Of a DNA stretch of 49,652 bases, positions 1-49,652 are shown piece by piece. The stretch spans positions 1-49,652 of the forward strand of contig JAJDBV010000019.1 in NCBI GenBank assembly GCA_029261165.1. Reading direction: 5' to 3'. The translations under genes and the position numbers were made by a program. Numbering within the stretch: the stretch's first letter is position 1; each line of letters opens with the position of its first letter. Origin of the DNA: Nitrospirota bacterium. GTDB lineage: Bacteria; Nitrospirota; Nitrospiria; SBBL01; JAADHI01. The notes under the pieces were generated by a model that worked only from the letters and a program-made list of their open reading frames with translations, did not search any database and was not told where the DNA came from.

Positions 1-15
1 AATAGGATGTGACCC

Positions 16-324
16 ATGGGCAGAACCCTCGCGACATTTACACAACTCATTGCACAAGAGGTTTCATCCTGGTGTGCTTTCCGCCGGGCATTGCGGCGCG
101 AGGATCAGGAATATCTCGACGGCCTTTTCCGTGCGGCAAAATACCATGTGGCCGCAGGGAGCTATGCCTCAAAGGCAAGTCCTTTCGAGGCAATGGTGAT
201 GGCCATGCTGATCGAATCCTACAAATCGAATGACCTCCTGGAAAAAAGGGTTGCCCGACTGGAACAAGACAAAAACGAGAAAGAAATGGATGACCAGGAA
301 AATACTCAAGGGATGGATCTTTGA
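16..324 (+). CDS. small hypothetical protein upstream of polB
   Basis: A 102-residue protein I do not recognise. The first two thirds look helical and rich in Arg and Ala. The last third (from about residue 70, LLEKRVARLEQDKNEKE) is a short charged coiled-coil-like segment that could mediate pairing with another protein. An in-frame stop at 10-12 means the ATG at 16 is the first possible start. Its last 35 bases overlap the start of the DNA polymerase gene, so the two are probably translationally coupled and the small protein is a candidate accessory factor of that polymerase. That role is inference from position only. Confidence 0.6.
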   Translation: MGRTLATFTQLIAQEVSSWCAFRRALRREDQEYLDGLFRAAKYHVAAGSYASKASPFEAMVMAMLIESYKSNDLLEKRVARLEQDKNEKEMDDQENTQGMDL

Positions 325-2521
325 TGTTTACCCGGTTTATGGGGGAATGCGTCTCTGGTTTATCGACCCATCAGGTCAAAAACATCGACTTTTCGACTCC
401 TTCAGTCCCTCGTTTTATGTAGGGGGGCCGTCGTCACAATTAAAAAAGACCCTTTCGTTTATCTCCCGCCTTAATCTCCCACTGCGAATCAAACCCTCAG
501 AAGGCATCGAATTCTATTCCGGCGAGACCATCCCCGTTGCCCGAGTCACCGTCTTTAATCCTCTGGACTATGCCAAGGTGGTGAAGTGGGTCATCACCCT
601 TGAAAATAAAAAAGAGAACCGAAGTCTTACTCTCAATCTTTACAATTGTGATCTTTCTCTGCCCCAGCTTTATTTCTTTTCAAAAGATCTCTTCCCCCTG
701 GCTTTTTGTGAGATCGGGGTTGGAGATAAAGGGGAGATCCAGAAAATAGAGCTGATGGATTTGCCCTGGTCAACAGACTATACGATTCCTCCCTTATCGG
801 TGATGCACCTGAAGATGGAAGGGGAGTCGATTCACCCGGATCAGTGCGGGCCGAGGCCCTTGGAGATCGAAATCGAAGGGACCACCCATGTGATCGAGGG
901 GGTGAGTGAGAGGGAAACAATCGAGCAGTTCAATTCCATGCTTGCGCGTTATGACCCCGATCTCATTCTCTCGGAATGGGGCGATCCCTGTATTCTACCC
1001 CAACTTATCTCCAGTGCCGAAAGGCTTGGACTCCCGCTGAATCTGAACCGGGAACCGTCTCGGAAAGTACACTCCAGAAAAGAGCAGTCCTATTTTTCTT
1101 ATGGGCGCATTGTTCACAAGGCGCAGGCAAGGCTTCTCTTTGGCCGGTGGCATATCGATGTCTGTAATTCTTTTCTGGTGAGTCATACGGAATTGGAGGG
1201 GGTGTTTGAATTCGCCCGCCTCTCCAAGATTCCGGTCCAGCAAATGGCGCGGACCTCTACAGGGACAGGGATCACATCGATGCAGATGGATCTTGCCTTT
1301 CAGGAGAACATTCTGATTCCTTGGAGAAAGCGGGAACCGGAGGGATTTAAAAGCGCGAGCCAACTTTTACTGAGCGATAAAGGCGGACTGACCTATACCC
1401 CAAAACTAGGTTTTCATGAGGAAGTGGGGGAACTCGACTTCGCCTCGATGTACCCGTCGATCATGGTGAAGTACAACATCTCTCCTGAAACAATCAACTG
1501 CCGCTGTTGTTTCGATAATCTTGTTCCCGAAATCGGTCATCACCTCTGCAAAAAACGGAAGGGACTGATTCCCCGTTTTCTCAAACCGCTTTTGGACAAA
1601 CGAACCCAATACAAGCGGCTCATGAAGGAGGCGGAAGACCCGGAACAGAAACGAATTTATGATGAGCGCCAATCGGCACTGAAATGGGGATTGGTCACGA
1701 CCTTTGGTTATCAGGGATATAAAAATGCCCGGTTTGGGAAGATCGAGGCCCACGAGGCGATTACCGCCTACTCGCGTGAGAAACTCCTTCAGGCGAAATC
1801 CCTTGTCGAAGCTGAAGGCTTCGAGATGATTCATGCCATTGTGGATTCCCTCATGATCAGAAAATGGGGGACAAGCGAAGCCGCCTATGAGGCACTGGCC
1901 CTTAAGATCTCTGCCACCTGTGAGATACCAATTGCCTTTGAAGGGATTTTTAACTGGTTGCATTTCCCTCCGTCTAAATCCAATCCAGGCCTCGCGACGC
2001 CTGGCCGTTATCTGGGAGTCTATCGCTCTGGCAAGACAAAACTACGCGGGATTGAGGCCCGGCGCTCGGACACGCCGGTCTTTATTAAACGCGCACAACT
2101 TGAAATGATTGAGATCCTATCAGCCGCGCGAAACCGCGAAGCATATCAATCAATATTGCCGCAAGTGACGGATTGTTTTGAAAGGTATCGGGACAAACTG
2201 CGGTCTGGACAGGTTCCGTTCTTTGATTTGGCAATTTCAAAGGCCTTGTCAAAAGCGCCTAGCGAGTATCAAAAGGCGAGTCTCATAGCTATTGTTGCCA
2301 ACGAGTTGGCGGCGCGGGGTGTTAGGCTGATGCCGGGACAGACGATTTCTTATGTCATCACAGAGATGAAGGCAAGGGTCCCAGCGGATCGGGCCAGGGC
2401 GCTGGGTTTTATCGATGGGGCATGGGGCTATGATGTTGAGAAGTATGAAGCCCTTTTAAGCGAAGCCCTGGAGGTGCTTTGTCCTGTCGGGATGAGCACG
2501 CATAGCGTGAGGGTGGGCTGA
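290..2521 (+). CDS. family B DNA polymerase, atypical
   Basis: A protein of about 743 residues with the family B palm and fingers motifs. Motif A is DFASMYPS (D about 383). Motif B is KWGLVTTFGYQGYKN (K about 465). Motif C reads HAIVDSLM (D about 519) where YGDTDS is usual; it keeps the second Asp, the metal ligand in RB69 polymerase, but not the first. The N-terminal region has an Exo II-like segment (YDPDLILSEWGD), but the Exo I DIE motif is replaced by LEIEIEG and I see no Exo III YxxxD, so proofreading is probably weak or lost. The ATG at 290 is preferred over one at 230 because it gives a short overlap with the upstream gene. It differs from E. coli Pol II and is more like the short polymerase-domain proteins found in Nitrospirota and deltaproteobacteria. 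It could act in repair or belong to the island. Confidence 0.85.
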   Translation: MTRKILKGWIFDVYPVYGGMRLWFIDPSGQKHRLFDSFSPSFYVGGPSSQLKKTLSFISRLNLPLRIKPSEGIEFYSGETIPVARVTVFNPLDYAKVVKWVITLENKKENRSLTLNLYNCDLSLPQLYFFSKDLFPLAFCEIGVGDKGEIQKIELMDLPWSTDYTIPPLSVMHLKMEGESIHPDQCGPRPLEIEIEGTTHVIEGVSERETIEQFNSMLARYDPDLILSEWGDPCILPQLISSAERLGLPLNLNREPSRKVHSRKEQSYFSYGRIVHKAQARLLFGRWHIDVCNSFLVSHTELEGVFEFARLSKIPVQQMARTSTGTGITSMQMDLAFQENILIPWRKREPEGFKSASQLLLSDKGGLTYTPKLGFHEEVGELDFASMYPSIMVKYNISPETINCRCCFDNLVPEIGHHLCKKRKGLIPRFLKPLLDKRTQYKRLMKEAEDPEQKRIYDERQSALKWGLVTTFGYQGYKNARFGKIEAHEAITAYSREKLLQAKSLVEAEGFEMIHAIVDSLMIRKWGTSEAAYEALALKISATCEIPIAFEGIFNWLHFPPSKSNPGLATPGRYLGVYRSGKTKLRGIEARRSDTPVFIKRAQLEMIEILSAARNREAYQSILPQVTDCFERYRDKLRSGQVPFFDLAISKALSKAPSEYQKASLIAIVANELAARGVRLMPGQTISYVITEMKARVPADRARALGFIDGAWGYDVEKYEALLSEALEVLCPVGMSTHSVRVG

Positions 2522-2716
2522 TTTTTGAGGGCGCTATGCTAGAGAAATATTTGTCATTTGGTCGTTCTTCCGATATTATCGCTATAATCGAGAATGAGAT
2601 AGCGAGTGAGACAAAATGAGTAATTCTGTCTCAGGATAAACTTTGATTCAATTGAGACATTCTGGGGATTAATCGGAAGCAGGTTCCTCCTCCAACATTA
2701 ACTTAGAGGCACTCAT

Positions 2717-4051
2717 ATGGGGTATGATAACGACGAATTAGATGATTCCAATGAAGAGAAATTTGTAATAGAAAATGGTACACCTCGAAAAATAAAATCA
2801 CAGTCAACAACCCCAACGATACAATCCCTTTATCAAGAATGGAAAGAGGGAGATCTGAGAATTGCCCCAACATTCCAAAGAAAATTTGTCTGGAATAATC
2901 AAAAAGCGAGCAATTTAATTGAGTCTATTTTGTTAAACATTCCATTGCCAATAATTTTTACGGCATCCACAGGTGACAAAGAAGAAGTCATAGATGGTCA
3001 GCAACGAATGACGTCAATCTTTGCTTTTATGGATGGACAGTTCCCAGATGGCACAAAATTTCAATTGACTAGGAAATTAAAAGTATTAGGGAAAGAAATT
3101 GGAGGAAGATCATTCGCTCAGCTCGAGAAGCATTATCAAAAAACGTTTAAAAAATATCCTCTTTTTTTGGTTTCTATTAGTGAAGATTCTCAAGAAGAGG
3201 TCAAGTTTGAAATGTTTGAGCGATTAAACACGAATATAACACCACTGAACGCCCAGGAATTGAGAAACTGTTTATATCGTGGAGTCTACAATAGATTTTT
3301 GAAGAAAAGGGCAGAGAATAAAGATTTCCAGTTTATAATAAATAGCCCAAGCTACAAAACAAGAATGCGAGATGTTGAATTAGTATTAATGTTCTGCGCT
3401 TTTCATAACACAAACCCCGTTCTTTTTAAAAAGAGTCTCTCTCAAATGCTCAATGATGAAATGAGAAACAACAGAACAATGCCCATAGAGAAAATTGATA
3501 ACCTTGAAAAACAGTTTAAAAAATCAGTCCGCCTAGTCAAACATATATGGGGTGACAGAGCGTTCAACATCTGTAGTCTTGACGATAAGACAAAGAAATT
3601 AACTTGGACAAAGAAATTTAATCAGGGATTATTTCATATACTAACCTATTGGTTTATTCCTTATGAGGCCGCACAAATAATACCTTTTGCTGACTTAATA
3701 AAAGAAGAGTTGATCAACCTTCAAATATATGATGAAACTTTCAGAGACACGTTGACGGGCAGTGGGACCAACAGTTCCAATAAAATAAAAAAGAAATTCG
3801 ATGTATGGGGGAATACCATTAAAGGTATCTTGAATTATCCTAAAAAAGAGCCGCGTGCATTTTCATATTCCTTAAAAGAGCAGTTGTGGGAGGCAGGAAA
3901 CACATGTCAAATTTGCCGACAGAAAATTAGCGGAATAGATGATGCGGAAATTGACCACATTACCTGTTATTGGAGGGGCGGGAAAACAATCCCGGAGAAT
4001 GCTCGGCTAACTCATCGCTTATGTAATAGGATAAGAGGTGGAAATAATTGA
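2717..4051 (+). CDS. DUF262 domain protein with C-terminal HNH nuclease
   Basis: A 444-residue protein. The N-terminal DUF262 (ParB/Srx-like, GmrS-type) domain has the hallmark DGQQR at residues 93-97, a preceding FQRKFVW and a FERLNTN motif near residue 170. The C-terminus has a zinc-knuckle HNH fold: CQIC at 397-400, EIDHI around 411-415, then N and H in ENARLTHRLCN. In GmrSD-type type IV restriction enzymes DUF262 binds or hydrolyses nucleotide and the HNH domain cuts DNA, so a defence role is plausible; DUF262-HNH proteins of unknown role also exist. The gene is clearly more AT-rich than the polymerase gene upstream, consistent with separate acquisition. The start has an AGAGGC ribosome-binding site. 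The next gene overlaps its end by 14 bases. Confidence 0.85.
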   Translation: MGYDNDELDDSNEEKFVIENGTPRKIKSQSTTPTIQSLYQEWKEGDLRIAPTFQRKFVWNNQKASNLIESILLNIPLPIIFTASTGDKEEVIDGQQRMTSIFAFMDGQFPDGTKFQLTRKLKVLGKEIGGRSFAQLEKHYQKTFKKYPLFLVSISEDSQEEVKFEMFERLNTNITPLNAQELRNCLYRGVYNRFLKKRAENKDFQFIINSPSYKTRMRDVELVLMFCAFHNTNPVLFKKSLSQMLNDEMRNNRTMPIEKIDNLEKQFKKSVRLVKHIWGDRAFNICSLDDKTKKLTWTKKFNQGLFHILTYWFIPYEAAQIIPFADLIKEELINLQIYDETFRDTLTGSGTNSSNKIKKKFDVWGNTIKGILNYPKKEPRAFSYSLKEQLWEAGNTCQICRQKISGIDDAEIDHITCYWRGGKTIPENARLTHRLCNRIRGGNN

Positions 4052-4682
4052 TATTTATCAACCGAACGTACGGGAATTGATGGCGAGAGTACCTGAAATG
4101 AAACTACCAAGAGAGCAATTACGACATTCGCTTGAATCGAGCTTATCTAAACGCCCAATGAAAACGCCAAAGGGGGCGATTTTGAAGGAACTTCGGAGAT
4201 GCAACTTTGGTTACCCCGGAGGGGCACATGAAGGAACTAATTGTTGGGTTTATTCGAGTAAATTAGGCGATCTTGAAATGCTTTTTTCTTTCTATAGTAA
4301 TTTTACTCGGGATGACCTGATCGTAAAGGTAATACCTGCCGGAAGAATCATCGAAGATGGTGAAGGAGCCACTATCCAATTCAATGGGGAACGTTCTCTT
4401 GAGCCAACCCATGGTTCAAATATTGTTCTCTCACACCATGGCCGAGTTACGGTTCGTACATCGGTTTCAAGAGATCGTCTCGTAGCGACCATGAAAAGTG
4501 TTGCGACTTCGGGGTATTTGCTTCTAGGCGGAAGTAGTTTTGGTAAGGGGTGGCCTTTTATTGTTGGGGATACCGGGAACCTAAAGGGCTTGCTTGACCG
4601 GTTATTTCTCTATGCTTATTGTATAGAACAGGCGAAGCGACAATTTAGAGGGGAGCCCCTGCTGGGATCTCTTAAAGGATAA
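4038..4682 (+). CDS. hypothetical partner of the DUF262-HNH gene
   Basis: A 214-residue protein that I do not recognise. It starts at GTG 4038 inside the end of the DUF262-HNH gene, so the two are almost certainly co-transcribed and coupled; an ATG at 4080 is an alternative start. It has no signal peptide or membrane segment. A central part with alternating hydrophobic residues suggests a beta-rich fold, and LLLGGSSFGKGWPF near residue 165 is Gly-rich but is not a Walker A motif. As the partner of a putative nuclease it could be a specificity or immunity factor; that is inference from position. Confidence 0.65.
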   Translation: MEIIDIYQPNVRELMARVPEMKLPREQLRHSLESSLSKRPMKTPKGAILKELRRCNFGYPGGAHEGTNCWVYSSKLGDLEMLFSFYSNFTRDDLIVKVIPAGRIIEDGEGATIQFNGERSLEPTHGSNIVLSHHGRVTVRTSVSRDRLVATMKSVATSGYLLLGGSSFGKGWPFIVGDTGNLKGLLDRLFLYAYCIEQAKRQFRGEPLLGSLKG

Positions 4683-4896
4683 GCGATCCCAGCATCCGGA
4701 AAAATATTTTTTAAAAAGGAAACAATATAAGAAAAAATAGAATCCCTTTATCCAACACAAAAAATTATTGTATGAATCATTCCCAAAGTATATTAAGGAA
4801 AAGAAGAACTAAACTATGCATACAATCATATAAAAATATGGATTTGTAGTGATGGATATGATTATCCATCTCGAAAACGAGAATAAAAATATTCGT

Positions 4897-5038
4897 GTAG
4901 AGGTTTAGATTTCCTGGATTTTTATTCAGGGTAATGCGCGAGACGCACAGGAACCGGAGCCTAGCTCTACTACGTGAGGATTACGAGCATCGACACAACA
5001 AAGCCATGAAGTAAAAGAGAGGTAATATCAACCGCTAC
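4897..5038 (+). repeat. structured repeat, copy A (decayed)
   Basis: A 142-bp copy of the dispersed structured repeat, in the 374-bp gap before the HU gene. The termini pair imperfectly: 4897-4914 against the reverse complement of 5021-5038, 14 of 18 positions. The recognisable core includes GGAACCGGAGC and TACGTGAGGATTACGAGCA. It shares the ATTACGAG variant with copy B 400 bp away, so the two form a subfamily. The rest of the gap (4683-4896) is AT-rich and I see no gene in it. Confidence 0.75.
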
Positions 5039-5056
5039 ATTTCATAAGGAGAACCA

Positions 5057-5344
5057 ATGACCAAAGCCACCCTACTCGAGAAGATTTCAGGAGCTGTTTC
5101 TAAAAGTACGAAAGCTGAGGTGAGTAAAAAACAAGTGGATGCGATTTTGAAAGAGACCTTTGAGACGATTCGGAAAACGGTTAAGAAAGAAGGCCGATGC
5201 AGTTATCCTGGATTTGGGACGTTTACTTTAACGAAACGGAAAGCCCGAAAGGGCCGTAACCCTCAGACGGGCGAGACGATTAAGATCAAGGCATCTAAAT
5301 CCATCAGGTTTAAGCCCTCGGCCGCGTTGAAAAAAACGTTGTAA
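5057..5344 (+). CDS. HU/IHF-family DNA-binding protein
   Basis: A 95-residue HU-family protein with the usual layout: helical dimerisation region, then the beta-arm motif PGFGTFTLTKRKARKGRNPQTGE, and C-terminal KIKASKSIRFKPS. The RNP motif at the arm tip (GRNPQTG) is intact, so it should bend DNA. A good ribosome-binding site (AAGGAG) lies six bases before the ATG. The SRAP gene follows 18 bases later, probably in the same operon. HU versus IHF cannot be told from sequence alone. Being next to a restriction-like module, it may be the island's own nucleoid protein. Confidence 0.92.
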   Translation: MTKATLLEKISGAVSKSTKAEVSKKQVDAILKETFETIRKTVKKEGRCSYPGFGTFTLTKRKARKGRNPQTGETIKIKASKSIRFKPSAALKKTL

Positions 5345-5362
5345 AAAGTACGTATAAAGATC

Positions 5363-6130
5363 ATGTGCGGCCGCTATTCTCAGACAAATTCCCTTGAAAC
5401 AATCCTCTCGGTTTTTGGTGTTTCTTCTCTGGATATTCGTCACGGTTCAGATGGGTTGTATTTTTCTCTAGGACAAGGCGCAAGGAGCGGAGGAACCGCA
5501 GCGGATGTGTCTATCCGTGAGGATTACGAGCACCGAAGTAACGACGGCCTGGTGGAGAAGCGGGCCGAGCTGAACCGTGACCGCCCTCGTTACAACATTG
5601 CTCCCTCCCAAGTCGCCCCGGTGATCGTTAATATTGACGGGACTCGCGTGCTGGATCTTTATCGGTGGGGCTTGATTCCGTCCTGGTCCAAGGATATGAA
5701 GATCGGGAATAAGATGATCAATGCTCGGTGTGAGACGGTCGGGGAGAAGCCCTCTTTTCGTCGCCTTGTGAACAAGCGGCGTTGTCTGGTTTTGGCAGAC
5801 GGATTTTATGAATGGCAAAAATCAGAGGATGGAAAATCAAAGACTCCGATTCGGATTATGATGAAATCAGAAGAGCCTTTTACTTTTGCGGGGCTTTGGG
5901 ATGAATGGCGGGATGCCGAAGGGCGGCCGCTTCGGTCTTATACGATCTTGACAACATGGGCCAATCCGCTCTTAAAGAAGGTACATGACCGGATGCCGGT
6001 GATTTTAAGGCCGGAGGGGATTGATCCCTGGCTAGATAAAAAGATAGAACTGCACGAGATGACCCGTATATTTGATACTTATCCGGAGCAGGAGATGGAA
6101 TATTATCCGGTTTCGACTTTCGTCAATTAA
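5363..6130 (+). CDS. SRAP (YedK/HMCES-like) abasic-site protein with repeat insertion
   Basis: SOS-response-associated peptidase family protein, 255 residues. These proteins form a stable crosslink to abasic sites in single-stranded DNA through Cys2, exposed after Met removal. The sequence starts MCGRY. The other active-site residues are visible: Asn78 in RPRYNIAPSQ, Glu124 in NARCET and His208 in KKVHDRMPV. In relatives the Asn falls at about residue 33-42; here it is at 78 because bases 5441-5579, a copy of the dispersed repeat, are read in frame as residues 27-72 (GQGARSGGTAADV and following). The catalytic core on both sides is intact, so the protein may still fold with a surface loop. 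The downstream gene starts about 90 bases later. Confidence 0.93.
   Translation: MCGRYSQTNSLETILSVFGVSSLDIRHGSDGLYFSLGQGARSGGTAADVSIREDYEHRSNDGLVEKRAELNRDRPRYNIAPSQVAPVIVNIDGTRVLDLYRWGLIPSWSKDMKIGNKMINARCETVGEKPSFRRLVNKRRCLVLADGFYEWQKSEDGKSKTPIRIMMKSEEPFTFAGLWDEWRDAEGRPLRSYTILTTWANPLLKKVHDRMPVILRPEGIDPWLDKKIELHEMTRIFDTYPEQEMEYYPVSTFVN
5441..5579 (+). repeat. structured repeat, copy B, inside the SRAP gene
   Basis: A 139-bp copy bounded by a perfect 10-bp inverted repeat (CACGGTTCAG at 5441-5450, CTGAACCGTG at 5570-5579). The core matches the other copies: ACAAGGCGCAAGGAGCGGAG, GAACCGCAGC, CCGTGAGGATTACGAGCACC. The apical stem is CGGAT/ATCCG where other copies have CGTAA/TTACG or CGTAG/CTACG, so both sides of the pair changed together. 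It is translated in frame as part of the SRAP protein. Confidence 0.88.
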
Positions 6131-6221
6131 CCAAGAAATGATGGGCCGGGGTGTTGGGAGAGGGTAGGGGAGTGAAGGGGGTATTGGATTAATCCCCTTC
6201 ACTAAAGTAGGTGCCATTTCA

Positions 6222-6686
6222 GTGGAATTTGGGTTCAAAATTATCAAAAAAGACTTTGGTAGGATATGGCAATGTCGAACCTATTTTCCTGATATCGATG
6301 TCGAAGGAGAGATATACGCAATGGAAGTGCCCATCTTATTAAGCATTGAATCTCTCCTGAAATATCCAAAATCAGAGGTATACGAAAAAGAGAAGATGAA
6401 ACAAGAGGGGACGAATCTCGCGTGGCATCTATTTAAAAAAAAGCAATTATCTAAAGAGGATATGGTTCTAAACATAGATCATTTCTATCCAATGGGTAAA
6501 AACCCGAATCCAAATCATGAAGGTCAGAAAAGAGGGACCAAAGCATTAGAAACGTTATTGGGGACCATCGTAGAACCTCAGCAGAAGCTTATCCGTTTTA
6601 GGAGTGTATCTGGTAATCGAATGGAATCTTTACTGAGTGGGCAAGGTTTTAAGGAATTTCAACGGGACTATTATCGAGTTCATTAA
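6222..6686 (+). CDS. hypothetical protein
   Basis: A 154-residue protein starting at GTG 6222. I do not recognise a family with confidence. The C-terminal half (GQKRGTKALETLLG, then IRFRSVSGNRMESLLSGQGFKEFQRDYYRV) resembles the end of a GNAT acetyltransferase fold, in which a glycine-rich turn binds the acetyl-CoA pyrophosphate and a late strand ends in a GF.. motif, but the evidence is weak. It is AT-rich like its island neighbours. No good ribosome-binding site is visible. It lies between the SRAP gene and the next unknown gene, all on the plus strand. Confidence 0.55.
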   Translation: MEFGFKIIKKDFGRIWQCRTYFPDIDVEGEIYAMEVPILLSIESLLKYPKSEVYEKEKMKQEGTNLAWHLFKKKQLSKEDMVLNIDHFYPMGKNPNPNHEGQKRGTKALETLLGTIVEPQQKLIRFRSVSGNRMESLLSGQGFKEFQRDYYRVH

Positions 6687-6735
6687 TGAAGGGGCTAACT
6701 GCCATGATTCTCTTTCTCCCACCGGACATGGTCAA

Positions 6736-7467
6736 ATGAAAAATCAGTATTTCGGGGATATAAACGACTATCGGAAGTATGGACTGCTTAGGATTCTCAG
6801 CGGGGGAGTGAACTTCAAAACAGCCGTCTGCTGGATGCTGACTCCTCCGGATGGGCGTAGCGATGGCCGGTTTATTGATTATCTTGACGAGCCAAAGGAT
6901 TGGAGGGGGTTTGATCCTGAGCTTTTTGATCACCTTCGCGGGGCGGTCCTGACTGAGGGTGTCCGGTCTGTAAATGCTATCGAGTCTTCAACGATGCTAC
7001 CTGAGACCTATTTCTACTCGGAAATAGTGTCCGATATTGAGGTGGATCGGAAGCAATACTTTTCTACCTTCCTTGAGACTGCCAAGGAATCTGATCTTGT
7101 CTTCTTTGATCCGGATAATGGGATGGAGGTCCAATCCGCACCTTTCGGGAGAAAAAACTCATCAAAGTACTTATTCTGGCATGAAGTCATCGCCACATAC
7201 GAACAGGGCCACTCCCTTCTTATCTATCAACATTTCCGCCGTCAGGAACGGACACAATTTATTCGGAAATTTTCGGCAGAGTTTGAAGATAAGTTATCTG
7301 CTCCGGAGGTATTCTCATTCCGAACAAAAAATGTTGTCTTCTTTCTCATACCACAAAAGCGGCACCTTGAAGTAATGACCAAGGCTTGTGTTGTTATCGC
7401 AGAAGGGTGGCAAGGTCAGATCGCTGTTGATTACCACAATGGGGGAATACCTGATGGCGAGAGGTGA
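6736..7467 (+). CDS. conserved unknown protein with MKNQYFGD start
   Basis: About 243 residues starting MKNQYFGDINDYRKYGLLR. This N-terminus is characteristic of a conserved family seen in accessory regions; I know no function for it. An inner motif LVFFDPDNGMEV and a later strand HSLLIYQHF suggest a Rossmann-like fold with an acidic catalytic or metal site, loosely like methyltransferases, but no SAM-binding glycine motif is clear. An upstream in-frame start at 6637 would overlap the previous gene by 50 bases, so ATG 6736, at the conserved Met, is preferred. Its last 14 bases overlap the start of the WYL regulator, so the pair probably formed an operon. Confidence 0.7.
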   Translation: MKNQYFGDINDYRKYGLLRILSGGVNFKTAVCWMLTPPDGRSDGRFIDYLDEPKDWRGFDPELFDHLRGAVLTEGVRSVNAIESSTMLPETYFYSEIVSDIEVDRKQYFSTFLETAKESDLVFFDPDNGMEVQSAPFGRKNSSKYLFWHEVIATYEQGHSLLIYQHFRRQERTQFIRKFSAEFEDKLSAPEVFSFRTKNVVFFLIPQKRHLEVMTKACVVIAEGWQGQIAVDYHNGGIPDGER

Positions 7468-8301
7468 TCAGGCCCTTCGGCAGTGGAAGATTCTGACTCG
7501 AATTATGAGTTCTTCCCGGTATGGAGTGACGCAAAAACAGCTATTAGAGGCCATACAGGAGTTGGAACCGGGAGGAAAAGGGAAGCGGACCCTTCAGCGA
7601 GATCTACAGGTCCTGGAATCAGCTGGTTTTTCGATTGATCGTTCCGGACGGACGGAAGATGGGGAGGCTTTATACAAACCGATTAAAACCTTCCAGGAGA
7701 TCCCACCGATTCTTCCGACGGTTAAGGAGTTGGTCGCCCTGGCCGTGGCGCGGTCGCTTCTTTCAATGTATGAAGGGACGCCTTTTAAGGAAGACCTTGA
7801 TTCCTTCTGGCAGAAAATTCAGCCGATCTTCAAACGAGAAGCGCGAGAGTCACTTGAAGACGCCCTTGCGATGTTCGGAACCCTCGACAGACCGCAGTTG
7901 ATTACGAACAATATAAGCCCCTGGTCAAAAAACTGAACGACGCGATTAAAAAGCGCAGTCAGCTTACAATGGTCTATTATTCTCAGCGGCAGGGAAAAGA
8001 GGCCGACTACACGATTGACCCGATCAAGTTTATCACCTACGAGCGTGTCCTCTTCCTGGCGGCCTATGTCTACAAATACAAAGAAGTCCGTCACTTCAGT
8101 CTCAATAAGATCAAAAAACTCACTCCAACCGGGATGGTCTTTCCCCGCAGAACCTATTCACTGAAAGAACTCAAGCGTTACGCCTTTGGAATGATCGAGG
8201 AAGATCTCTTTGAATTGAAGGTCCGATTCGATAAAGTAATTGCAAGCGATAGCCAAGGCCTCACATCAGAAAGCGAGGTAAGGAGCTTTACGACCCAGTA
8301 G
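7454..8301 (+). pseudogene. WYL/YafY-type regulator, frameshifted and truncated
   Basis: The first part (7454-7936) encodes an N-terminal winged helix (RRDLQ-type segment KRTLQRDLQVLESAGF) and linker. The WYL domain continues in another frame from about 7898 (VDYEQYKPLVKKLNDAIKKR, then IDPIKFITYERVLFLAAY). Loss of a single base near 7897 (CAG-TTGAT where CAGGTTGAT would keep the frame) explains the break. After KVRFDK the expected C-terminal extension is missing and the frame ends at 8301, just before the att-like site. WYL proteins sense nucleic acid ligands and often control defence loci, which fits the island. Either a sequencing error plus truncation, or a true pseudogene. Confidence 0.8.
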
Positions 8302-8351
8302 CTATGGGGCATGGAAATAGATAAATTACCGACTATAAAATCCCTTATTGG

Positions 8352-8383
8352 AATTGTGATAAAATTGTGATAGATTTGTGACA
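8352..8383 (+). repeat. three 11-bp-spaced direct repeats next to att site
   Basis: Three near-identical 10-mers (AATTGTGATA at 8352 and 8363, ATTTGTGACA at 8374) repeat at exactly 11-bp spacing, one helical turn apart. They lie 130 bp inside the tRNA fragment. Such arrays can be arm-type sites for an integrase or excisionase, or an operator; the function is inferred. Confidence 0.6.
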
Positions 8384-8436
8384 AAATTGGTCGAAGTCGA
8401 TATAATTGATCGTACTCAATTGGATCAATGTAATGG

Positions 8437-8513
8437 GAGAAACTGCTTGATTTTATAAAGAAAACGGGGAAACCAGCCTAAAATCAAGCCCTTGTGAAAA
8501 TACACAGTTTCTC
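8437..8513 (+). repeat. inverted repeat abutting the tRNA fragment
   Basis: The left arm 8437-8455 pairs with two blocks on the right: CTTGATTTTA (8446-8455) with TAAAATCAAG (8479-8488), and GAGAAACTG (8437-8445) with CAGTTTCTC (8505-8513). Both blocks are perfect. The right arm ends two bases before the tRNA-derived sequence. Confidence 0.7.
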
Positions 8514-8514
8514 A

Positions 8515-8559
8515 TTCGCAATCAGGAGGTCGGGAGTTCGATCCTCCCCAGCTCCACCA
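8515..8559 (+). other. tRNA-Ala(CGC) 3' fragment, probable att site
   Basis: The 45 bases are the 3' part of a tRNA: anticodon loop TTCGCAA, 3' anticodon strand TCAGG, variable bases, a complete T-arm (GGGAG TTCGATC CTCCC), the acceptor 3' strand CAGCTCC and an encoded ACCA. The bases before it (TCTCA) cannot pair with TCAGG, so the 5' half is absent and this is not a functional tRNA. A copied tRNA 3' end is the hallmark of tRNA-targeted integration. In this orientation the element lies to the left, and the intact tRNA plus integrase should be beyond the left edge of the window. Confidence 0.82.
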
Positions 8560-8716
8560 AATATATTTTCATCAAAATTAAACTTCCTTCATTGGGGGGA
8601 TCGATCGAGGGGGAGTGGGGGAGAGGTTCCCCCCACGATTCGAGGGTCACAGCACCGATTTTCGGGGCGCCCTGGGGGGCTGGCCCCTTGGGGAAGCGAG
8701 CTTGTCGCGCGTGTGA

Positions 8717-8737
8717 GATTCCTCCCCAGTTCCACCA
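8717..8737 (+). other. second tRNA 3'-end remnant
   Basis: GATTCCTCCCCAGTTCCACC followed by A matches the last 20 bases of the fragment ending at 8559 (GATCCTCCCCAGCTCCACCA) with one inserted T and one C-to-T change. It may mark an older or nested integration at the same tRNA. Confidence 0.5.
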
Positions 8738-8801
8738 ATAAAATCAATTGGTTATATTCTTTCTGCCATTTTTATGGCGACGACTCCCCCCCCTATTCTT
8801 C

Positions 8802-8834
8802 CAGATCGTTTGGACTCTCAATCCAAACGATCTG
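8802..8834. repeat. 13-bp perfect hairpin
   Basis: CAGATCGTTTGGA (8802-8814) pairs perfectly with TCCAAACGATCTG (8822-8834) across a 7-base loop. No T-run follows on either side, so it is not a typical intrinsic terminator. Confidence 0.6.
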
Positions 8835-9194
8835 TTGTGAAGCACCGTAAGCCCCGCTACACATAACCTCAAGAACCCATTCAAAATCGATAAACCATAA
8901 TAAATTTAATCAAAAAATGACAAGTTATCGGTATTGGTTCGAGACATTAAATTCTCCCCTTCCGACCAAACCAATTCAGATCTGGCCAACGCTATTCTTT
9001 TCCCTTGTTCTCTATAGATGATCCCCTCTTTGCACACCAGTAAATTGAATACAGAGTCATCCATGGAAGAAAAATAACACTAAAGATTATTAATAAATTC
9101 ACCGATAAATTATATAGGATGCGTCACTCTTGTGATTACTGAGGAGCTGACATCACGCCCAAGGATTTAAGCCTTTCTCCGAGATGATTTATTG

Positions 9195-9614
9195 ATGAAT
9201 ATCAAAAATCTTTACCTAGGGTTCTACCTTCTGTTGAGCATGATATCTGTGCTCACTCTAACGGGTTGCGGGGAAAAAGCCTCTGCAGGACCCGAACTAC
9301 CACCAGGATTATTTATCGACTCTTCGACAAACCGATTTCTGAAGACTTCATTCAGTGAGACAAAAGTGTGTATTGAATTAGAAATGGGGCAATTTGAGGG
9401 GGAGTTTGAAAAGATTTCAGTGGTCCTGATGCCACCTGTCTTCCCCTGCAAGCATTATACTGGAGGTTGCAGCGGAGAATATGTCGAGCCGAATTCTCTT
9501 AAGGTTGGAAGCCTGCATGTCTGGCGGCATGAGGTCATCCATTACCTTCTCTATCTGAACACAGGCGATCCGGACGCATCCCACCAAAGCCCTCTTTTCA
9601 ATACCTGCGTTTAA
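9195..9614 (+). CDS. small lipoprotein with HExxH motif
   Basis: A 139-residue predicted lipoprotein: an N-terminal hydrophobic segment ends in the lipobox LTGC (Cys about residue 25). The C-terminus contains RHEVIHYLLYLNTGDPDASHQSPLF, an HExxH zinc-metallopeptidase-like motif with a third His 13 residues after it and a conserved Asp nearby. Short lipoproteins with a late HExxH occur in several Gram-negatives; activity is not established. The ATG at 9195 is preferred over a TTG at 9192. A TCTGCC/GGGCAGA hairpin lies about 20 bases after the stop. The neighbouring GGDEF genes face the other way. Confidence 0.75.
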   Translation: MNIKNLYLGFYLLLSMISVLTLTGCGEKASAGPELPPGLFIDSSTNRFLKTSFSETKVCIELEMGQFEGEFEKISVVLMPPVFPCKHYTGGCSGEYVEPNSLKVGSLHVWRHEVIHYLLYLNTGDPDASHQSPLFNTCV

Positions 9615-9676
9615 TCTTAATCTCATCTTCTGCCATAAGGGCAGAGATTCCCCTTGCTCTCCTATGTGCTCAGCTT

Positions 9677-10735
9677 TTATACAGTCGGGGTAGTAATCTC
9701 TTGATTGCTTAAGTCTATTTCTGTTGCCACACGGTTTCTTCCTGAATTTTTTGCAAAGTAGAGTGCTTGATCGGACCGATGAATGAAGTCTTCTAAGGGT
9801 TCTCCCGGTCGATAGCATGCGACGCCGATCGAGACGGTTAGTGTCCCAAGTGGTTTCGATGTCCCCACTGCCTTTAGTTTTGTCTGGGCGAAAAAAGCCC
9901 TCACATTTTCAGCGACAATCTTAGCTCCTGCAAGGGGGGTCTGCGGGAGGATCACGGCAAACTCTTCTCCGCCGTAGCGTGCTAAAAAGTCGGTACCTTT
10001 CACCTTCTCCTTGATCTTTCTCCCAACAAATTTCAGAACATCATCGCCGGTAATATGTCCATAGGTATCGTTGAACCGCTTGAAGTGGTCTATATCAAAG
10101 AGCAATAAGCACAAATCTTGATGGTCGGATGTGGCTTGGCCTGAACAAATCACGAGTGTTTCATTGAAGGCTTTCCGGTTGGCAAGGCCCGTTAGAAAAT
10201 CCACTGCGGCTTCTGCTTTTGAATGGTCCAGTTCACCTTGAAGGGCTTTCAATTCTTCCGCAGATTCATTCAATTTTGCTTGCAATGTTTTTCCGTAGGT
10301 CCCTATTGATTTTGACTCGACGATAATTTTGTTCATCACTTTTTTTATTTCTTCAACAGAGGCGTCCTCTGACAAATGTTCCATGGAGTTTGAAACCGAA
10401 GATCCGTATTTTTCGGTTTCTCCGGACAGGGCCGCGACCTCAGCAAGCATGGTTACCATTACTTGTTGTATCTCTTCCCGGAATTTTCTGAGTTCGTTCT
10501 CGTCTTTTTCGGAGCAAAAGCGTTTATAAAGCACTTCATTTCTTTCCTCCGGAAATTTTTCGCCCTTTTCAATCATCGCATTGAGGGTTTTTAGCACTTC
10601 TTCATTGCCGGATACATATTCGTACCATACCGCATAATTCCGAGGCGTGACAGGTATCCCATGTTCGGACATGAGTGGTAGTGCAAGTCGGGCATAGGTG
10701 TAACACTTCTCAATGAGCTCTTTATCATTCATCAT
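9677..10735 (-). CDS. diguanylate cyclase (GGDEF)
   Basis: About 352 residues and cytoplasmic: no membrane segment is visible. The N-terminal 170 residues are helical (an EKCYTYARLALPLMSEHGIPVTPRNYAVWYEYVSG start typical of a family of GGDEF proteins) and probably sense or dimerise. The C-terminal GGDEF domain has DFLTGLANRKAF, the metal-binding FDIDHFKRFND, the catalytic RYGGEEF and VSIGVA, so it should make c-di-GMP from GTP. The product-inhibition site reads KGTD rather than RxxD and may be weak. The start ATG at 10735 has AAGGCGAG just before it; a TTG at 10762 would give a longer protein. The next c-di-GMP gene lies 160 bp upstream on the same strand. Confidence 0.93.
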   Translation of the reverse strand: MMNDKELIEKCYTYARLALPLMSEHGIPVTPRNYAVWYEYVSGNEEVLKTLNAMIEKGEKFPEERNEVLYKRFCSEKDENELRKFREEIQQVMVTMLAEVAALSGETEKYGSSVSNSMEHLSEDASVEEIKKVMNKIIVESKSIGTYGKTLQAKLNESAEELKALQGELDHSKAEAAVDFLTGLANRKAFNETLVICSGQATSDHQDLCLLLFDIDHFKRFNDTYGHITGDDVLKFVGRKIKEKVKGTDFLARYGGEEFAVILPQTPLAGAKIVAENVRAFFAQTKLKAVGTSKPLGTLTVSIGVACYRPGEPLEDFIHRSDQALYFAKNSGRNRVATEIDLSNQEITTPTV

Positions 10736-10921
10736 TTGTCTCGCCTTGGTTTTGGAGAGCAAGAGAATAGAATCATCTTGAGACTTTAAATATAAGGGAC
10801 TTCAATACTAAATAGAAAATATATTAAACAGTAAAAAACACAAAAAACAACCTCAAAAACCGGTTGCTAATCAATGGGAGCGATCTTTTCCTTGGGATGC
10901 TCTCAGTTAATCTTTGATGAC

Positions 10922-12439
10922 CTACTTAAGGAGCAAAACCTTTTCTTTGTTGGTGATGGATTTGAGTTCTTTCGGCTTGCCCAGTAAATAACCCTGGACC
11001 ATGCAAATATTCATATCCCTCACGGCGTGTAGCTCTTTTTCTGTTTCAACCCCTTCAGCAATGATCTCCTCGCGCGTGTAGTTCCGGATGGCGACCAACA
11101 ACTCTTTTAAGAAAGTTCTGAACTTGTCGGAGTGCACGCTTTGCAGCATGGTCGATCGATCTATTTTGATATAATCAGGAGTAAACTGAGCAATAAAGGG
11201 CAAGGAGATAAAGCCGGCCCCAAAGTCGTCGATGGCAAATTTATACCCCAACGCGCGCCACTTTCGAGCAATTTCCAGGTTGTATTCCACGTCATACAGG
11301 GCCTCGGTCTCTGATATCTCCAAGATGACTTCCATGCCGGGAGGTCTGGGAATCGGTTCAATGTCGCTGAGCATATCAAACTCAACATTGACAAATACGG
11401 TTTTCAAGCCGGCTTTTTGAGCCCCCTTGATCTGTTTCTTGAGACAAATACACTTCAGTTCTCTCAGCTTTCCGACGGCGTGATATTTTTTGAAGACTTC
11501 TTGTATGCTTTGCTTGCCCTTCGGGTCACGACCCAAGGCCTCATGTCCCAGGATTTGGTTTGTCTTGACATTCACAATGGGTTGAAACACAATATTGATG
11601 GCATCTTCATTGAGTTCGTACTCTTCCTCACCAATATGGATCTTGTCCCCTCCCTTCTTGGCGATATAGAGCGCGCGATCCGCAAGGTAGATCAGTTCAT
11701 CTTCATTTGATCCATGTTCAGGATAGAGGGCGACTCCGATACTGACATCCAAGCTTAGGTCATTTTTTTTCGCTATTTTGCGAATTCCCTTCTGGATCCG
11801 CTCAGAGGTCACCAGGATGCCCTCCCGAGTCGCATTTGCTAAAATAACCACAATTTCATCACCGCCCCATCTAAAAACCAGGTCCGTCCCTCTAGTGGAA
11901 TCTCTGAATGCCCTGGCAGCCTCCCGCAATACCTCGTCGCCGGCTTGATGGCCCAGAGAATCATTGACTGTTTTAAAATGGTCTAGATCGCAAAGGAGAA
12001 GCGCAAGGTTTGATTTGTTACGATTCGCGCGCAAGACTTCTTCTCCGATCCGGTGGTTGAAGTATTGGCGGTTATAGAGGTCGGTGAGCGGGTCACGGAA
12101 TGCCTGTTCTTGCAGGACGGCCCTGATGTTTCCAAAGGCGATCCGGGTGTGTATGACGTAGGCACAGAAAAGGACAATGAGGATAATCATTCCTCCTAAG
12201 GCCCTGGTGGCCGTGCGTGTGCTGGTCAGATTCTGGCCCGACTCGTTCAGGATCAGGAAATAGGTCGCCGCAGAAATACTTCCAATAGCCAGGATGAGGG
12301 CAAAGGCCAAAATCCAGAGGTGCCACTCGTGGGTTTCAATTTTATTTAAATCCTGGCTCGTCAGTTTATTGGCTTGTTTTTGTTGATCAGACTCTGACAT
12401 GTTTCGAAATTTGGACCCAAGTGACATTGCGATATCCAT
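10922..12439 (-). CDS. membrane GGDEF-EAL dual-domain protein
   Basis: 505 residues with two membrane helices near residues 42-64 and 82-100, then GGDEF and EAL domains. GGDEF: DPLTDLYNRQYF, CDLDHFKTVND, and the active site reads RWGGDEI instead of GGDEF, with an intact I-site RGTD five residues earlier. EAL: GHEALGR, EVILEISETE, DDFGAGFISL, KIDRS and IAEGVETEKEL carry the expected metal and catalytic acids, so c-di-GMP hydrolysis is likely; the cyclase half may be reduced or regulatory. No ribosome-binding site is clear; ATG 12427 is a possible alternative start. Confidence 0.92.
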   Translation of the reverse strand: MDIAMSLGSKFRNMSESDQQKQANKLTSQDLNKIETHEWHLWILAFALILAIGSISAATYFLILNESGQNLTSTRTATRALGGMIILIVLFCAYVIHTRIAFGNIRAVLQEQAFRDPLTDLYNRQYFNHRIGEEVLRANRNKSNLALLLCDLDHFKTVNDSLGHQAGDEVLREAARAFRDSTRGTDLVFRWGGDEIVVILANATREGILVTSERIQKGIRKIAKKNDLSLDVSIGVALYPEHGSNEDELIYLADRALYIAKKGGDKIHIGEEEYELNEDAINIVFQPIVNVKTNQILGHEALGRDPKGKQSIQEVFKKYHAVGKLRELKCICLKKQIKGAQKAGLKTVFVNVEFDMLSDIEPIPRPPGMEVILEISETEALYDVEYNLEIARKWRALGYKFAIDDFGAGFISLPFIAQFTPDYIKIDRSTMLQSVHSDKFRTFLKELLVAIRNYTREEIIAEGVETEKELHAVRDMNICMVQGYLLGKPKELKSITNKEKVLLLK

Positions 12440-12610
12440 AGATGAAAGGGAAGATAAAAAGTGGCTCGCTATTAAGCTTACCAGCTAAGTGTTTGTTGTC
12501 AAGGAATGTGATGCTTTCAAGGTTCAGGGAATAGGGAATAAGCAGAAGGTGTCTGTACTTGTAGTTGCCGTGTCAGGGAATTACTTCCATAAAAAGATTT
12601 GAGGTCGTGC

Positions 12611-12640
12611 TTGACACGCGAGATTTAAGTGGAGTATAGT
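12611..12640 (+). promoter_or_regulatory. sigma70 promoter upstream of TonB receptor
   Basis: A perfect -35 TTGACA at 12611-12616, 18-bp spacer, -10 TATAGT at 12635-12640. The expected transcription start is about 12647, exactly where the palindrome begins. Confidence 0.8.
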
Positions 12641-12646
12641 TCCCTT

Positions 12647-12683
12647 CCTAGCATTGATAGTGCATATCACTATCAATGCTAGG
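12647..12683 (+). promoter_or_regulatory. Fur-box-like palindrome
   Basis: A perfect 16-bp inverted repeat (12647-12662 against 12668-12683) with a 5-base centre. Its middle 19 bases (12656-12674, GATAGTGCATATCACTATC) match the classical Fur box GATAATGATAATCATTATC at 14 of 19 positions. It begins at the predicted start site, where a bound repressor would block transcription, and would also form a very stable 5' hairpin in the RNA. Confidence 0.7.
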
Positions 12684-12716
12684 TCAGAGGCTAGCAGTCA
12701 GTTTCTTAAAGAACTC

Positions 12717-12757
12717 AAAAGCCCAGGACAATGTTTCATCGTCCTGGGCTTTTTTTG
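12717..12757 (+). terminator. intrinsic terminator before TonB receptor
   Basis: AGCCCAGGAC (12720-12729) pairs perfectly with GTCCTGGGCT (12741-12750) over an 11-base loop, preceded by AAAA and followed by TTTTTT. This is a textbook rho-independent terminator, unusual in lying between a promoter and the gene it appears to serve. Confidence 0.88.
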
Positions 12758-12877
12758 TTCGGAAGGGAGAGAGACCTGATAATTGAGGGTTTCTCCCATT
12801 CGTAACGGGAACCAACGAACTTTCTCAGAAGGACTGTGCGGAGTTATATAGTGAACTTACATTTTACGGGAGGGAAG

Positions 12878-14944
12878 ATGAAATTGGATCGAAGAGGTTT
12901 TATGAAGCAGGTGAGAAGGTTTTCCACTATTGGTTTATCCGTACTTCTTTTACTAACAATAGTTGTAACGGCAATGGCCCAATCTGAAGAACCTGCCGCC
13001 CTGGAGGACATTACGGTTACAGGTGAAGAGGAAGCCGCAAGCCTCTCCGGCATGGGAAATCGTCCCTTGGTAGAGCACCCCGGCGCGGCGACGATTGTCT
13101 CTCCGGAGGCTTTGGATATTGGGCATTTTACCGATACGGTAGAGGCACTTCGTTCTGTGCCGGGCGTCCATGTCCTTTCAGAGTATGGACGGGGACTGCG
13201 ACCCAATATTGGGATACGGGGGATGGATCCCAATCGGAGCCGCAACACGCTTATTTTAGCGGATGGCGTCCCTATTCAGCCTGCCGTTTACGGCGATCCT
13301 TCTTCATATTACAACGTTCCGGTTGAGCAGATTGACCGCATCGAAGTTATTCGGGGTGGATCTTCCGTCATGTACGGGCCAAATACGATCGGAGGCGTTG
13401 TGAACTATGTGACGCGTCGCCCTCCTAAGGAACGAGAGTTCCGTCTTCGTGAGACGATTCGGCAGGGGGGATTTTATTCAACGGAGTTGTCGTATGGGCA
13501 GACCCTCAATGGGATGGGGGTCATGATAGCTCACCTCAATAAAGAAGGAGAGACGGTGCGGGATAACACCGAGGCTACCGTACATGATACAACCCTCCGC
13601 TTGACTTTTCCGGCGGGAAATGGCGGGGAGATGGCCCTTCGTTTTAATTTTTATCGTGAGATTTCACAGACACCGGGTGGTCTTTCCCAGGCTCAATTTC
13701 TGACCGACCCCAATCAGAGCCAGCGTTCACACGACTGGTTCTTAGGCCGACGGGGTTCTTTTGATATGCGTCTCAACCTGCCGATGACAGGAGCGCTCTC
13801 GAGCGAGACACTTTTTTATCTCAACTTTTTTGAACGAAATTGGTTCATTGCCAATGGGGCGGACTCTCCCACGGTAACAACCAACCGGCAGTTTCTCCGG
13901 GATTTCTTCGTCGTCGGTGTTGAGCCGCGTCTCAGGTTTGAAAAAACACTTGTGGGCGTCAAGGTTCATTATGAACAGCAAAACGACGTCAGACGACAGG
14001 GGGCAACCGTTGATGCTCGGAGCGGTGCGACCGATCGAGAAGCTGATCTTTCGACAACGGCCTTGGCCGCATATATCGAAACCGAATTAAACCCGTTTGA
14101 AGGTTTTACCGTGATCCCTGGCATTCGGTATGAGAACCTTGATCAGAAACGAAATGTCGGCCTTCGAGGCGCAGTGTCCGGTGTCGGCGGGCGGGCTGAA
14201 ACCTCTGAGTTGACCTGGGGACTGGGTCTTCGTTATGACTTGGCAAGCAGTGCGGTCTATGCGAACGTGCATCGAACTTTCAAACCTCCCACCTTCAATG
14301 AAGCGGTTGATCCGTCAGCCGCGACCGACCAGGACCTTGACGCGGAAACGGGGACAAACTACGAGATCGGTATTCGAAGCGAACTTGGCCATCGGGCACA
14401 TATTGATATGGCGGTTTTCCTGATCAAGTTTGACAATCAAATTGTTGATGTCGGTGGGACCGATCAAAATGCCGGAGAGACGGAACACAAGGGCCTTGAG
14501 GGAACCTTTGTTGTTGAGCCTCTGGAAGAACTTTCGCTTGATCTCAATGTAACCCTTCTAAGTACAGAGGCCAAAACCGGGGCAAATATTGGAAAGGACC
14601 TCCCGATGGCGCCCGAAATCAAGCTTGCGTGGGGCAGTACATACGAGCATTCCATTGGAAGCGGACATACGGCAAATATCCGACTGGAGGGGCTTTACAC
14701 GGACAAACAGTTCAGTGATTCCGCAAATACAATTGCTGAAAGTACGGACGGAGCGACAGGGCAACTCGAGTCCTATGTCGTGTGGAACCTAAAGGCCCAG
14801 TATGACGCGACCTTCTGGAAGGCTTTTGCCGGGGTGAACAACCTCTTGGATGAAGAATACCGGGAAAGACGTCAGGGTTTCTTTGGCGGTATTATTCCGG
14901 GCGCGACGCGAAACGTTTATGGAGGGGTTTCTCTCGTATTCTAA
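12878..14944 (+). CDS. TonB-dependent outer-membrane receptor (FecA-like)
   Basis: A 688-residue receptor. It begins with a signal peptide (MKLDRRGFMKQVRR, hydrophobic core, AMAQ cleavage). A TonB-box-like LEDITVTG comes next, followed by the plug domain with RSVPGVHV, NIGIRGMDPNRSRNTLILADGVPIQP and IEVIRGGSSVMYGPNTIGGVVNYVTRRPP, then a beta-barrel ending in a Phe (GGVSLVF). It should import a ferric chelate or similar ligand across the outer membrane using the TonB system encoded downstream. The ATG at 12878 is chosen for its GGGAGG ribosome-binding site; 12836 would add 14 residues without one. It is probably Fur-regulated through the upstream palindrome. Ligand unknown. Confidence 0.93.
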   Translation: MKLDRRGFMKQVRRFSTIGLSVLLLLTIVVTAMAQSEEPAALEDITVTGEEEAASLSGMGNRPLVEHPGAATIVSPEALDIGHFTDTVEALRSVPGVHVLSEYGRGLRPNIGIRGMDPNRSRNTLILADGVPIQPAVYGDPSSYYNVPVEQIDRIEVIRGGSSVMYGPNTIGGVVNYVTRRPPKEREFRLRETIRQGGFYSTELSYGQTLNGMGVMIAHLNKEGETVRDNTEATVHDTTLRLTFPAGNGGEMALRFNFYREISQTPGGLSQAQFLTDPNQSQRSHDWFLGRRGSFDMRLNLPMTGALSSETLFYLNFFERNWFIANGADSPTVTTNRQFLRDFFVVGVEPRLRFEKTLVGVKVHYEQQNDVRRQGATVDARSGATDREADLSTTALAAYIETELNPFEGFTVIPGIRYENLDQKRNVGLRGAVSGVGGRAETSELTWGLGLRYDLASSAVYANVHRTFKPPTFNEAVDPSAATDQDLDAETGTNYEIGIRSELGHRAHIDMAVFLIKFDNQIVDVGGTDQNAGETEHKGLEGTFVVEPLEELSLDLNVTLLSTEAKTGANIGKDLPMAPEIKLAWGSTYEHSIGSGHTANIRLEGLYTDKQFSDSANTIAESTDGATGQLESYVVWNLKAQYDATFWKAFAGVNNLLDEEYRERRQGFFGGIIPGATRNVYGGVSLVF

Positions 14945-14975
14945 CATTGCATTAATTCTGAAAGGGGAGTGAAAG

Positions 14976-15812
14976 ATGAAGTTTAGAAAGATATTTGAAA
15001 TTGGACTTTTTGTCGGTATTTTGGCAGTTCAAGGAGTGATGTCTTCTCCGGTCCGCGCTCATTTTGTCTGGATTGAAACGCCGCCGACGATTGCTCCGGG
15101 AGAGAAGGCCGAAGCCAAGTTATATTTTGGCGAGTCTCATGAATTTCTGCGGGAGGAAGCCGGCGGGAGGCTGGACAACCGAAAAGGCATGAAGGTTTGG
15201 ACCGTCGATCCCAAAGGCGAAAAAGACTCTGTCAGTTTCAAGAAAAAGGTGAACTTCTACAGCGCGAATCTGCGTGTTGAAAAACCGGGAAAATACAATC
15301 TGATCGCGGTCGATGTGGAGAGCGAGGTTGTCGATGGGACCAAGTTCGCGAGCATCGGGATCTTCTTCAAGCCGATGTTTTATGCGCGGACTGTCTTCCT
15401 GGCCTTTGAGCCGGGTCGCGTCTCGGAGCGGGAGGGGGAAATCACCGAGTTCATGGAACTCGATATTGTTCCGGTGACGAGCCACCTCAACCCTTTGAAG
15501 GGAACGGTTACGCCAACGGTCGGGGAAGAGGTTGTGTTGCAGGTTTTCTTTAGGGGAGAACCGGTGGCCAAGGCCAAGCCCCTGGCCTTGTCTCCGATTG
15601 GGTGGATTAAGGATTTACGATCCAATTCCAAGGGGATCGCGCGTTTTACCCCGCTCTGGCCTGGAACCTACGTCATCGATTATGTTCACATGGAAAAGGT
15701 CCCGGGAGAATACGAAGGAAAGGCGTATGAGGGCGTCCGCCATCGGGCAACGTTTACGATACAGGTAGAAAATCGCCACCACGGCAAGAACAAGCACAAA
15801 AAGAAGAAATAA
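14976..15812 (+). CDS. DUF4198 periplasmic protein
   Basis: 278 residues with an N-terminal signal peptide and mature start HFVWIETPPTIAPGEKAEAKLYFGE, typical of DUF4198 proteins linked to metal uptake (the NikM/CbiN-like group). The beta-rich body ends in GKARHRATFTIQV-type sandwich strands and a His/Lys-rich tail (NRHHGKNKHKKKK) that could bind metal. GGGGAG precedes the ATG. It follows the receptor by 31 bases and abuts the PepSY gene, so the three form an operon and it may be the periplasmic component of this uptake route. Substrate is inference. Confidence 0.85.
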   Translation: MKFRKIFEIGLFVGILAVQGVMSSPVRAHFVWIETPPTIAPGEKAEAKLYFGESHEFLREEAGGRLDNRKGMKVWTVDPKGEKDSVSFKKKVNFYSANLRVEKPGKYNLIAVDVESEVVDGTKFASIGIFFKPMFYARTVFLAFEPGRVSEREGEITEFMELDIVPVTSHLNPLKGTVTPTVGEEVVLQVFFRGEPVAKAKPLALSPIGWIKDLRSNSKGIARFTPLWPGTYVIDYVHMEKVPGEYEGKAYEGVRHRATFTIQVENRHHGKNKHKKKK

Positions 15813-16601
15813 ATGGTCAACTACCGAAATACACGGAAGATCCATCAGTTTGTGACGATTGGGTCTATCCTTTTCTTGCTGGCCAGTGTCATTTCAGGCC
15901 TCCTATGGGCCTATGCCCCTTACCTTTACTGGGCGGATGGCTACATGAAGCGAAAGGATGAATTCCCTCCGCAGGACATTTCGCAAGCACGTCTTTCTGT
16001 TTCGGACATCATCCTGAAGGCCGAATCCAGGTTTGGAAAAGAGACCGTCCTCCAGGAGGTGACTCTCCGATCAGATGCAGGGATGATTTTGTTTGATGTC
16101 CGGTACCGTGGCGAGGATGGAAAAAGCCATCGTACCTTGCTAGATGCCAACTCAGGTGACTGGATTTCCCCTTTGAATAAGGAGACCGCCCTCCGCTTTG
16201 CCCGGCAATATGTCCCGGACAACCCCCCGGTGGAGGCGGTCTCCTTGATGGAGGCGTGGATTCCGCGAAAGAAGACCACCGGCCGACCGGCCTGGATTGT
16301 CCGCTTCGGGGATGCCGGTGAGACCGAAATAATCATCGATCTGGCGACTGGAGAGATCCTGGAAGACCAGGACAACATCCGGCGATTTCACTTCTTCATC
16401 ATGAAACTCCACCAGTTTAACTTCTTCGGCTTTAAAAAGGTGCTGACCATCATCCCGGGGCTCCCGCTCCTGATTGCGATCATCACAGGCGGCATCATGT
16501 GGGTTACGCCAAAGTGGCGCAACTACGCCAAGAAGAGGACTGTCAGGGCGTCGCTTAAGTCGGAGTCGTCACAAACGGAAGCTGTTTCCATCAAGTCGTA
16601 G
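15813..16601 (+). CDS. PepSY-associated membrane protein
   Basis: 262 residues: an N-terminal membrane helix (TIGSILFLLASVISGLLWAYAPYLYW), two PepSY-like periplasmic repeats (residues about 65-115 and 125-185, the second with RPAWIVRFGDAGETEIIIDLATGEIL), and a C-terminal helix (VLTIIPGLPLLIAIITGGIMW). A conserved pattern RKIHQF near the N-terminus and RRFHFFIMKLHQFNFFGFKK before the last helix is typical of PepSY-TM proteins linked to TonB receptors, some of which act as inner-membrane iron reductases. The start ATG directly follows the previous stop codon. Function in metal reduction or release is inferred. Confidence 0.8.
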   Translation: MVNYRNTRKIHQFVTIGSILFLLASVISGLLWAYAPYLYWADGYMKRKDEFPPQDISQARLSVSDIILKAESRFGKETVLQEVTLRSDAGMILFDVRYRGEDGKSHRTLLDANSGDWISPLNKETALRFARQYVPDNPPVEAVSLMEAWIPRKKTTGRPAWIVRFGDAGETEIIIDLATGEILEDQDNIRRFHFFIMKLHQFNFFGFKKVLTIIPGLPLLIAIITGGIMWVTPKWRNYAKKRTVRASLKSESSQTEAVSIKS

Positions 16602-16632
16602 CCTTTTAACGGCCTTCCAATAATTAAAGGAG

Positions 16633-16658
16633 GCACCTCGCCCCAAAGGGAGAGGTGC
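16633..16658 (+). repeat. short hairpin downstream of the PepSY gene
   Basis: GCACCTC (16633-16639) pairs with GAGGTGC (16652-16658) across 12 bases. No T-tract follows, so it is at best a weak or rho-assisted terminator of the receptor operon. Confidence 0.4.
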
Positions 16659-16687
16659 GCACGCAGGTCTCGGACCTCTGTATTAAT

Positions 16688-16715
16688 TTGACAAGTATGG
16701 CAGAAATCGTATAGA
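16688..16715 (+). promoter_or_regulatory. sigma70 promoter of the TonB operon
   Basis: TTGACA at 16688-16693, 16-bp spacer, TATAGA at 16710-16715, about 80 bases before the first gene of the TonB system. No Fur-like palindrome is obvious here. Confidence 0.65.
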
Positions 16716-16797
16716 TTAGGCTTGTTATTTAGTGAGACTGAATATCAAATTCAGTGTTCTGCCTTAGGGTTTCTTGGGCAGCGAGAGAGAAAATATC

Positions 16798-17610
16798 GTG
16801 ATTTTTTATGAAAGAGATCAATTCGTACGGTGCTTGAGTCACCCTGTTTTTCTTGTCAGAGCCTTCCTCTCATTGAGCCTTCTCCTTGCCTTTGTTTCTC
16901 CTGTCAATGCCAATCCGCTTGAGCGTTCAACCGAAATTCAGACCGAGGTTAACAAGGCGGCCGCGCGGTCGCAGGTGAAAGTCGACCGGCTTTCAGAAGA
17001 GACAGCGCGGCTCCTGAGAGAATATCGAGAAGTGCTTCGTCAGAGTGAGCGCCTCCAGACCTACAATAACCAGCTTGAGCGTTTGCTCCAATCTCAGAGG
17101 GCAGAAGAGGTTTCTATGGAGGCGCAGCTTCGGGAGGTTGAGGTGACACACCGAGAGATCGTTCCTTTGATCTTGCGGATGGTCGAAAGCCTGGGTCAAT
17201 TTGTCGCCTTGGATCGTCCCTTCTTGCAGGAAGAACGTCGGGCACGCGTAATGGAACTCCGTAAGTTAATGGATCGGGCGGATGTGACCAATGCTGAGAA
17301 ATACCGACGCGTGATGGAGGCTTACCAGATTGAAACCGAATATGGGCGGACCCTTGAGAGCTATGAAGGGACACTTGGGAAGAATGGAACAGGCAGAACG
17401 GTCCATTTTCTACGCATGGGTCGGGTCTCCCTGGTTTATCTGACGCTTGACGGTGAGGAAACGGGCTATTGGGATCAGGAACAGAAGCGCTGGGTCGTCC
17501 TTCCAGACGGGGATCGTGCTTCGGTGATGCGCGGCATCCGGATCGCGCGAAAAGAGATTCCTGCCGACCTCATCAGTCTTCCGATCGCCGCACCGGGGTC
17601 AGTACAATGA
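16798..17610 (+). CDS. DUF3450 periplasmic coiled-coil protein
   Basis: About 270 residues: a signal-peptide-like hydrophobic stretch (FLVRAFLSLSLLLAFVSPVNA), a long coiled coil (residues about 45-120, VDRLSEETARLLREYREVL), and a C-terminal beta-rich part (GRVSLVYLTLDGEETGYWDQEQKRWVVLP). This is the DUF3450 family that accompanies TonB2-type systems of Vibrio and Shewanella. Starts at TTG 16774 or GTG 16798 are possible; GTG 16798 is chosen because GAGAG lies upstream. Its stop overlaps the next start as ATGA, so the two are translationally coupled. It probably assists energy transfer through the periplasm. Confidence 0.85.
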   Translation: MIFYERDQFVRCLSHPVFLVRAFLSLSLLLAFVSPVNANPLERSTEIQTEVNKAAARSQVKVDRLSEETARLLREYREVLRQSERLQTYNNQLERLLQSQRAEEVSMEAQLREVEVTHREIVPLILRMVESLGQFVALDRPFLQEERRARVMELRKLMDRADVTNAEKYRRVMEAYQIETEYGRTLESYEGTLGKNGTGRTVHFLRMGRVSLVYLTLDGEETGYWDQEQKRWVVLPDGDRASVMRGIRIARKEIPADLISLPIAAPGSVQ

Positions 17611-18983
17611 AAAAATATACCGATTTGTTGATAGAGGCTCTTTTGCTATTCTCCTTGCTCTTCCTGCCTGTCATTGGATATGCCGCGGACGCGCCGGGTT
17701 CTCTTGATGAACTGCTTGATCAGGTCCGTAATGAGCGCGCGAACGCAATGAAGGCGAATGCGAAAAGAGAGGCTCAATTCCTGTCCGAAAAGGAGCAGCA
17801 GGCTCGTCTTCTGAAAGAAGCCAAGGTAAGGCTTGTTACGGAGGAGACGAGGAGTGACAGGCTCAAAAAGAAGTTTGAGAAAAATGAAAAGACGCTTGCA
17901 TCGTTTGAAACGCGATTGAAGAAAGACACGGGTTCTCTTGGAGAGTTGTTTGGCGTTGTCCGGCAGCATGCGAGAGAGTCGGAAGGGCTTTTTGATTCTT
18001 CCCTGGTATCCACGCAAAGGCCCGACCGACGTGAATTTGTCGGGCTTCTGGCCAAACGCAAAGCACTTCCGACGATCAAGGAGATGGAACGGCTTTGGTT
18101 TCTCTTACAGGATGAGATGACGGAATCGGGCAAGGTGGTCCGGTTTTCGGCGCCGGTCGTCACCAGGGAAGGAGAAGAAACGGAGCGCCGTGTGACACGG
18201 GTGGGTGTTTTTAATGCTGTTTCCGAGGGGAAGTATCTGCACTACCTCCCTGAAACCCGAAAGCTGGTAGAACTGAACCGACAACCGGGTACGCAATTCC
18301 AGGAGATGGCAGCGGCACTTGAGAAGGCCAACAACGGGGTTGTCCCGATGGCGATCGATCCCTCCCGTGGTGCGATTCTTTCCCTCCTTGTCCAATCGCC
18401 GGATACGCTGGAGCGTGTTCAACAGGGTGGGGTCATTGGTTATTTTATTCTTGCCGTCGGTGGGATTGCGCTCTTGTTGGTCTGCGAGCGCTTTGCCTAC
18501 CTAACGGTTGTCGGAAAGAGAATCATCAAACAATTGAAGGAAGACCTCCCGGGGCTGAACAATGCCTTGGGGAGAATCATGCATGTTTATACAGAGGACC
18601 CGGACCAGGATGTCGAGACATTAGAGCATCGGCTGGATGAAGCGACGCTGAAGGAGATTCCAAGACTTGAACGGGGACTGACCACAATCGCCATCCTGGC
18701 GGCGGTGGCGCCCCTCCTGGGCTTGCTGGGTACCGTGACCGGGATGATTGAGACCTTCCAATCAATTACGCTCTTCGGGGCGGGAGATCCCAAGTTGATG
18801 TCGGGCGGTATCTCGCAGGCCCTTGTCACGACGGAGTTGGGCCTGGTGGTCGCGATTCCGATTGTCCTGTTGCATAGTCTTCTTCATGGGAAGAGTAACC
18901 GTCTGGTCCAGATTCTCGATGAACAGAGTGCGGGGATGGTGGCAAGGCTTTCAGAGCGGCATCATGGTGACAACCTTGCGTGA
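17607..18983 (+). CDS. ttpC: TtpC-like MotA/TolQ/ExbB protein
   Basis: 458 residues. A signal peptide and a periplasmic coiled-coil region of about 240 residues precede a C-terminal ExbB/TolQ domain with three membrane helices; the last part contains APLLGLLGTVTGMIETFQSI and GGISQALVTTELGLVVAIP, the proton-channel helices. Large ExbB-like proteins with such a periplasmic extension are TtpC proteins, required for TonB2-dependent siderophore uptake in Vibrio. It is followed, with a 20-base overlap, by a second short ExbB. The gene name rests on architecture and operon order. Confidence 0.85.
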   Translation: MKKYTDLLIEALLLFSLLFLPVIGYAADAPGSLDELLDQVRNERANAMKANAKREAQFLSEKEQQARLLKEAKVRLVTEETRSDRLKKKFEKNEKTLASFETRLKKDTGSLGELFGVVRQHARESEGLFDSSLVSTQRPDRREFVGLLAKRKALPTIKEMERLWFLLQDEMTESGKVVRFSAPVVTREGEETERRVTRVGVFNAVSEGKYLHYLPETRKLVELNRQPGTQFQEMAAALEKANNGVVPMAIDPSRGAILSLLVQSPDTLERVQQGGVIGYFILAVGGIALLLVCERFAYLTVVGKRIIKQLKEDLPGLNNALGRIMHVYTEDPDQDVETLEHRLDEATLKEIPRLERGLTTIAILAAVAPLLGLLGTVTGMIETFQSITLFGAGDPKLMSGGISQALVTTELGLVVAIPIVLLHSLLHGKSNRLVQILDEQSAGMVARLSERHHGDNLA

Positions 18984-19491
18984 ATCCCTGGGAAAGATCT
19001 GGTCTTTCCTTGAAATGGGAGGTCCTGTTCTTATGGGCATGCTGGGGTTGTCGATCCTGCTTTGGATCTTGATTTTAGAACGGTATTGGTTCATCTGCGT
19101 CACGCATCGTAAAAGCCTGGATGGCGTTGTCTCTGAATGGCTTAAGCGAAAAGAAAGGAAGTCCTGGACCGCAAAGCGGATTCGGGAAGCCCTGATCTCC
19201 GAAAATGCCTCGACACTTCAGCAATCGCTTTTTCTCATCAAGACCCTGACCGCAGTGCTTCCGCTGCTCGGTTTGTTGGGGACGGTGACCGGCATGATCC
19301 AGACCTTTGATGTGATGACCCGTTTTGGGACAGGAAATGTGCGCGGGATGGCAGGCGGGATCTCTGAGGCCTTGATTACAACGATGGCCGGTCTTGTGAC
19401 CGCAATTTCCGGACTTTTTTTCAGTGCCGATCTCAGGCGTCGTGCGGCGTCTGAAACAGAGAAGATGGCGGAACTGCTCACCCAACATTGA
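18964..19491 (+). CDS. exbB: ExbB proton-channel subunit
   Basis: 175 residues with three membrane helices (residues about 15-35, 92-115, 140-160) and the MotA/TolQ/ExbB signature LLGLLGTVTGMIQTFDVM, then GGISEALITTMAGLVTAISGLFF. Part of the ExbB-ExbD channel that uses the proton gradient to drive TonB. The ATG at 18964 overlaps the preceding gene by 20 bases. Confidence 0.92.
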   Translation: MVTTLRESLGKIWSFLEMGGPVLMGMLGLSILLWILILERYWFICVTHRKSLDGVVSEWLKRKERKSWTAKRIREALISENASTLQQSLFLIKTLTAVLPLLGLLGTVTGMIQTFDVMTRFGTGNVRGMAGGISEALITTMAGLVTAISGLFFSADLRRRAASETEKMAELLTQH

Positions 19492-19501
19492 GAAAATAAT
19501 T

Positions 19502-19912
19502 ATGCGGCGACGGCATACGAGACTTCAGGGCGGGGCGGCAGATATCAACCTGACCCCCTTGATCGACATGGTCTTTATCTTGTTGATCTTTTTCATTGTG
19601 ACCACCTCGTTTGTGAAGGAGGCGGGGATAGAGGTCAGCCGGCCTTCTGCGCATTCCGCTGAGCGCAAAACTGAAGGAAATATCATGATCGCGATTTCAG
19701 AGAACGGGGAGGTCTGGATGGACAAGCGACGGATCGGGATCGAAACTGTCCGGGCGAATGTTGAGCGCATGCGTGTGGAGCGGCCGGAAGGGGCGGTAAT
19801 TGTCCTGGCCGATGAGGGCTCTGAGACGGGTCTGCTGGTCCGCGTGATCGATCAGGCGCGCATGGCGGGCGTGTCCAATGTTTCCATCGCGACTCAGGAG
19901 CGTCGGAGATGA
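19502..19912 (+). CDS. exbD: ExbD proton-channel subunit
   Basis: 136 residues: a short cytoplasmic Arg-rich start, one membrane helix INLTPLIDMVFILLIFFIVT with the essential Asp in PLIDMVF, and a periplasmic domain. Its stop overlaps the tonB start as ATGA. It works with the ExbB subunit just upstream. Confidence 0.93.
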   Translation: MRRRHTRLQGGAADINLTPLIDMVFILLIFFIVTTSFVKEAGIEVSRPSAHSAERKTEGNIMIAISENGEVWMDKRRIGIETVRANVERMRVERPEGAVIVLADEGSETGLLVRVIDQARMAGVSNVSIATQERRR

Positions 19913-20598
19913 GATTTATTCCCGTCATTGTTCTCGCACTCTTGACCAACTTTCTCTTATTCCTTCTAATGCATAACATGGTTGCGGCGGATGGACAGCG
20001 GATCGTCCGGGATGAAAACTTTCAAGGGATAGATTTTATCCGTGTAAAAAACCAGGTGGAAGGCCCGAAGCCCAAGGCGCGGACCGTGCCCGAACGACCT
20101 CCGCCTGCCAAGACGACCCCCCCCCCCGAGCGGATGAAGCGGATGGTCCTCGCGAAGCCGAAAGTGGCACAGGCCCAGCCCACTTTACGACCGATCCGGA
20201 CGGCAATGCGTTTGAGTGGCGGACCTTACCTGGGTCAGTCTGTCCCAGATCCTCTCCCGGTTGTGGAGGGCCCTGGCGATGTCGGGTTGTTCGTGGCCCC
20301 GGATATTGGCCTCGGTGCGATTGAAACGGATGTCATCCCCATGGTGAGGGTTCCGCCACGCTATCCCCGGCGCGCGATCCGTTCAAAGATCGAAGGGGTG
20401 GTGACGGTAGAATTCACCATCACGAGCGAGGGTTCCGTCATTGATGCCACCGTCGTCCAGGCTGTCCCGCCCTCCGTATTTGACCGCGCCGCACTCCAGG
20501 CCATACGAAGGTGGAAATTCAGGCCAAAGGTTATTGAAGGAAAGCCAGTACAGCGTCGTGCCATGCAAAACATTCAATTCAGCCTTAAAAGCAATTGA
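19909..20598 (+). CDS. tonB: TonB energy transducer
   Basis: 229 residues with one N-terminal membrane anchor (VIVLALLTNFLLFLLMHNM), a Pro-rich periplasmic linker (ERPPPAKTTPPPERMKR), and the C-terminal TonB domain with the YP motif (VPPRYPRRAIRSKIEGVVTVEF) and DRAALQAIRRWKFRP. It spans the periplasm to contact the TonB boxes of outer-membrane receptors. Short, like TonB2 proteins. Confidence 0.93.
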   Translation: MRFIPVIVLALLTNFLLFLLMHNMVAADGQRIVRDENFQGIDFIRVKNQVEGPKPKARTVPERPPPAKTTPPPERMKRMVLAKPKVAQAQPTLRPIRTAMRLSGGPYLGQSVPDPLPVVEGPGDVGLFVAPDIGLGAIETDVIPMVRVPPRYPRRAIRSKIEGVVTVEFTITSEGSVIDATVVQAVPPSVFDRAALQAIRRWKFRPKVIEGKPVQRRAMQNIQFSLKSN

Positions 20599-20669
20599 GT
20601 TTCAAGGAAATCAGGGTACAGGGGGCGTGAAATATTCACATGCCCTGTGGATATTTTTGAGGTCAGTAC

Positions 20670-21887
20670 ATGAAAAAGATCGCATGCCTCTTGTTGATGA
20701 TGACGGTTTCCGGTCTGCAGATTTCCTCAACGGAGGCCTCTGAATCGAAGAAAAAGGCCGTACTCAGCCAGGGCACTTATGATCGTCTGATAGAGGTTCA
20801 CCACCTCATCGAAGAAAAGCAGGTTTCGGAAGCCATCCGGGCGTTGGATGCTTTATTGCCGGAGCTTGAAGAGGAGCCCTATGAGGCCTCTGTCGTTCAT
20901 CAGACTTACGGCTACGCCTACATCGGCATTGATAACTATCCCGAGGCGATTATCTCTTTCGAGGCCGCATTGGCCTTGAACGCCCTGCCCGATGACCCGG
21001 CGCTCCGTATCCTCTACGACCTCGCACAACTGTATATTGCAACAGAACGCTATGTTCCGGGGGCAGAGGCGGTAGAGCGATGGCTGATGAAAACGTCTAA
21101 TCCGACACCGGACGCGCTCGCCCTGGCGGCGGGCGCGTATATACCCCTCAATCAATTTACAAATGCTATCCTGCACCTCAAAAAGGCCATCGCGCTTTCT
21201 AAAAAACCGAAGGAGGTGTGGTATCAGTCGTTGCTGGGCTTGCATTATGAGTTAAAGGAATATGAGGAGGCGGTCCGGCTTCTGGAGACCATTATTCTCA
21301 AATTTCCGGATCATTCGGTCTACTGGAGTCAGTTGTCCAGCCTTTACCTGACGCTGAAGGAAGATGGGAAAGGCCTGGCCATCCTCGAGCTGGCCTATAA
21401 GAAAGATTTTCTAAAAGAGAAGGAACTTATACTGCTGGCCAAGCTCTACCAATATCAGGACGCCCCTCATAAAGCCGGGATGCTCCTGGAAAAAGAACTC
21501 AAATCAGGGGATATCGCGTCTACTTCGGAGCACTGGGAAATGCTCTCAAATGCCTGGTTTCAGGCCAAAGAACTGGATCGTGCCGTAAGCGCCTTTCAGC
21601 ACGCCGCCGAGTTATCGGAGGATGGGAAGCTGGATGTGCGAAGGGCATCACTCCTGGTTGAATTGGAACGCTGGGAAGAGGCGGTTCAGGCGCTTGAAGC
21701 CGGACTTTCAAAAGGAAAGATGGATGACAGCGGACGGGTCCATCTCCTCCTGGGCATTGCCAGCAATGCGCTCGGAAATCCGGAGCGGGCCATTAGCGCA
21801 TTTAAAAATGCCCAAGCCTCTGCCGATACACGCAAATCTGCCAACCAATGGCTGACATTTCTCCATACTGAGACCCGATCCAAGTGA
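20670..21887 (+). CDS. TPR protein of the TonB2 operon
   Basis: 405 residues with a signal peptide (MKKIACLLLMMTVSGLQISSTEA) and about nine tetratricopeptide repeats, for example EAIISFEAALALNALPDDPAL, AILHLKKAIALSKKPKEVW and RAISAFKNAQASADT. A periplasmic TPR protein is the usual last gene of Vibrio-type TonB2 operons and probably scaffolds the complex. GAGG precedes the ATG. The 72-base gap to tonB suggests the same transcript. Confidence 0.88.
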   Translation: MKKIACLLLMMTVSGLQISSTEASESKKKAVLSQGTYDRLIEVHHLIEEKQVSEAIRALDALLPELEEEPYEASVVHQTYGYAYIGIDNYPEAIISFEAALALNALPDDPALRILYDLAQLYIATERYVPGAEAVERWLMKTSNPTPDALALAAGAYIPLNQFTNAILHLKKAIALSKKPKEVWYQSLLGLHYELKEYEEAVRLLETIILKFPDHSVYWSQLSSLYLTLKEDGKGLAILELAYKKDFLKEKELILLAKLYQYQDAPHKAGMLLEKELKSGDIASTSEHWEMLSNAWFQAKELDRAVSAFQHAAELSEDGKLDVRRASLLVELERWEEAVQALEAGLSKGKMDDSGRVHLLLGIASNALGNPERAISAFKNAQASADTRKSANQWLTFLHTETRSK

Positions 21888-22072
21888 ATAACCCTCGACG
21901 ATAAGTTGAAGGGTTCAAGTGGTCTCCATTAAAATCAATTGATGTCATGCCGGAATGACAAGTCGCAAAACGACAACATAAAACTTCTCTCGTCCCGAAG
22001 GCGAGTCCTGCCCACTGTCCCCAAATGATGGTTTCCATCTCGATAGAATTCTTAAAAAGAACTAAAAAGATG

Positions 22073-22102
22073 TTGACAACATTGCATGTAGTTCTGTATT
22101 GT
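22073..22102 (+). promoter_or_regulatory. sigma70 promoter of the second receptor region
   Basis: TTGACA at 22073-22078, 18-bp spacer, TATTGT at 22097-22102. Same spacing and same Fur-box placement as the 12611 promoter. The stretch 21888-22072 before it holds no gene I can see. Confidence 0.65.
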
Positions 22103-22112
22103 CCGTAACATT

Positions 22113-22131
22113 GAAAATGAGTCTCATAGTT
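22113..22131 (+). promoter_or_regulatory. Fur-box-like site
   Basis: GAAAATGAGTCTCATAGTT matches the Fur consensus at 12 of 19 positions, with AATGA.TCTCAT forming the dyad. It begins about four bases after the expected transcription start, suggesting iron repression of the fur remnant and receptor. Confidence 0.55.
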
Positions 22132-22173
22132 ATTATACATTCTGGTCAAGGTCAGTAACTTCCGGTTAGAGAC

Positions 22174-22572
22174 TTGCGTGTGCTCAAGGAAGATGATTTT
22201 GCCTCTGAATATATTGCTCCGGAAGGCGGTATTCAAAAGAGCAGTTTTTCCGAAGCCAACAACACCCGCGGGCTTGAGCAGTTCCTCCAAGTGGTTGAAG
22301 TTTTTTATGCGCGGGCCCGTCAGACCCTAGCTGGGAAGTACACTGAGTTTGGAGATGGACATGCGCGTTACGAACTGACCTACAATGTAAGCCATCATGA
22401 TCATCTTATTTACAAGCAATGTAATCGTATTATCGAATTTGAAAACAAGGAGATCGAAAAACTTCAGGAGGAGGTTGCCAGAAAAAATAACTTTACAACC
22501 TTTAGCCATCGGCTGGAACATTATGGAACCTGTGGTTCTTGTTCCGGGAAAAATATCCGGCCGATGAAATAA
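22174..22572 (+). pseudogene. truncated Fur-like regulator lacking the DNA-binding domain
   Basis: The last 75 residues are clearly the Fur dimerisation and metal-sensing domain: EFGDGHARYEL, HHDHLIYKQCNRIIEFEN, EIEKLQEEVARKNNF and SHRLEHYGTCGSC. The first Cys of the usual HLICxxC is Tyr. The first 57 residues do not match the winged helix of Fur (no AELYxxV or ATVYRTL except a shadow in ARQTLAG), so DNA binding is lost. It begins at GTG 22174. Either a pseudogene created by deletion or recombination, or a dimerisation-only protein that could titrate true Fur. It sits between a Fur-box-like site and the receptor gene. Confidence 0.8.
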
Positions 22573-22677
22573 AGATAGTTTACCAACGCGGCCAGAGATC
22601 CCTTGCGACCCAGCGCCCAAAACAACAGTTTTTACACTGGAAACCACAACAATCAATCATATGGGAGGTTCTGGAAG

Positions 22678-24972
22678 ATGCAGAAAAGATGGATACTGGC
22701 TGTGTTAATTATTTTGATGACATCCTTCATACAACGGGGGGGATTGAGGATGGCTTTTTCCGCCGAGGGGACGGACGATTCAGAGACAAAGATGCTTGAT
22801 AAGGTATTGGTGATCGGCAATCCAAGCGAAGCCGAGGGAATGCCCGGTTCTGCCCATGTCGTCGTGACAGAAGAAATCCGTAAACAAGGATATGACGATA
22901 TCAACCGCGTACTTCGCAAGGTACCCGGGGTTTATGTGCGGGAAGAGGATGGTTTCGGGCTTTTTCCCAACATCAGTTTAAGAGGGGTAGATACGAGCCG
23001 CAGCGCCAAGGTCACGATTATGGAAGACGGTATTTTGATGGCCCCCGCACCTTATTCTGCGCCATCGGCCTATTATTCGCCGACGGTGGGACGAATGAGC
23101 GGCTTAGAAGTTCTAAAGGGTTCGAGTCAAATCAAGTACGGCCCGCATATTACAGGTGGGGTGATCAACTACCTTTCCACGCCGATTCCCAACAAGAAAA
23201 CGGTTTATCTCAAGTCAATGTACGGCAGTTTTAACGAGTTGCGCACCCACGTCTATGTTGGAAACACCATTGACACGAAGGTCGGGCGGTTTGGATTTCT
23301 GCTGGAAGGCTATGCGCGAAAGAACGATGGGTTCAAGCAGATCGACAGGACTCCCGATTTTCGTGACAGCGACGATACCGGCTTTACAAAGACCGAACCC
23401 ATGATCAAGGTATCCTGGGAACCGAAAACCGCGATCTATCAGCATTTGGAGCTGAAATATGGTCAGACCGAACTGGATGCGAATGAAACCTATCTTGGTT
23501 TGAGCGAAACCGACTTCCAAGCAAACCCCACCCGGCGTTACGCCGCTTCGCGCTTCGATAACATGGATGCCATGCAGGAGCGCACTTCCCTGCGCTATGC
23601 GGTTAGTCCGATGGATGATCTGGATATCATCACCACACTTTATTACAATACATTCGACCGCAATTGGTACAAACTGAACGATTTGAGGGCATTGCCCGTT
23701 TCCGGGAATATGTCCCTTTCAGCGGCATTGGCGGGCGCTGGCGGCGGTGAGGGGCTTGCCTGTCTCAAGGGTACGGGGGTCTGTACCTTGCGTGTCCGCG
23801 CGAATAACCGTTCGTATAAAGCAAAAGGGGTTGAGTCCGTCACTTACTATCGTTTTGGATCAGAAGTGCAGCACGAAGTTTCCTTTGGCATCCGTTATCA
23901 CATGGATGAAGTGCGGCGATTTCAGTGGAACGACCTGTACGCGCAATCCGTTAACGGCACGATTTCCGGTCTCACACCAGGCACGCCAGGTGATGCCGGA
24001 GACCGCCTTCAAGAAACGGACGCACTGGCCTTTTATCTTCAAGATACGATTGAGGCTGGCCCGTGGACCTTTATCCCGGGTATCCGCTACGAGCGTTTGG
24101 ACCAAACTTCGGAAGATCCGAAAGGCACATTGCAAGGTGCGGGCGGGACGAAGGGAAGAGATGGTGAAAACAGCCTTGATATGGTGGGCGGAGGTCTGGG
24201 TGTCTCCTATCGAGTGAATGAGGCATGGACCACGTTCGGCGGCGTGCATCGCGGTTTTTCACCACCCAGTCCTAGAGGGACGCGAGGCGGCCTCGATGAA
24301 GAGACCAGCCTTGCCTTTGAAACAGGTGCCCGATACAGGAACCGCAGACAAGCGCTCGCCGCCGAAGCCGTGCTTTTTTATACCCAGTTTAAAGACTTGG
24401 TTGTCACGGATAATGTCGGCGGGACAGGCAGCGGCGACGATGAAAATTTTGGCGAAGTCGATAGCTACGGGCTTGAATTTTCGTCCCAGATTGACCCAGG
24501 GATCGCGAATCGGTGGAAAGTCCGCAATCCCTGGTACTTGACCTTGACCTATACAAATGCGGAACAGCAGAATGACGCGAGATCGACCGACGCCGAGTCG
24601 ATCTTCAGCTTTGGGAAAAAAGGCAACAAGGTGCCCTATGTACCGGAATGGGTGATCAGCGTCGGAACGGGTGTGGAAACAGAGCGATGGGGGACCTTTA
24701 TTTCGGGAACCTACGTGGATGAGACCTTCTCCAGCGCCGATAACAGCAGTCTCCAAGTCAACGGTGGCGGCGCTCCAGATTCCCGTTTTGGAAAAACGGA
24801 CAGCTACTTTGTGTCCGATTTGACAGGTTTTTACCGCATCAGCGAAGAAGTGAAGCTCTTCGGCGGTGTACAAAACCTCTTCGACGAGGAATACATTGTG
24901 TCGCGTCAACCGCACGGACCGCGTCCCGGGATGCCGCTATTCGGCTATGTGGGGATTGAACTGTCGATGTAG
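22678..24972 (+). CDS. TonB-dependent outer-membrane receptor (Fe(III)-type)
   Basis: A 764-residue receptor with a signal peptide (MQKRWILAVLIILMTS to FSAEG), TonB-box-like LDKVLVIG, plug domain (NRVLRKVPGVYVREEDGFGLFPNISLRGVD, then LEVLKGSSQIKYGPHITGGVINYLSTPIP) and a 22-strand-type barrel ending in VGIELSM. The plug resembles FecA/ferric-citrate-type receptors (DGFGLFPNI..RG). GGAAG precedes the ATG; an upstream ATG at 22603 lacks one. It probably imports a ferric complex using the TonB system about 2 kb upstream. Ligand not determinable here. Confidence 0.92.
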   Translation: MQKRWILAVLIILMTSFIQRGGLRMAFSAEGTDDSETKMLDKVLVIGNPSEAEGMPGSAHVVVTEEIRKQGYDDINRVLRKVPGVYVREEDGFGLFPNISLRGVDTSRSAKVTIMEDGILMAPAPYSAPSAYYSPTVGRMSGLEVLKGSSQIKYGPHITGGVINYLSTPIPNKKTVYLKSMYGSFNELRTHVYVGNTIDTKVGRFGFLLEGYARKNDGFKQIDRTPDFRDSDDTGFTKTEPMIKVSWEPKTAIYQHLELKYGQTELDANETYLGLSETDFQANPTRRYAASRFDNMDAMQERTSLRYAVSPMDDLDIITTLYYNTFDRNWYKLNDLRALPVSGNMSLSAALAGAGGGEGLACLKGTGVCTLRVRANNRSYKAKGVESVTYYRFGSEVQHEVSFGIRYHMDEVRRFQWNDLYAQSVNGTISGLTPGTPGDAGDRLQETDALAFYLQDTIEAGPWTFIPGIRYERLDQTSEDPKGTLQGAGGTKGRDGENSLDMVGGGLGVSYRVNEAWTTFGGVHRGFSPPSPRGTRGGLDEETSLAFETGARYRNRRQALAAEAVLFYTQFKDLVVTDNVGGTGSGDDENFGEVDSYGLEFSSQIDPGIANRWKVRNPWYLTLTYTNAEQQNDARSTDAESIFSFGKKGNKVPYVPEWVISVGTGVETERWGTFISGTYVDETFSSADNSSLQVNGGGAPDSRFGKTDSYFVSDLTGFYRISEEVKLFGGVQNLFDEEYIVSRQPHGPRPGMPLFGYVGIELSM

Positions 24973-25007
24973 CGTTTTCTAAAAGAAGATGCAAGAATAT
25001 TTAGAAG

Positions 25008-25268
25008 GTGTGTAAGGACCCATATGTTTCTGTACAGGTTGTTGAAGCAGGGCGGGCCGGTGATGTATGTATTGCTGGCCAGGTTCACACCCTGAAGGCC
25101 TACACGGTTGTGGACCTGGTCGGCCGCTGTGATCTCAGGGCCGTTCATGCTCTGTACATGAAGATCGACAACGCCTTGGATAAAAACTACCTCCTCTCTC
25201 GGCGTCCCTTTGGCGCCCGCCCTGGAAAGCCCAGGACCTTCGGGCTGGGATGCAAATATTCTTTCTAG
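25008..25268 (+). pseudogene. C-terminal remnant of another TonB receptor
   Basis: Residues from about 31 on (AYTVVDLVGRCDLRAVHALYM, KIDNALDKNYLLSRRPFGAR, PGKPRTFGLGCKYSF) match the last two barrel strands of ferric receptors, ending in the terminal Phe. It closely parallels the end of the preceding receptor (SRQPHGPRPGMPLFG). The N-terminal 600 or more residues are absent. Probably the leftover of a tandem duplicate after deletion. Confidence 0.8.
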
Positions 25269-25409
25269 GGGTGTCTGTTAGAGGAATGATCTCAATAAGA
25301 AAGAACCAGGTGTTATGAGATTTTCCGACACATGTGGATAGAGCCATTATTCTCTTTTATCCCTTCATCCAGCCTGATCGGATCTGTACTGCTATAGAGG
25401 GTAGAGGGT

Positions 25410-25952
25410 ATGCTGAATCGTTACGAAGTTTTTCCTGTTTTCACAAACAACCTCTTACCTGTTACACCCGAGAAGTTATCTTTAGTCTCCTTCCTCCTGC
25501 TCCTTCTTCTCCCAGGTCTTGCCCTGAGCGCTTCTTTTACGGGAACGGTGGTGAGAGTCCCAGAGGGCGATATCCTTCGGGTTTTAAATTCCGGGAAATT
25601 AAAGGAGATTCGCCTGGCCGATATTGACTGTCCCGAGCTTGCCCAGGCCTATGGACCTGAGGCGCGAAAATATACTGCGATGGCCGTCCTGGGGAAGGCT
25701 GTTACCGTGAAGGTCGTCGGTGCTGACCCGGAGGGACGGATTCTTGGACTGGTCCGGGTTTTAATCAACGGTCGAAATCTGAATAGAGAACTTCTTCAGC
25801 TTGGCCTAGCATGGTGGTATTGGAAGTCTTCAGACAAGATGGAATTCGGAGATATCGAATTGGCCGCGAGGAAGAAAAAGATCGGTCTCTGGCTGGATCC
25901 GAATCCGGTACCGCCGTGGGAGTTTAAAGAACAAGCCAAAGAAAACCCGTAA
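25410..25952 (+). CDS. secreted SNase-type nuclease
   Basis: 180 residues with an N-terminal signal peptide (KLSLVSFLLLLLLPGLALSA) and a thermonuclease (SNase) domain. The three catalytic residues are visible: Arg in KEIRLADID, Glu in CPELAQAYGPEA and Arg in DPEGRILGLVRV, then LNRELLQLGLAWWYWK and a C-terminal KIGLWLDPNPVPPWEFK. It should cut DNA and RNA outside the cytoplasm. AGAGGG precedes the ATG. Confidence 0.9.
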   Translation: MLNRYEVFPVFTNNLLPVTPEKLSLVSFLLLLLLPGLALSASFTGTVVRVPEGDILRVLNSGKLKEIRLADIDCPELAQAYGPEARKYTAMAVLGKAVTVKVVGADPEGRILGLVRVLINGRNLNRELLQLGLAWWYWKSSDKMEFGDIELAARKKKIGLWLDPNPVPPWEFKEQAKENP

Positions 25953-26079
25953 GAGAGCTTGTTCCCCGCCTCTCTCCATTTAGTAGCCTATCTTGTGCTA
26001 TCTTGCCTCTTCTAATCAATACAGTGTATAACCAAGCACATCCCATCAACATTTTACTCTTGATGCAGAAGGCGATATT

Positions 26080-27564
26080 TTGAAAAAAGGACAAAAGCTC
26101 CTTAAGTCGAAAATGTTCTGGATCGGGATTCTTTATTTTTCAGAGGGGTTTCCTCTCGGCGTCTTCTATGACCTGTTCCCGGTCCATTTCAGGCAGCAGA
26201 AGGTTGAACTCTGGAAGATTGGTTTCATGAGTCTTTTGGGTTTGGCCTGGACCCTGAAATTTCTCTGGGCGCCCGCGATTGACCACTACCGCCATCACAG
26301 GCGGTGGATGTTTCTCTCCGATATCCTGATGGGGGCTGTCATCCTCTTTTTTTCCCTGAAACTCGGATTTGGTCCCTGGGTCTGGATTGCCGTGGGCTGC
26401 TTCACCTTGCTCTCTGCAACAAATGATATCGCCATTGATGGATACACCATCGAGCTTCTGGAAAAAAAGGAGTTGGGCCTGGCCAATGGGCTCCGGATCG
26501 GTTTCTACCGCGTCGGTATGCTCGCCTCCGGTTTTGTCTTGATACTCAGTGACTATGTTGGTTGGTCGGGGGCCTACCTGGCTGCTGCGGGGATCTTATG
26601 CCTGTCGGGATTTCTTTGTCTGAATGCCCCCAGGGAAAGGGCCTACGCGCGCAAGGAAGGCATCTCCTTACTCGGAGAGATTACAAGGCTCATTCACCGG
26701 CCTCGCACTTTTGGCATCGTTGTCTTATTTTTTCTGGGGACATTGTGGCTGATCAATAACGCGACCCACTGGTCGGAGTCGACATCCTATTTCTGGCCGA
26801 TTTCTCTGGGCGTTTCCGGACTATTGATGGGAGGAAGCATTGGCCTGGGATCAAAGGCGCATTCCTTGGGCAATGAGAACAATCTGTCCAAAGTGACGGA
26901 AGGGCCGATGTTCGGAACCTTGATGGCGATGCTTCAACGACCTTATATTATTCCTGTAATTGTCTTCATATTGACCTTTAAGCTTGCCGATAGTTCCATG
27001 GGCTTCATGGTGAAACCCTTCTGGGTGGATGTGGGATTTAGCGCCACCGAGATCGGTCTTGTTTCCGTGAACATCGGACTGATCCTCTCTATTGCCGGTG
27101 GTGTCGCGGGGGGGTGGATCACGGATCGGACAGACATCTTTAAAGCCTTATGGACACTAGGGCTATTCCAGGCGGTCTCTAACTTGGGATATGCATTGGC
27201 AGCATATGTCCTTCCAGTTGTTGAGGCCGGGGCGATGATTCCCCTGAAGCACAAGGCCTTGATCTATTCGGCCAGCGCCCTCGAGTCGTTTACCGGAGGC
27301 CTGGGCACGGCCGCCTTCCTGGCCTTTCTGATGGCGATCGTGAACAAGAAACACTCTGCGACAGAATACGCACTCCTTTCATCCGTGTTTGCGCTCAGCC
27401 GTTCATTGGCCGGATGGGCGGGCGGTTTTGGCGCAGAAAATATGGGCTATGGTCCCTATTTTTTACTGACCTTTTTCCTCGCATTTCCCGCTTACGGTTT
27501 CCTCCCCTATGTTAAAAAGATGCTCCACTATGCCGAGTCTCAGGCGGAGTGGGATCAGGCCTAG
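26080..27564 (+). CDS. AmpG-like MFS permease
   Basis: 494 residues with 12 or so membrane helices. The start region (LYFSEGFPLGVFYDLFPVHFRQQKV) and the loop SATNDIAIDGYTIELLEKKELGLANGLRIG are typical of the PAT/AmpG subfamily of major facilitator transporters, which in E. coli import muropeptides and in others carry acetyl-CoA-type or unknown substrates. TTG 26080 has AAGG upstream; an internal ATG at 26113 would cut into the first helix. No ampC-type or peptidoglycan-recycling gene is adjacent. The substrate here is unknown. Confidence 0.85.
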   Translation: MKKGQKLLKSKMFWIGILYFSEGFPLGVFYDLFPVHFRQQKVELWKIGFMSLLGLAWTLKFLWAPAIDHYRHHRRWMFLSDILMGAVILFFSLKLGFGPWVWIAVGCFTLLSATNDIAIDGYTIELLEKKELGLANGLRIGFYRVGMLASGFVLILSDYVGWSGAYLAAAGILCLSGFLCLNAPRERAYARKEGISLLGEITRLIHRPRTFGIVVLFFLGTLWLINNATHWSESTSYFWPISLGVSGLLMGGSIGLGSKAHSLGNENNLSKVTEGPMFGTLMAMLQRPYIIPVIVFILTFKLADSSMGFMVKPFWVDVGFSATEIGLVSVNIGLILSIAGGVAGGWITDRTDIFKALWTLGLFQAVSNLGYALAAYVLPVVEAGAMIPLKHKALIYSASALESFTGGLGTAAFLAFLMAIVNKKHSATEYALLSSVFALSRSLAGWAGGFGAENMGYGPYFLLTFFLAFPAYGFLPYVKKMLHYAESQAEWDQA

Positions 27565-27585
27565 AGGGGTGATTCAAATTGTACA

Positions 27586-27726
27586 GGTAACGATTCAGCA
27601 TGCCACGGTTTTTCTTCAGGCCAAGGCGTGAGGAGCGCAGAACCGGAGCGTAATGTTCTTACGTGAGGATTCGAGCACCACAGCAACGCAGTCATGGAGG
27701 AAAAGAGGGGTGTGCTGAACGTTACC
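27586..27726 (+). repeat. structured repeat, copy C
   Basis: A 141-bp copy. The termini GGTAACGATTCAGCA (27586-27600) and TGCTGAACGTTACC (27713-27726) pair with one bulge. Apical stem CGTAA/TTACG. Core GAACCGGAGCGTAA, TACGTGAGGATTCGAGCACC, CAGCAACGCAGTCATGGAG. Its right end overlaps the last codon and the TAA stop of the minus-strand ATPase gene. Confidence 0.9.
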
Positions 27727-29428
27727 GGGTCGCCAAGGTTCGTAATCGGTTTACCGCGGCCGCCCATTCAAACTTTCTAAAGCAGACCAAATCCCCGTAG
27801 GGGGCCGAGGCCACGCGATCCAAGCCTTCTTCCTGAATGTCTTCCATAATCAGTTCTACAATATCGTGTAGGGTACGGTGACCGTCGACGTAGTGGGACT
27901 TGGCATAGGCCATGGCGTGCGCGATTGCCCGGACCTGGCTTTTTTCGACGATCTGTTCTACCGAGGATAAGTCAATACGTTCCGATCCGAAGGTAATGGT
28001 TTCGGCATCGGGGGCCTTCAGGCGGACTCCACGGGATCCTCTCCCGGGATCGAGACTGTGTGGTAAGGGGATTCGATGACGGATGTTCCCGAAAAGGGAT
28101 CCCCCTTCGCGGGTTCTTTCGGTGGCATACTTCCGGGCAATTTCTCGAGCCCGCTTGGTCGCATCCTGTGGCAGAAAATGCTCCATCGCGATAACCGTGT
28201 CGGCGGCATCAAAATAATCTCCGCTTCCGCCGATCACCAGGATGGTGGAAATACCATGATCGGTAAAGAGCTGCCGGACCTTGTCAATGAAGGGGGTGAT
28301 GGGTTCTCGTTCTTTCGCGATCAGTTCCTGCATTCGGTGATCCCGAATCATGAAGTTTGTCGCACTGGTATCCTCATCGATCAGGAGGCATTTCGCCTCC
28401 ATTTCAAGGGCCTCAATGATGTTGGTCGCCTGTGATGTGCTTCCACTGGCATTCTCTGTCGAAAATGACGTTGTGGAGCGTTTCTGAGGGAGGTTGTTGA
28501 TGAAAGGAGAGATATCGACCCCTGCCACGCGTCTCCCGTCCTCTGCGCGGATCTTGACCGCGTCGGGATCCGTGATGACAAATTCGCGCCCATCCCCAGG
28601 GATATGATTATAGACGCCCCGCTCGATCGCCCTCAGGAGGGTTGATTTCCCATGATAGCCGCCGCCGACGATGAGTGTAACCCCTCGCGGGATTCCCATG
28701 CCGTGAATCGGACCGAGGTTTGGGAGATCAAAGGTCACGCGGAAGGCGGGGGGTGATTGAAAGAGAACAGCCTCTGCTTCCAGGGGACGTGGGTCAACAC
28801 CGCTTGATCTGGGAAGGAGGGCCCCATCGGCCACAAAGGCGACGAGTCCTCGGTCTCTTAAGACCTCGCGGATGGCATCGGCATCTTCGACTGTTTCAAC
28901 AATGGACTGGACGGCGGCACGATCGAGTCTATGAAACTTGAGGACTCTTTCAGCAATGACCGGGAGGTCTTCGCAGAGCACTTCGACGGCCTGACGGCTC
29001 GAAATACCTCGGCCTCGGGCCGGAAGACCGACAAAGAATCTTATCTCGACCTGATCCGTATTTACAAAAGCCGATGTCCGTTCGAGGACTTCCTGTCCCG
29101 GCCGGTCGATGGAGATGATCCCGCTGTTCCCGGTTCCGCGGCGTCGGCTTTTTTTCCGTGCCTGCCGGTCGAATTGGCGAGTAATGAAGTCAGCCAATGC
29201 AGTCGCTCTGCTCGGGTTTTGGTATAGGTCTTTTGGAAAACCGGCGATCGATTGCGGGATCTGAATCCGGACTCGGCTGGGCGCTGCAAACGGGTCCCCC
29301 TGGACATGATCGATGAGGAATATATAGTCAGGAAAGGTATAGATCCCCTTGATTTCCTTATAGGCCTTGTAGCCGCGCCCGTCCAGCCGGATCAATTTGT
29401 TTTCGAGGTCTTTATGTGTCTTCATCAT
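27722..29428 (-). CDS. ABC-class ATPase (COG3044-type)
   Basis: 568 residues, matching the family of predicted ABC-class ATPases without a transporter domain. Walker A GGGYHGKS at residues 255-262, a signature-like ASGSTSQ at 327-333, Walker B CLLIDEDTSATNFM at 347-360. An N-terminal domain of about 230 residues (VRIQIPQS, FFVGLPARGRGI) precedes the ATPase. Such proteins are soluble and of unknown function. The stop codon at 27722-27724 lies inside repeat copy C. The gene is transcribed divergently from hemE. Two adjacent Met codons at the start leave the first uncertain. Confidence 0.88.
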   Translation of the reverse strand: MMKTHKDLENKLIRLDGRGYKAYKEIKGIYTFPDYIFLIDHVQGDPFAAPSRVRIQIPQSIAGFPKDLYQNPSRATALADFITRQFDRQARKKSRRRGTGNSGIISIDRPGQEVLERTSAFVNTDQVEIRFFVGLPARGRGISSRQAVEVLCEDLPVIAERVLKFHRLDRAAVQSIVETVEDADAIREVLRDRGLVAFVADGALLPRSSGVDPRPLEAEAVLFQSPPAFRVTFDLPNLGPIHGMGIPRGVTLIVGGGYHGKSTLLRAIERGVYNHIPGDGREFVITDPDAVKIRAEDGRRVAGVDISPFINNLPQKRSTTSFSTENASGSTSQATNIIEALEMEAKCLLIDEDTSATNFMIRDHRMQELIAKEREPITPFIDKVRQLFTDHGISTILVIGGSGDYFDAADTVIAMEHFLPQDATKRAREIARKYATERTREGGSLFGNIRHRIPLPHSLDPGRGSRGVRLKAPDAETITFGSERIDLSSVEQIVEKSQVRAIAHAMAYAKSHYVDGHRTLHDIVELIMEDIQEEGLDRVASAPYGDLVCFRKFEWAAAVNRLRTLATR

Positions 29429-29497
29429 GACACTTATTTTAACGTTTTTGGGTCTAAATGTATAGAATTACGGGGAATTTGACACTTGGAGAGGCTG

Positions 29498-30589
29498 ATG
29501 CTAAAATCACCTCTCTTTTGCGGTCCCCCATTATTGAAAGGAGATCCCACGAACGATCGATTCTTAAAGGCCTGCCGACGTCAGCCGGTGGATGCGACCC
29601 CGGTGTGGTTCATGCGCCAGGCGGGCCGTTATATGAAGGTTTTCCGCGACATTCGCGCGAAACATTCCCTTCTCACTGTCTGTAAGACCCCGGAACTGGC
29701 CGCTGAGGTAACGCTCCAGCCGATTGAGCGCTTCAATTTTGACGCCGCCATTATCTTTGCCGATATCCTTCTTCCACTTGAACCGATGGGCCTGAATCTG
29801 GAGTTTGTCAAAGGAGAGGGGCCGGTGATTCATAATCCGATCCGAGATAAGGCCGCAGTGGAGGCACTTCTGCCCGTGACGCCTGAAGAGGATCTGGGAT
29901 ATGTGATGGAAGCGCTCAGGACGGTCCGAAAGGAGCTGAAGGTCCCGCTGATCGGCTTTGCGGGTGCGCCCTTTACCCTGGCAAGCTATATGATTGAAGG
30001 GGGGTCTTCACGGAATTACCTTTTTGCCAAGACGATGATGTACAGTGAGCCCGATCTCTGGGATCTACTCATGAAAAAACTGACCCGGGTTCTTATTGAT
30101 TATCTCTCGGCACAAGTTGCCGCGGGGGCCCAGGTCCTTCAGATTTTTGACAGTTGGATTGGTGCCCTCTCCCCGGAAGATTATCGCCAAAATGTTCTTC
30201 CCCATATGAAGTCCCTTTTTTCAGAATTAAAAAAACTGGAGGTACCTCTCATTCATTTCGGGACAGGAACATCAATGCTGCTCGAATTACAAAAGGAAGC
30301 GGGAGGTGACGTGATCGGCCTCGATTGGCGGATCAATCTTGACGAAGGATGGCGGCGCTTGGGAGAGGATGTCGCAGTCCAGGGGAACCTCGACCCGGTC
30401 CTTCTTTTCAGTCCGATCTCCGCGATCGAAAGACGGGTGGATGACATCCTCCGCCGCGCAGGAAACCGCCCCGGCCACATCTTTAACCTGGGGCACGGCA
30501 TCCTCCCGGAAACCCCGGTCGAACACGTCGAGGCCGTCATAGAGATGGTCCATTCGAAGAGCGCAAGAATCCTTAAGGGTGGTACTTGA
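29498..30589 (+). CDS. hemE: uroporphyrinogen decarboxylase
   Basis: Converts uroporphyrinogen III to coproporphyrinogen III in the cytoplasm (heme pathway). It contains the family signature PVWFMRQAGRYMKVFRDIR, the catalytic Asp in AAIIFADILLPLEPMG, and GFAGAPFTLASYMIEGG. ATG 29498 has GGAGAGG four bases upstream and gives 363 residues, about 18 more than usual before NDRFLKA. A stronger ribosome-binding site, AAAGGAG, lies just upstream of an ACG codon at 29552 in frame, near the conserved family start. Followed by repeat copy D and hemH. Confidence 0.95.
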   Translation: MLKSPLFCGPPLLKGDPTNDRFLKACRRQPVDATPVWFMRQAGRYMKVFRDIRAKHSLLTVCKTPELAAEVTLQPIERFNFDAAIIFADILLPLEPMGLNLEFVKGEGPVIHNPIRDKAAVEALLPVTPEEDLGYVMEALRTVRKELKVPLIGFAGAPFTLASYMIEGGSSRNYLFAKTMMYSEPDLWDLLMKKLTRVLIDYLSAQVAAGAQVLQIFDSWIGALSPEDYRQNVLPHMKSLFSELKKLEVPLIHFGTGTSMLLELQKEAGGDVIGLDWRINLDEGWRRLGEDVAVQGNLDPVLLFSPISAIERRVDDILRRAGNRPGHIFNLGHGILPETPVEHVEAVIEMVHSKSARILKGGT

Positions 30590-30613
30590 AAAAGCAGATC
30601 ACCTGTAAGAGAT

Positions 30614-30752
30614 GGAAGGGTTCAGCTTGCCCAGATTTTTTTTCAGGGCAAGGCACGAGGAGCGTAGAACCGGAGCGTAGTATTCTACGCGAGGATTCGA
30701 GCACCACAGCAACGCAGCCATGGAGAAAAAGATGGGTGAGATGAGCCCTTCC
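30614..30752 (+). repeat. structured repeat, copy D, feeding the hemH start
   Basis: A 139-bp copy whose ends 30614-30640 and 30726-30752 form a long imperfect inverted repeat (GGAAGGGTTCAGCTTGCCCA at the left; ATGAGCCCTTCC at the right). Apical stem CGTAG/CTACG. The right part supplies CATGGAGAAAAAGATG, giving a GGAG ribosome-binding site six bases before the likely hemH start. Confidence 0.88.
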
Positions 30753-31688
30753 AAGGTGGCTGTTCTGTTGATGGCCCACGGAAGTCCAAATTCGCTAGAC
30801 GAAATCGAACCCTTCCTCTGCCACATCATGAAAGACCGAAAGCCCTCTCCTGAAGTAATGACAGAGATCAAGGAACGCTACCGTCTGATCGGCGGTAAAT
30901 CCCCCCTCCTGGAGATTTCACAGCAGCAGGCGAAAGGGCTTGAAGCCTCCCTCAATGAAGGGACATGCCGATTCAAAGTCTACATTGGCATGCGGCACTG
31001 GGACCCCTTTATCAAGGATACTGTGAAGGAAATCCTTGAGGAAGGGGCCGACCACCTGATTGCCGTGAGTCTTGCGCCGCAGTATTCGAAGTTGAGTGTC
31101 GGCGCTTACATCGAGACACTGAAGCAGGCCCTCTCAGAGGCCGGAAGCCCACTCCCGATGACGGCTGTTCAGAGTTGGTGCGACCAGCCTTTCCTCCTGG
31201 ATGCCTTTGCGGAAAACTTGAAAGAGTCCCTTGATGCTTACACAGAAGATGTCCGCCCTTCCGTCCAGATCCTTTTTACGGCCCATTCCCTCCCGGAGCG
31301 GATACTGAAGGAGGGAGATCCTTATCCGAAAGAGGTGGCGGCGACGGTTGCCGGCGTCGTTGAGCGGCGTCGTCTGAACCTTCCAAACCAGCCTTGGCGG
31401 TTTGCCTATCAAAGTAAGGGATTGCGTCCGGGGAAGTGGCTTGGGCCAGAGGTGGAGGAGGTTATCCGTGAGATGGCCGAAAAAAAAGAGAGGCATCTCC
31501 TTGTTGTGCCCATCGGGTTTGTCTCGGATCATGTCGAGATTCTTTATGACGTCGATATCCTCTATAAAGAGACCGCGGCAAAAGAGGAAATTGAGCTACG
31601 CCGCACCCAATCCTTAAATACCCACCCTCTGTTTATCCGGGCACTGGCCGGAGTGGTGCTTTCCAGCCTTCCCTCCTCATTGAAGTAG
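30732..31688 (+). CDS. hemH: ferrochelatase
   Basis: Inserts Fe2+ into a porphyrin at the end of heme synthesis. 318 residues: AVLLMAHGSPNSL near the N-terminus, the catalytic His in FTAHSLPERI and the conserved Glu in GFVSDHVEILYDVDILYK. Protoporphyrin versus coproporphyrin use is not settled by sequence alone. The start is put at ATG 30732 because GGAG lies six bases upstream; both belong to repeat copy D. An ATG at 30720 would add four residues. It is 142 bases after hemE, same strand. No hemG/hemY-type gene follows. Confidence 0.93.
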   Translation: MGEMSPSKVAVLLMAHGSPNSLDEIEPFLCHIMKDRKPSPEVMTEIKERYRLIGGKSPLLEISQQQAKGLEASLNEGTCRFKVYIGMRHWDPFIKDTVKEILEEGADHLIAVSLAPQYSKLSVGAYIETLKQALSEAGSPLPMTAVQSWCDQPFLLDAFAENLKESLDAYTEDVRPSVQILFTAHSLPERILKEGDPYPKEVAATVAGVVERRRLNLPNQPWRFAYQSKGLRPGKWLGPEVEEVIREMAEKKERHLLVVPIGFVSDHVEILYDVDILYKETAAKEEIELRRTQSLNTHPLFIRALAGVVLSSLPSSLK

Positions 31689-31819
31689 AATTTAAACCGC
31701 CGATTCGCCTCATATACCGTGTTCTCAGTGATTTTCCTCTTCACCGTAGGGAATACGCCTCAATCGAAAAAAACCTGAGAGCCTTGTCTAGGCAGGCGAC
31801 TTGAGGGTTTATTTCAAAA

Positions 31820-33376
31820 TTATTCAGGTAACGGTATTTTCCCTTTCTTTTGGGCCTGGTTGATTATTAAGAGAAAGGCCGTCATCCCCAAATAGCCTGC
31901 GCTGAGCAGGAAGGGGATTGATGTTTCGGCCTGCCAGGGGAAGAAGAGCCGGCCATCCACAAAGGGGGAGTGGATGATTCCAAAGAGACTGAGAAAGCCG
32001 GCGATGCCGAGGAATGCGGCGGCCCTTTTAAGATCGTGATCAATGATCATGGAGAGGCTTGCTCCCCAGAGGAGTGAAGAAATGATAAAACCATTTGCCA
32101 CCAGAACGATCATGTTGAAGGTCACCGCCATTTCGCCATGGAGATCTGCTGGGCTTTTTCCCAGGTGGTTTAGCAGGGTATTGAGTTCGATCAATAACAG
32201 GGCGGCCACGGCAGGCAGGAAGGCAAATGCGACGGCCTTATAGTGTTTGGGAGGTGTTGCCGAAAAGGCCTGGGCCGTGATCTCGAGGCCGATGAAGATC
32301 AGAATAGGAGCCAGAGCTGCTTCCGGGATCAGATCGACCATGATACCAAGATAACCAAAGATTCCTCCCAATCCGATAAAGAGGGCAGTCCAGAGCGTAT
32401 AACCGGCACGGCCACCCATCTCTTTATAGGCGGGATGACCGATGTAAGGGGTCGTCTGGACGACGCCTCCGCAGAGTCCTGTCAGGAGGGTTGAGAGTCC
32501 GCTCGTGAGCAGGATGGACCGCGTGTCGTAGTGATCTCCAGCCGCGGCCGCGCTTTCGGCGACATCGATCCCACCGATGATGACCACGATGGCAAATGGG
32601 ATGGTAAGGGGAAGATAGGCCAGGGTGTAGGGAATGCCTTCCAGAAATTCAAGTGTCGGAAAAGGGAATGAGAATTGTATTTGCTGAAAGGTCTGAGAAA
32701 GGGAGGGGAGCGAGGCAGAGTCTCCAAGGGCACGTGTGATATAGAAAGTGATCGTCCCGAGAAGGGCCGCGCCAAACGCGGCGGGGATACGAAACGGAAA
32801 GGGAACCTTCCCGATAATACAGGTCAATATAACAATAAGGGAGATAAAGCCAACCAGGGGGGCATGGAATATCTTGATCAAGGGAAGAAAGGCGATCAGC
32901 AGGAGGGCCACACCGGCGATCGGCCCTAAAAGTCCTGCACGGGGGACGGCGCGTTGAAGGAGCGGACCAAGGAAGGACCCACCCGTCTTCACGATACCGA
33001 CGATGACGACGACCGCCGTTGAGATCTTCCAGGCGAGTACGGGATCTTTCGTCAAGAGATAAGCGGGTCCGATAACCCCGAATAAAAAGGCGAAGAGAGA
33101 GGGGGTATCGATTCCGAGCGGCATCGCTGTGACATCCCGACGGCCGGTTTTCCGCGCCAGGCGAATGGCCATCATGGTGTAGGCCAGATCTCCGGCGAAG
33201 ACACCGATCGCGGAACCGGGAAGCATCTTGTAATAGACAAGCTCTCTGGGAAATTCAAAAACCTTAATCAGAACCGTGGCCATGATGACCAGTTGGGTCA
33301 TATTGTCGATTACCAGGCCGAAGAAGGCATTGACGTCGCCCGGTCCGAAGAGAAGGGCTCTTTCGGTTTTTTGCAT
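31820..33376 (-). CDS. NCS2-like permease (xanthine/uracil type)
   Basis: 518 residues with about 13 membrane helices and no signal peptide. GPGDVNAFFGLVIDNMTQLV at the start, then TAMPLGIDTPSLFAFLF and the loop GGVVQTTPYIGHPAYKEMGGRAGYT resemble the NCS2/AzgA transporter group, whose members carry purines or related compounds. The exact substrate is unknown. ATG 33376 is preferred over 33394 because AGGAG lies nine bases upstream. It faces the amidase gene divergently. Confidence 0.82.
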   Translation of the reverse strand: MQKTERALLFGPGDVNAFFGLVIDNMTQLVIMATVLIKVFEFPRELVYYKMLPGSAIGVFAGDLAYTMMAIRLARKTGRRDVTAMPLGIDTPSLFAFLFGVIGPAYLLTKDPVLAWKISTAVVVIVGIVKTGGSFLGPLLQRAVPRAGLLGPIAGVALLLIAFLPLIKIFHAPLVGFISLIVILTCIIGKVPFPFRIPAAFGAALLGTITFYITRALGDSASLPSLSQTFQQIQFSFPFPTLEFLEGIPYTLAYLPLTIPFAIVVIIGGIDVAESAAAAGDHYDTRSILLTSGLSTLLTGLCGGVVQTTPYIGHPAYKEMGGRAGYTLWTALFIGLGGIFGYLGIMVDLIPEAALAPILIFIGLEITAQAFSATPPKHYKAVAFAFLPAVAALLLIELNTLLNHLGKSPADLHGEMAVTFNMIVLVANGFIISSLLWGASLSMIIDHDLKRAAAFLGIAGFLSLFGIIHSPFVDGRLFFPWQAETSIPFLLSAGYLGMTAFLLIINQAQKKGKIPLPE

Positions 33377-33495
33377 ACGATGTTTCTCCTGCATTCGAAA
33401 AGCGATGGCAGTATACAGTCTTCAATTAGCGACTACAATCCTGTACTAAAAATTTACAATAAATTGGTCTAGGTTTATGTTAAACTGCTAAACCG

Positions 33496-34674
33496 ATGAG
33501 ACGATTTACCTCCTATATCCTCCTTCTAATTATTTTTTTCTCTCCGTTCAGCTTTGCGGCGGACGGACCTGATTCCACCCGGATTCTACGGGTCGCCGAT
33601 GCGCCTGCCTTTGTGGTGAATATCCGCCACGCGCCACACCCGGATCACACGCGAATCGTCATCGACTTGAGTCGCCCTGTTTTGTACAGTCTGACCTGGA
33701 TTTCAGAAACCACCCTAGCAGTCGAACTTTCGCCAGCGGTTCTGGGGGTGATCCTTCAGGAGAAACGGTCCTTATCCATCCAGGAAAAGTTTCTGAAAAA
33801 AATTGAAATCAAAAAAGCAGAACGGGACAAGATTACCCTGCTGATTGCTTTTAAGGCATCCGGTGAATACAAAGTCTTTACCCTCCCGAACCCGGATCGC
33901 CTGGTGATTGATGTCTTTCTCCCCAAACCCGAAGACGAGGTGGAGGGTGAGCTCAATCGGTCAGATTCGACAATTCGCATCCCGGCTCCCTTTGAGATCA
34001 AGACGATTGTCATCGATCCGGGGCATGGGGGAAAAGATCCGGGTGCGTCGAGCAGACGCGGTTTGACTGAAAAAGATATTGTTCTCGATGTCGCGCTCCG
34101 CTTGAAGGAACTGGTACAAAGAGAGCTAAAGAAAAAGGTCATCATGACGCGAGACGAAGATGTTTTTGTCTCCCTGAAGGATCGGACGGAACTGGCGAAT
34201 CAGAAAAAGGCAGACCTTTTTATCTCGATCCATGTCAATTCCGCCCCGAAACAACATACAAAGGGAATTGAAATTTATCTTTTGGGCCGTGCGACAGACG
34301 AGGCTGCGATTGCAACCGCGGCGCGTGAAAATGCCACATCTGAAGAGGCGGCGCTCAATCTCCAGGAGCTTATTTTAAATGACCTGGAACGGGAATTCAC
34401 CCTGAATGCCTCGCTTGAACTGGCGCACCATACGCAAGAGGCCTTGATCAAGCATTTGATCCCCAGCTACCCCACAACGGCCTTGGGCGTCAAACAGGCT
34501 CCTTTCTTTGTCCTCGCACATACTGATATGCCAGCGATTCTGGCTGAGATCTCTTTCCTGAGTAATAAGATTGAAGAAAAACGACTTCGGACAAAACGTT
34601 ACCGGCAGCATGTTGCCGAAGCCATTTACAAAGGAATTAAAGCCTATATCCAATCCCTGAAAACGGGGTTTTAA
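33496..34674 (+). CDS. N-acetylmuramoyl-L-alanine amidase with AMIN domain
   Basis: 392 residues: signal peptide (LLLIIFFSPFSFA), an AMIN domain (about 40-140) that targets the septum, and an Amidase_3 domain. The zinc and catalytic residues are visible: His in VIDPGHGGKDPG, Glu in GLTEKDIV, His in FISIHVNSAP and Glu in ILAEISFLSN. It cuts the bond between N-acetylmuramic acid and the peptide stem during cell separation. truA follows one base after the stop. Similar to AmiC. Confidence 0.94.
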   Translation: MRRFTSYILLLIIFFSPFSFAADGPDSTRILRVADAPAFVVNIRHAPHPDHTRIVIDLSRPVLYSLTWISETTLAVELSPAVLGVILQEKRSLSIQEKFLKKIEIKKAERDKITLLIAFKASGEYKVFTLPNPDRLVIDVFLPKPEDEVEGELNRSDSTIRIPAPFEIKTIVIDPGHGGKDPGASSRRGLTEKDIVLDVALRLKELVQRELKKKVIMTRDEDVFVSLKDRTELANQKKADLFISIHVNSAPKQHTKGIEIYLLGRATDEAAIATAARENATSEEAALNLQELILNDLEREFTLNASLELAHHTQEALIKHLIPSYPTTALGVKQAPFFVLAHTDMPAILAEISFLSNKIEEKRLRTKRYRQHVAEAIYKGIKAYIQSLKTGF

Positions 34675-34675
34675 C

Positions 34676-35410
34676 TTGAGTGTCATCAAGCTCACGATGG
34701 CGTATGATGGGCTGGGTTATCATGGCTGGCAGAAACAGCCGGACCTAATGACTATTCAGGGAAGCCTGGAGGGTGGACTGCAAAGGATCACCGGGCGATT
34801 GACGCCGGTCTACGGCGCCGGAAGGACGGACGCCGGGGTGCATGCCTATGCACAGGTTGCTCATTTTGAGTCGTCGGTTCCTGAGGACACCACGGACTGG
34901 GTCCGCGCCCTGAATGCCCTCCTCCCAAAAGACATTGTCATTCATTCCGCTGAGGAAGTTCCCGATTCATTCCACGCCAGGTTTTCCGCAAAAGGAAAAA
35001 CATACACTTACTACATCCATAATGGCCTGAGGCGTTCCCCCCACCAGCGCCGGACGTCATGGTTTGTCCCTACCCGATTAAATCTTAATCAAATGCGCGC
35101 CGCTTCCAGGGTCTTGGTCGGAGAGCATGATTTCACCTCTTTTGCGGCTAAAAACGGCGAAGTAAAAGACTGCCGCCTTGTTCTGGAGGAGATCCGTATT
35201 GAAAAGCAGGGAGACCAGATTACAACGACTTTGAAAGCTCGCCGTTTTCTGAAATACATGGTTCGAAATATTGTCGGTTTTCTGGTTGGTGTGGGCAGGG
35301 GGCGGTTTGGTGTTGATGAGGTCCCGATGGTCTTAGACTCCAAAGACCGGAGCATGGCCGGTCTGACAGCCCCGCCACAAGGACTCTTCCTGGTCAATGT
35401 AGAATACTAG
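34676..35410 (+). CDS. truA: tRNA pseudouridine(38-40) synthase
   Basis: 244 residues. TruA motifs: MAYDGLGYHGWQKQ, the catalytic Asp in GAGRTDAGVHA, and NIVGFLVGVGRG. It converts U38-40 of tRNA anticodon arms to pseudouridine. Start TTG 34676 begins one base after the amidase stop, so translation is coupled. No other start in frame keeps the conserved N-terminus. Confidence 0.95.
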   Translation: MSVIKLTMAYDGLGYHGWQKQPDLMTIQGSLEGGLQRITGRLTPVYGAGRTDAGVHAYAQVAHFESSVPEDTTDWVRALNALLPKDIVIHSAEEVPDSFHARFSAKGKTYTYYIHNGLRRSPHQRRTSWFVPTRLNLNQMRAASRVLVGEHDFTSFAAKNGEVKDCRLVLEEIRIEKQGDQITTTLKARRFLKYMVRNIVGFLVGVGRGRFGVDEVPMVLDSKDRSMAGLTAPPQGLFLVNVEY

Positions 35411-35732
35411 ATGGTTTGTAGGGAGTAACCTGGCGCAATTTTTTGAGCCTCAGCCCAAGGCATATTGGAAGTTCTTCCGGGACAATAGTTAGATGGTGTG
35501 GAATTGGGAAATATCCCGCGTATTGCAAGGACTATTCTTCAGAATGACGGCTATAATAATAAACGATTTTAGCAATAAGAAGACCACTGGGTTAAGGAAG
35601 GTGAGTCCCTCAAATTTGTTTTGAAATAGTGAGGAAGAATTCACTGATCAGGTGGTTTCCCTATGTTAGGCGCTTACATTTCTTCAAGGGGTCAGCGTGG
35701 AGCTGTGGGTGCAAAACCTGAAGGAGACATGT
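35411..35732. other. gap between truA and lipoprotein gene
   Basis: No gene or strong hairpin seen. An AAGGAG ribosome-binding site for the next gene lies at its right end. Confidence 0.5.
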
Positions 35733-36620
35733 ATGAGACAGAATAAAAAATGGACCAGGCGCAGCGCTGCCAATCTCTTTGTCGTGGCGATCCTAGCGAT
35801 ATCGCTTTTGGGCTGTGGACAAGATGATTCTATGGGGCAGGTCACAATTGGTGCCAGCGCGAACAATCCCAACCTCTTTGCCCAGTCTTCCTCATCCCTT
35901 TTTGATTCTATGTGGGCATTTGCCTTCGGCCGGGAGGCTGTAGCTGAAGTCCCCTGTAGTTCCCCTCAAATTTCGGTTGATACCGACGGTAATCCGGGGA
36001 CAGCAGAGATCTGCATCACTGAGGCCTTTGCTGACCTGAGGAAGGTTGACTTAAACCCTTTTGACGACGGTCTGCCGGATGTCACGATGGGACGAGATGT
36101 CGGGACGGTCAATCTGCTAGGCATTGGCCCACTGAGTGAACTCACCCTTATTGGAACATTCCCTGTTCCTGCGGGTATATACAAAGAGCTCAGGTTTAAG
36201 ATTGATGGGACACAGGGAGAATCGCTTTCACCAGATCTCCCGGGTGACACAAGTATTTTTATAAAAGGAGATGTGATGAACTCCGCTGGTGCCTCAGTGA
36301 TGTTTGAATTTAGCACTGAGTTGAATGAGCGGCTTGACCTCTTGATACCCGAATCGCTATCCATAGATAAGGAGCAGACGGTTCAATATACATTCTTTTT
36401 TGATTTACAGCAGGTCTTTTCTTTACCCAACATCGTCAGTGGTCTTACCGACTTAGCGGATACAAACCCCGGAGGGGTTGTTCTTGAGGAGAGCAGTGGT
36501 GGTGCTGAAAAGGTGCTCCAAGAATTGATCAAAGATGCGCTTGATGATAGAATCGACCTCAATACAGACAGTGGGCTCAGTATCGGTACATTTACCCCTT
36601 GCCCGGACCCCTGCGTCTAA
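35733..36620 (+). CDS. hypothetical lipoprotein
   Basis: 295 residues. A positively charged start (MRQNKKWTRRSA), a hydrophobic segment and the lipobox LLGC predict a lipoprotein. After a Ser-rich linker (FAQSSSSLFDS) the mature part is beta-rich and acidic with repeated Asp-Gly turns, loosely like DUF4382-type surface proteins; I do not recognise it with certainty. Cys pairs (VPCSSP, EICIT and the C-terminal TPCPDPCV) suggest disulphides outside the cytoplasm. ATG 35733 has AAGGAG seven bases upstream; an in-frame ATG at 35697 lacks one. A terminator follows the stop. Confidence 0.7.
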   Translation: MRQNKKWTRRSAANLFVVAILAISLLGCGQDDSMGQVTIGASANNPNLFAQSSSSLFDSMWAFAFGREAVAEVPCSSPQISVDTDGNPGTAEICITEAFADLRKVDLNPFDDGLPDVTMGRDVGTVNLLGIGPLSELTLIGTFPVPAGIYKELRFKIDGTQGESLSPDLPGDTSIFIKGDVMNSAGASVMFEFSTELNERLDLLIPESLSIDKEQTVQYTFFFDLQQVFSLPNIVSGLTDLADTNPGGVVLEESSGGAEKVLQELIKDALDDRIDLNTDSGLSIGTFTPCPDPCV

Positions 36621-36649
36621 ACGCCTGTATCAAAAAGATAGAAAGTGTA

Positions 36650-36692
36650 AGAGGTCGTGCCTGTTTAAAAAGGGTACGGCCTCTTTGGTTTT
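36650..36692 (+). terminator. intrinsic terminator after lipoprotein gene
   Basis: AGAGGTCGTGCC (36650-36661) pairs with GGTACGGCCTCT (36673-36684), 12 pairs including two G-U, followed by TTGGTTTT. Confidence 0.8.
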
Positions 36693-36776
36693 CAAGGTAT
36701 GGTGAAGTCCAGGTCAATTCATAATATAAAAAGATCCCGCAAATTTCCTTGACAGGCATTGCTTACATACGATTCA

Positions 36777-37244
36777 ATGGAAGGCATGGAAAGTGCGTCA
36801 GAATACAAGAAGCCCTCAGAAGAGGATTTGAAAGCAAAATTGACGGCCCTGCAATACAAGGTAACGCAGGAGGATGGCACGGAGGGGGCGTTTCAGAATA
36901 CCTATTGGGATAATAAACAGGAGGGTATCTATGTAGACATCGTTTCCGGCGAAGCGCTTTTCAGTTCACACGACAAGTTTGACTCCCGGACCGGATGGCC
37001 CAGTTTTATAAAAACCATCGCCCCGGACGTCGTACGCGAAAAGAAAGATGTCAGTCTTTTCATGACCCGGACTGAGGTGCGAAGCCGCAAGGCCGATTCT
37101 CATCTCGGACATCTCTTTGACGACGGCCCGGAACCGACCGGCCTGAGATATTGCATCAACTCGGCATCACTGAGATTTATCCCAAAAGAAGATCTCGAAA
37201 AAGAGGGCTACGAAGCATATGCTTCACTCTTTGAATCGACATAA
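36777..37244 (+). CDS. msrB: peptide methionine (R)-S-oxide reductase
   Basis: About 155 residues reducing methionine-R-sulfoxide in proteins. It contains [27 protein letters not shown], the catalytic Cys in [11 protein letters not shown], and [10 protein letters not shown]. The four zinc Cys of many MsrB proteins are absent (IVSGEALF and RSRKADSH replace CxxC), and RYCINS is its only Cys, so it is a zinc-free form whose resolving thiol must come from elsewhere. Starts at TTG 36759 and ATG 36786 are also possible. Confidence 0.92.
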
Positions 37245-37253
37245 TCCAGACGC

Positions 37254-37325
37254 CTAGGTCCGCTTGATCAACTCAAACATTCCCCATACCCCTAGAATGA
37301 GGATCAAAAAATTCAGGGCGATCAT
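37254..37325 (-). CDS. small predicted membrane protein, 23 residues
   Basis: An ORF MIALNFLILILGVWGMFELI followed by KRT. It has a single hydrophobic helix and a basic C-terminus. A strong ribosome-binding site, GGGAGG, lies six bases before the ATG. It is 100 bases downstream of lgt on the same strand and could be the last gene of that operon. It resembles other very small membrane proteins in design, but no family is known to me. Confidence 0.5.
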   Translation of the reverse strand: MIALNFLILILGVWGMFELIKRT

Positions 37326-37425
37326 TCCAACCTCCCTCTTTTAAAAATCTCAAGAAGCCTGTATCGAACCCACGATTAAATCTTTACATGATATTTCCAT
37401 AAAGATCAAGCCGGATGAACTTGAA

Positions 37426-38217
37426 TCAGGCGATCTTTGTCTTGGCCGCCGTGTTTTGCCGCCAGACCATGACGAGCCCGAGGATGAACATCGGTGCGCT
37501 GAGGACCTGGCCCATCGAAAAGACGCCGAGGAGCAGTCCCAGGTGGGCGTCGGGTTCTCTGGCAAATTCAACCAGGAAGCGAAACAGGCCGTAGAACAAG
37601 ATCAGGGACCAGAAGGTCACGCCTCGCGCGACATTTCGCCCTGAAAGGAAGAAGAGTATTGCAAAGAGGGCGATCCCTTCGAGACCGGCCTGGTACAGTT
37701 GTGAGGGATGGCGGCAGGCCTCTCCTCCTTGAGGGAAGACCATGCACCAGGGAAGGTCGGTCGGTCTCCCGAAGAGCTCGCCATTGATAAAGTTTCCCAT
37801 TCTTCCCAGGCCCAATCCGATCGGGCCGCTGACAACGGCCACATCGGCCACATCGTAAAATGAAAACCCACGTGTCTTACAAAAGAGAAACCCGGCAGTC
37901 GTCACACCGATCAATCCGCCATGGAAGGACATTCCGCCTTCCCATACGGCCAGAATCTTCAAGGGATTGCTGAGATAAAAAACGGGATGGTAAAAAACAA
38001 TATACCCCAGACGTCCGCCCAGGATGACCCCGATGGCGATCCAAAGGATCAGGTCCGAAATTTCATCCTGCGTGATCTTTAGGTTTTTTTTGATCGCGAT
38101 GACTCGGATCATGAAAATGGCGGTGATGAAGGAGAGGGCATACATCAGGCCATACCACCGAAAAGCCAGAGGGCCGATTCGGATAAAAACCGGATCAATA
38201 TTGGGATAAGGGATCAT
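37426..38217 (-). CDS. lgt: prolipoprotein diacylglyceryl transferase
   Basis: 263 residues with about seven membrane helices. Transfers diacylglycerol from phosphatidylglycerol to the lipobox Cys of prolipoproteins. Family signature GRMGNFINGELFGRPTDLPW, MSFHGGLIG with the essential His, and RHPSQLYQ. Its start overlaps the cupin stop as ATGA, so the two are coupled. Confidence 0.96.
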   Translation of the reverse strand: MIPYPNIDPVFIRIGPLAFRWYGLMYALSFITAIFMIRVIAIKKNLKITQDEISDLILWIAIGVILGGRLGYIVFYHPVFYLSNPLKILAVWEGGMSFHGGLIGVTTAGFLFCKTRGFSFYDVADVAVVSGPIGLGLGRMGNFINGELFGRPTDLPWCMVFPQGGEACRHPSQLYQAGLEGIALFAILFFLSGRNVARGVTFWSLILFYGLFRFLVEFAREPDAHLGLLLGVFSMGQVLSAPMFILGLVMVWRQNTAAKTKIA

Positions 38218-38564
38218 GCCGTGTCTCTTCTCCCCTCTATGCAGACAACGCCCTCGGGACCGACACGTGCGCTATGGAGAAGGCCGGCGGGTACAATGAA
38301 TCGGTCACCAAAATGAAGCGTGAACTTTCTATTGAGATCGGGGAAGGAAAAAGTGATTTCTCCTTCAATGCAGAACAGAGTCTTTTGAGTCGGGTGCGTA
38401 TGTTCCGGATGGGTTTCTGAGGGTGCGTTGGACCAGCGCAGCGGCGTGACCCCGCGACTTGTAAAAAAGGCGATCACCTCGTTCTCGGGGAGAGGATGCT
38501 TATGCGGCCAGCGGATCAGATCGATCCCCTCCGGGGTGGTCTCCTGATATGAGGGGTGGGACAT
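38214..38564 (-). CDS. small cupin protein
   Basis: 116 residues with one cupin fold: HPEHTHPTQKTLFCIEGEITFSF and GDRFIVPAGLLHSARV give the His/Glu metal-site pattern (H-x-H-x(7)-E, then late H). Probably a metal-binding sensor or small enzyme; substrate unknown. Its stop overlaps the lgt start as ATGA, so it is cotranslated with lgt. Confidence 0.85.
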   Translation of the reverse strand: MSHPSYQETTPEGIDLIRWPHKHPLPENEVIAFFTSRGVTPLRWSNAPSETHPEHTHPTQKTLFCIEGEITFSFPDLNRKFTLHFGDRFIVPAGLLHSARVGPEGVVCIEGRRDTA

Positions 38565-38659
38565 CTTAGATCTCCAGAAAGAATAAGATCACACAATAAT
38601 GGAAGGTCTTGCCTATTTTCAAGGAAATTAATATGGCTTGAAATGGTGAGATTCTCTAA

Positions 38660-38689
38660 TTGACACTTTACGCACAATATCTGTAGAAT
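38660..38689 (+). promoter_or_regulatory. sigma70 promoter of the ChaN-like gene
   Basis: TTGACA at 38660-38665, 18-bp spacer, TAGAAT at 38684-38689. The expected transcription start is near 38696-38697, exactly the ATG of the next gene, so the mRNA may be leaderless. Confidence 0.7.
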
Positions 38690-38696
38690 GATTCCT

Positions 38697-39950
38697 ATGT
38701 CCAGGGCATATCGAAATCTCATTGCGGGATTGATTCTTGTCACTTTCTTTTTTGCCGCTTCCTGCGCAAAGCAGGGTCTCAAGGTACCGCCTCAAAATCC
38801 AAACTCCGTAGAAAAGAGGTCACTATCGTCCGAGTCGCCTTATCAGAACGTTGAAGAGATCGAAGAAGGAAAGATTGTTCACCTTCCGACCGGCCTCGAA
38901 GTTTCCGAGGAACGTTTAATCGATCTTTTGACGATGGCGCGCATCACCTATGTTGGCGAAGTCCATGACAGCCTTGAGGACCATCGTGTTCAGTTTAAGA
39001 TCCTCAAGAGTCTTTGGGAGCGTTTTCCGGACAAGGTTGTTGTCGGCATGGAGATGTTCCGGCGGCCCGCGCAGCCGAAGTTGGATCAATGGGTTGCCGG
39101 GAAATTGTCGGACAAGGATTTCCTTAAGATATGGTACGAAAACTGGGGGGTGAACGAGGATTATTATAAGGAAATTCTGGCCTTCATCCAGGAGAAAAAG
39201 ATCCCCCTGATTGCCTTGAATGCCTCCCAGGAGATGGAGATCAAGGTCGGGATGAAGGGGATGGATGGGCTTTCCGAGAATGATAAAAAGGCCCTTCCCC
39301 AGATTGACCGCGAAGATCCCTATCACCGCCAGGCACTCGAAGCCATTTTCAAGGGCCATGGCTCAGGGACGAAAGGGTTTGAGCCCTTCTATGACACGAT
39401 GCTCCTTTGGGACGAGACGATGGCCGAAAGTATTGTAGACTACCTGACCTCCTCGGAAGGGGCCGACAAGCGGATGGTCGTTTTTGCCGGAGGGTTTCAC
39501 GTCGGTTATGGTTTTGGTATCCCCCGCCGCGTGTTCCGCCGTCTCCCTGATCCCTATAAGATCATTATCCCTTATGCGAAGGATTTTCCGGAAGAAAAAC
39601 AGATGCTAGATGTGACGGCTCCTGATCTACCCTTGCCCCTTTCCGACTTTGTCTGGGGAGTAAGATACCGCGAACTAGATAATAAAAAAGTCCGCTTGGG
39701 AGTCTTTATTGAACCCTTTCAGGCGGGCATTCGCGTGACGGATGTCTTGCCCAAATCATCTGCTGATGTGGCTGGGATTCAGACCGGAGATATCATTGTC
39801 TCCTTTGATGGTCAGATCATTGATGAGCCTTTTGACCTGACTTACGCCGTCGGACAAAAGACCGACGGTGATCGGGTCAAATTAAAAATAATCCGAAATG
39901 GGAAGTCGCTTGAGGCAGAAGCCATCATGAAGTCCTCAGGCCACCCTTAA
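38697..39950 (+). CDS. ChaN-family lipoprotein with PDZ domain
   Basis: 417 residues. Lipobox in FFAASC near residue 23. The middle (about 70-290) is a ChaN/haem-binding (DUF399-type) domain: ITYVGEVHDSLEDHRVQ, VVVGMEMFRRPAQPKLDQW, IPLIALNASQEMEIKV, MVVFAGGFHVGYGFGIPRR. The C-terminal 90 residues form a PDZ domain (KVRLGVFIEP, GIRVTDVLPKSSADVAGIQTGDIIVSFDG). ChaN binds two haems in Campylobacter and is iron-regulated. The ATG at 38688 lies inside the -10 box, so 38697 is the start. Confidence 0.88.
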   Translation: MSRAYRNLIAGLILVTFFFAASCAKQGLKVPPQNPNSVEKRSLSSESPYQNVEEIEEGKIVHLPTGLEVSEERLIDLLTMARITYVGEVHDSLEDHRVQFKILKSLWERFPDKVVVGMEMFRRPAQPKLDQWVAGKLSDKDFLKIWYENWGVNEDYYKEILAFIQEKKIPLIALNASQEMEIKVGMKGMDGLSENDKKALPQIDREDPYHRQALEAIFKGHGSGTKGFEPFYDTMLLWDETMAESIVDYLTSSEGADKRMVVFAGGFHVGYGFGIPRRVFRRLPDPYKIIIPYAKDFPEEKQMLDVTAPDLPLPLSDFVWGVRYRELDNKKVRLGVFIEPFQAGIRVTDVLPKSSADVAGIQTGDIIVSFDGQIIDEPFDLTYAVGQKTDGDRVKLKIIRNGKSLEAEAIMKSSGHP

Positions 39951-39951
39951 C

Positions 39952-40262
39952 GCGTAAGGACTCAGAATGCCCCCCTTTCCCTCCTTGGCGGCGTTGCTGT
40001 GGTGCTCGAATCCTCACGTATCAGGAGTCGGCCGGAGAAATAGGAACGTAGCGAGGTGAATGGAAAATAGAGACCAGTTTTGTTGATTGTTTGAGGCAAA
40101 TAGCACCGCTATTTAACGAGAATGATCTGCGAGAATGGGCCTATTTGCCATCATCGTAGTCGATTCATTATTTCTCCCGCAGACTCCTAACATTACGCTC
40201 CGGGTTCTGCGCGCCTCGCGCCTTGCCCTGAAGAGAAATTTGGGCATTCTGAGTCCTTACGC
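39952..40262 (-). repeat. structured repeat, copy E, with nested insertion
   Basis: 311 bp bounded by a perfect 21-bp inverted repeat (39952-39972 and 40242-40262, starting GCGTAAGGACTC). On the minus strand it contains the family core in two halves (GAACCCGGAGCGTAATG at the 5' side; ACGTGAGGATTCGAGCACC and CAGCAACGC at the 3' side), separated by 40023-40188. That 166-bp insert has its own ends pairing at 18 of 20 positions and a central 9-bp stem (GGCAAATAG 40095 / CTATTTGCC 40141). Without the insert the copy is 145 bp, like the others. Confidence 0.88.
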
Positions 40263-40359
40263 ACGTCTTCCTTTCCTACCTGATAAAAAATATTTTAAGA
40301 AGTTTTTATTTCGATTCAACCTTCTTTCTAAAAGCGGCTAGCCTGGAAAGGTCTATAGA

Positions 40360-40935
40360 TTGAATCTGCATAAATCTCAGTCTCCTGCTCCTCTTTTGAT
40401 GGATCATCTTCATCGTTTTCCAAAAGGGAAAGCTCTTGATATTGCTACAGGGTATGGGCGGAATGCCTTTTTCCTGGCGGAGCAGGGCTATGATGTGGAG
40501 GGGATGGATATCAGTGAAGAGGCGGTGCGTTTTTGCAATGCTGAGGGGCTTCGGCGGAAGCTCTCATTTGTTGCGCGTCAGCGTGACCTCGAAAAAGGAC
40601 TCTTTGTGAAAGAGGCGGGGTATGCCTTGATTTCCTGCTTCTACTATCTTGATCGAAAGATTATCCCGGAGATTCAAACAGCTTTAAGCCTTGGCGGTGT
40701 GGTTATTTATGAGACCTTCCTGATTGATCAGCATGAGCAATTTGGAAAACCGTCGAGAAAGGCGTTTTGCTGGAGGCATAACGAACTACTGCAAAGCTTC
40801 AGCGGGTTTCGTGTTCTATACTATAATGAAGGGATGATTTTCCCTTCCCCGGATGCGCTCCAAGAGAATATCAGGGAAGCACCATGCAGCGAAGGGCGGT
40901 GGGTGGCGCAGCTGGTTGCTGAGAAAGTCAATTAA
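40360..40935 (+). CDS. class I SAM-dependent methyltransferase
   Basis: 191 residues, TehB-like. The SAM-binding motif is ALDIATGYGRNAFFLAEQGYDVEGMDISEEAV, then LISCFYYLDRKIIPEIQ and GGVVIYETF. Starts at TTG 40360 with GGAAAGG about nine bases upstream. Substrate unknown. Confidence 0.85.
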   Translation: MNLHKSQSPAPLLMDHLHRFPKGKALDIATGYGRNAFFLAEQGYDVEGMDISEEAVRFCNAEGLRRKLSFVARQRDLEKGLFVKEAGYALISCFYYLDRKIIPEIQTALSLGGVVIYETFLIDQHEQFGKPSRKAFCWRHNELLQSFSGFRVLYYNEGMIFPSPDALQENIREAPCSEGRWVAQLVAEKVN

Positions 40936-40965
40936 GACAAGAATCAAGCCTGTAGACAGAAAGTC

Positions 40966-41448
40966 CTAGCCATTGCCGAAGAAGGCACCGAAAGAGGGAA
41001 ATTGATCCTGCCGTAACTTGTCCCAGACATAAGCCTCCTCATAAGCAAAGAGAGGGTAGTCGGTTCCGCCCACCTTCCTTGTCCCGATAACCCGACCGGC
41101 AAGCGTCAAGACCTTGCCTCTCTTAATGAGGATGGGATCCAGGCGCTCTGGAAAAAGGACAAAAAATGTTTCTCCGGGGTCGGAACCCAAATTCGGATGT
41201 CCTCCCTTATGGAGGGGAATTTCGACGAACTCAACTTCCGTTTTTTCCTCCTGATACCGAAGCTTTCGCATTTCCCCACCAAACAAGATGATTTTCCCTT
41301 TGTGTTTGTCCGGGTCTTTAAACACCTCCTCGAACAAGGTTTTCTCGTCTGCGGTTGATCGGATCTGTTCTGAAAGGATGGCTTGGCAACCTGTTGTGGA
41401 AAGGAGGAGGAGAATACCTGTGAGGCGAATGGATCTTCCTAAATTCAT
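40966..41448 (-). CDS. Slp-family outer-membrane lipoprotein
   Basis: 160 residues: lipobox STTGC near residue 21, then the Slp domain with DPDKHKGKIILFGGEMRKL, EFVEIPL, GETFFVLFPERLDPILIKRGKVLTLAGRV and DYPLFAYEEAYVW. Slp proteins are outer-membrane lipoproteins linked to stress or acid response; the precise role is unknown. GGAGG precedes the ATG. It is a monocistronic minus-strand gene facing the methyltransferase. Confidence 0.9.
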   Translation of the reverse strand: MNLGRSIRLTGILLLLSTTGCQAILSEQIRSTADEKTLFEEVFKDPDKHKGKIILFGGEMRKLRYQEEKTEVEFVEIPLHKGGHPNLGSDPGETFFVLFPERLDPILIKRGKVLTLAGRVIGTRKVGGTDYPLFAYEEAYVWDKLRQDQFPSFGAFFGNG

Positions 41449-41547
41449 TAGATATCCTCCTGCGGTAGATCTATATTCATATTATGTCCAAGACCGGCTG
41501 AAAGTCAAGGAAAGATCTTACCCCAAGGCCCGTGATTGAATCTTGAG

Positions 41548-41689
41548 ATAAACCGCATAAGTCGCCTGAAAGACAAGGCCAGAGGCCATGTGGGCGACCG
41601 AGGCGTACTCACTGTACGGTGAAAGCCAACTTGCCGATAACGCAGTATTTTCAGGCGGATGGGTCTCGCGCAAGCCATCGGCGGTTTAT
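41548..41689 (-). repeat. structured repeat, divergent copy G, at the acs end
   Basis: 142 bp bounded by a perfect 9-bp inverted repeat (ATAAACCGC 41548-41556, GCGGTTTAT 41681-41689); inner CGCCTGAAA (41563) pairs with TTTCAGGCG (41649). The architecture matches the family (AAGGC, ACCGAGGCGTAC, GTACGGTGA, TAACGCAG) with an apical stem CGTAC/GTACG. The core signature is written on the plus strand; strand is nominal. It overlaps the TAA stop of acs. The nearby gap 41449-41547 holds no gene. Confidence 0.65.
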
Positions 41690-43641
41690 TCGTCTTCTTG
41701 CCGGAGTGTCGCCAAGACGGTGTAATCCTCCAATGTGCTGGTGTCGCCCACGGTTTCGTTCCCGGAAGCAATATCACGAAGAAGCCTCCGCATGATCTTT
41801 CCGCTTCGTGTTTTTGGGAGGTTTTCTGTAAATCGGATATCATCCGGGCGGGCAATGGCACCAATTTCTTTGGTCACGTGGGCCTTCAAGGCCTTTTTGA
41901 GTTTTTCAGCCGGTTTGTTCTTGCCTTCCAGTGTCACAAAGGCCGCGATGCCTGTCCCTTTGATCGGGTCCGGCCGCCCGACCACGGCGGCTTCCGCGAC
42001 AGCCGGATGAGAGACGAGCGCGGACTCCACCTCCATCGTGCCGAGGCGGTGGCCTGCGACATTGATGACATCATCCACACGGCCCATGACCCAGAAGTAG
42101 CCGTCCCTATCTCGCCGGGCCCCATCGCCAGTGAAGTAAACGCCTGGGATATCAGACCAATATTGATTTTTGAAGCGTTTGGGATCTCTCCAAATGGTCC
42201 GGAGCATTGATGGCCATGGACGTTTGATGATGAGATAACCCCCGATATTCGGTTTCACACCTGCGCCTTTCCGATCGACGACATCTACGGATATTCCAGG
42301 GAAGGGCCGGGTTGCGGAGCCAGGTTTTGTGGGGATGGCCCCCGGGAGCGGGCTGATCATGATGCTGCCCGTCTCAGTCTGCCACCAGGTATCCACGATC
42401 GGGCATTTCTTCTTTCCGATAATGGTGTGATACCACATCCAGGCCTCCGGGTTGATCGGTTCTCCGACCGTTCCCAGGAGACGAAGGCTTGAAAGGTCAT
42501 GCCGTTCCGGCCACGCCTTCCCCAATTTAACCAAGGCCCGTATCGCGGTCGGTGCTGTATAAAAAACATTAACCTTGTATTTATCAACGATCTGCCAGAG
42601 CCGATCCGGTTGCGGATAGGTGGGTACCCCTTCGTACATCACCGAGGTCACGCCATTTGAAAGTATTCCGTAAATGATGTACGAATGGCCGGTGACCCAG
42701 CCGATATCGGCAGTGCACCAATAGGTATCAGTGTCTTTAAGGTCGAAGATCCATCGTGCCGTGACCGTTGTTCCGAGAAGGTATCCGCCTGTTGTGTGGA
42801 CGACCCCCTTCGGTTTTCCCGTGGTCCCGCTGGTGTAGAGAATAAAAAGCGGGTGCTCCGAATCAAGCGGCACAGCCTTACAATGGTCCGAGGCGTCTTT
42901 CATTAAGTCATGCCACCAGAAATCTCTTCCGCGCCGCATTTTGACGGGGGTGTTTGTTCGGCGGACAACAACCATTTTTTCAACGCTTGGTGATCCCTTG
43001 AGCGCCTCATCGACCTTCTCTTTTAAGGTGATAACGGATCCTTTTCGGTACCCGCCGTCGGCTGTGACGACCAGTTTGGCTTCAGCATCATTAATTCGGT
43101 CACGCAGCGCGGCCGACGAAAATCCTCCGAAGATGATCGAATGGGTTGCCCCGATCCGGGCACAGGCAAGCATGGCAATCGCCAGCTCGGGAATCATCGG
43201 CATGTAAATGGCGACGCGGTCTCCCTTGACGACCCCTTCCTGCTTCAGGACATTGGCAAACTTGCACACCTCTCGATGGAGGTCCTGATAGGTTAATGTT
43301 CGCGTATCCCCGGGTTCCCCTTCCCATATGATCGCGGCCTTGTTTTTTCTCCAACCCTCGAGGTGTCGATCAAGACAATTGTACGCGACATTTATTTTTC
43401 CGCCGACGAACCATTTCGCAAAGGGTGGTTTCCATTGCAGGACCTTTTTCCAGGGCTTGAACCAGTGCAGTTCTTTGGCCAGTGTTCCCCAGAAGGTTTC
43501 AGGATCTTTTTCCGCCTTTTTGCAGAGGCGTTCATATTCCCGAAGGCTTTTGATATGGGCTTGCTGGCTGAATTCCTTATTCGGCTTGAATAGTCGGCGT
43601 TCTTTTAAAACGGATGTGATTTCTTTTTCCCCACCAGCCAT
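41686..43641 (-). CDS. acs: acetyl-CoA synthetase
   Basis: 651 residues. Forms acetyl-CoA from acetate, ATP and CoA. Adenylation motifs [48 protein letters not shown] and the C-terminal [14 protein letters not shown] with the acetyl-regulated Lys. ATG 43641 has AAGGAG upstream and is preferred to 43659. The stop lies in repeat copy G. Confidence 0.97.
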
Positions 43642-43727
43642 TTCTTTTTTCTCCTTCATATCAGGATTATTTTTGATTCTTGAGAAAGCTCCACATTGTT
43701 GTCACTGCTTGAAGTGTTTGCCCGGCT

Positions 43728-44444
43728 CTAATTTCCGACCGATCCTTTCCGGTTTACGACAATCTCCTTGATGATGGTATGCGGGGAGAGGTGTAGGAGC
43801 CCGACGACGAGTTTGCCGATATCCTCCGGGGGAATCATTTCTTCTTGAGGGATAGAGACGCCCCTGACCATCGGAGTGGCGACGTAGCCGGGGCAGATTG
43901 CCGTTGCCCGAATTTGATGCTGGATCGCTTCCTCTAGGAGACTTTCGGTCAATCCGATCATGCCGAACTTGGAGGCACAGTAGGCCGATGCCCCACTGAA
44001 GCCCGACTTCCCTGCGATAGAAGCAATATTAATGATGTATCCGGAACGCTGCTGTTTCATCACCGGTAAGACCGCCTTGGTGGAAAGGAAAGCTCCCTTG
44101 AGATTAATGTTTTGTGTTTCATCCCAGACCTCTTCAGAGAGAGTCTCGATCGGGTTGAACTTCGCGACTCCCGCATTGTTCACAAGAAGATCAATCCGTC
44201 CAAAAATATCTACGGCTTGGTTTACAAAGGCGACCACTTGGTCCGCCTTTGAGATGTCGGCGGGTATGCCAATGATCTTTCCTCCTTCTTTCTCAAGAGA
44301 TTTTCTGGCACCATCGAGTCTTTGTTTATCTCGTGCTGCAATGGCCACGGCCATTCCCTCAGCTAGAAGTGCTGAGGCAATGGCAAGTCCAATCCCGCTG
44401 CTCCCTCCCGTAATCAAGGCAGCCTGACCCTGAAGATGTGACAT
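43728..44444 (-). CDS. short-chain dehydrogenase/reductase
   Basis: 238 residues, classical SDR of the FabG type: TGGSSGIGLAIA for NADP(H), NNAGVAKF, and the catalytic YCASK with Ser in NIASIAGKSG. Substrate unknown. It lies 86 bases upstream of acs on the same strand, so the two may share a transcript. Confidence 0.92.
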   Translation of the reverse strand: MSHLQGQAALITGGSSGIGLAIASALLAEGMAVAIAARDKQRLDGARKSLEKEGGKIIGIPADISKADQVVAFVNQAVDIFGRIDLLVNNAGVAKFNPIETLSEEVWDETQNINLKGAFLSTKAVLPVMKQQRSGYIINIASIAGKSGFSGASAYCASKFGMIGLTESLLEEAIQHQIRATAICPGYVATPMVRGVSIPQEEMIPPEDIGKLVVGLLHLSPHTIIKEIVVNRKGSVGN

Positions 44445-44535
44445 GGTGAGACCTCATAAGAAATGGTATTTTCATAAGTTACCTTACGTGGCCAGATTGT
44501 AACAATATAAGCACTGGAAAGCGAGAAAGACTTAA

Positions 44536-44573
44536 CGCCGCGAAGGGCGTTCAAACATCCTCCCTTCGCGGCG
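44536..44573. terminator. 12-bp perfect hairpin between SDR and tRNA-Lys
   Basis: CGCCGCGAAGGG (44536-44547) pairs with CCCTTCGCGGCG (44562-44573). No clear T-run, so it may be a structural or weak bidirectional terminator. Confidence 0.45.
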
Positions 44574-44642
44574 GAGTTTCTCAAAAAGTTGACAGTCGTT
44601 TTATGAACATGATAATAAAGGATCGTTTTTTAACGTGTTGTA

Positions 44643-44715
44643 GAGCCGCTAGCTCAGTTGGTAGAGCATCGCCCTTTTAAGGCGGGTGTCCTCGGTTCGA
44701 TCCCGAGGCGGCTCA
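44643..44715 (+). tRNA. tRNA-Lys(TTT)
   Basis: Full cloverleaf: acceptor GAGCCGC/GCGGCTC, D-arm GCTCAGTTGGTAGAGC, anticodon loop CTTTTAA (anticodon TTT), T-arm CTCGG TTCGATC CCGAG, discriminator A at 44715. CCA is not encoded. Confidence 0.97.
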
Positions 44716-45527
44716 CAACGTTTTCAATAGGTTATGAAGCACCCACCGCCCACAATCCGCTCACTGTGATAAAATTACAGCAGCCTTTATTCGGGAGTTT
44801 CCCGTTGGACGATATTTTGTCTGCACCACCCTGATACTCGGATCACCATGTTAAACGAAGCCTGCATAAGCCCAAGTTCTTTATTAAAGGCCGCCGAGGT
44901 GACCTCTCCTTTTTTTCCTAGCAAAGAGGCCGAGCACCTCATTCAGGTCCAACCCGATCCCTGATCGGAAGCAACTGACCTCACCTCTTTTAAAAAACCT
45001 TTCTATCTCTAAGCTGCCCATTCTCAAAAAATAATATCATTAGCCCTGAAGAGAAAAACTTTCCCACTTTAATGAATGATATTTCCTATGTCTCCCCCTA
45101 AATAGTTCCACTTCAAGGGTACTCTAGGGGTCTCTATTGAGGATCCGGTTTTCAGAGGCTTAAAGCGAACCCCGCTAACAATCGAATAACGTTTAAGAAA
45201 ATTCTGATATTAAGGGAGCAAGAAAGAATGGCATGAATTTTGTAGCTCCGTTCTAGTTCCGTGCATCTTTTGTGTAATATCATCAAGAGGGCCTTCACCC
45301 TCCCTCCTCCCGTCCCCCTCTTTTGAGGGGATTGACTCGTAGCTTTGTTATACCAATAATGAAGGCCTTTTAAATACCCGCCGGGATTTAATTTCGGACT
45401 TTCTACAGATTAAGTAGATGGCTTCACAGGTGTATCTTTGCATGGGAATAAAGGAAGTCTTTTCAAAAACGACATGTGTGTTGATTTATCCGTTTAGGAA
45501 CGGAAGTTCAGAAAAAGAGGAGATATT
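44716..45527. other. 812-bp gene-poor stretch before GGDEF gene
   Basis: No convincing gene. A 38-codon open frame at 44850 has no ribosome-binding site. It contains a 24-bp direct repeat at 45314-45337 and, at 45229-45244, TGGCATGAATTTTGTA, a sigma54-like site with correct spacing but two mismatches from TGGCAC-N5-TTGCA. Confidence 0.5.
45314..45337 (+). repeat. 24-bp direct repeat, left copy
   Basis: Starts CCCCCTCTTTTGAGGGG and ends ATTGACT; identical to 46000-46023. Contains the hairpin CCCCTC-TTTT-GAGGGG. The two copies flank the degenerate GGDEF gene. Confidence 0.8.
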
Positions 45528-45971
45528 ATGGCCACTGATCGGCTGACTGAAATCTTGGAGCGCGATTTTTTCCAATACCTCTTGGATCTCGAAATCCACA
45601 AAGCAGTTCGTTATCTCTATTTTTTTAGCCTGTGCGTCATCCAGCCAAACAGAGAATTTGGTGAAGAGCGTACCGACGAGGAAGAATCCATTACAAAGAC
45701 GATTGTACAACTTATTCGGGATGAGATTCGGGGAACGGATGTCGTGGGAAGGTTCGGGGAGGATAGGTTCTTTGTGATCCTTCATCAAGCCGACTTTGAA
45801 GAATCACGCGAAATTGGAGAGCGCATTCTGATTAAGATCAGGGGTTACTCCTTTAATATTAAAGACCAGGAAATCCACAGGACTGTCAGCATTGGAGCGG
45901 CCTGTTTCCCAACCCATGCCAATGACATAAATGGACTGGTTTCAAAGGCGGAGCAGATGCTAATTAAGTGA
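45528..45971 (+). CDS. degenerate GGDEF protein with intact c-di-GMP I-site
   Basis: 147 residues, a stand-alone GGDEF domain. The fold signatures are present (DRLTEILERDFFQYLLDLEIHKAVRYLYFFSLCVIQ, VSIGAACFP). The active site reads RFGEDRF (75-81) instead of RYGGEEF, with Arg in place of the catalytic Glu, so it should not make c-di-GMP. The inhibitory I-site RGTD (68-71) is intact and correctly five residues before the loop, so it can probably bind c-di-GMP. GAGGAG precedes the ATG. It lies just upstream of the polysaccharide export genes and is a candidate c-di-GMP receptor for them. Confidence 0.85.
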   Translation: MATDRLTEILERDFFQYLLDLEIHKAVRYLYFFSLCVIQPNREFGEERTDEEESITKTIVQLIRDEIRGTDVVGRFGEDRFFVILHQADFEESREIGERILIKIRGYSFNIKDQEIHRTVSIGAACFPTHANDINGLVSKAEQMLIK

Positions 45972-45999
45972 CCTCAGAATACGTAGGGAATAATCGGAA

Positions 46000-46023
46000 C
46001 CCCCTCTTTTGAGGGGATTGACT
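46000..46023 (+). repeat. 24-bp direct repeat, right copy
   Basis: Identical to 45314-45337. Lies 29 bases after the GGDEF stop. The hairpin CCCCTC-TTTT-GAGGGG is followed by ATTGACTTTTTA, so it could act as a terminator. Confidence 0.8.
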
Positions 46024-46152
46024 TTTTAAAAATATCAAGTATCCTGGTAATTTATCTTGCTAGGCGGAACCTGTTTCTTAGAAATGAATTAGTTCTACCT
46101 CGGGGAGGGAGCGTTCCTGACCAGTCTTCAACGCGATTCCCAAGACAACAAA

Positions 46153-46809
46153 ATGGGTAAGTGGGCCATGAAGAAACTTAAAGTATGGATGATCGGGATG
46201 ATCTTGACGGCTGGCCTCATGATGTCCACTGTGGTTCGAGCCGAGGAGGAGCGTGACGGAACCAGGCCGGAAACAATGACCAGTAGACTCTCCTCAGTTG
46301 AAATACGTGAGGGTCAGACGGTTGATTACTTGATCGGCCCAGAAGATGTCTTGGAGATCGTTGTATGGAAAAATACCGAGTTGTCGAAAGTGGTGACGGT
46401 TCGTCCCGATGGGAGGATCTCATTACCGTTGATTGGAGACGTCGAGGCCGCCGGCGTGACGGCAAACGCCCTTCGGGAATCGATCAAGGGGCGGCTCAAG
46501 GCATTTCAAAAGGTCCCGGCAGTGTCGGTCATCGTCCAGCAGGTGAACAGTTACAATATTTACATGCTGGGCGAGGTGGACCGCCCCGGCAGATATATGC
46601 TTAGAAGTCGTATTACTCTGCTCCAGGCACTCAGCCTGGCCGGCGGATTTACGCAACTTGCATCACGAAATAATATCTTGATATTGCGCAAAGGGGATCG
46701 TGAGAAGCAAGAGAAGATCCTCAAGTTCGGATTTATGGACTTCATAATCAAAGAGGATACGAGGAAGAATATTCTCTTGAAGCGTGGAGATACCGTTATT
46801 GTCCCATGA
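46153..46809 (+). CDS. polysaccharide export protein, first paralogue
   Basis: 218 residues (213 if the ATG at 46168 is used, which I think equally likely). Signal peptide (MKKLKVWMIGMILTAGLMMSTVVRAEE), Poly_export domain (VDYLIGPEDVLEIVVWKN, VTVRPDGRISLPLIGDVEA) and an SLBB-like domain (YMLGEVDRPGRYMLRS). Wza-type periplasmic/outer-membrane channel for exopolysaccharide. The next gene is a close paralogue. Confidence 0.9.
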   Translation: MGKWAMKKLKVWMIGMILTAGLMMSTVVRAEEERDGTRPETMTSRLSSVEIREGQTVDYLIGPEDVLEIVVWKNTELSKVVTVRPDGRISLPLIGDVEAAGVTANALRESIKGRLKAFQKVPAVSVIVQQVNSYNIYMLGEVDRPGRYMLRSRITLLQALSLAGGFTQLASRNNILILRKGDREKQEKILKFGFMDFIIKEDTRKNILLKRGDTVIVP

Positions 46810-46822
46810 TAAAAGGATGGCC

Positions 46823-47848
46823 ATGTGTGGTTCAGTTACAAGGGTACGTTTCCGGAGAGGCAGGCGGTTGCTCCTTTTTGTTTTCATTCTCACGGCAGTA
46901 AGCTTTAGCGCTTGTGCGGTTCAGAATCCTTCGTTAAAACCGGACCGGTTTGAACGGCGAGTTATCCGGGAGATTTCCGCTTCGGAAACCGAGATTACCA
47001 TCTCAGCCAACCGGCGTTTTGGTTATCGTATTCGTGCCAGAAATAGCCGCCCAGAGTTGATGGTCTTTCTGAAGGAAACGCATCCCGGACAGTACCTTCA
47101 ACCCATATCAGTGAACAATGAAGTGGTGACTGCGATTATTCCGCGTCGCATTGTAGATATTAGAGGTAAACGGGGGACAGAGCTGCGCATCATTTTGAAA
47201 CATGATATGGATTATCAAGTGCAGGAAGAGGGAACCAAGTTGATTATCACATTAAAAAGTGAGCGTTCAAACCTCTCAAAGGCCGCGTTGAAAGTAGATC
47301 GCATGAGTATTGAGTCTCAGACAAATGAACCTTCTTCCAGGGCCAAGTCTCTCAACGATGAGGTCGGGGATTATGTGATTGGTCCTGAAGATGTTCTGGA
47401 GATTATTGTTTGGAAAAATGAGGAACTATCAAAGGTCGTTACGGTTCGTCCCGATGGAAGGATCTCATTGCCGTTGATTGGAGACATCCAGGCCGCAGAC
47501 GTGACGGCAGACACCCTCCGAAAATCAATTAGAGAGCGGCTTAAGGCATTTCAAAAAGTTCCGGCAGTGTCGGTCATCATCCAGCAGGTCAATAGCTTTT
47601 CAGTATTTGTCATGGGCGAGGTGGCTCGCCCGGGAAAACTCCAACTTCGAAGCGATACCACACTCCTCCAGGCCATTACCTTGTCAGGGGGGTTCACAGA
47701 ATTTGCCGCCGTCAAGAAGATTATCTTATTACGACGGGAAAGTGGACGGGAGCAACGAATAAAGATCAATTATAACGATATTGTCACCGGCAAGAACCCG
47801 GACGGCAATATCCTTCTCAATCGAGGCGATACGATTGTCGTGCCCTAG
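46823..47848 (+). CDS. polysaccharide export protein, second paralogue, with AMIN-like N-terminus
   Basis: 341 residues. Lipobox FSACA near residue 31, an N-terminal AMIN-like beta domain (about 40-150, ETEITISANRRFGYRI, TKLIITLKSE) and then the same Poly_export and SLBB modules (YVIGPEDVLEIIVWKN, VTVRPDGRISLPLIGDI) as the first paralogue, with very high nucleotide similarity over about 420 bp. The AMIN-like domain may bind peptidoglycan and anchor the exporter. ATG 46823 has AAGGA upstream. Confidence 0.88.
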   Translation: MCGSVTRVRFRRGRRLLLFVFILTAVSFSACAVQNPSLKPDRFERRVIREISASETEITISANRRFGYRIRARNSRPELMVFLKETHPGQYLQPISVNNEVVTAIIPRRIVDIRGKRGTELRIILKHDMDYQVQEEGTKLIITLKSERSNLSKAALKVDRMSIESQTNEPSSRAKSLNDEVGDYVIGPEDVLEIIVWKNEELSKVVTVRPDGRISLPLIGDIQAADVTADTLRKSIRERLKAFQKVPAVSVIIQQVNSFSVFVMGEVARPGKLQLRSDTTLLQAITLSGGFTEFAAVKKIILLRRESGREQRIKINYNDIVTGKNPDGNILLNRGDTIVVP

Positions 47849-47908
47849 AAGTTCATACAGGTGCCAGGGGGTAAGGATGTCAGAGTGTAGGGGTATAGGA
47901 GAAATCGT

Positions 47909-49468
47909 TTGGAAATGATGGAGGGAAAAGAGGATTACCTGCAAACGACTTGGGACTATCTTGCGGTCATGGGGCGGCGTAAGGTATGGTTTTTAATGCC
48001 ATTCCTTAGCGGAATTCTAATTTCTATTTTCCTTATACTCTATCTGCCAAAGATCTATAAATCAAACACCCTCATTTTAGTAGAGGCACAGAAGGTCCCT
48101 CAGGATATTATCCAGTCGGCGGTTACCGGGACAGTTGAAGGGCGTCTTTCAACCATTCGACAACAAATTTTAAGCCGGTCGCTTCTCCAGAGGATGATCG
48201 ATAAGTACGGTTTGTATCAAAACACCTCCCCGTCTCTCTTTGACAAATTAGTCAAACAGGCAGGGTTGGGTGGCCTGTTGAAAACTGATGAGCGCCAAAT
48301 GACTTCTGAAGAGACTCTCGAGCGGATGCGGAATAATATCGACGTGAAGACAATGGGAAAGAGAGATATTGTTAACGCCTTTTCCCTCTCTTTCGAGGGG
48401 AGTGATCCAAGCACCGTGATGAATGTGACCAATGAACTCGCCTCTTTTTTTATTGAAGAGAACTTGAAGATACGTGAACAATTGGTAGAGGGAACCACGG
48501 AGTTTCTCACGCAAGAATTGCAGAATATTAAAGAGACCCTTGAAAGACAGGAAAAACGTATTGCAGACTTTAAGCGGCGTTATATGGGTGAATTGCCGGA
48601 ACAGCTCGATGCAAACCTTCGGGCGCTTGATCGATTTCAGGGCGAGCTACTCTCAACCCAGTTTGCAAGGAAATCGTCGCGGGACCGGATCATGATGCTC
48701 GAAAACACATTAGGGGTGATTAAAAACCGCATCAGTGGGGGAGAGGGAGAAGCCCTTCAACACGATACCAATCTCCAATTGAAACTCCGTGAGAAAAAAA
48801 GGAATCTGGAAATCCTCCGTCTGGAATTTAAGGAAGATTATCCGGATATACATATCCTCAAGAACCAGATTCAAGGACTCGAAGAGAAGCTTGAGTCCGA
48901 TCGGATGAACGAATCACTGGCGCAGTCATCTATTGAAGGGAATGAGAACCCATCGATCGTGAGATCAGCAGTTGATCAAGCACCATCGGTCGTTGATCTT
49001 CAAGGGCAGATCCGGAACACGAAGACGGAGTTAGGGCACCTGAAAGGGCGTGAAGAGAAACTTCGAGAGCAGATACGGGCCTATGAACTTCGCGTTGAAA
49101 GTGTCCCGGCACGGGAACAGGAGTTGGCAATGCTTTTGCGGGACTACAACAATACCCAAAAAAGTTATGAAACCCTCCTAGACAAAAAGTTAACCTCCGA
49201 GATATCTGAAAATCTCGAAAAGCGCCAAAAAGGAGAGCAATTCCGCATTCTCGATCCAGCCAATCTTCCTGAGAAACCGATAAAACCAAATCGACAGAAA
49301 ATCGGTTTAGCCGGAATCGTTCTGGGGCTTGGAGGGGGAATTGCGCTCGTCTTTATCCGGGAACAGTTTGACAGTTCACTCCGAAAACCGGAGGAAGTCG
49401 AGAAGATTGTTGGTGTCCCCGTGCTTGTATCAATACCGGATTTTACTGATGAGATGGAAGAAAGCTGA
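47909..49468 (+). CDS. polysaccharide chain-length determinant (Wzz/EpsF type)
   Basis: 519 residues. Two membrane helices (PFLSGILISIFLILYLP near residue 32; IGLAGIVLGLGGGIALVFI near 465) bracket a long periplasmic coiled coil (about 190-430). The C-terminal loop has the GNVR/Pro-rich pattern LPEKPIKPNRQK, typical of exosortase-associated (XrtA) polymerisation regulators. Start TTG 47909 has AGGAG about eight bases upstream. It partners with the tyrosine kinase that follows. Confidence 0.92.
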   Translation: MEMMEGKEDYLQTTWDYLAVMGRRKVWFLMPFLSGILISIFLILYLPKIYKSNTLILVEAQKVPQDIIQSAVTGTVEGRLSTIRQQILSRSLLQRMIDKYGLYQNTSPSLFDKLVKQAGLGGLLKTDERQMTSEETLERMRNNIDVKTMGKRDIVNAFSLSFEGSDPSTVMNVTNELASFFIEENLKIREQLVEGTTEFLTQELQNIKETLERQEKRIADFKRRYMGELPEQLDANLRALDRFQGELLSTQFARKSSRDRIMMLENTLGVIKNRISGGEGEALQHDTNLQLKLREKKRNLEILRLEFKEDYPDIHILKNQIQGLEEKLESDRMNESLAQSSIEGNENPSIVRSAVDQAPSVVDLQGQIRNTKTELGHLKGREEKLREQIRAYELRVESVPAREQELAMLLRDYNNTQKSYETLLDKKLTSEISENLEKRQKGEQFRILDPANLPEKPIKPNRQKIGLAGIVLGLGGGIALVFIREQFDSSLRKPEEVEKIVGVPVLVSIPDFTDEMEES

Positions 49469-49482
49469 GGGTAATTAGGGTA

Positions 49483-49652
49483 ATGAGCAAAAAAGAAACG
49501 AACGCGGAAATGAAAATTATTACAACGAGTCGTCCGGCATCCATCGCTTCTGATCGGTACCGAATGCTCTATTCAAAAGTTGACCTGCTCTGCCGTTTGG
49601 AGAAGAGAAAAATTATTGCGGTAACGAGTTCGGTCAAAGGGGAAGGTAAGAC
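49483..49652 (+). CDS. BY-kinase/CpsD-like ATPase (partial)
   Basis: The first 56 residues are visible: MKIITTSRPASIASDRYRML, then IIAVTSSVKGEGK, the start of the P-loop (Walker A) of the CpsD/CapB bacterial tyrosine kinase family. It would phosphorylate itself and control polysaccharide assembly with the chain-length protein. Cut by the window end. Confidence 0.88.
   Translation, partial: MSKKETNAEMKIITTSRPASIASDRYRMLYSKVDLLCRLEKRKIIAVTSSVKGEGK

What the first reader, a model, noticed from the sequence alone, without database searches (positions are those of the whole stretch)
5441..5579. In-frame repeat insertion inside the SRAP (HMCES-like) gene
The 139-bp copy B encodes residues 27-72 of the protein. 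Without it the catalytic Asn falls at the position usual for YedK-like proteins, and Cys2, Glu124 and His208 are all intact. A structured repeat living in the reading frame of a DNA-repair protein recalls the Rickettsia palindromic elements (established precedent), but in a different repeat family.
Basis: partly seen in the sequence, partly recalled or inferred. Interest (0 to 1): 0.85.

Follow-up and report, generated by a model that had tools for sequence, protein, structure and literature searches.

The report
Mobile hairpin repeat inside repair gene
A 143-base mobile hairpin repeat, present about 80 times in this Nitrospirota genome and otherwise found between genes, sits in frame inside a DNA-repair gene (SRAP/YedK family), where it should be translated as a floppy 46-residue loop; the gene still evolves like a working gene, so this looks like a repeat tolerated, or put to use, inside a protein.

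Summary
Window 5439-5581 is a full-length copy of a dispersed hairpin repeat lying in frame in an SRAP gene (5363-6130). The repeat is a MITE-type mobile element, not a Rickettsia-like coding repeat: terminal inverted repeats GTAAC...GTTAC, an exact 8-bp target duplication across copies (z = 10), a covarying hairpin, and about 80 copies in the genome. The SRAP copy is the only one of about 83 tested that interrupts a gene with a recognised domain. Two SRAP paralogs in the same genome lack the element but keep a 34-36-nt remnant whose best match among 60 copies is the window copy itself, read in reverse; the insertion therefore probably predates their divergence. The insert-bearing gene shows strong purifying selection (omega about 0.13 on private changes). 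AlphaFold gives a confident SRAP core with a disordered insert (residues 29-68). Translation is inferred, not shown. Wider surprise: the same hairpin core is carried in related bacteria by elements with different ends and a 4-bp duplication.

The parts
5363..6130 (+). SRAP (YedK/HMCES-like) gene, 255 codons, carrying the in-frame element; C2, N120, E150, H208 intact
   Evidence: ORF; Pfam PF02586 E 9.6e-71; AlphaFold2 plus Foldseek to 2f20, HMCES, YedK; purifying selection
5439..5581 (+). MITE-type hairpin element (143 bp), inside SRAP codons 26-73
   Evidence: covariance model 133.7 bits; MFE -62.7 on + strand versus -43.5 on - strand
5439..5450 (+). left terminal inverted repeat GTCACGGTTCAG (family GTAAC...)
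5570..5581 (+). right terminal inverted repeat CTGAACCGTGAC (A-T to C-G double change keeps the pairing)
6128..6130 (+). stop codon TAA where both paralogs have TCA; removes the conserved C-terminal tail, whose coding sequence is still recognisable just downstream
4897..5038 (+). second copy of the element (copy A), upstream of the HU gene
   Evidence: 119.8 bits
27587..27725 (+). further copy of the element, intergenic
   Evidence: 137.3 bits
30614..30752 (+). further copy of the element, intergenic
   Evidence: 146.7 bits
40120..40260 (-). degenerate copy of the element or of a sister family; a second weak hit at 39954-40094 (-)
   Evidence: 24.8 and 12.6 bits; core pattern hit at 40001-40018
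5057..5344 (+). HU-family DNA-binding gene directly upstream of SRAP (18-nt gap)
   Evidence: Pfam PF00216 E 6.1e-27

Best explanation
A non-autonomous inverted-repeat transposon (MITE, with ends and target duplication of the IS66 type) inserted, before three SRAP paralogs of this lineage diverged, into the variable loop between the first helix (residues 11-18) and the first strand of the conserved core (residues 76-79) of an SRAP protein. In the window gene the element stayed whole and in frame and is translated as a flexible, disordered loop of about 46 residues that leaves the catalytic core intact. In the two paralogs nearly all of it was deleted, in frame, leaving 34-36 nt. The gene is kept by selection despite the insert. 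Shown by computation: the element, its mobility signature, the remnants, purifying selection, the predicted fold. Inferred: translation of the insert, enzymatic activity, and that the loop is neutral rather than useful.
For: Exact 8-bp target duplication over 84 copies (mean 3.60 of 8 matches versus 2.13 permuted, z 10.3; lengths 7 and 9 far lower; five perfect). Hairpin pairing in 91.7% of cells, 23 of 39 pairs changed on both sides, 0 of 500 shuffles as high, 32-42% for slid structures. An IS66 in a same-family genome has GTAAG ends and the 8-bp duplication GAATTTAT. Paralogs at C19 and C21 are 84-85% identical, lack the element and keep GTCACGGTTCAGAT; of 60 copies in both orientations the window element (reverse complement of its right arm) is the best match to both remnants, scores 40 and 44 against at most 28 for any other copy. 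Private changes in the window gene: 19.5 silent, 8.5 amino-acid changing, omega about 0.13, p 6e-8 against neutrality, similar to C19 (0.10). AlphaFold: core pLDDT mostly above 90, insert below 50. All 76 other SRAPs have a short loop here.
Against: No recognisable target duplication at this copy (2 of 8), as for other old copies. No IS66 transposase in the window's own genome. The C-terminal tail present in all relatives retrieved is lost to a nonsense codon. The paralog tree is unresolved and the best tree makes the two deleted paralogs non-sister. The remnants match the opposite arm of the element, which needs an inversion or arm conversion. The remnant beyond the shared 14 nt is only marginally above shuffles when compared with all copies (p 0.07-0.22), though strong in register with the window arm (1e-5 and 6e-5).
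Confidence: 0.75

Rival explanations
1. The gene is a young pseudogene: a redundant third SRAP copy that tolerated the insertion only because two intact paralogs cover its function, and that has now also lost its C-terminus.
For: Nonsense codon removing the conserved tail with the downstream coding sequence still intact, so recent; two intact paralogs.
Against: Strong purifying selection on the branch that, given the remnants, carried the insert for its whole length; frame kept open through a 143-bp non-coding-type repeat; all catalytic residues intact.
Confidence: 0.2
2. The repeat is an RPE-like coding element specialised for insertion into ORFs.
For: In-frame location, hairpin, similar length of 100-150 bp (PMC3767692, PMC10969869).
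Against: 1 of about 83 own copies in a recognisable gene, none of 40 copies in two related genomes; no conserved reading frame.
Confidence: 0.04
3. The hairpin is not translated but removed or bypassed (RNA processing, ribosome hopping, or precise DNA excision in part of the population).
For: Very stable hairpin on the coding strand (-62.7 kcal/mol), flush with the insertion ends.
Against: The frame is open through the insert; no intron or other Rfam family matches; no precedent in this family.
Confidence: 0.03
4. The 46 residues are an ordinary host-encoded loop that resembles the repeat by chance.
For: Paralogs share HGSD at the same place.
Against: Full-length covariance match of 133.7 bits, 81% identity to intergenic copies, no other relative with a long loop.
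Confidence: 0.01

Closest known systems
Rickettsia palindromic elements (RPE) and Wolbachia palindromic elements
   Same: about 100-150-bp palindromic repeat in frame inside a protein gene; insert predicted as a surface or disordered extension
   Different: different sequence and phylum; here almost all copies are intergenic, the reading frame is not conserved between copies, and there is a clear 8-bp target duplication
Bacterial MITEs (ERIC, Correia/NEMIS, BOX and similar)
   Same: short, non-coding, terminal inverted repeats, many intergenic copies, hairpin transcript, occasional in-frame fusion
   Different: this family was not found in Rfam at gathering score nor in the papers searched; ends GTAAC...GTTAC with 8-bp duplication; one strand folds much better than the other
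IS66 family insertion sequences
   Same: ends begin GTAA and the target duplication is 8 bp (seen in an IS66 of a same-family genome)
   Different: the element has no transposase, its ends diverge after GTAA, and the window's own genome has no detectable IS66 transposase
SRAP proteins YedK and HMCES
   Same: fold, Cys2, Asn (N120), Glu (E150), His (H208)
   Different: 46-residue repeat-encoded insert between the first helix and the core, and a missing C-terminal tail

Membership tests
SRAP (PF02586) | full-length domain match | tested here: met
   E 9.6e-71, profile 1-212 of 214
SRAP (PF02586) | catalytic Cys2, Asn, Glu, His (YedK C2, N75, E105, H160; PMC9436759) | tested here: met
   C2, N120, E150, H208
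SRAP (PF02586) | DNA-protein crosslinking to abasic sites | not testable with these tools
   needs biochemistry
MITE | terminal inverted repeats | tested here: met
   GTAAC...GTTAC in most of 60 copies
MITE | target-site duplication of fixed length | tested here: met
   8 bp, z 10.3 for the family; not visible at the window copy itself
MITE | no transposase gene, small, many copies | tested here: met
   most copies 135-176 bp, about 80 copies
IS66-derived MITE | ends shared with an autonomous IS66 in the genome | tested here: not met
   no PF03050 in own genome; the IS66 of G001 shares only GTAA and the 8-bp duplication
Rickettsia palindromic elements | frequent in-frame location in ORFs with a conserved coding frame | tested here: not met
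   1 of about 83 copies in a recognised gene; frame open in 13 of 60
RAYT-associated REP elements | copies flanking a Y1 transposase gene | tested here: not met
   Y1 transposases exist but no element within the loci fetched around them
Rfam RNA families | gathering-score match | tested here: not met
   only a tRNA in the window

The most novel reading that the evidence does not exclude
The hairpin core is a functional nucleic-acid module of Nitrospirota that has been packaged by at least two unrelated transposon end types (GTAAC ends with 8-bp duplication; GGGCACCTCTAAA ends with 4-bp duplication), and in this lineage it was additionally recruited as a coding segment that gives the SRAP repair protein a new loop with a use of its own (for example binding a partner such as the adjacent HU protein or nucleic acid).
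Probability: 0.15. Interest if true: 0.75.

Novelty: new member of a known kind. Interest (0 to 1): 0.48.

Why it matters
In-frame capture of a palindromic mobile repeat by protein genes is best known from Rickettsia and Wolbachia. Here a normally intergenic MITE in an unrelated phylum did it once in a DNA-repair enzyme, and the genome itself supplies controls (insert-free paralogs with remnants), so the cost or benefit of a repeat-encoded loop can be tested directly. The finding also exposes a large, apparently undescribed hairpin-repeat superfamily in Nitrospirota.

Tried and rejected
RPE-like coding repeat: rejected because copies are intergenic and the frame is not conserved. REP/RAYT origin: Y1 transposases present but no element beside them. 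IS66 transposase in own genome: none. Rfam: no match beyond a tRNA. Papers on Nitrospirota MITEs of this kind: none found in the open-access library, which is incomplete. Resolving whether the two remnant paralogs are sisters: not possible, all three topologies stay in the AU confidence set. Other in-frame copies in own genome and in two related genomes: spanning ORFs have no Pfam domain across the element, or the element lies upstream of the true start. Laying the whole genome in the script box was not available.

Full report
What is there. The ORF 5363-6130 (+) is a complete SRAP domain protein (PF02586, E 9.6e-71, profile 1-212 of 214). It lies 18 nt after an HU gene (5057-5344). Inside it, 5439-5581 is a 143-bp element with 12-nt perfect inverted ends, GTCACGGTTCAG and CTGAACCGTGAC. 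The stated 5441-5579 is this element without its outermost two bases on each side, and residues 27-72 is correct. The motif YNxAP, at residue 30-36 in 76 SRAP relatives, is at 77 here.

The repeat family. A DNA search found 16 copies in the window's own genome. A covariance model built from 15 of them found at least 56 (the first-look cap), and a core pattern gave 80 hits against 0 for its reversed control. In 60 copies the ends are typically GTAAC...GTTAC. The flanks show a target-site duplication of exactly 8 bp: mean 3.60 matches of 8 against 2.13 in permuted pairs, z 10.3, with five perfect cases (84 copies, including some from same-family genomes). The hairpin is supported by covariation: 91.7% of cells pair, 23 of 39 pairs have changes on both sides, 0 of 500 shuffles reach the observed values, and slid structures fall to 32-42% (the structure came from 15 of these sequences and the alignment was fitted to it, so the controls lean in its favour). 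The + strand folds better than the - strand in 55 of 60 copies, which fits a role of the + strand as RNA or single-stranded DNA. These are the marks of a MITE. GTAA ends and an 8-bp duplication are, from my general knowledge, typical of IS66; an IS66 in a same-family genome indeed has GTAAG ends and the 8-bp duplication GAATTTAT. No IS66 transposase was found in the window's genome, so the mobilising enzyme is not identified.

How unusual the location is. The element normally lies between genes, often tightly: in 26 of 60 copies the right end is within about 7 nt of the stop codon of a neighbouring ORF (ORFs are mechanical, and the TAA in the element's own end supplies the stop in many of them). 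Of about 83 own copies examined, only the SRAP copy interrupts a gene with a recognised domain. Other ORFs that span a copy have no Pfam domain, or the element lies upstream of the true start. Forty copies of related families in two other genomes gave none. The SRAP frame is open in 13 of 60 copies, so the element is not a coding repeat.

History. The same genome has two more SRAP genes, at C19:4511-5164 and C21:59084-59737, 84-85% identical to the window gene in the shared part. They lack the element but carry GTCACGGTTCAGAT at exactly the insertion point, and about ten residues more than other relatives. When the remnants are compared with 60 element copies in both orientations, the best match of both is the window SRAP element itself, in reverse complement (27 of 36 and 28 of 34 identical; scores 40 and 44 against at most 28 for any other copy). 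Beyond the shared 12-nt end, 16 of 22 (C21) and 16 of 24 (C19) bases match in register, binomial p 1e-5 and 6e-5, against 9-11 for the left arm. The simplest reading is one insertion before the paralogs diverged, an inversion or arm conversion in one lineage, and in-frame deletion of most of the element in the other two. Whether there was one deletion or two is open, since the paralog tree is unresolved. A later regain of the element by the window gene cannot be excluded.

Is the gene alive? Private substitutions of the window gene are 19.5 silent and 8.5 amino-acid changing, omega about 0.13, p 6e-8 against neutrality, similar to insert-free paralog C19 (0.10) and lower than C21 (0.22). Cys2, N120, E150 and H208 are intact. 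AlphaFold (61-sequence alignment) gives a core mostly above pLDDT 90 and the insert 29-68 mostly below 50, with Foldseek matches to 2f20, HMCES and YedK. Against full function: TCA, present in both paralogs, is TAA at 6128-6130, so the tail SPRNDGPxCWER, of which the relatives listed all have a version, is missing although its coding sequence is still readable just downstream. This is either very recent decay, a tolerated truncation, or a sequence error.

Conclusion. A MITE captured in frame in a repair gene, tolerated as a disordered loop and kept under selection at least until recently. The phenomenon is known in kind (RPEs; in-frame MITE fusions, PMC10969869, PMC3767692); the repeat family and the phylum are new to the sources I could search.

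Beyond the finding. The same core (GTGAGGA, CCG, AACG and others nearly invariant) is found across the class and in other classes of the phylum, in elements with other ends: GGGCACCTCTAAA...TTTAGAGGTGCCC with an exact 4-bp duplication (z 9.8) and CAGGCTGTTCAAAA...CAACAGCCTG. One core with several end types suggests that the core has a function or advantage of its own, and it deserves its own study.

Noticed in passing
L240-L279 (two related genomes, G008 and G010), L142-L147, compared with window 5439-5581: The same hairpin core occurs in elements with different terminal repeats and different target-duplication lengths (8 bp with GTAAC ends; exactly 4 bp with GGGCACCTCTAAA ends; a third type with CAGGCTGTTCAAAA ends), as if one core had been packaged by unrelated transposon ends.
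   Followed up: partly
L010, L013, L016 (left arm) and L009, L014 (right arm): An 18-nt segment TGGCTTCGCGAGACCCAT is nested in the left arm of some copies, and its reverse complement in the right arm of others, suggesting inversion or conversion between the arms.
   Followed up: no
60 own copies, e.g. window 27587-27725 and L163: Copies sit strikingly close to gene ends; in 26 of 60 the right end is within about 7 nt of a neighbouring ORF's stop codon, often with the TAA of the element's GTAAC end serving as the stop.
   Followed up: partly
upstream of the SRAP paralogs in L035 and L039, and flanks of L002, L003, L006: A second repeat (ATCGTAGCGAGAGTGACTAAGGTGCTTGAGG...GTGTCTATACGGTGAGAGAGAAATGTTCTGG) precedes both insert-free SRAP paralogs; its centre resembles the core of the present element.
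   Followed up: no
window 6128-6130: Nonsense codon in SRAP removes the conserved C-terminal tail although the following 14 codons still encode it.
   Followed up: partly
60 own copies: The + strand of the element folds more stably than the - strand in 55 of 60 copies because several stem positions are mostly G-U, which hints at a role as RNA.
   Followed up: partly
L238 (G001:C11:5598-6461): An intact IS66-type insertion sequence with GTAAG ends and perfect 8-bp duplication GAATTTAT in a same-family genome.
   Followed up: partly
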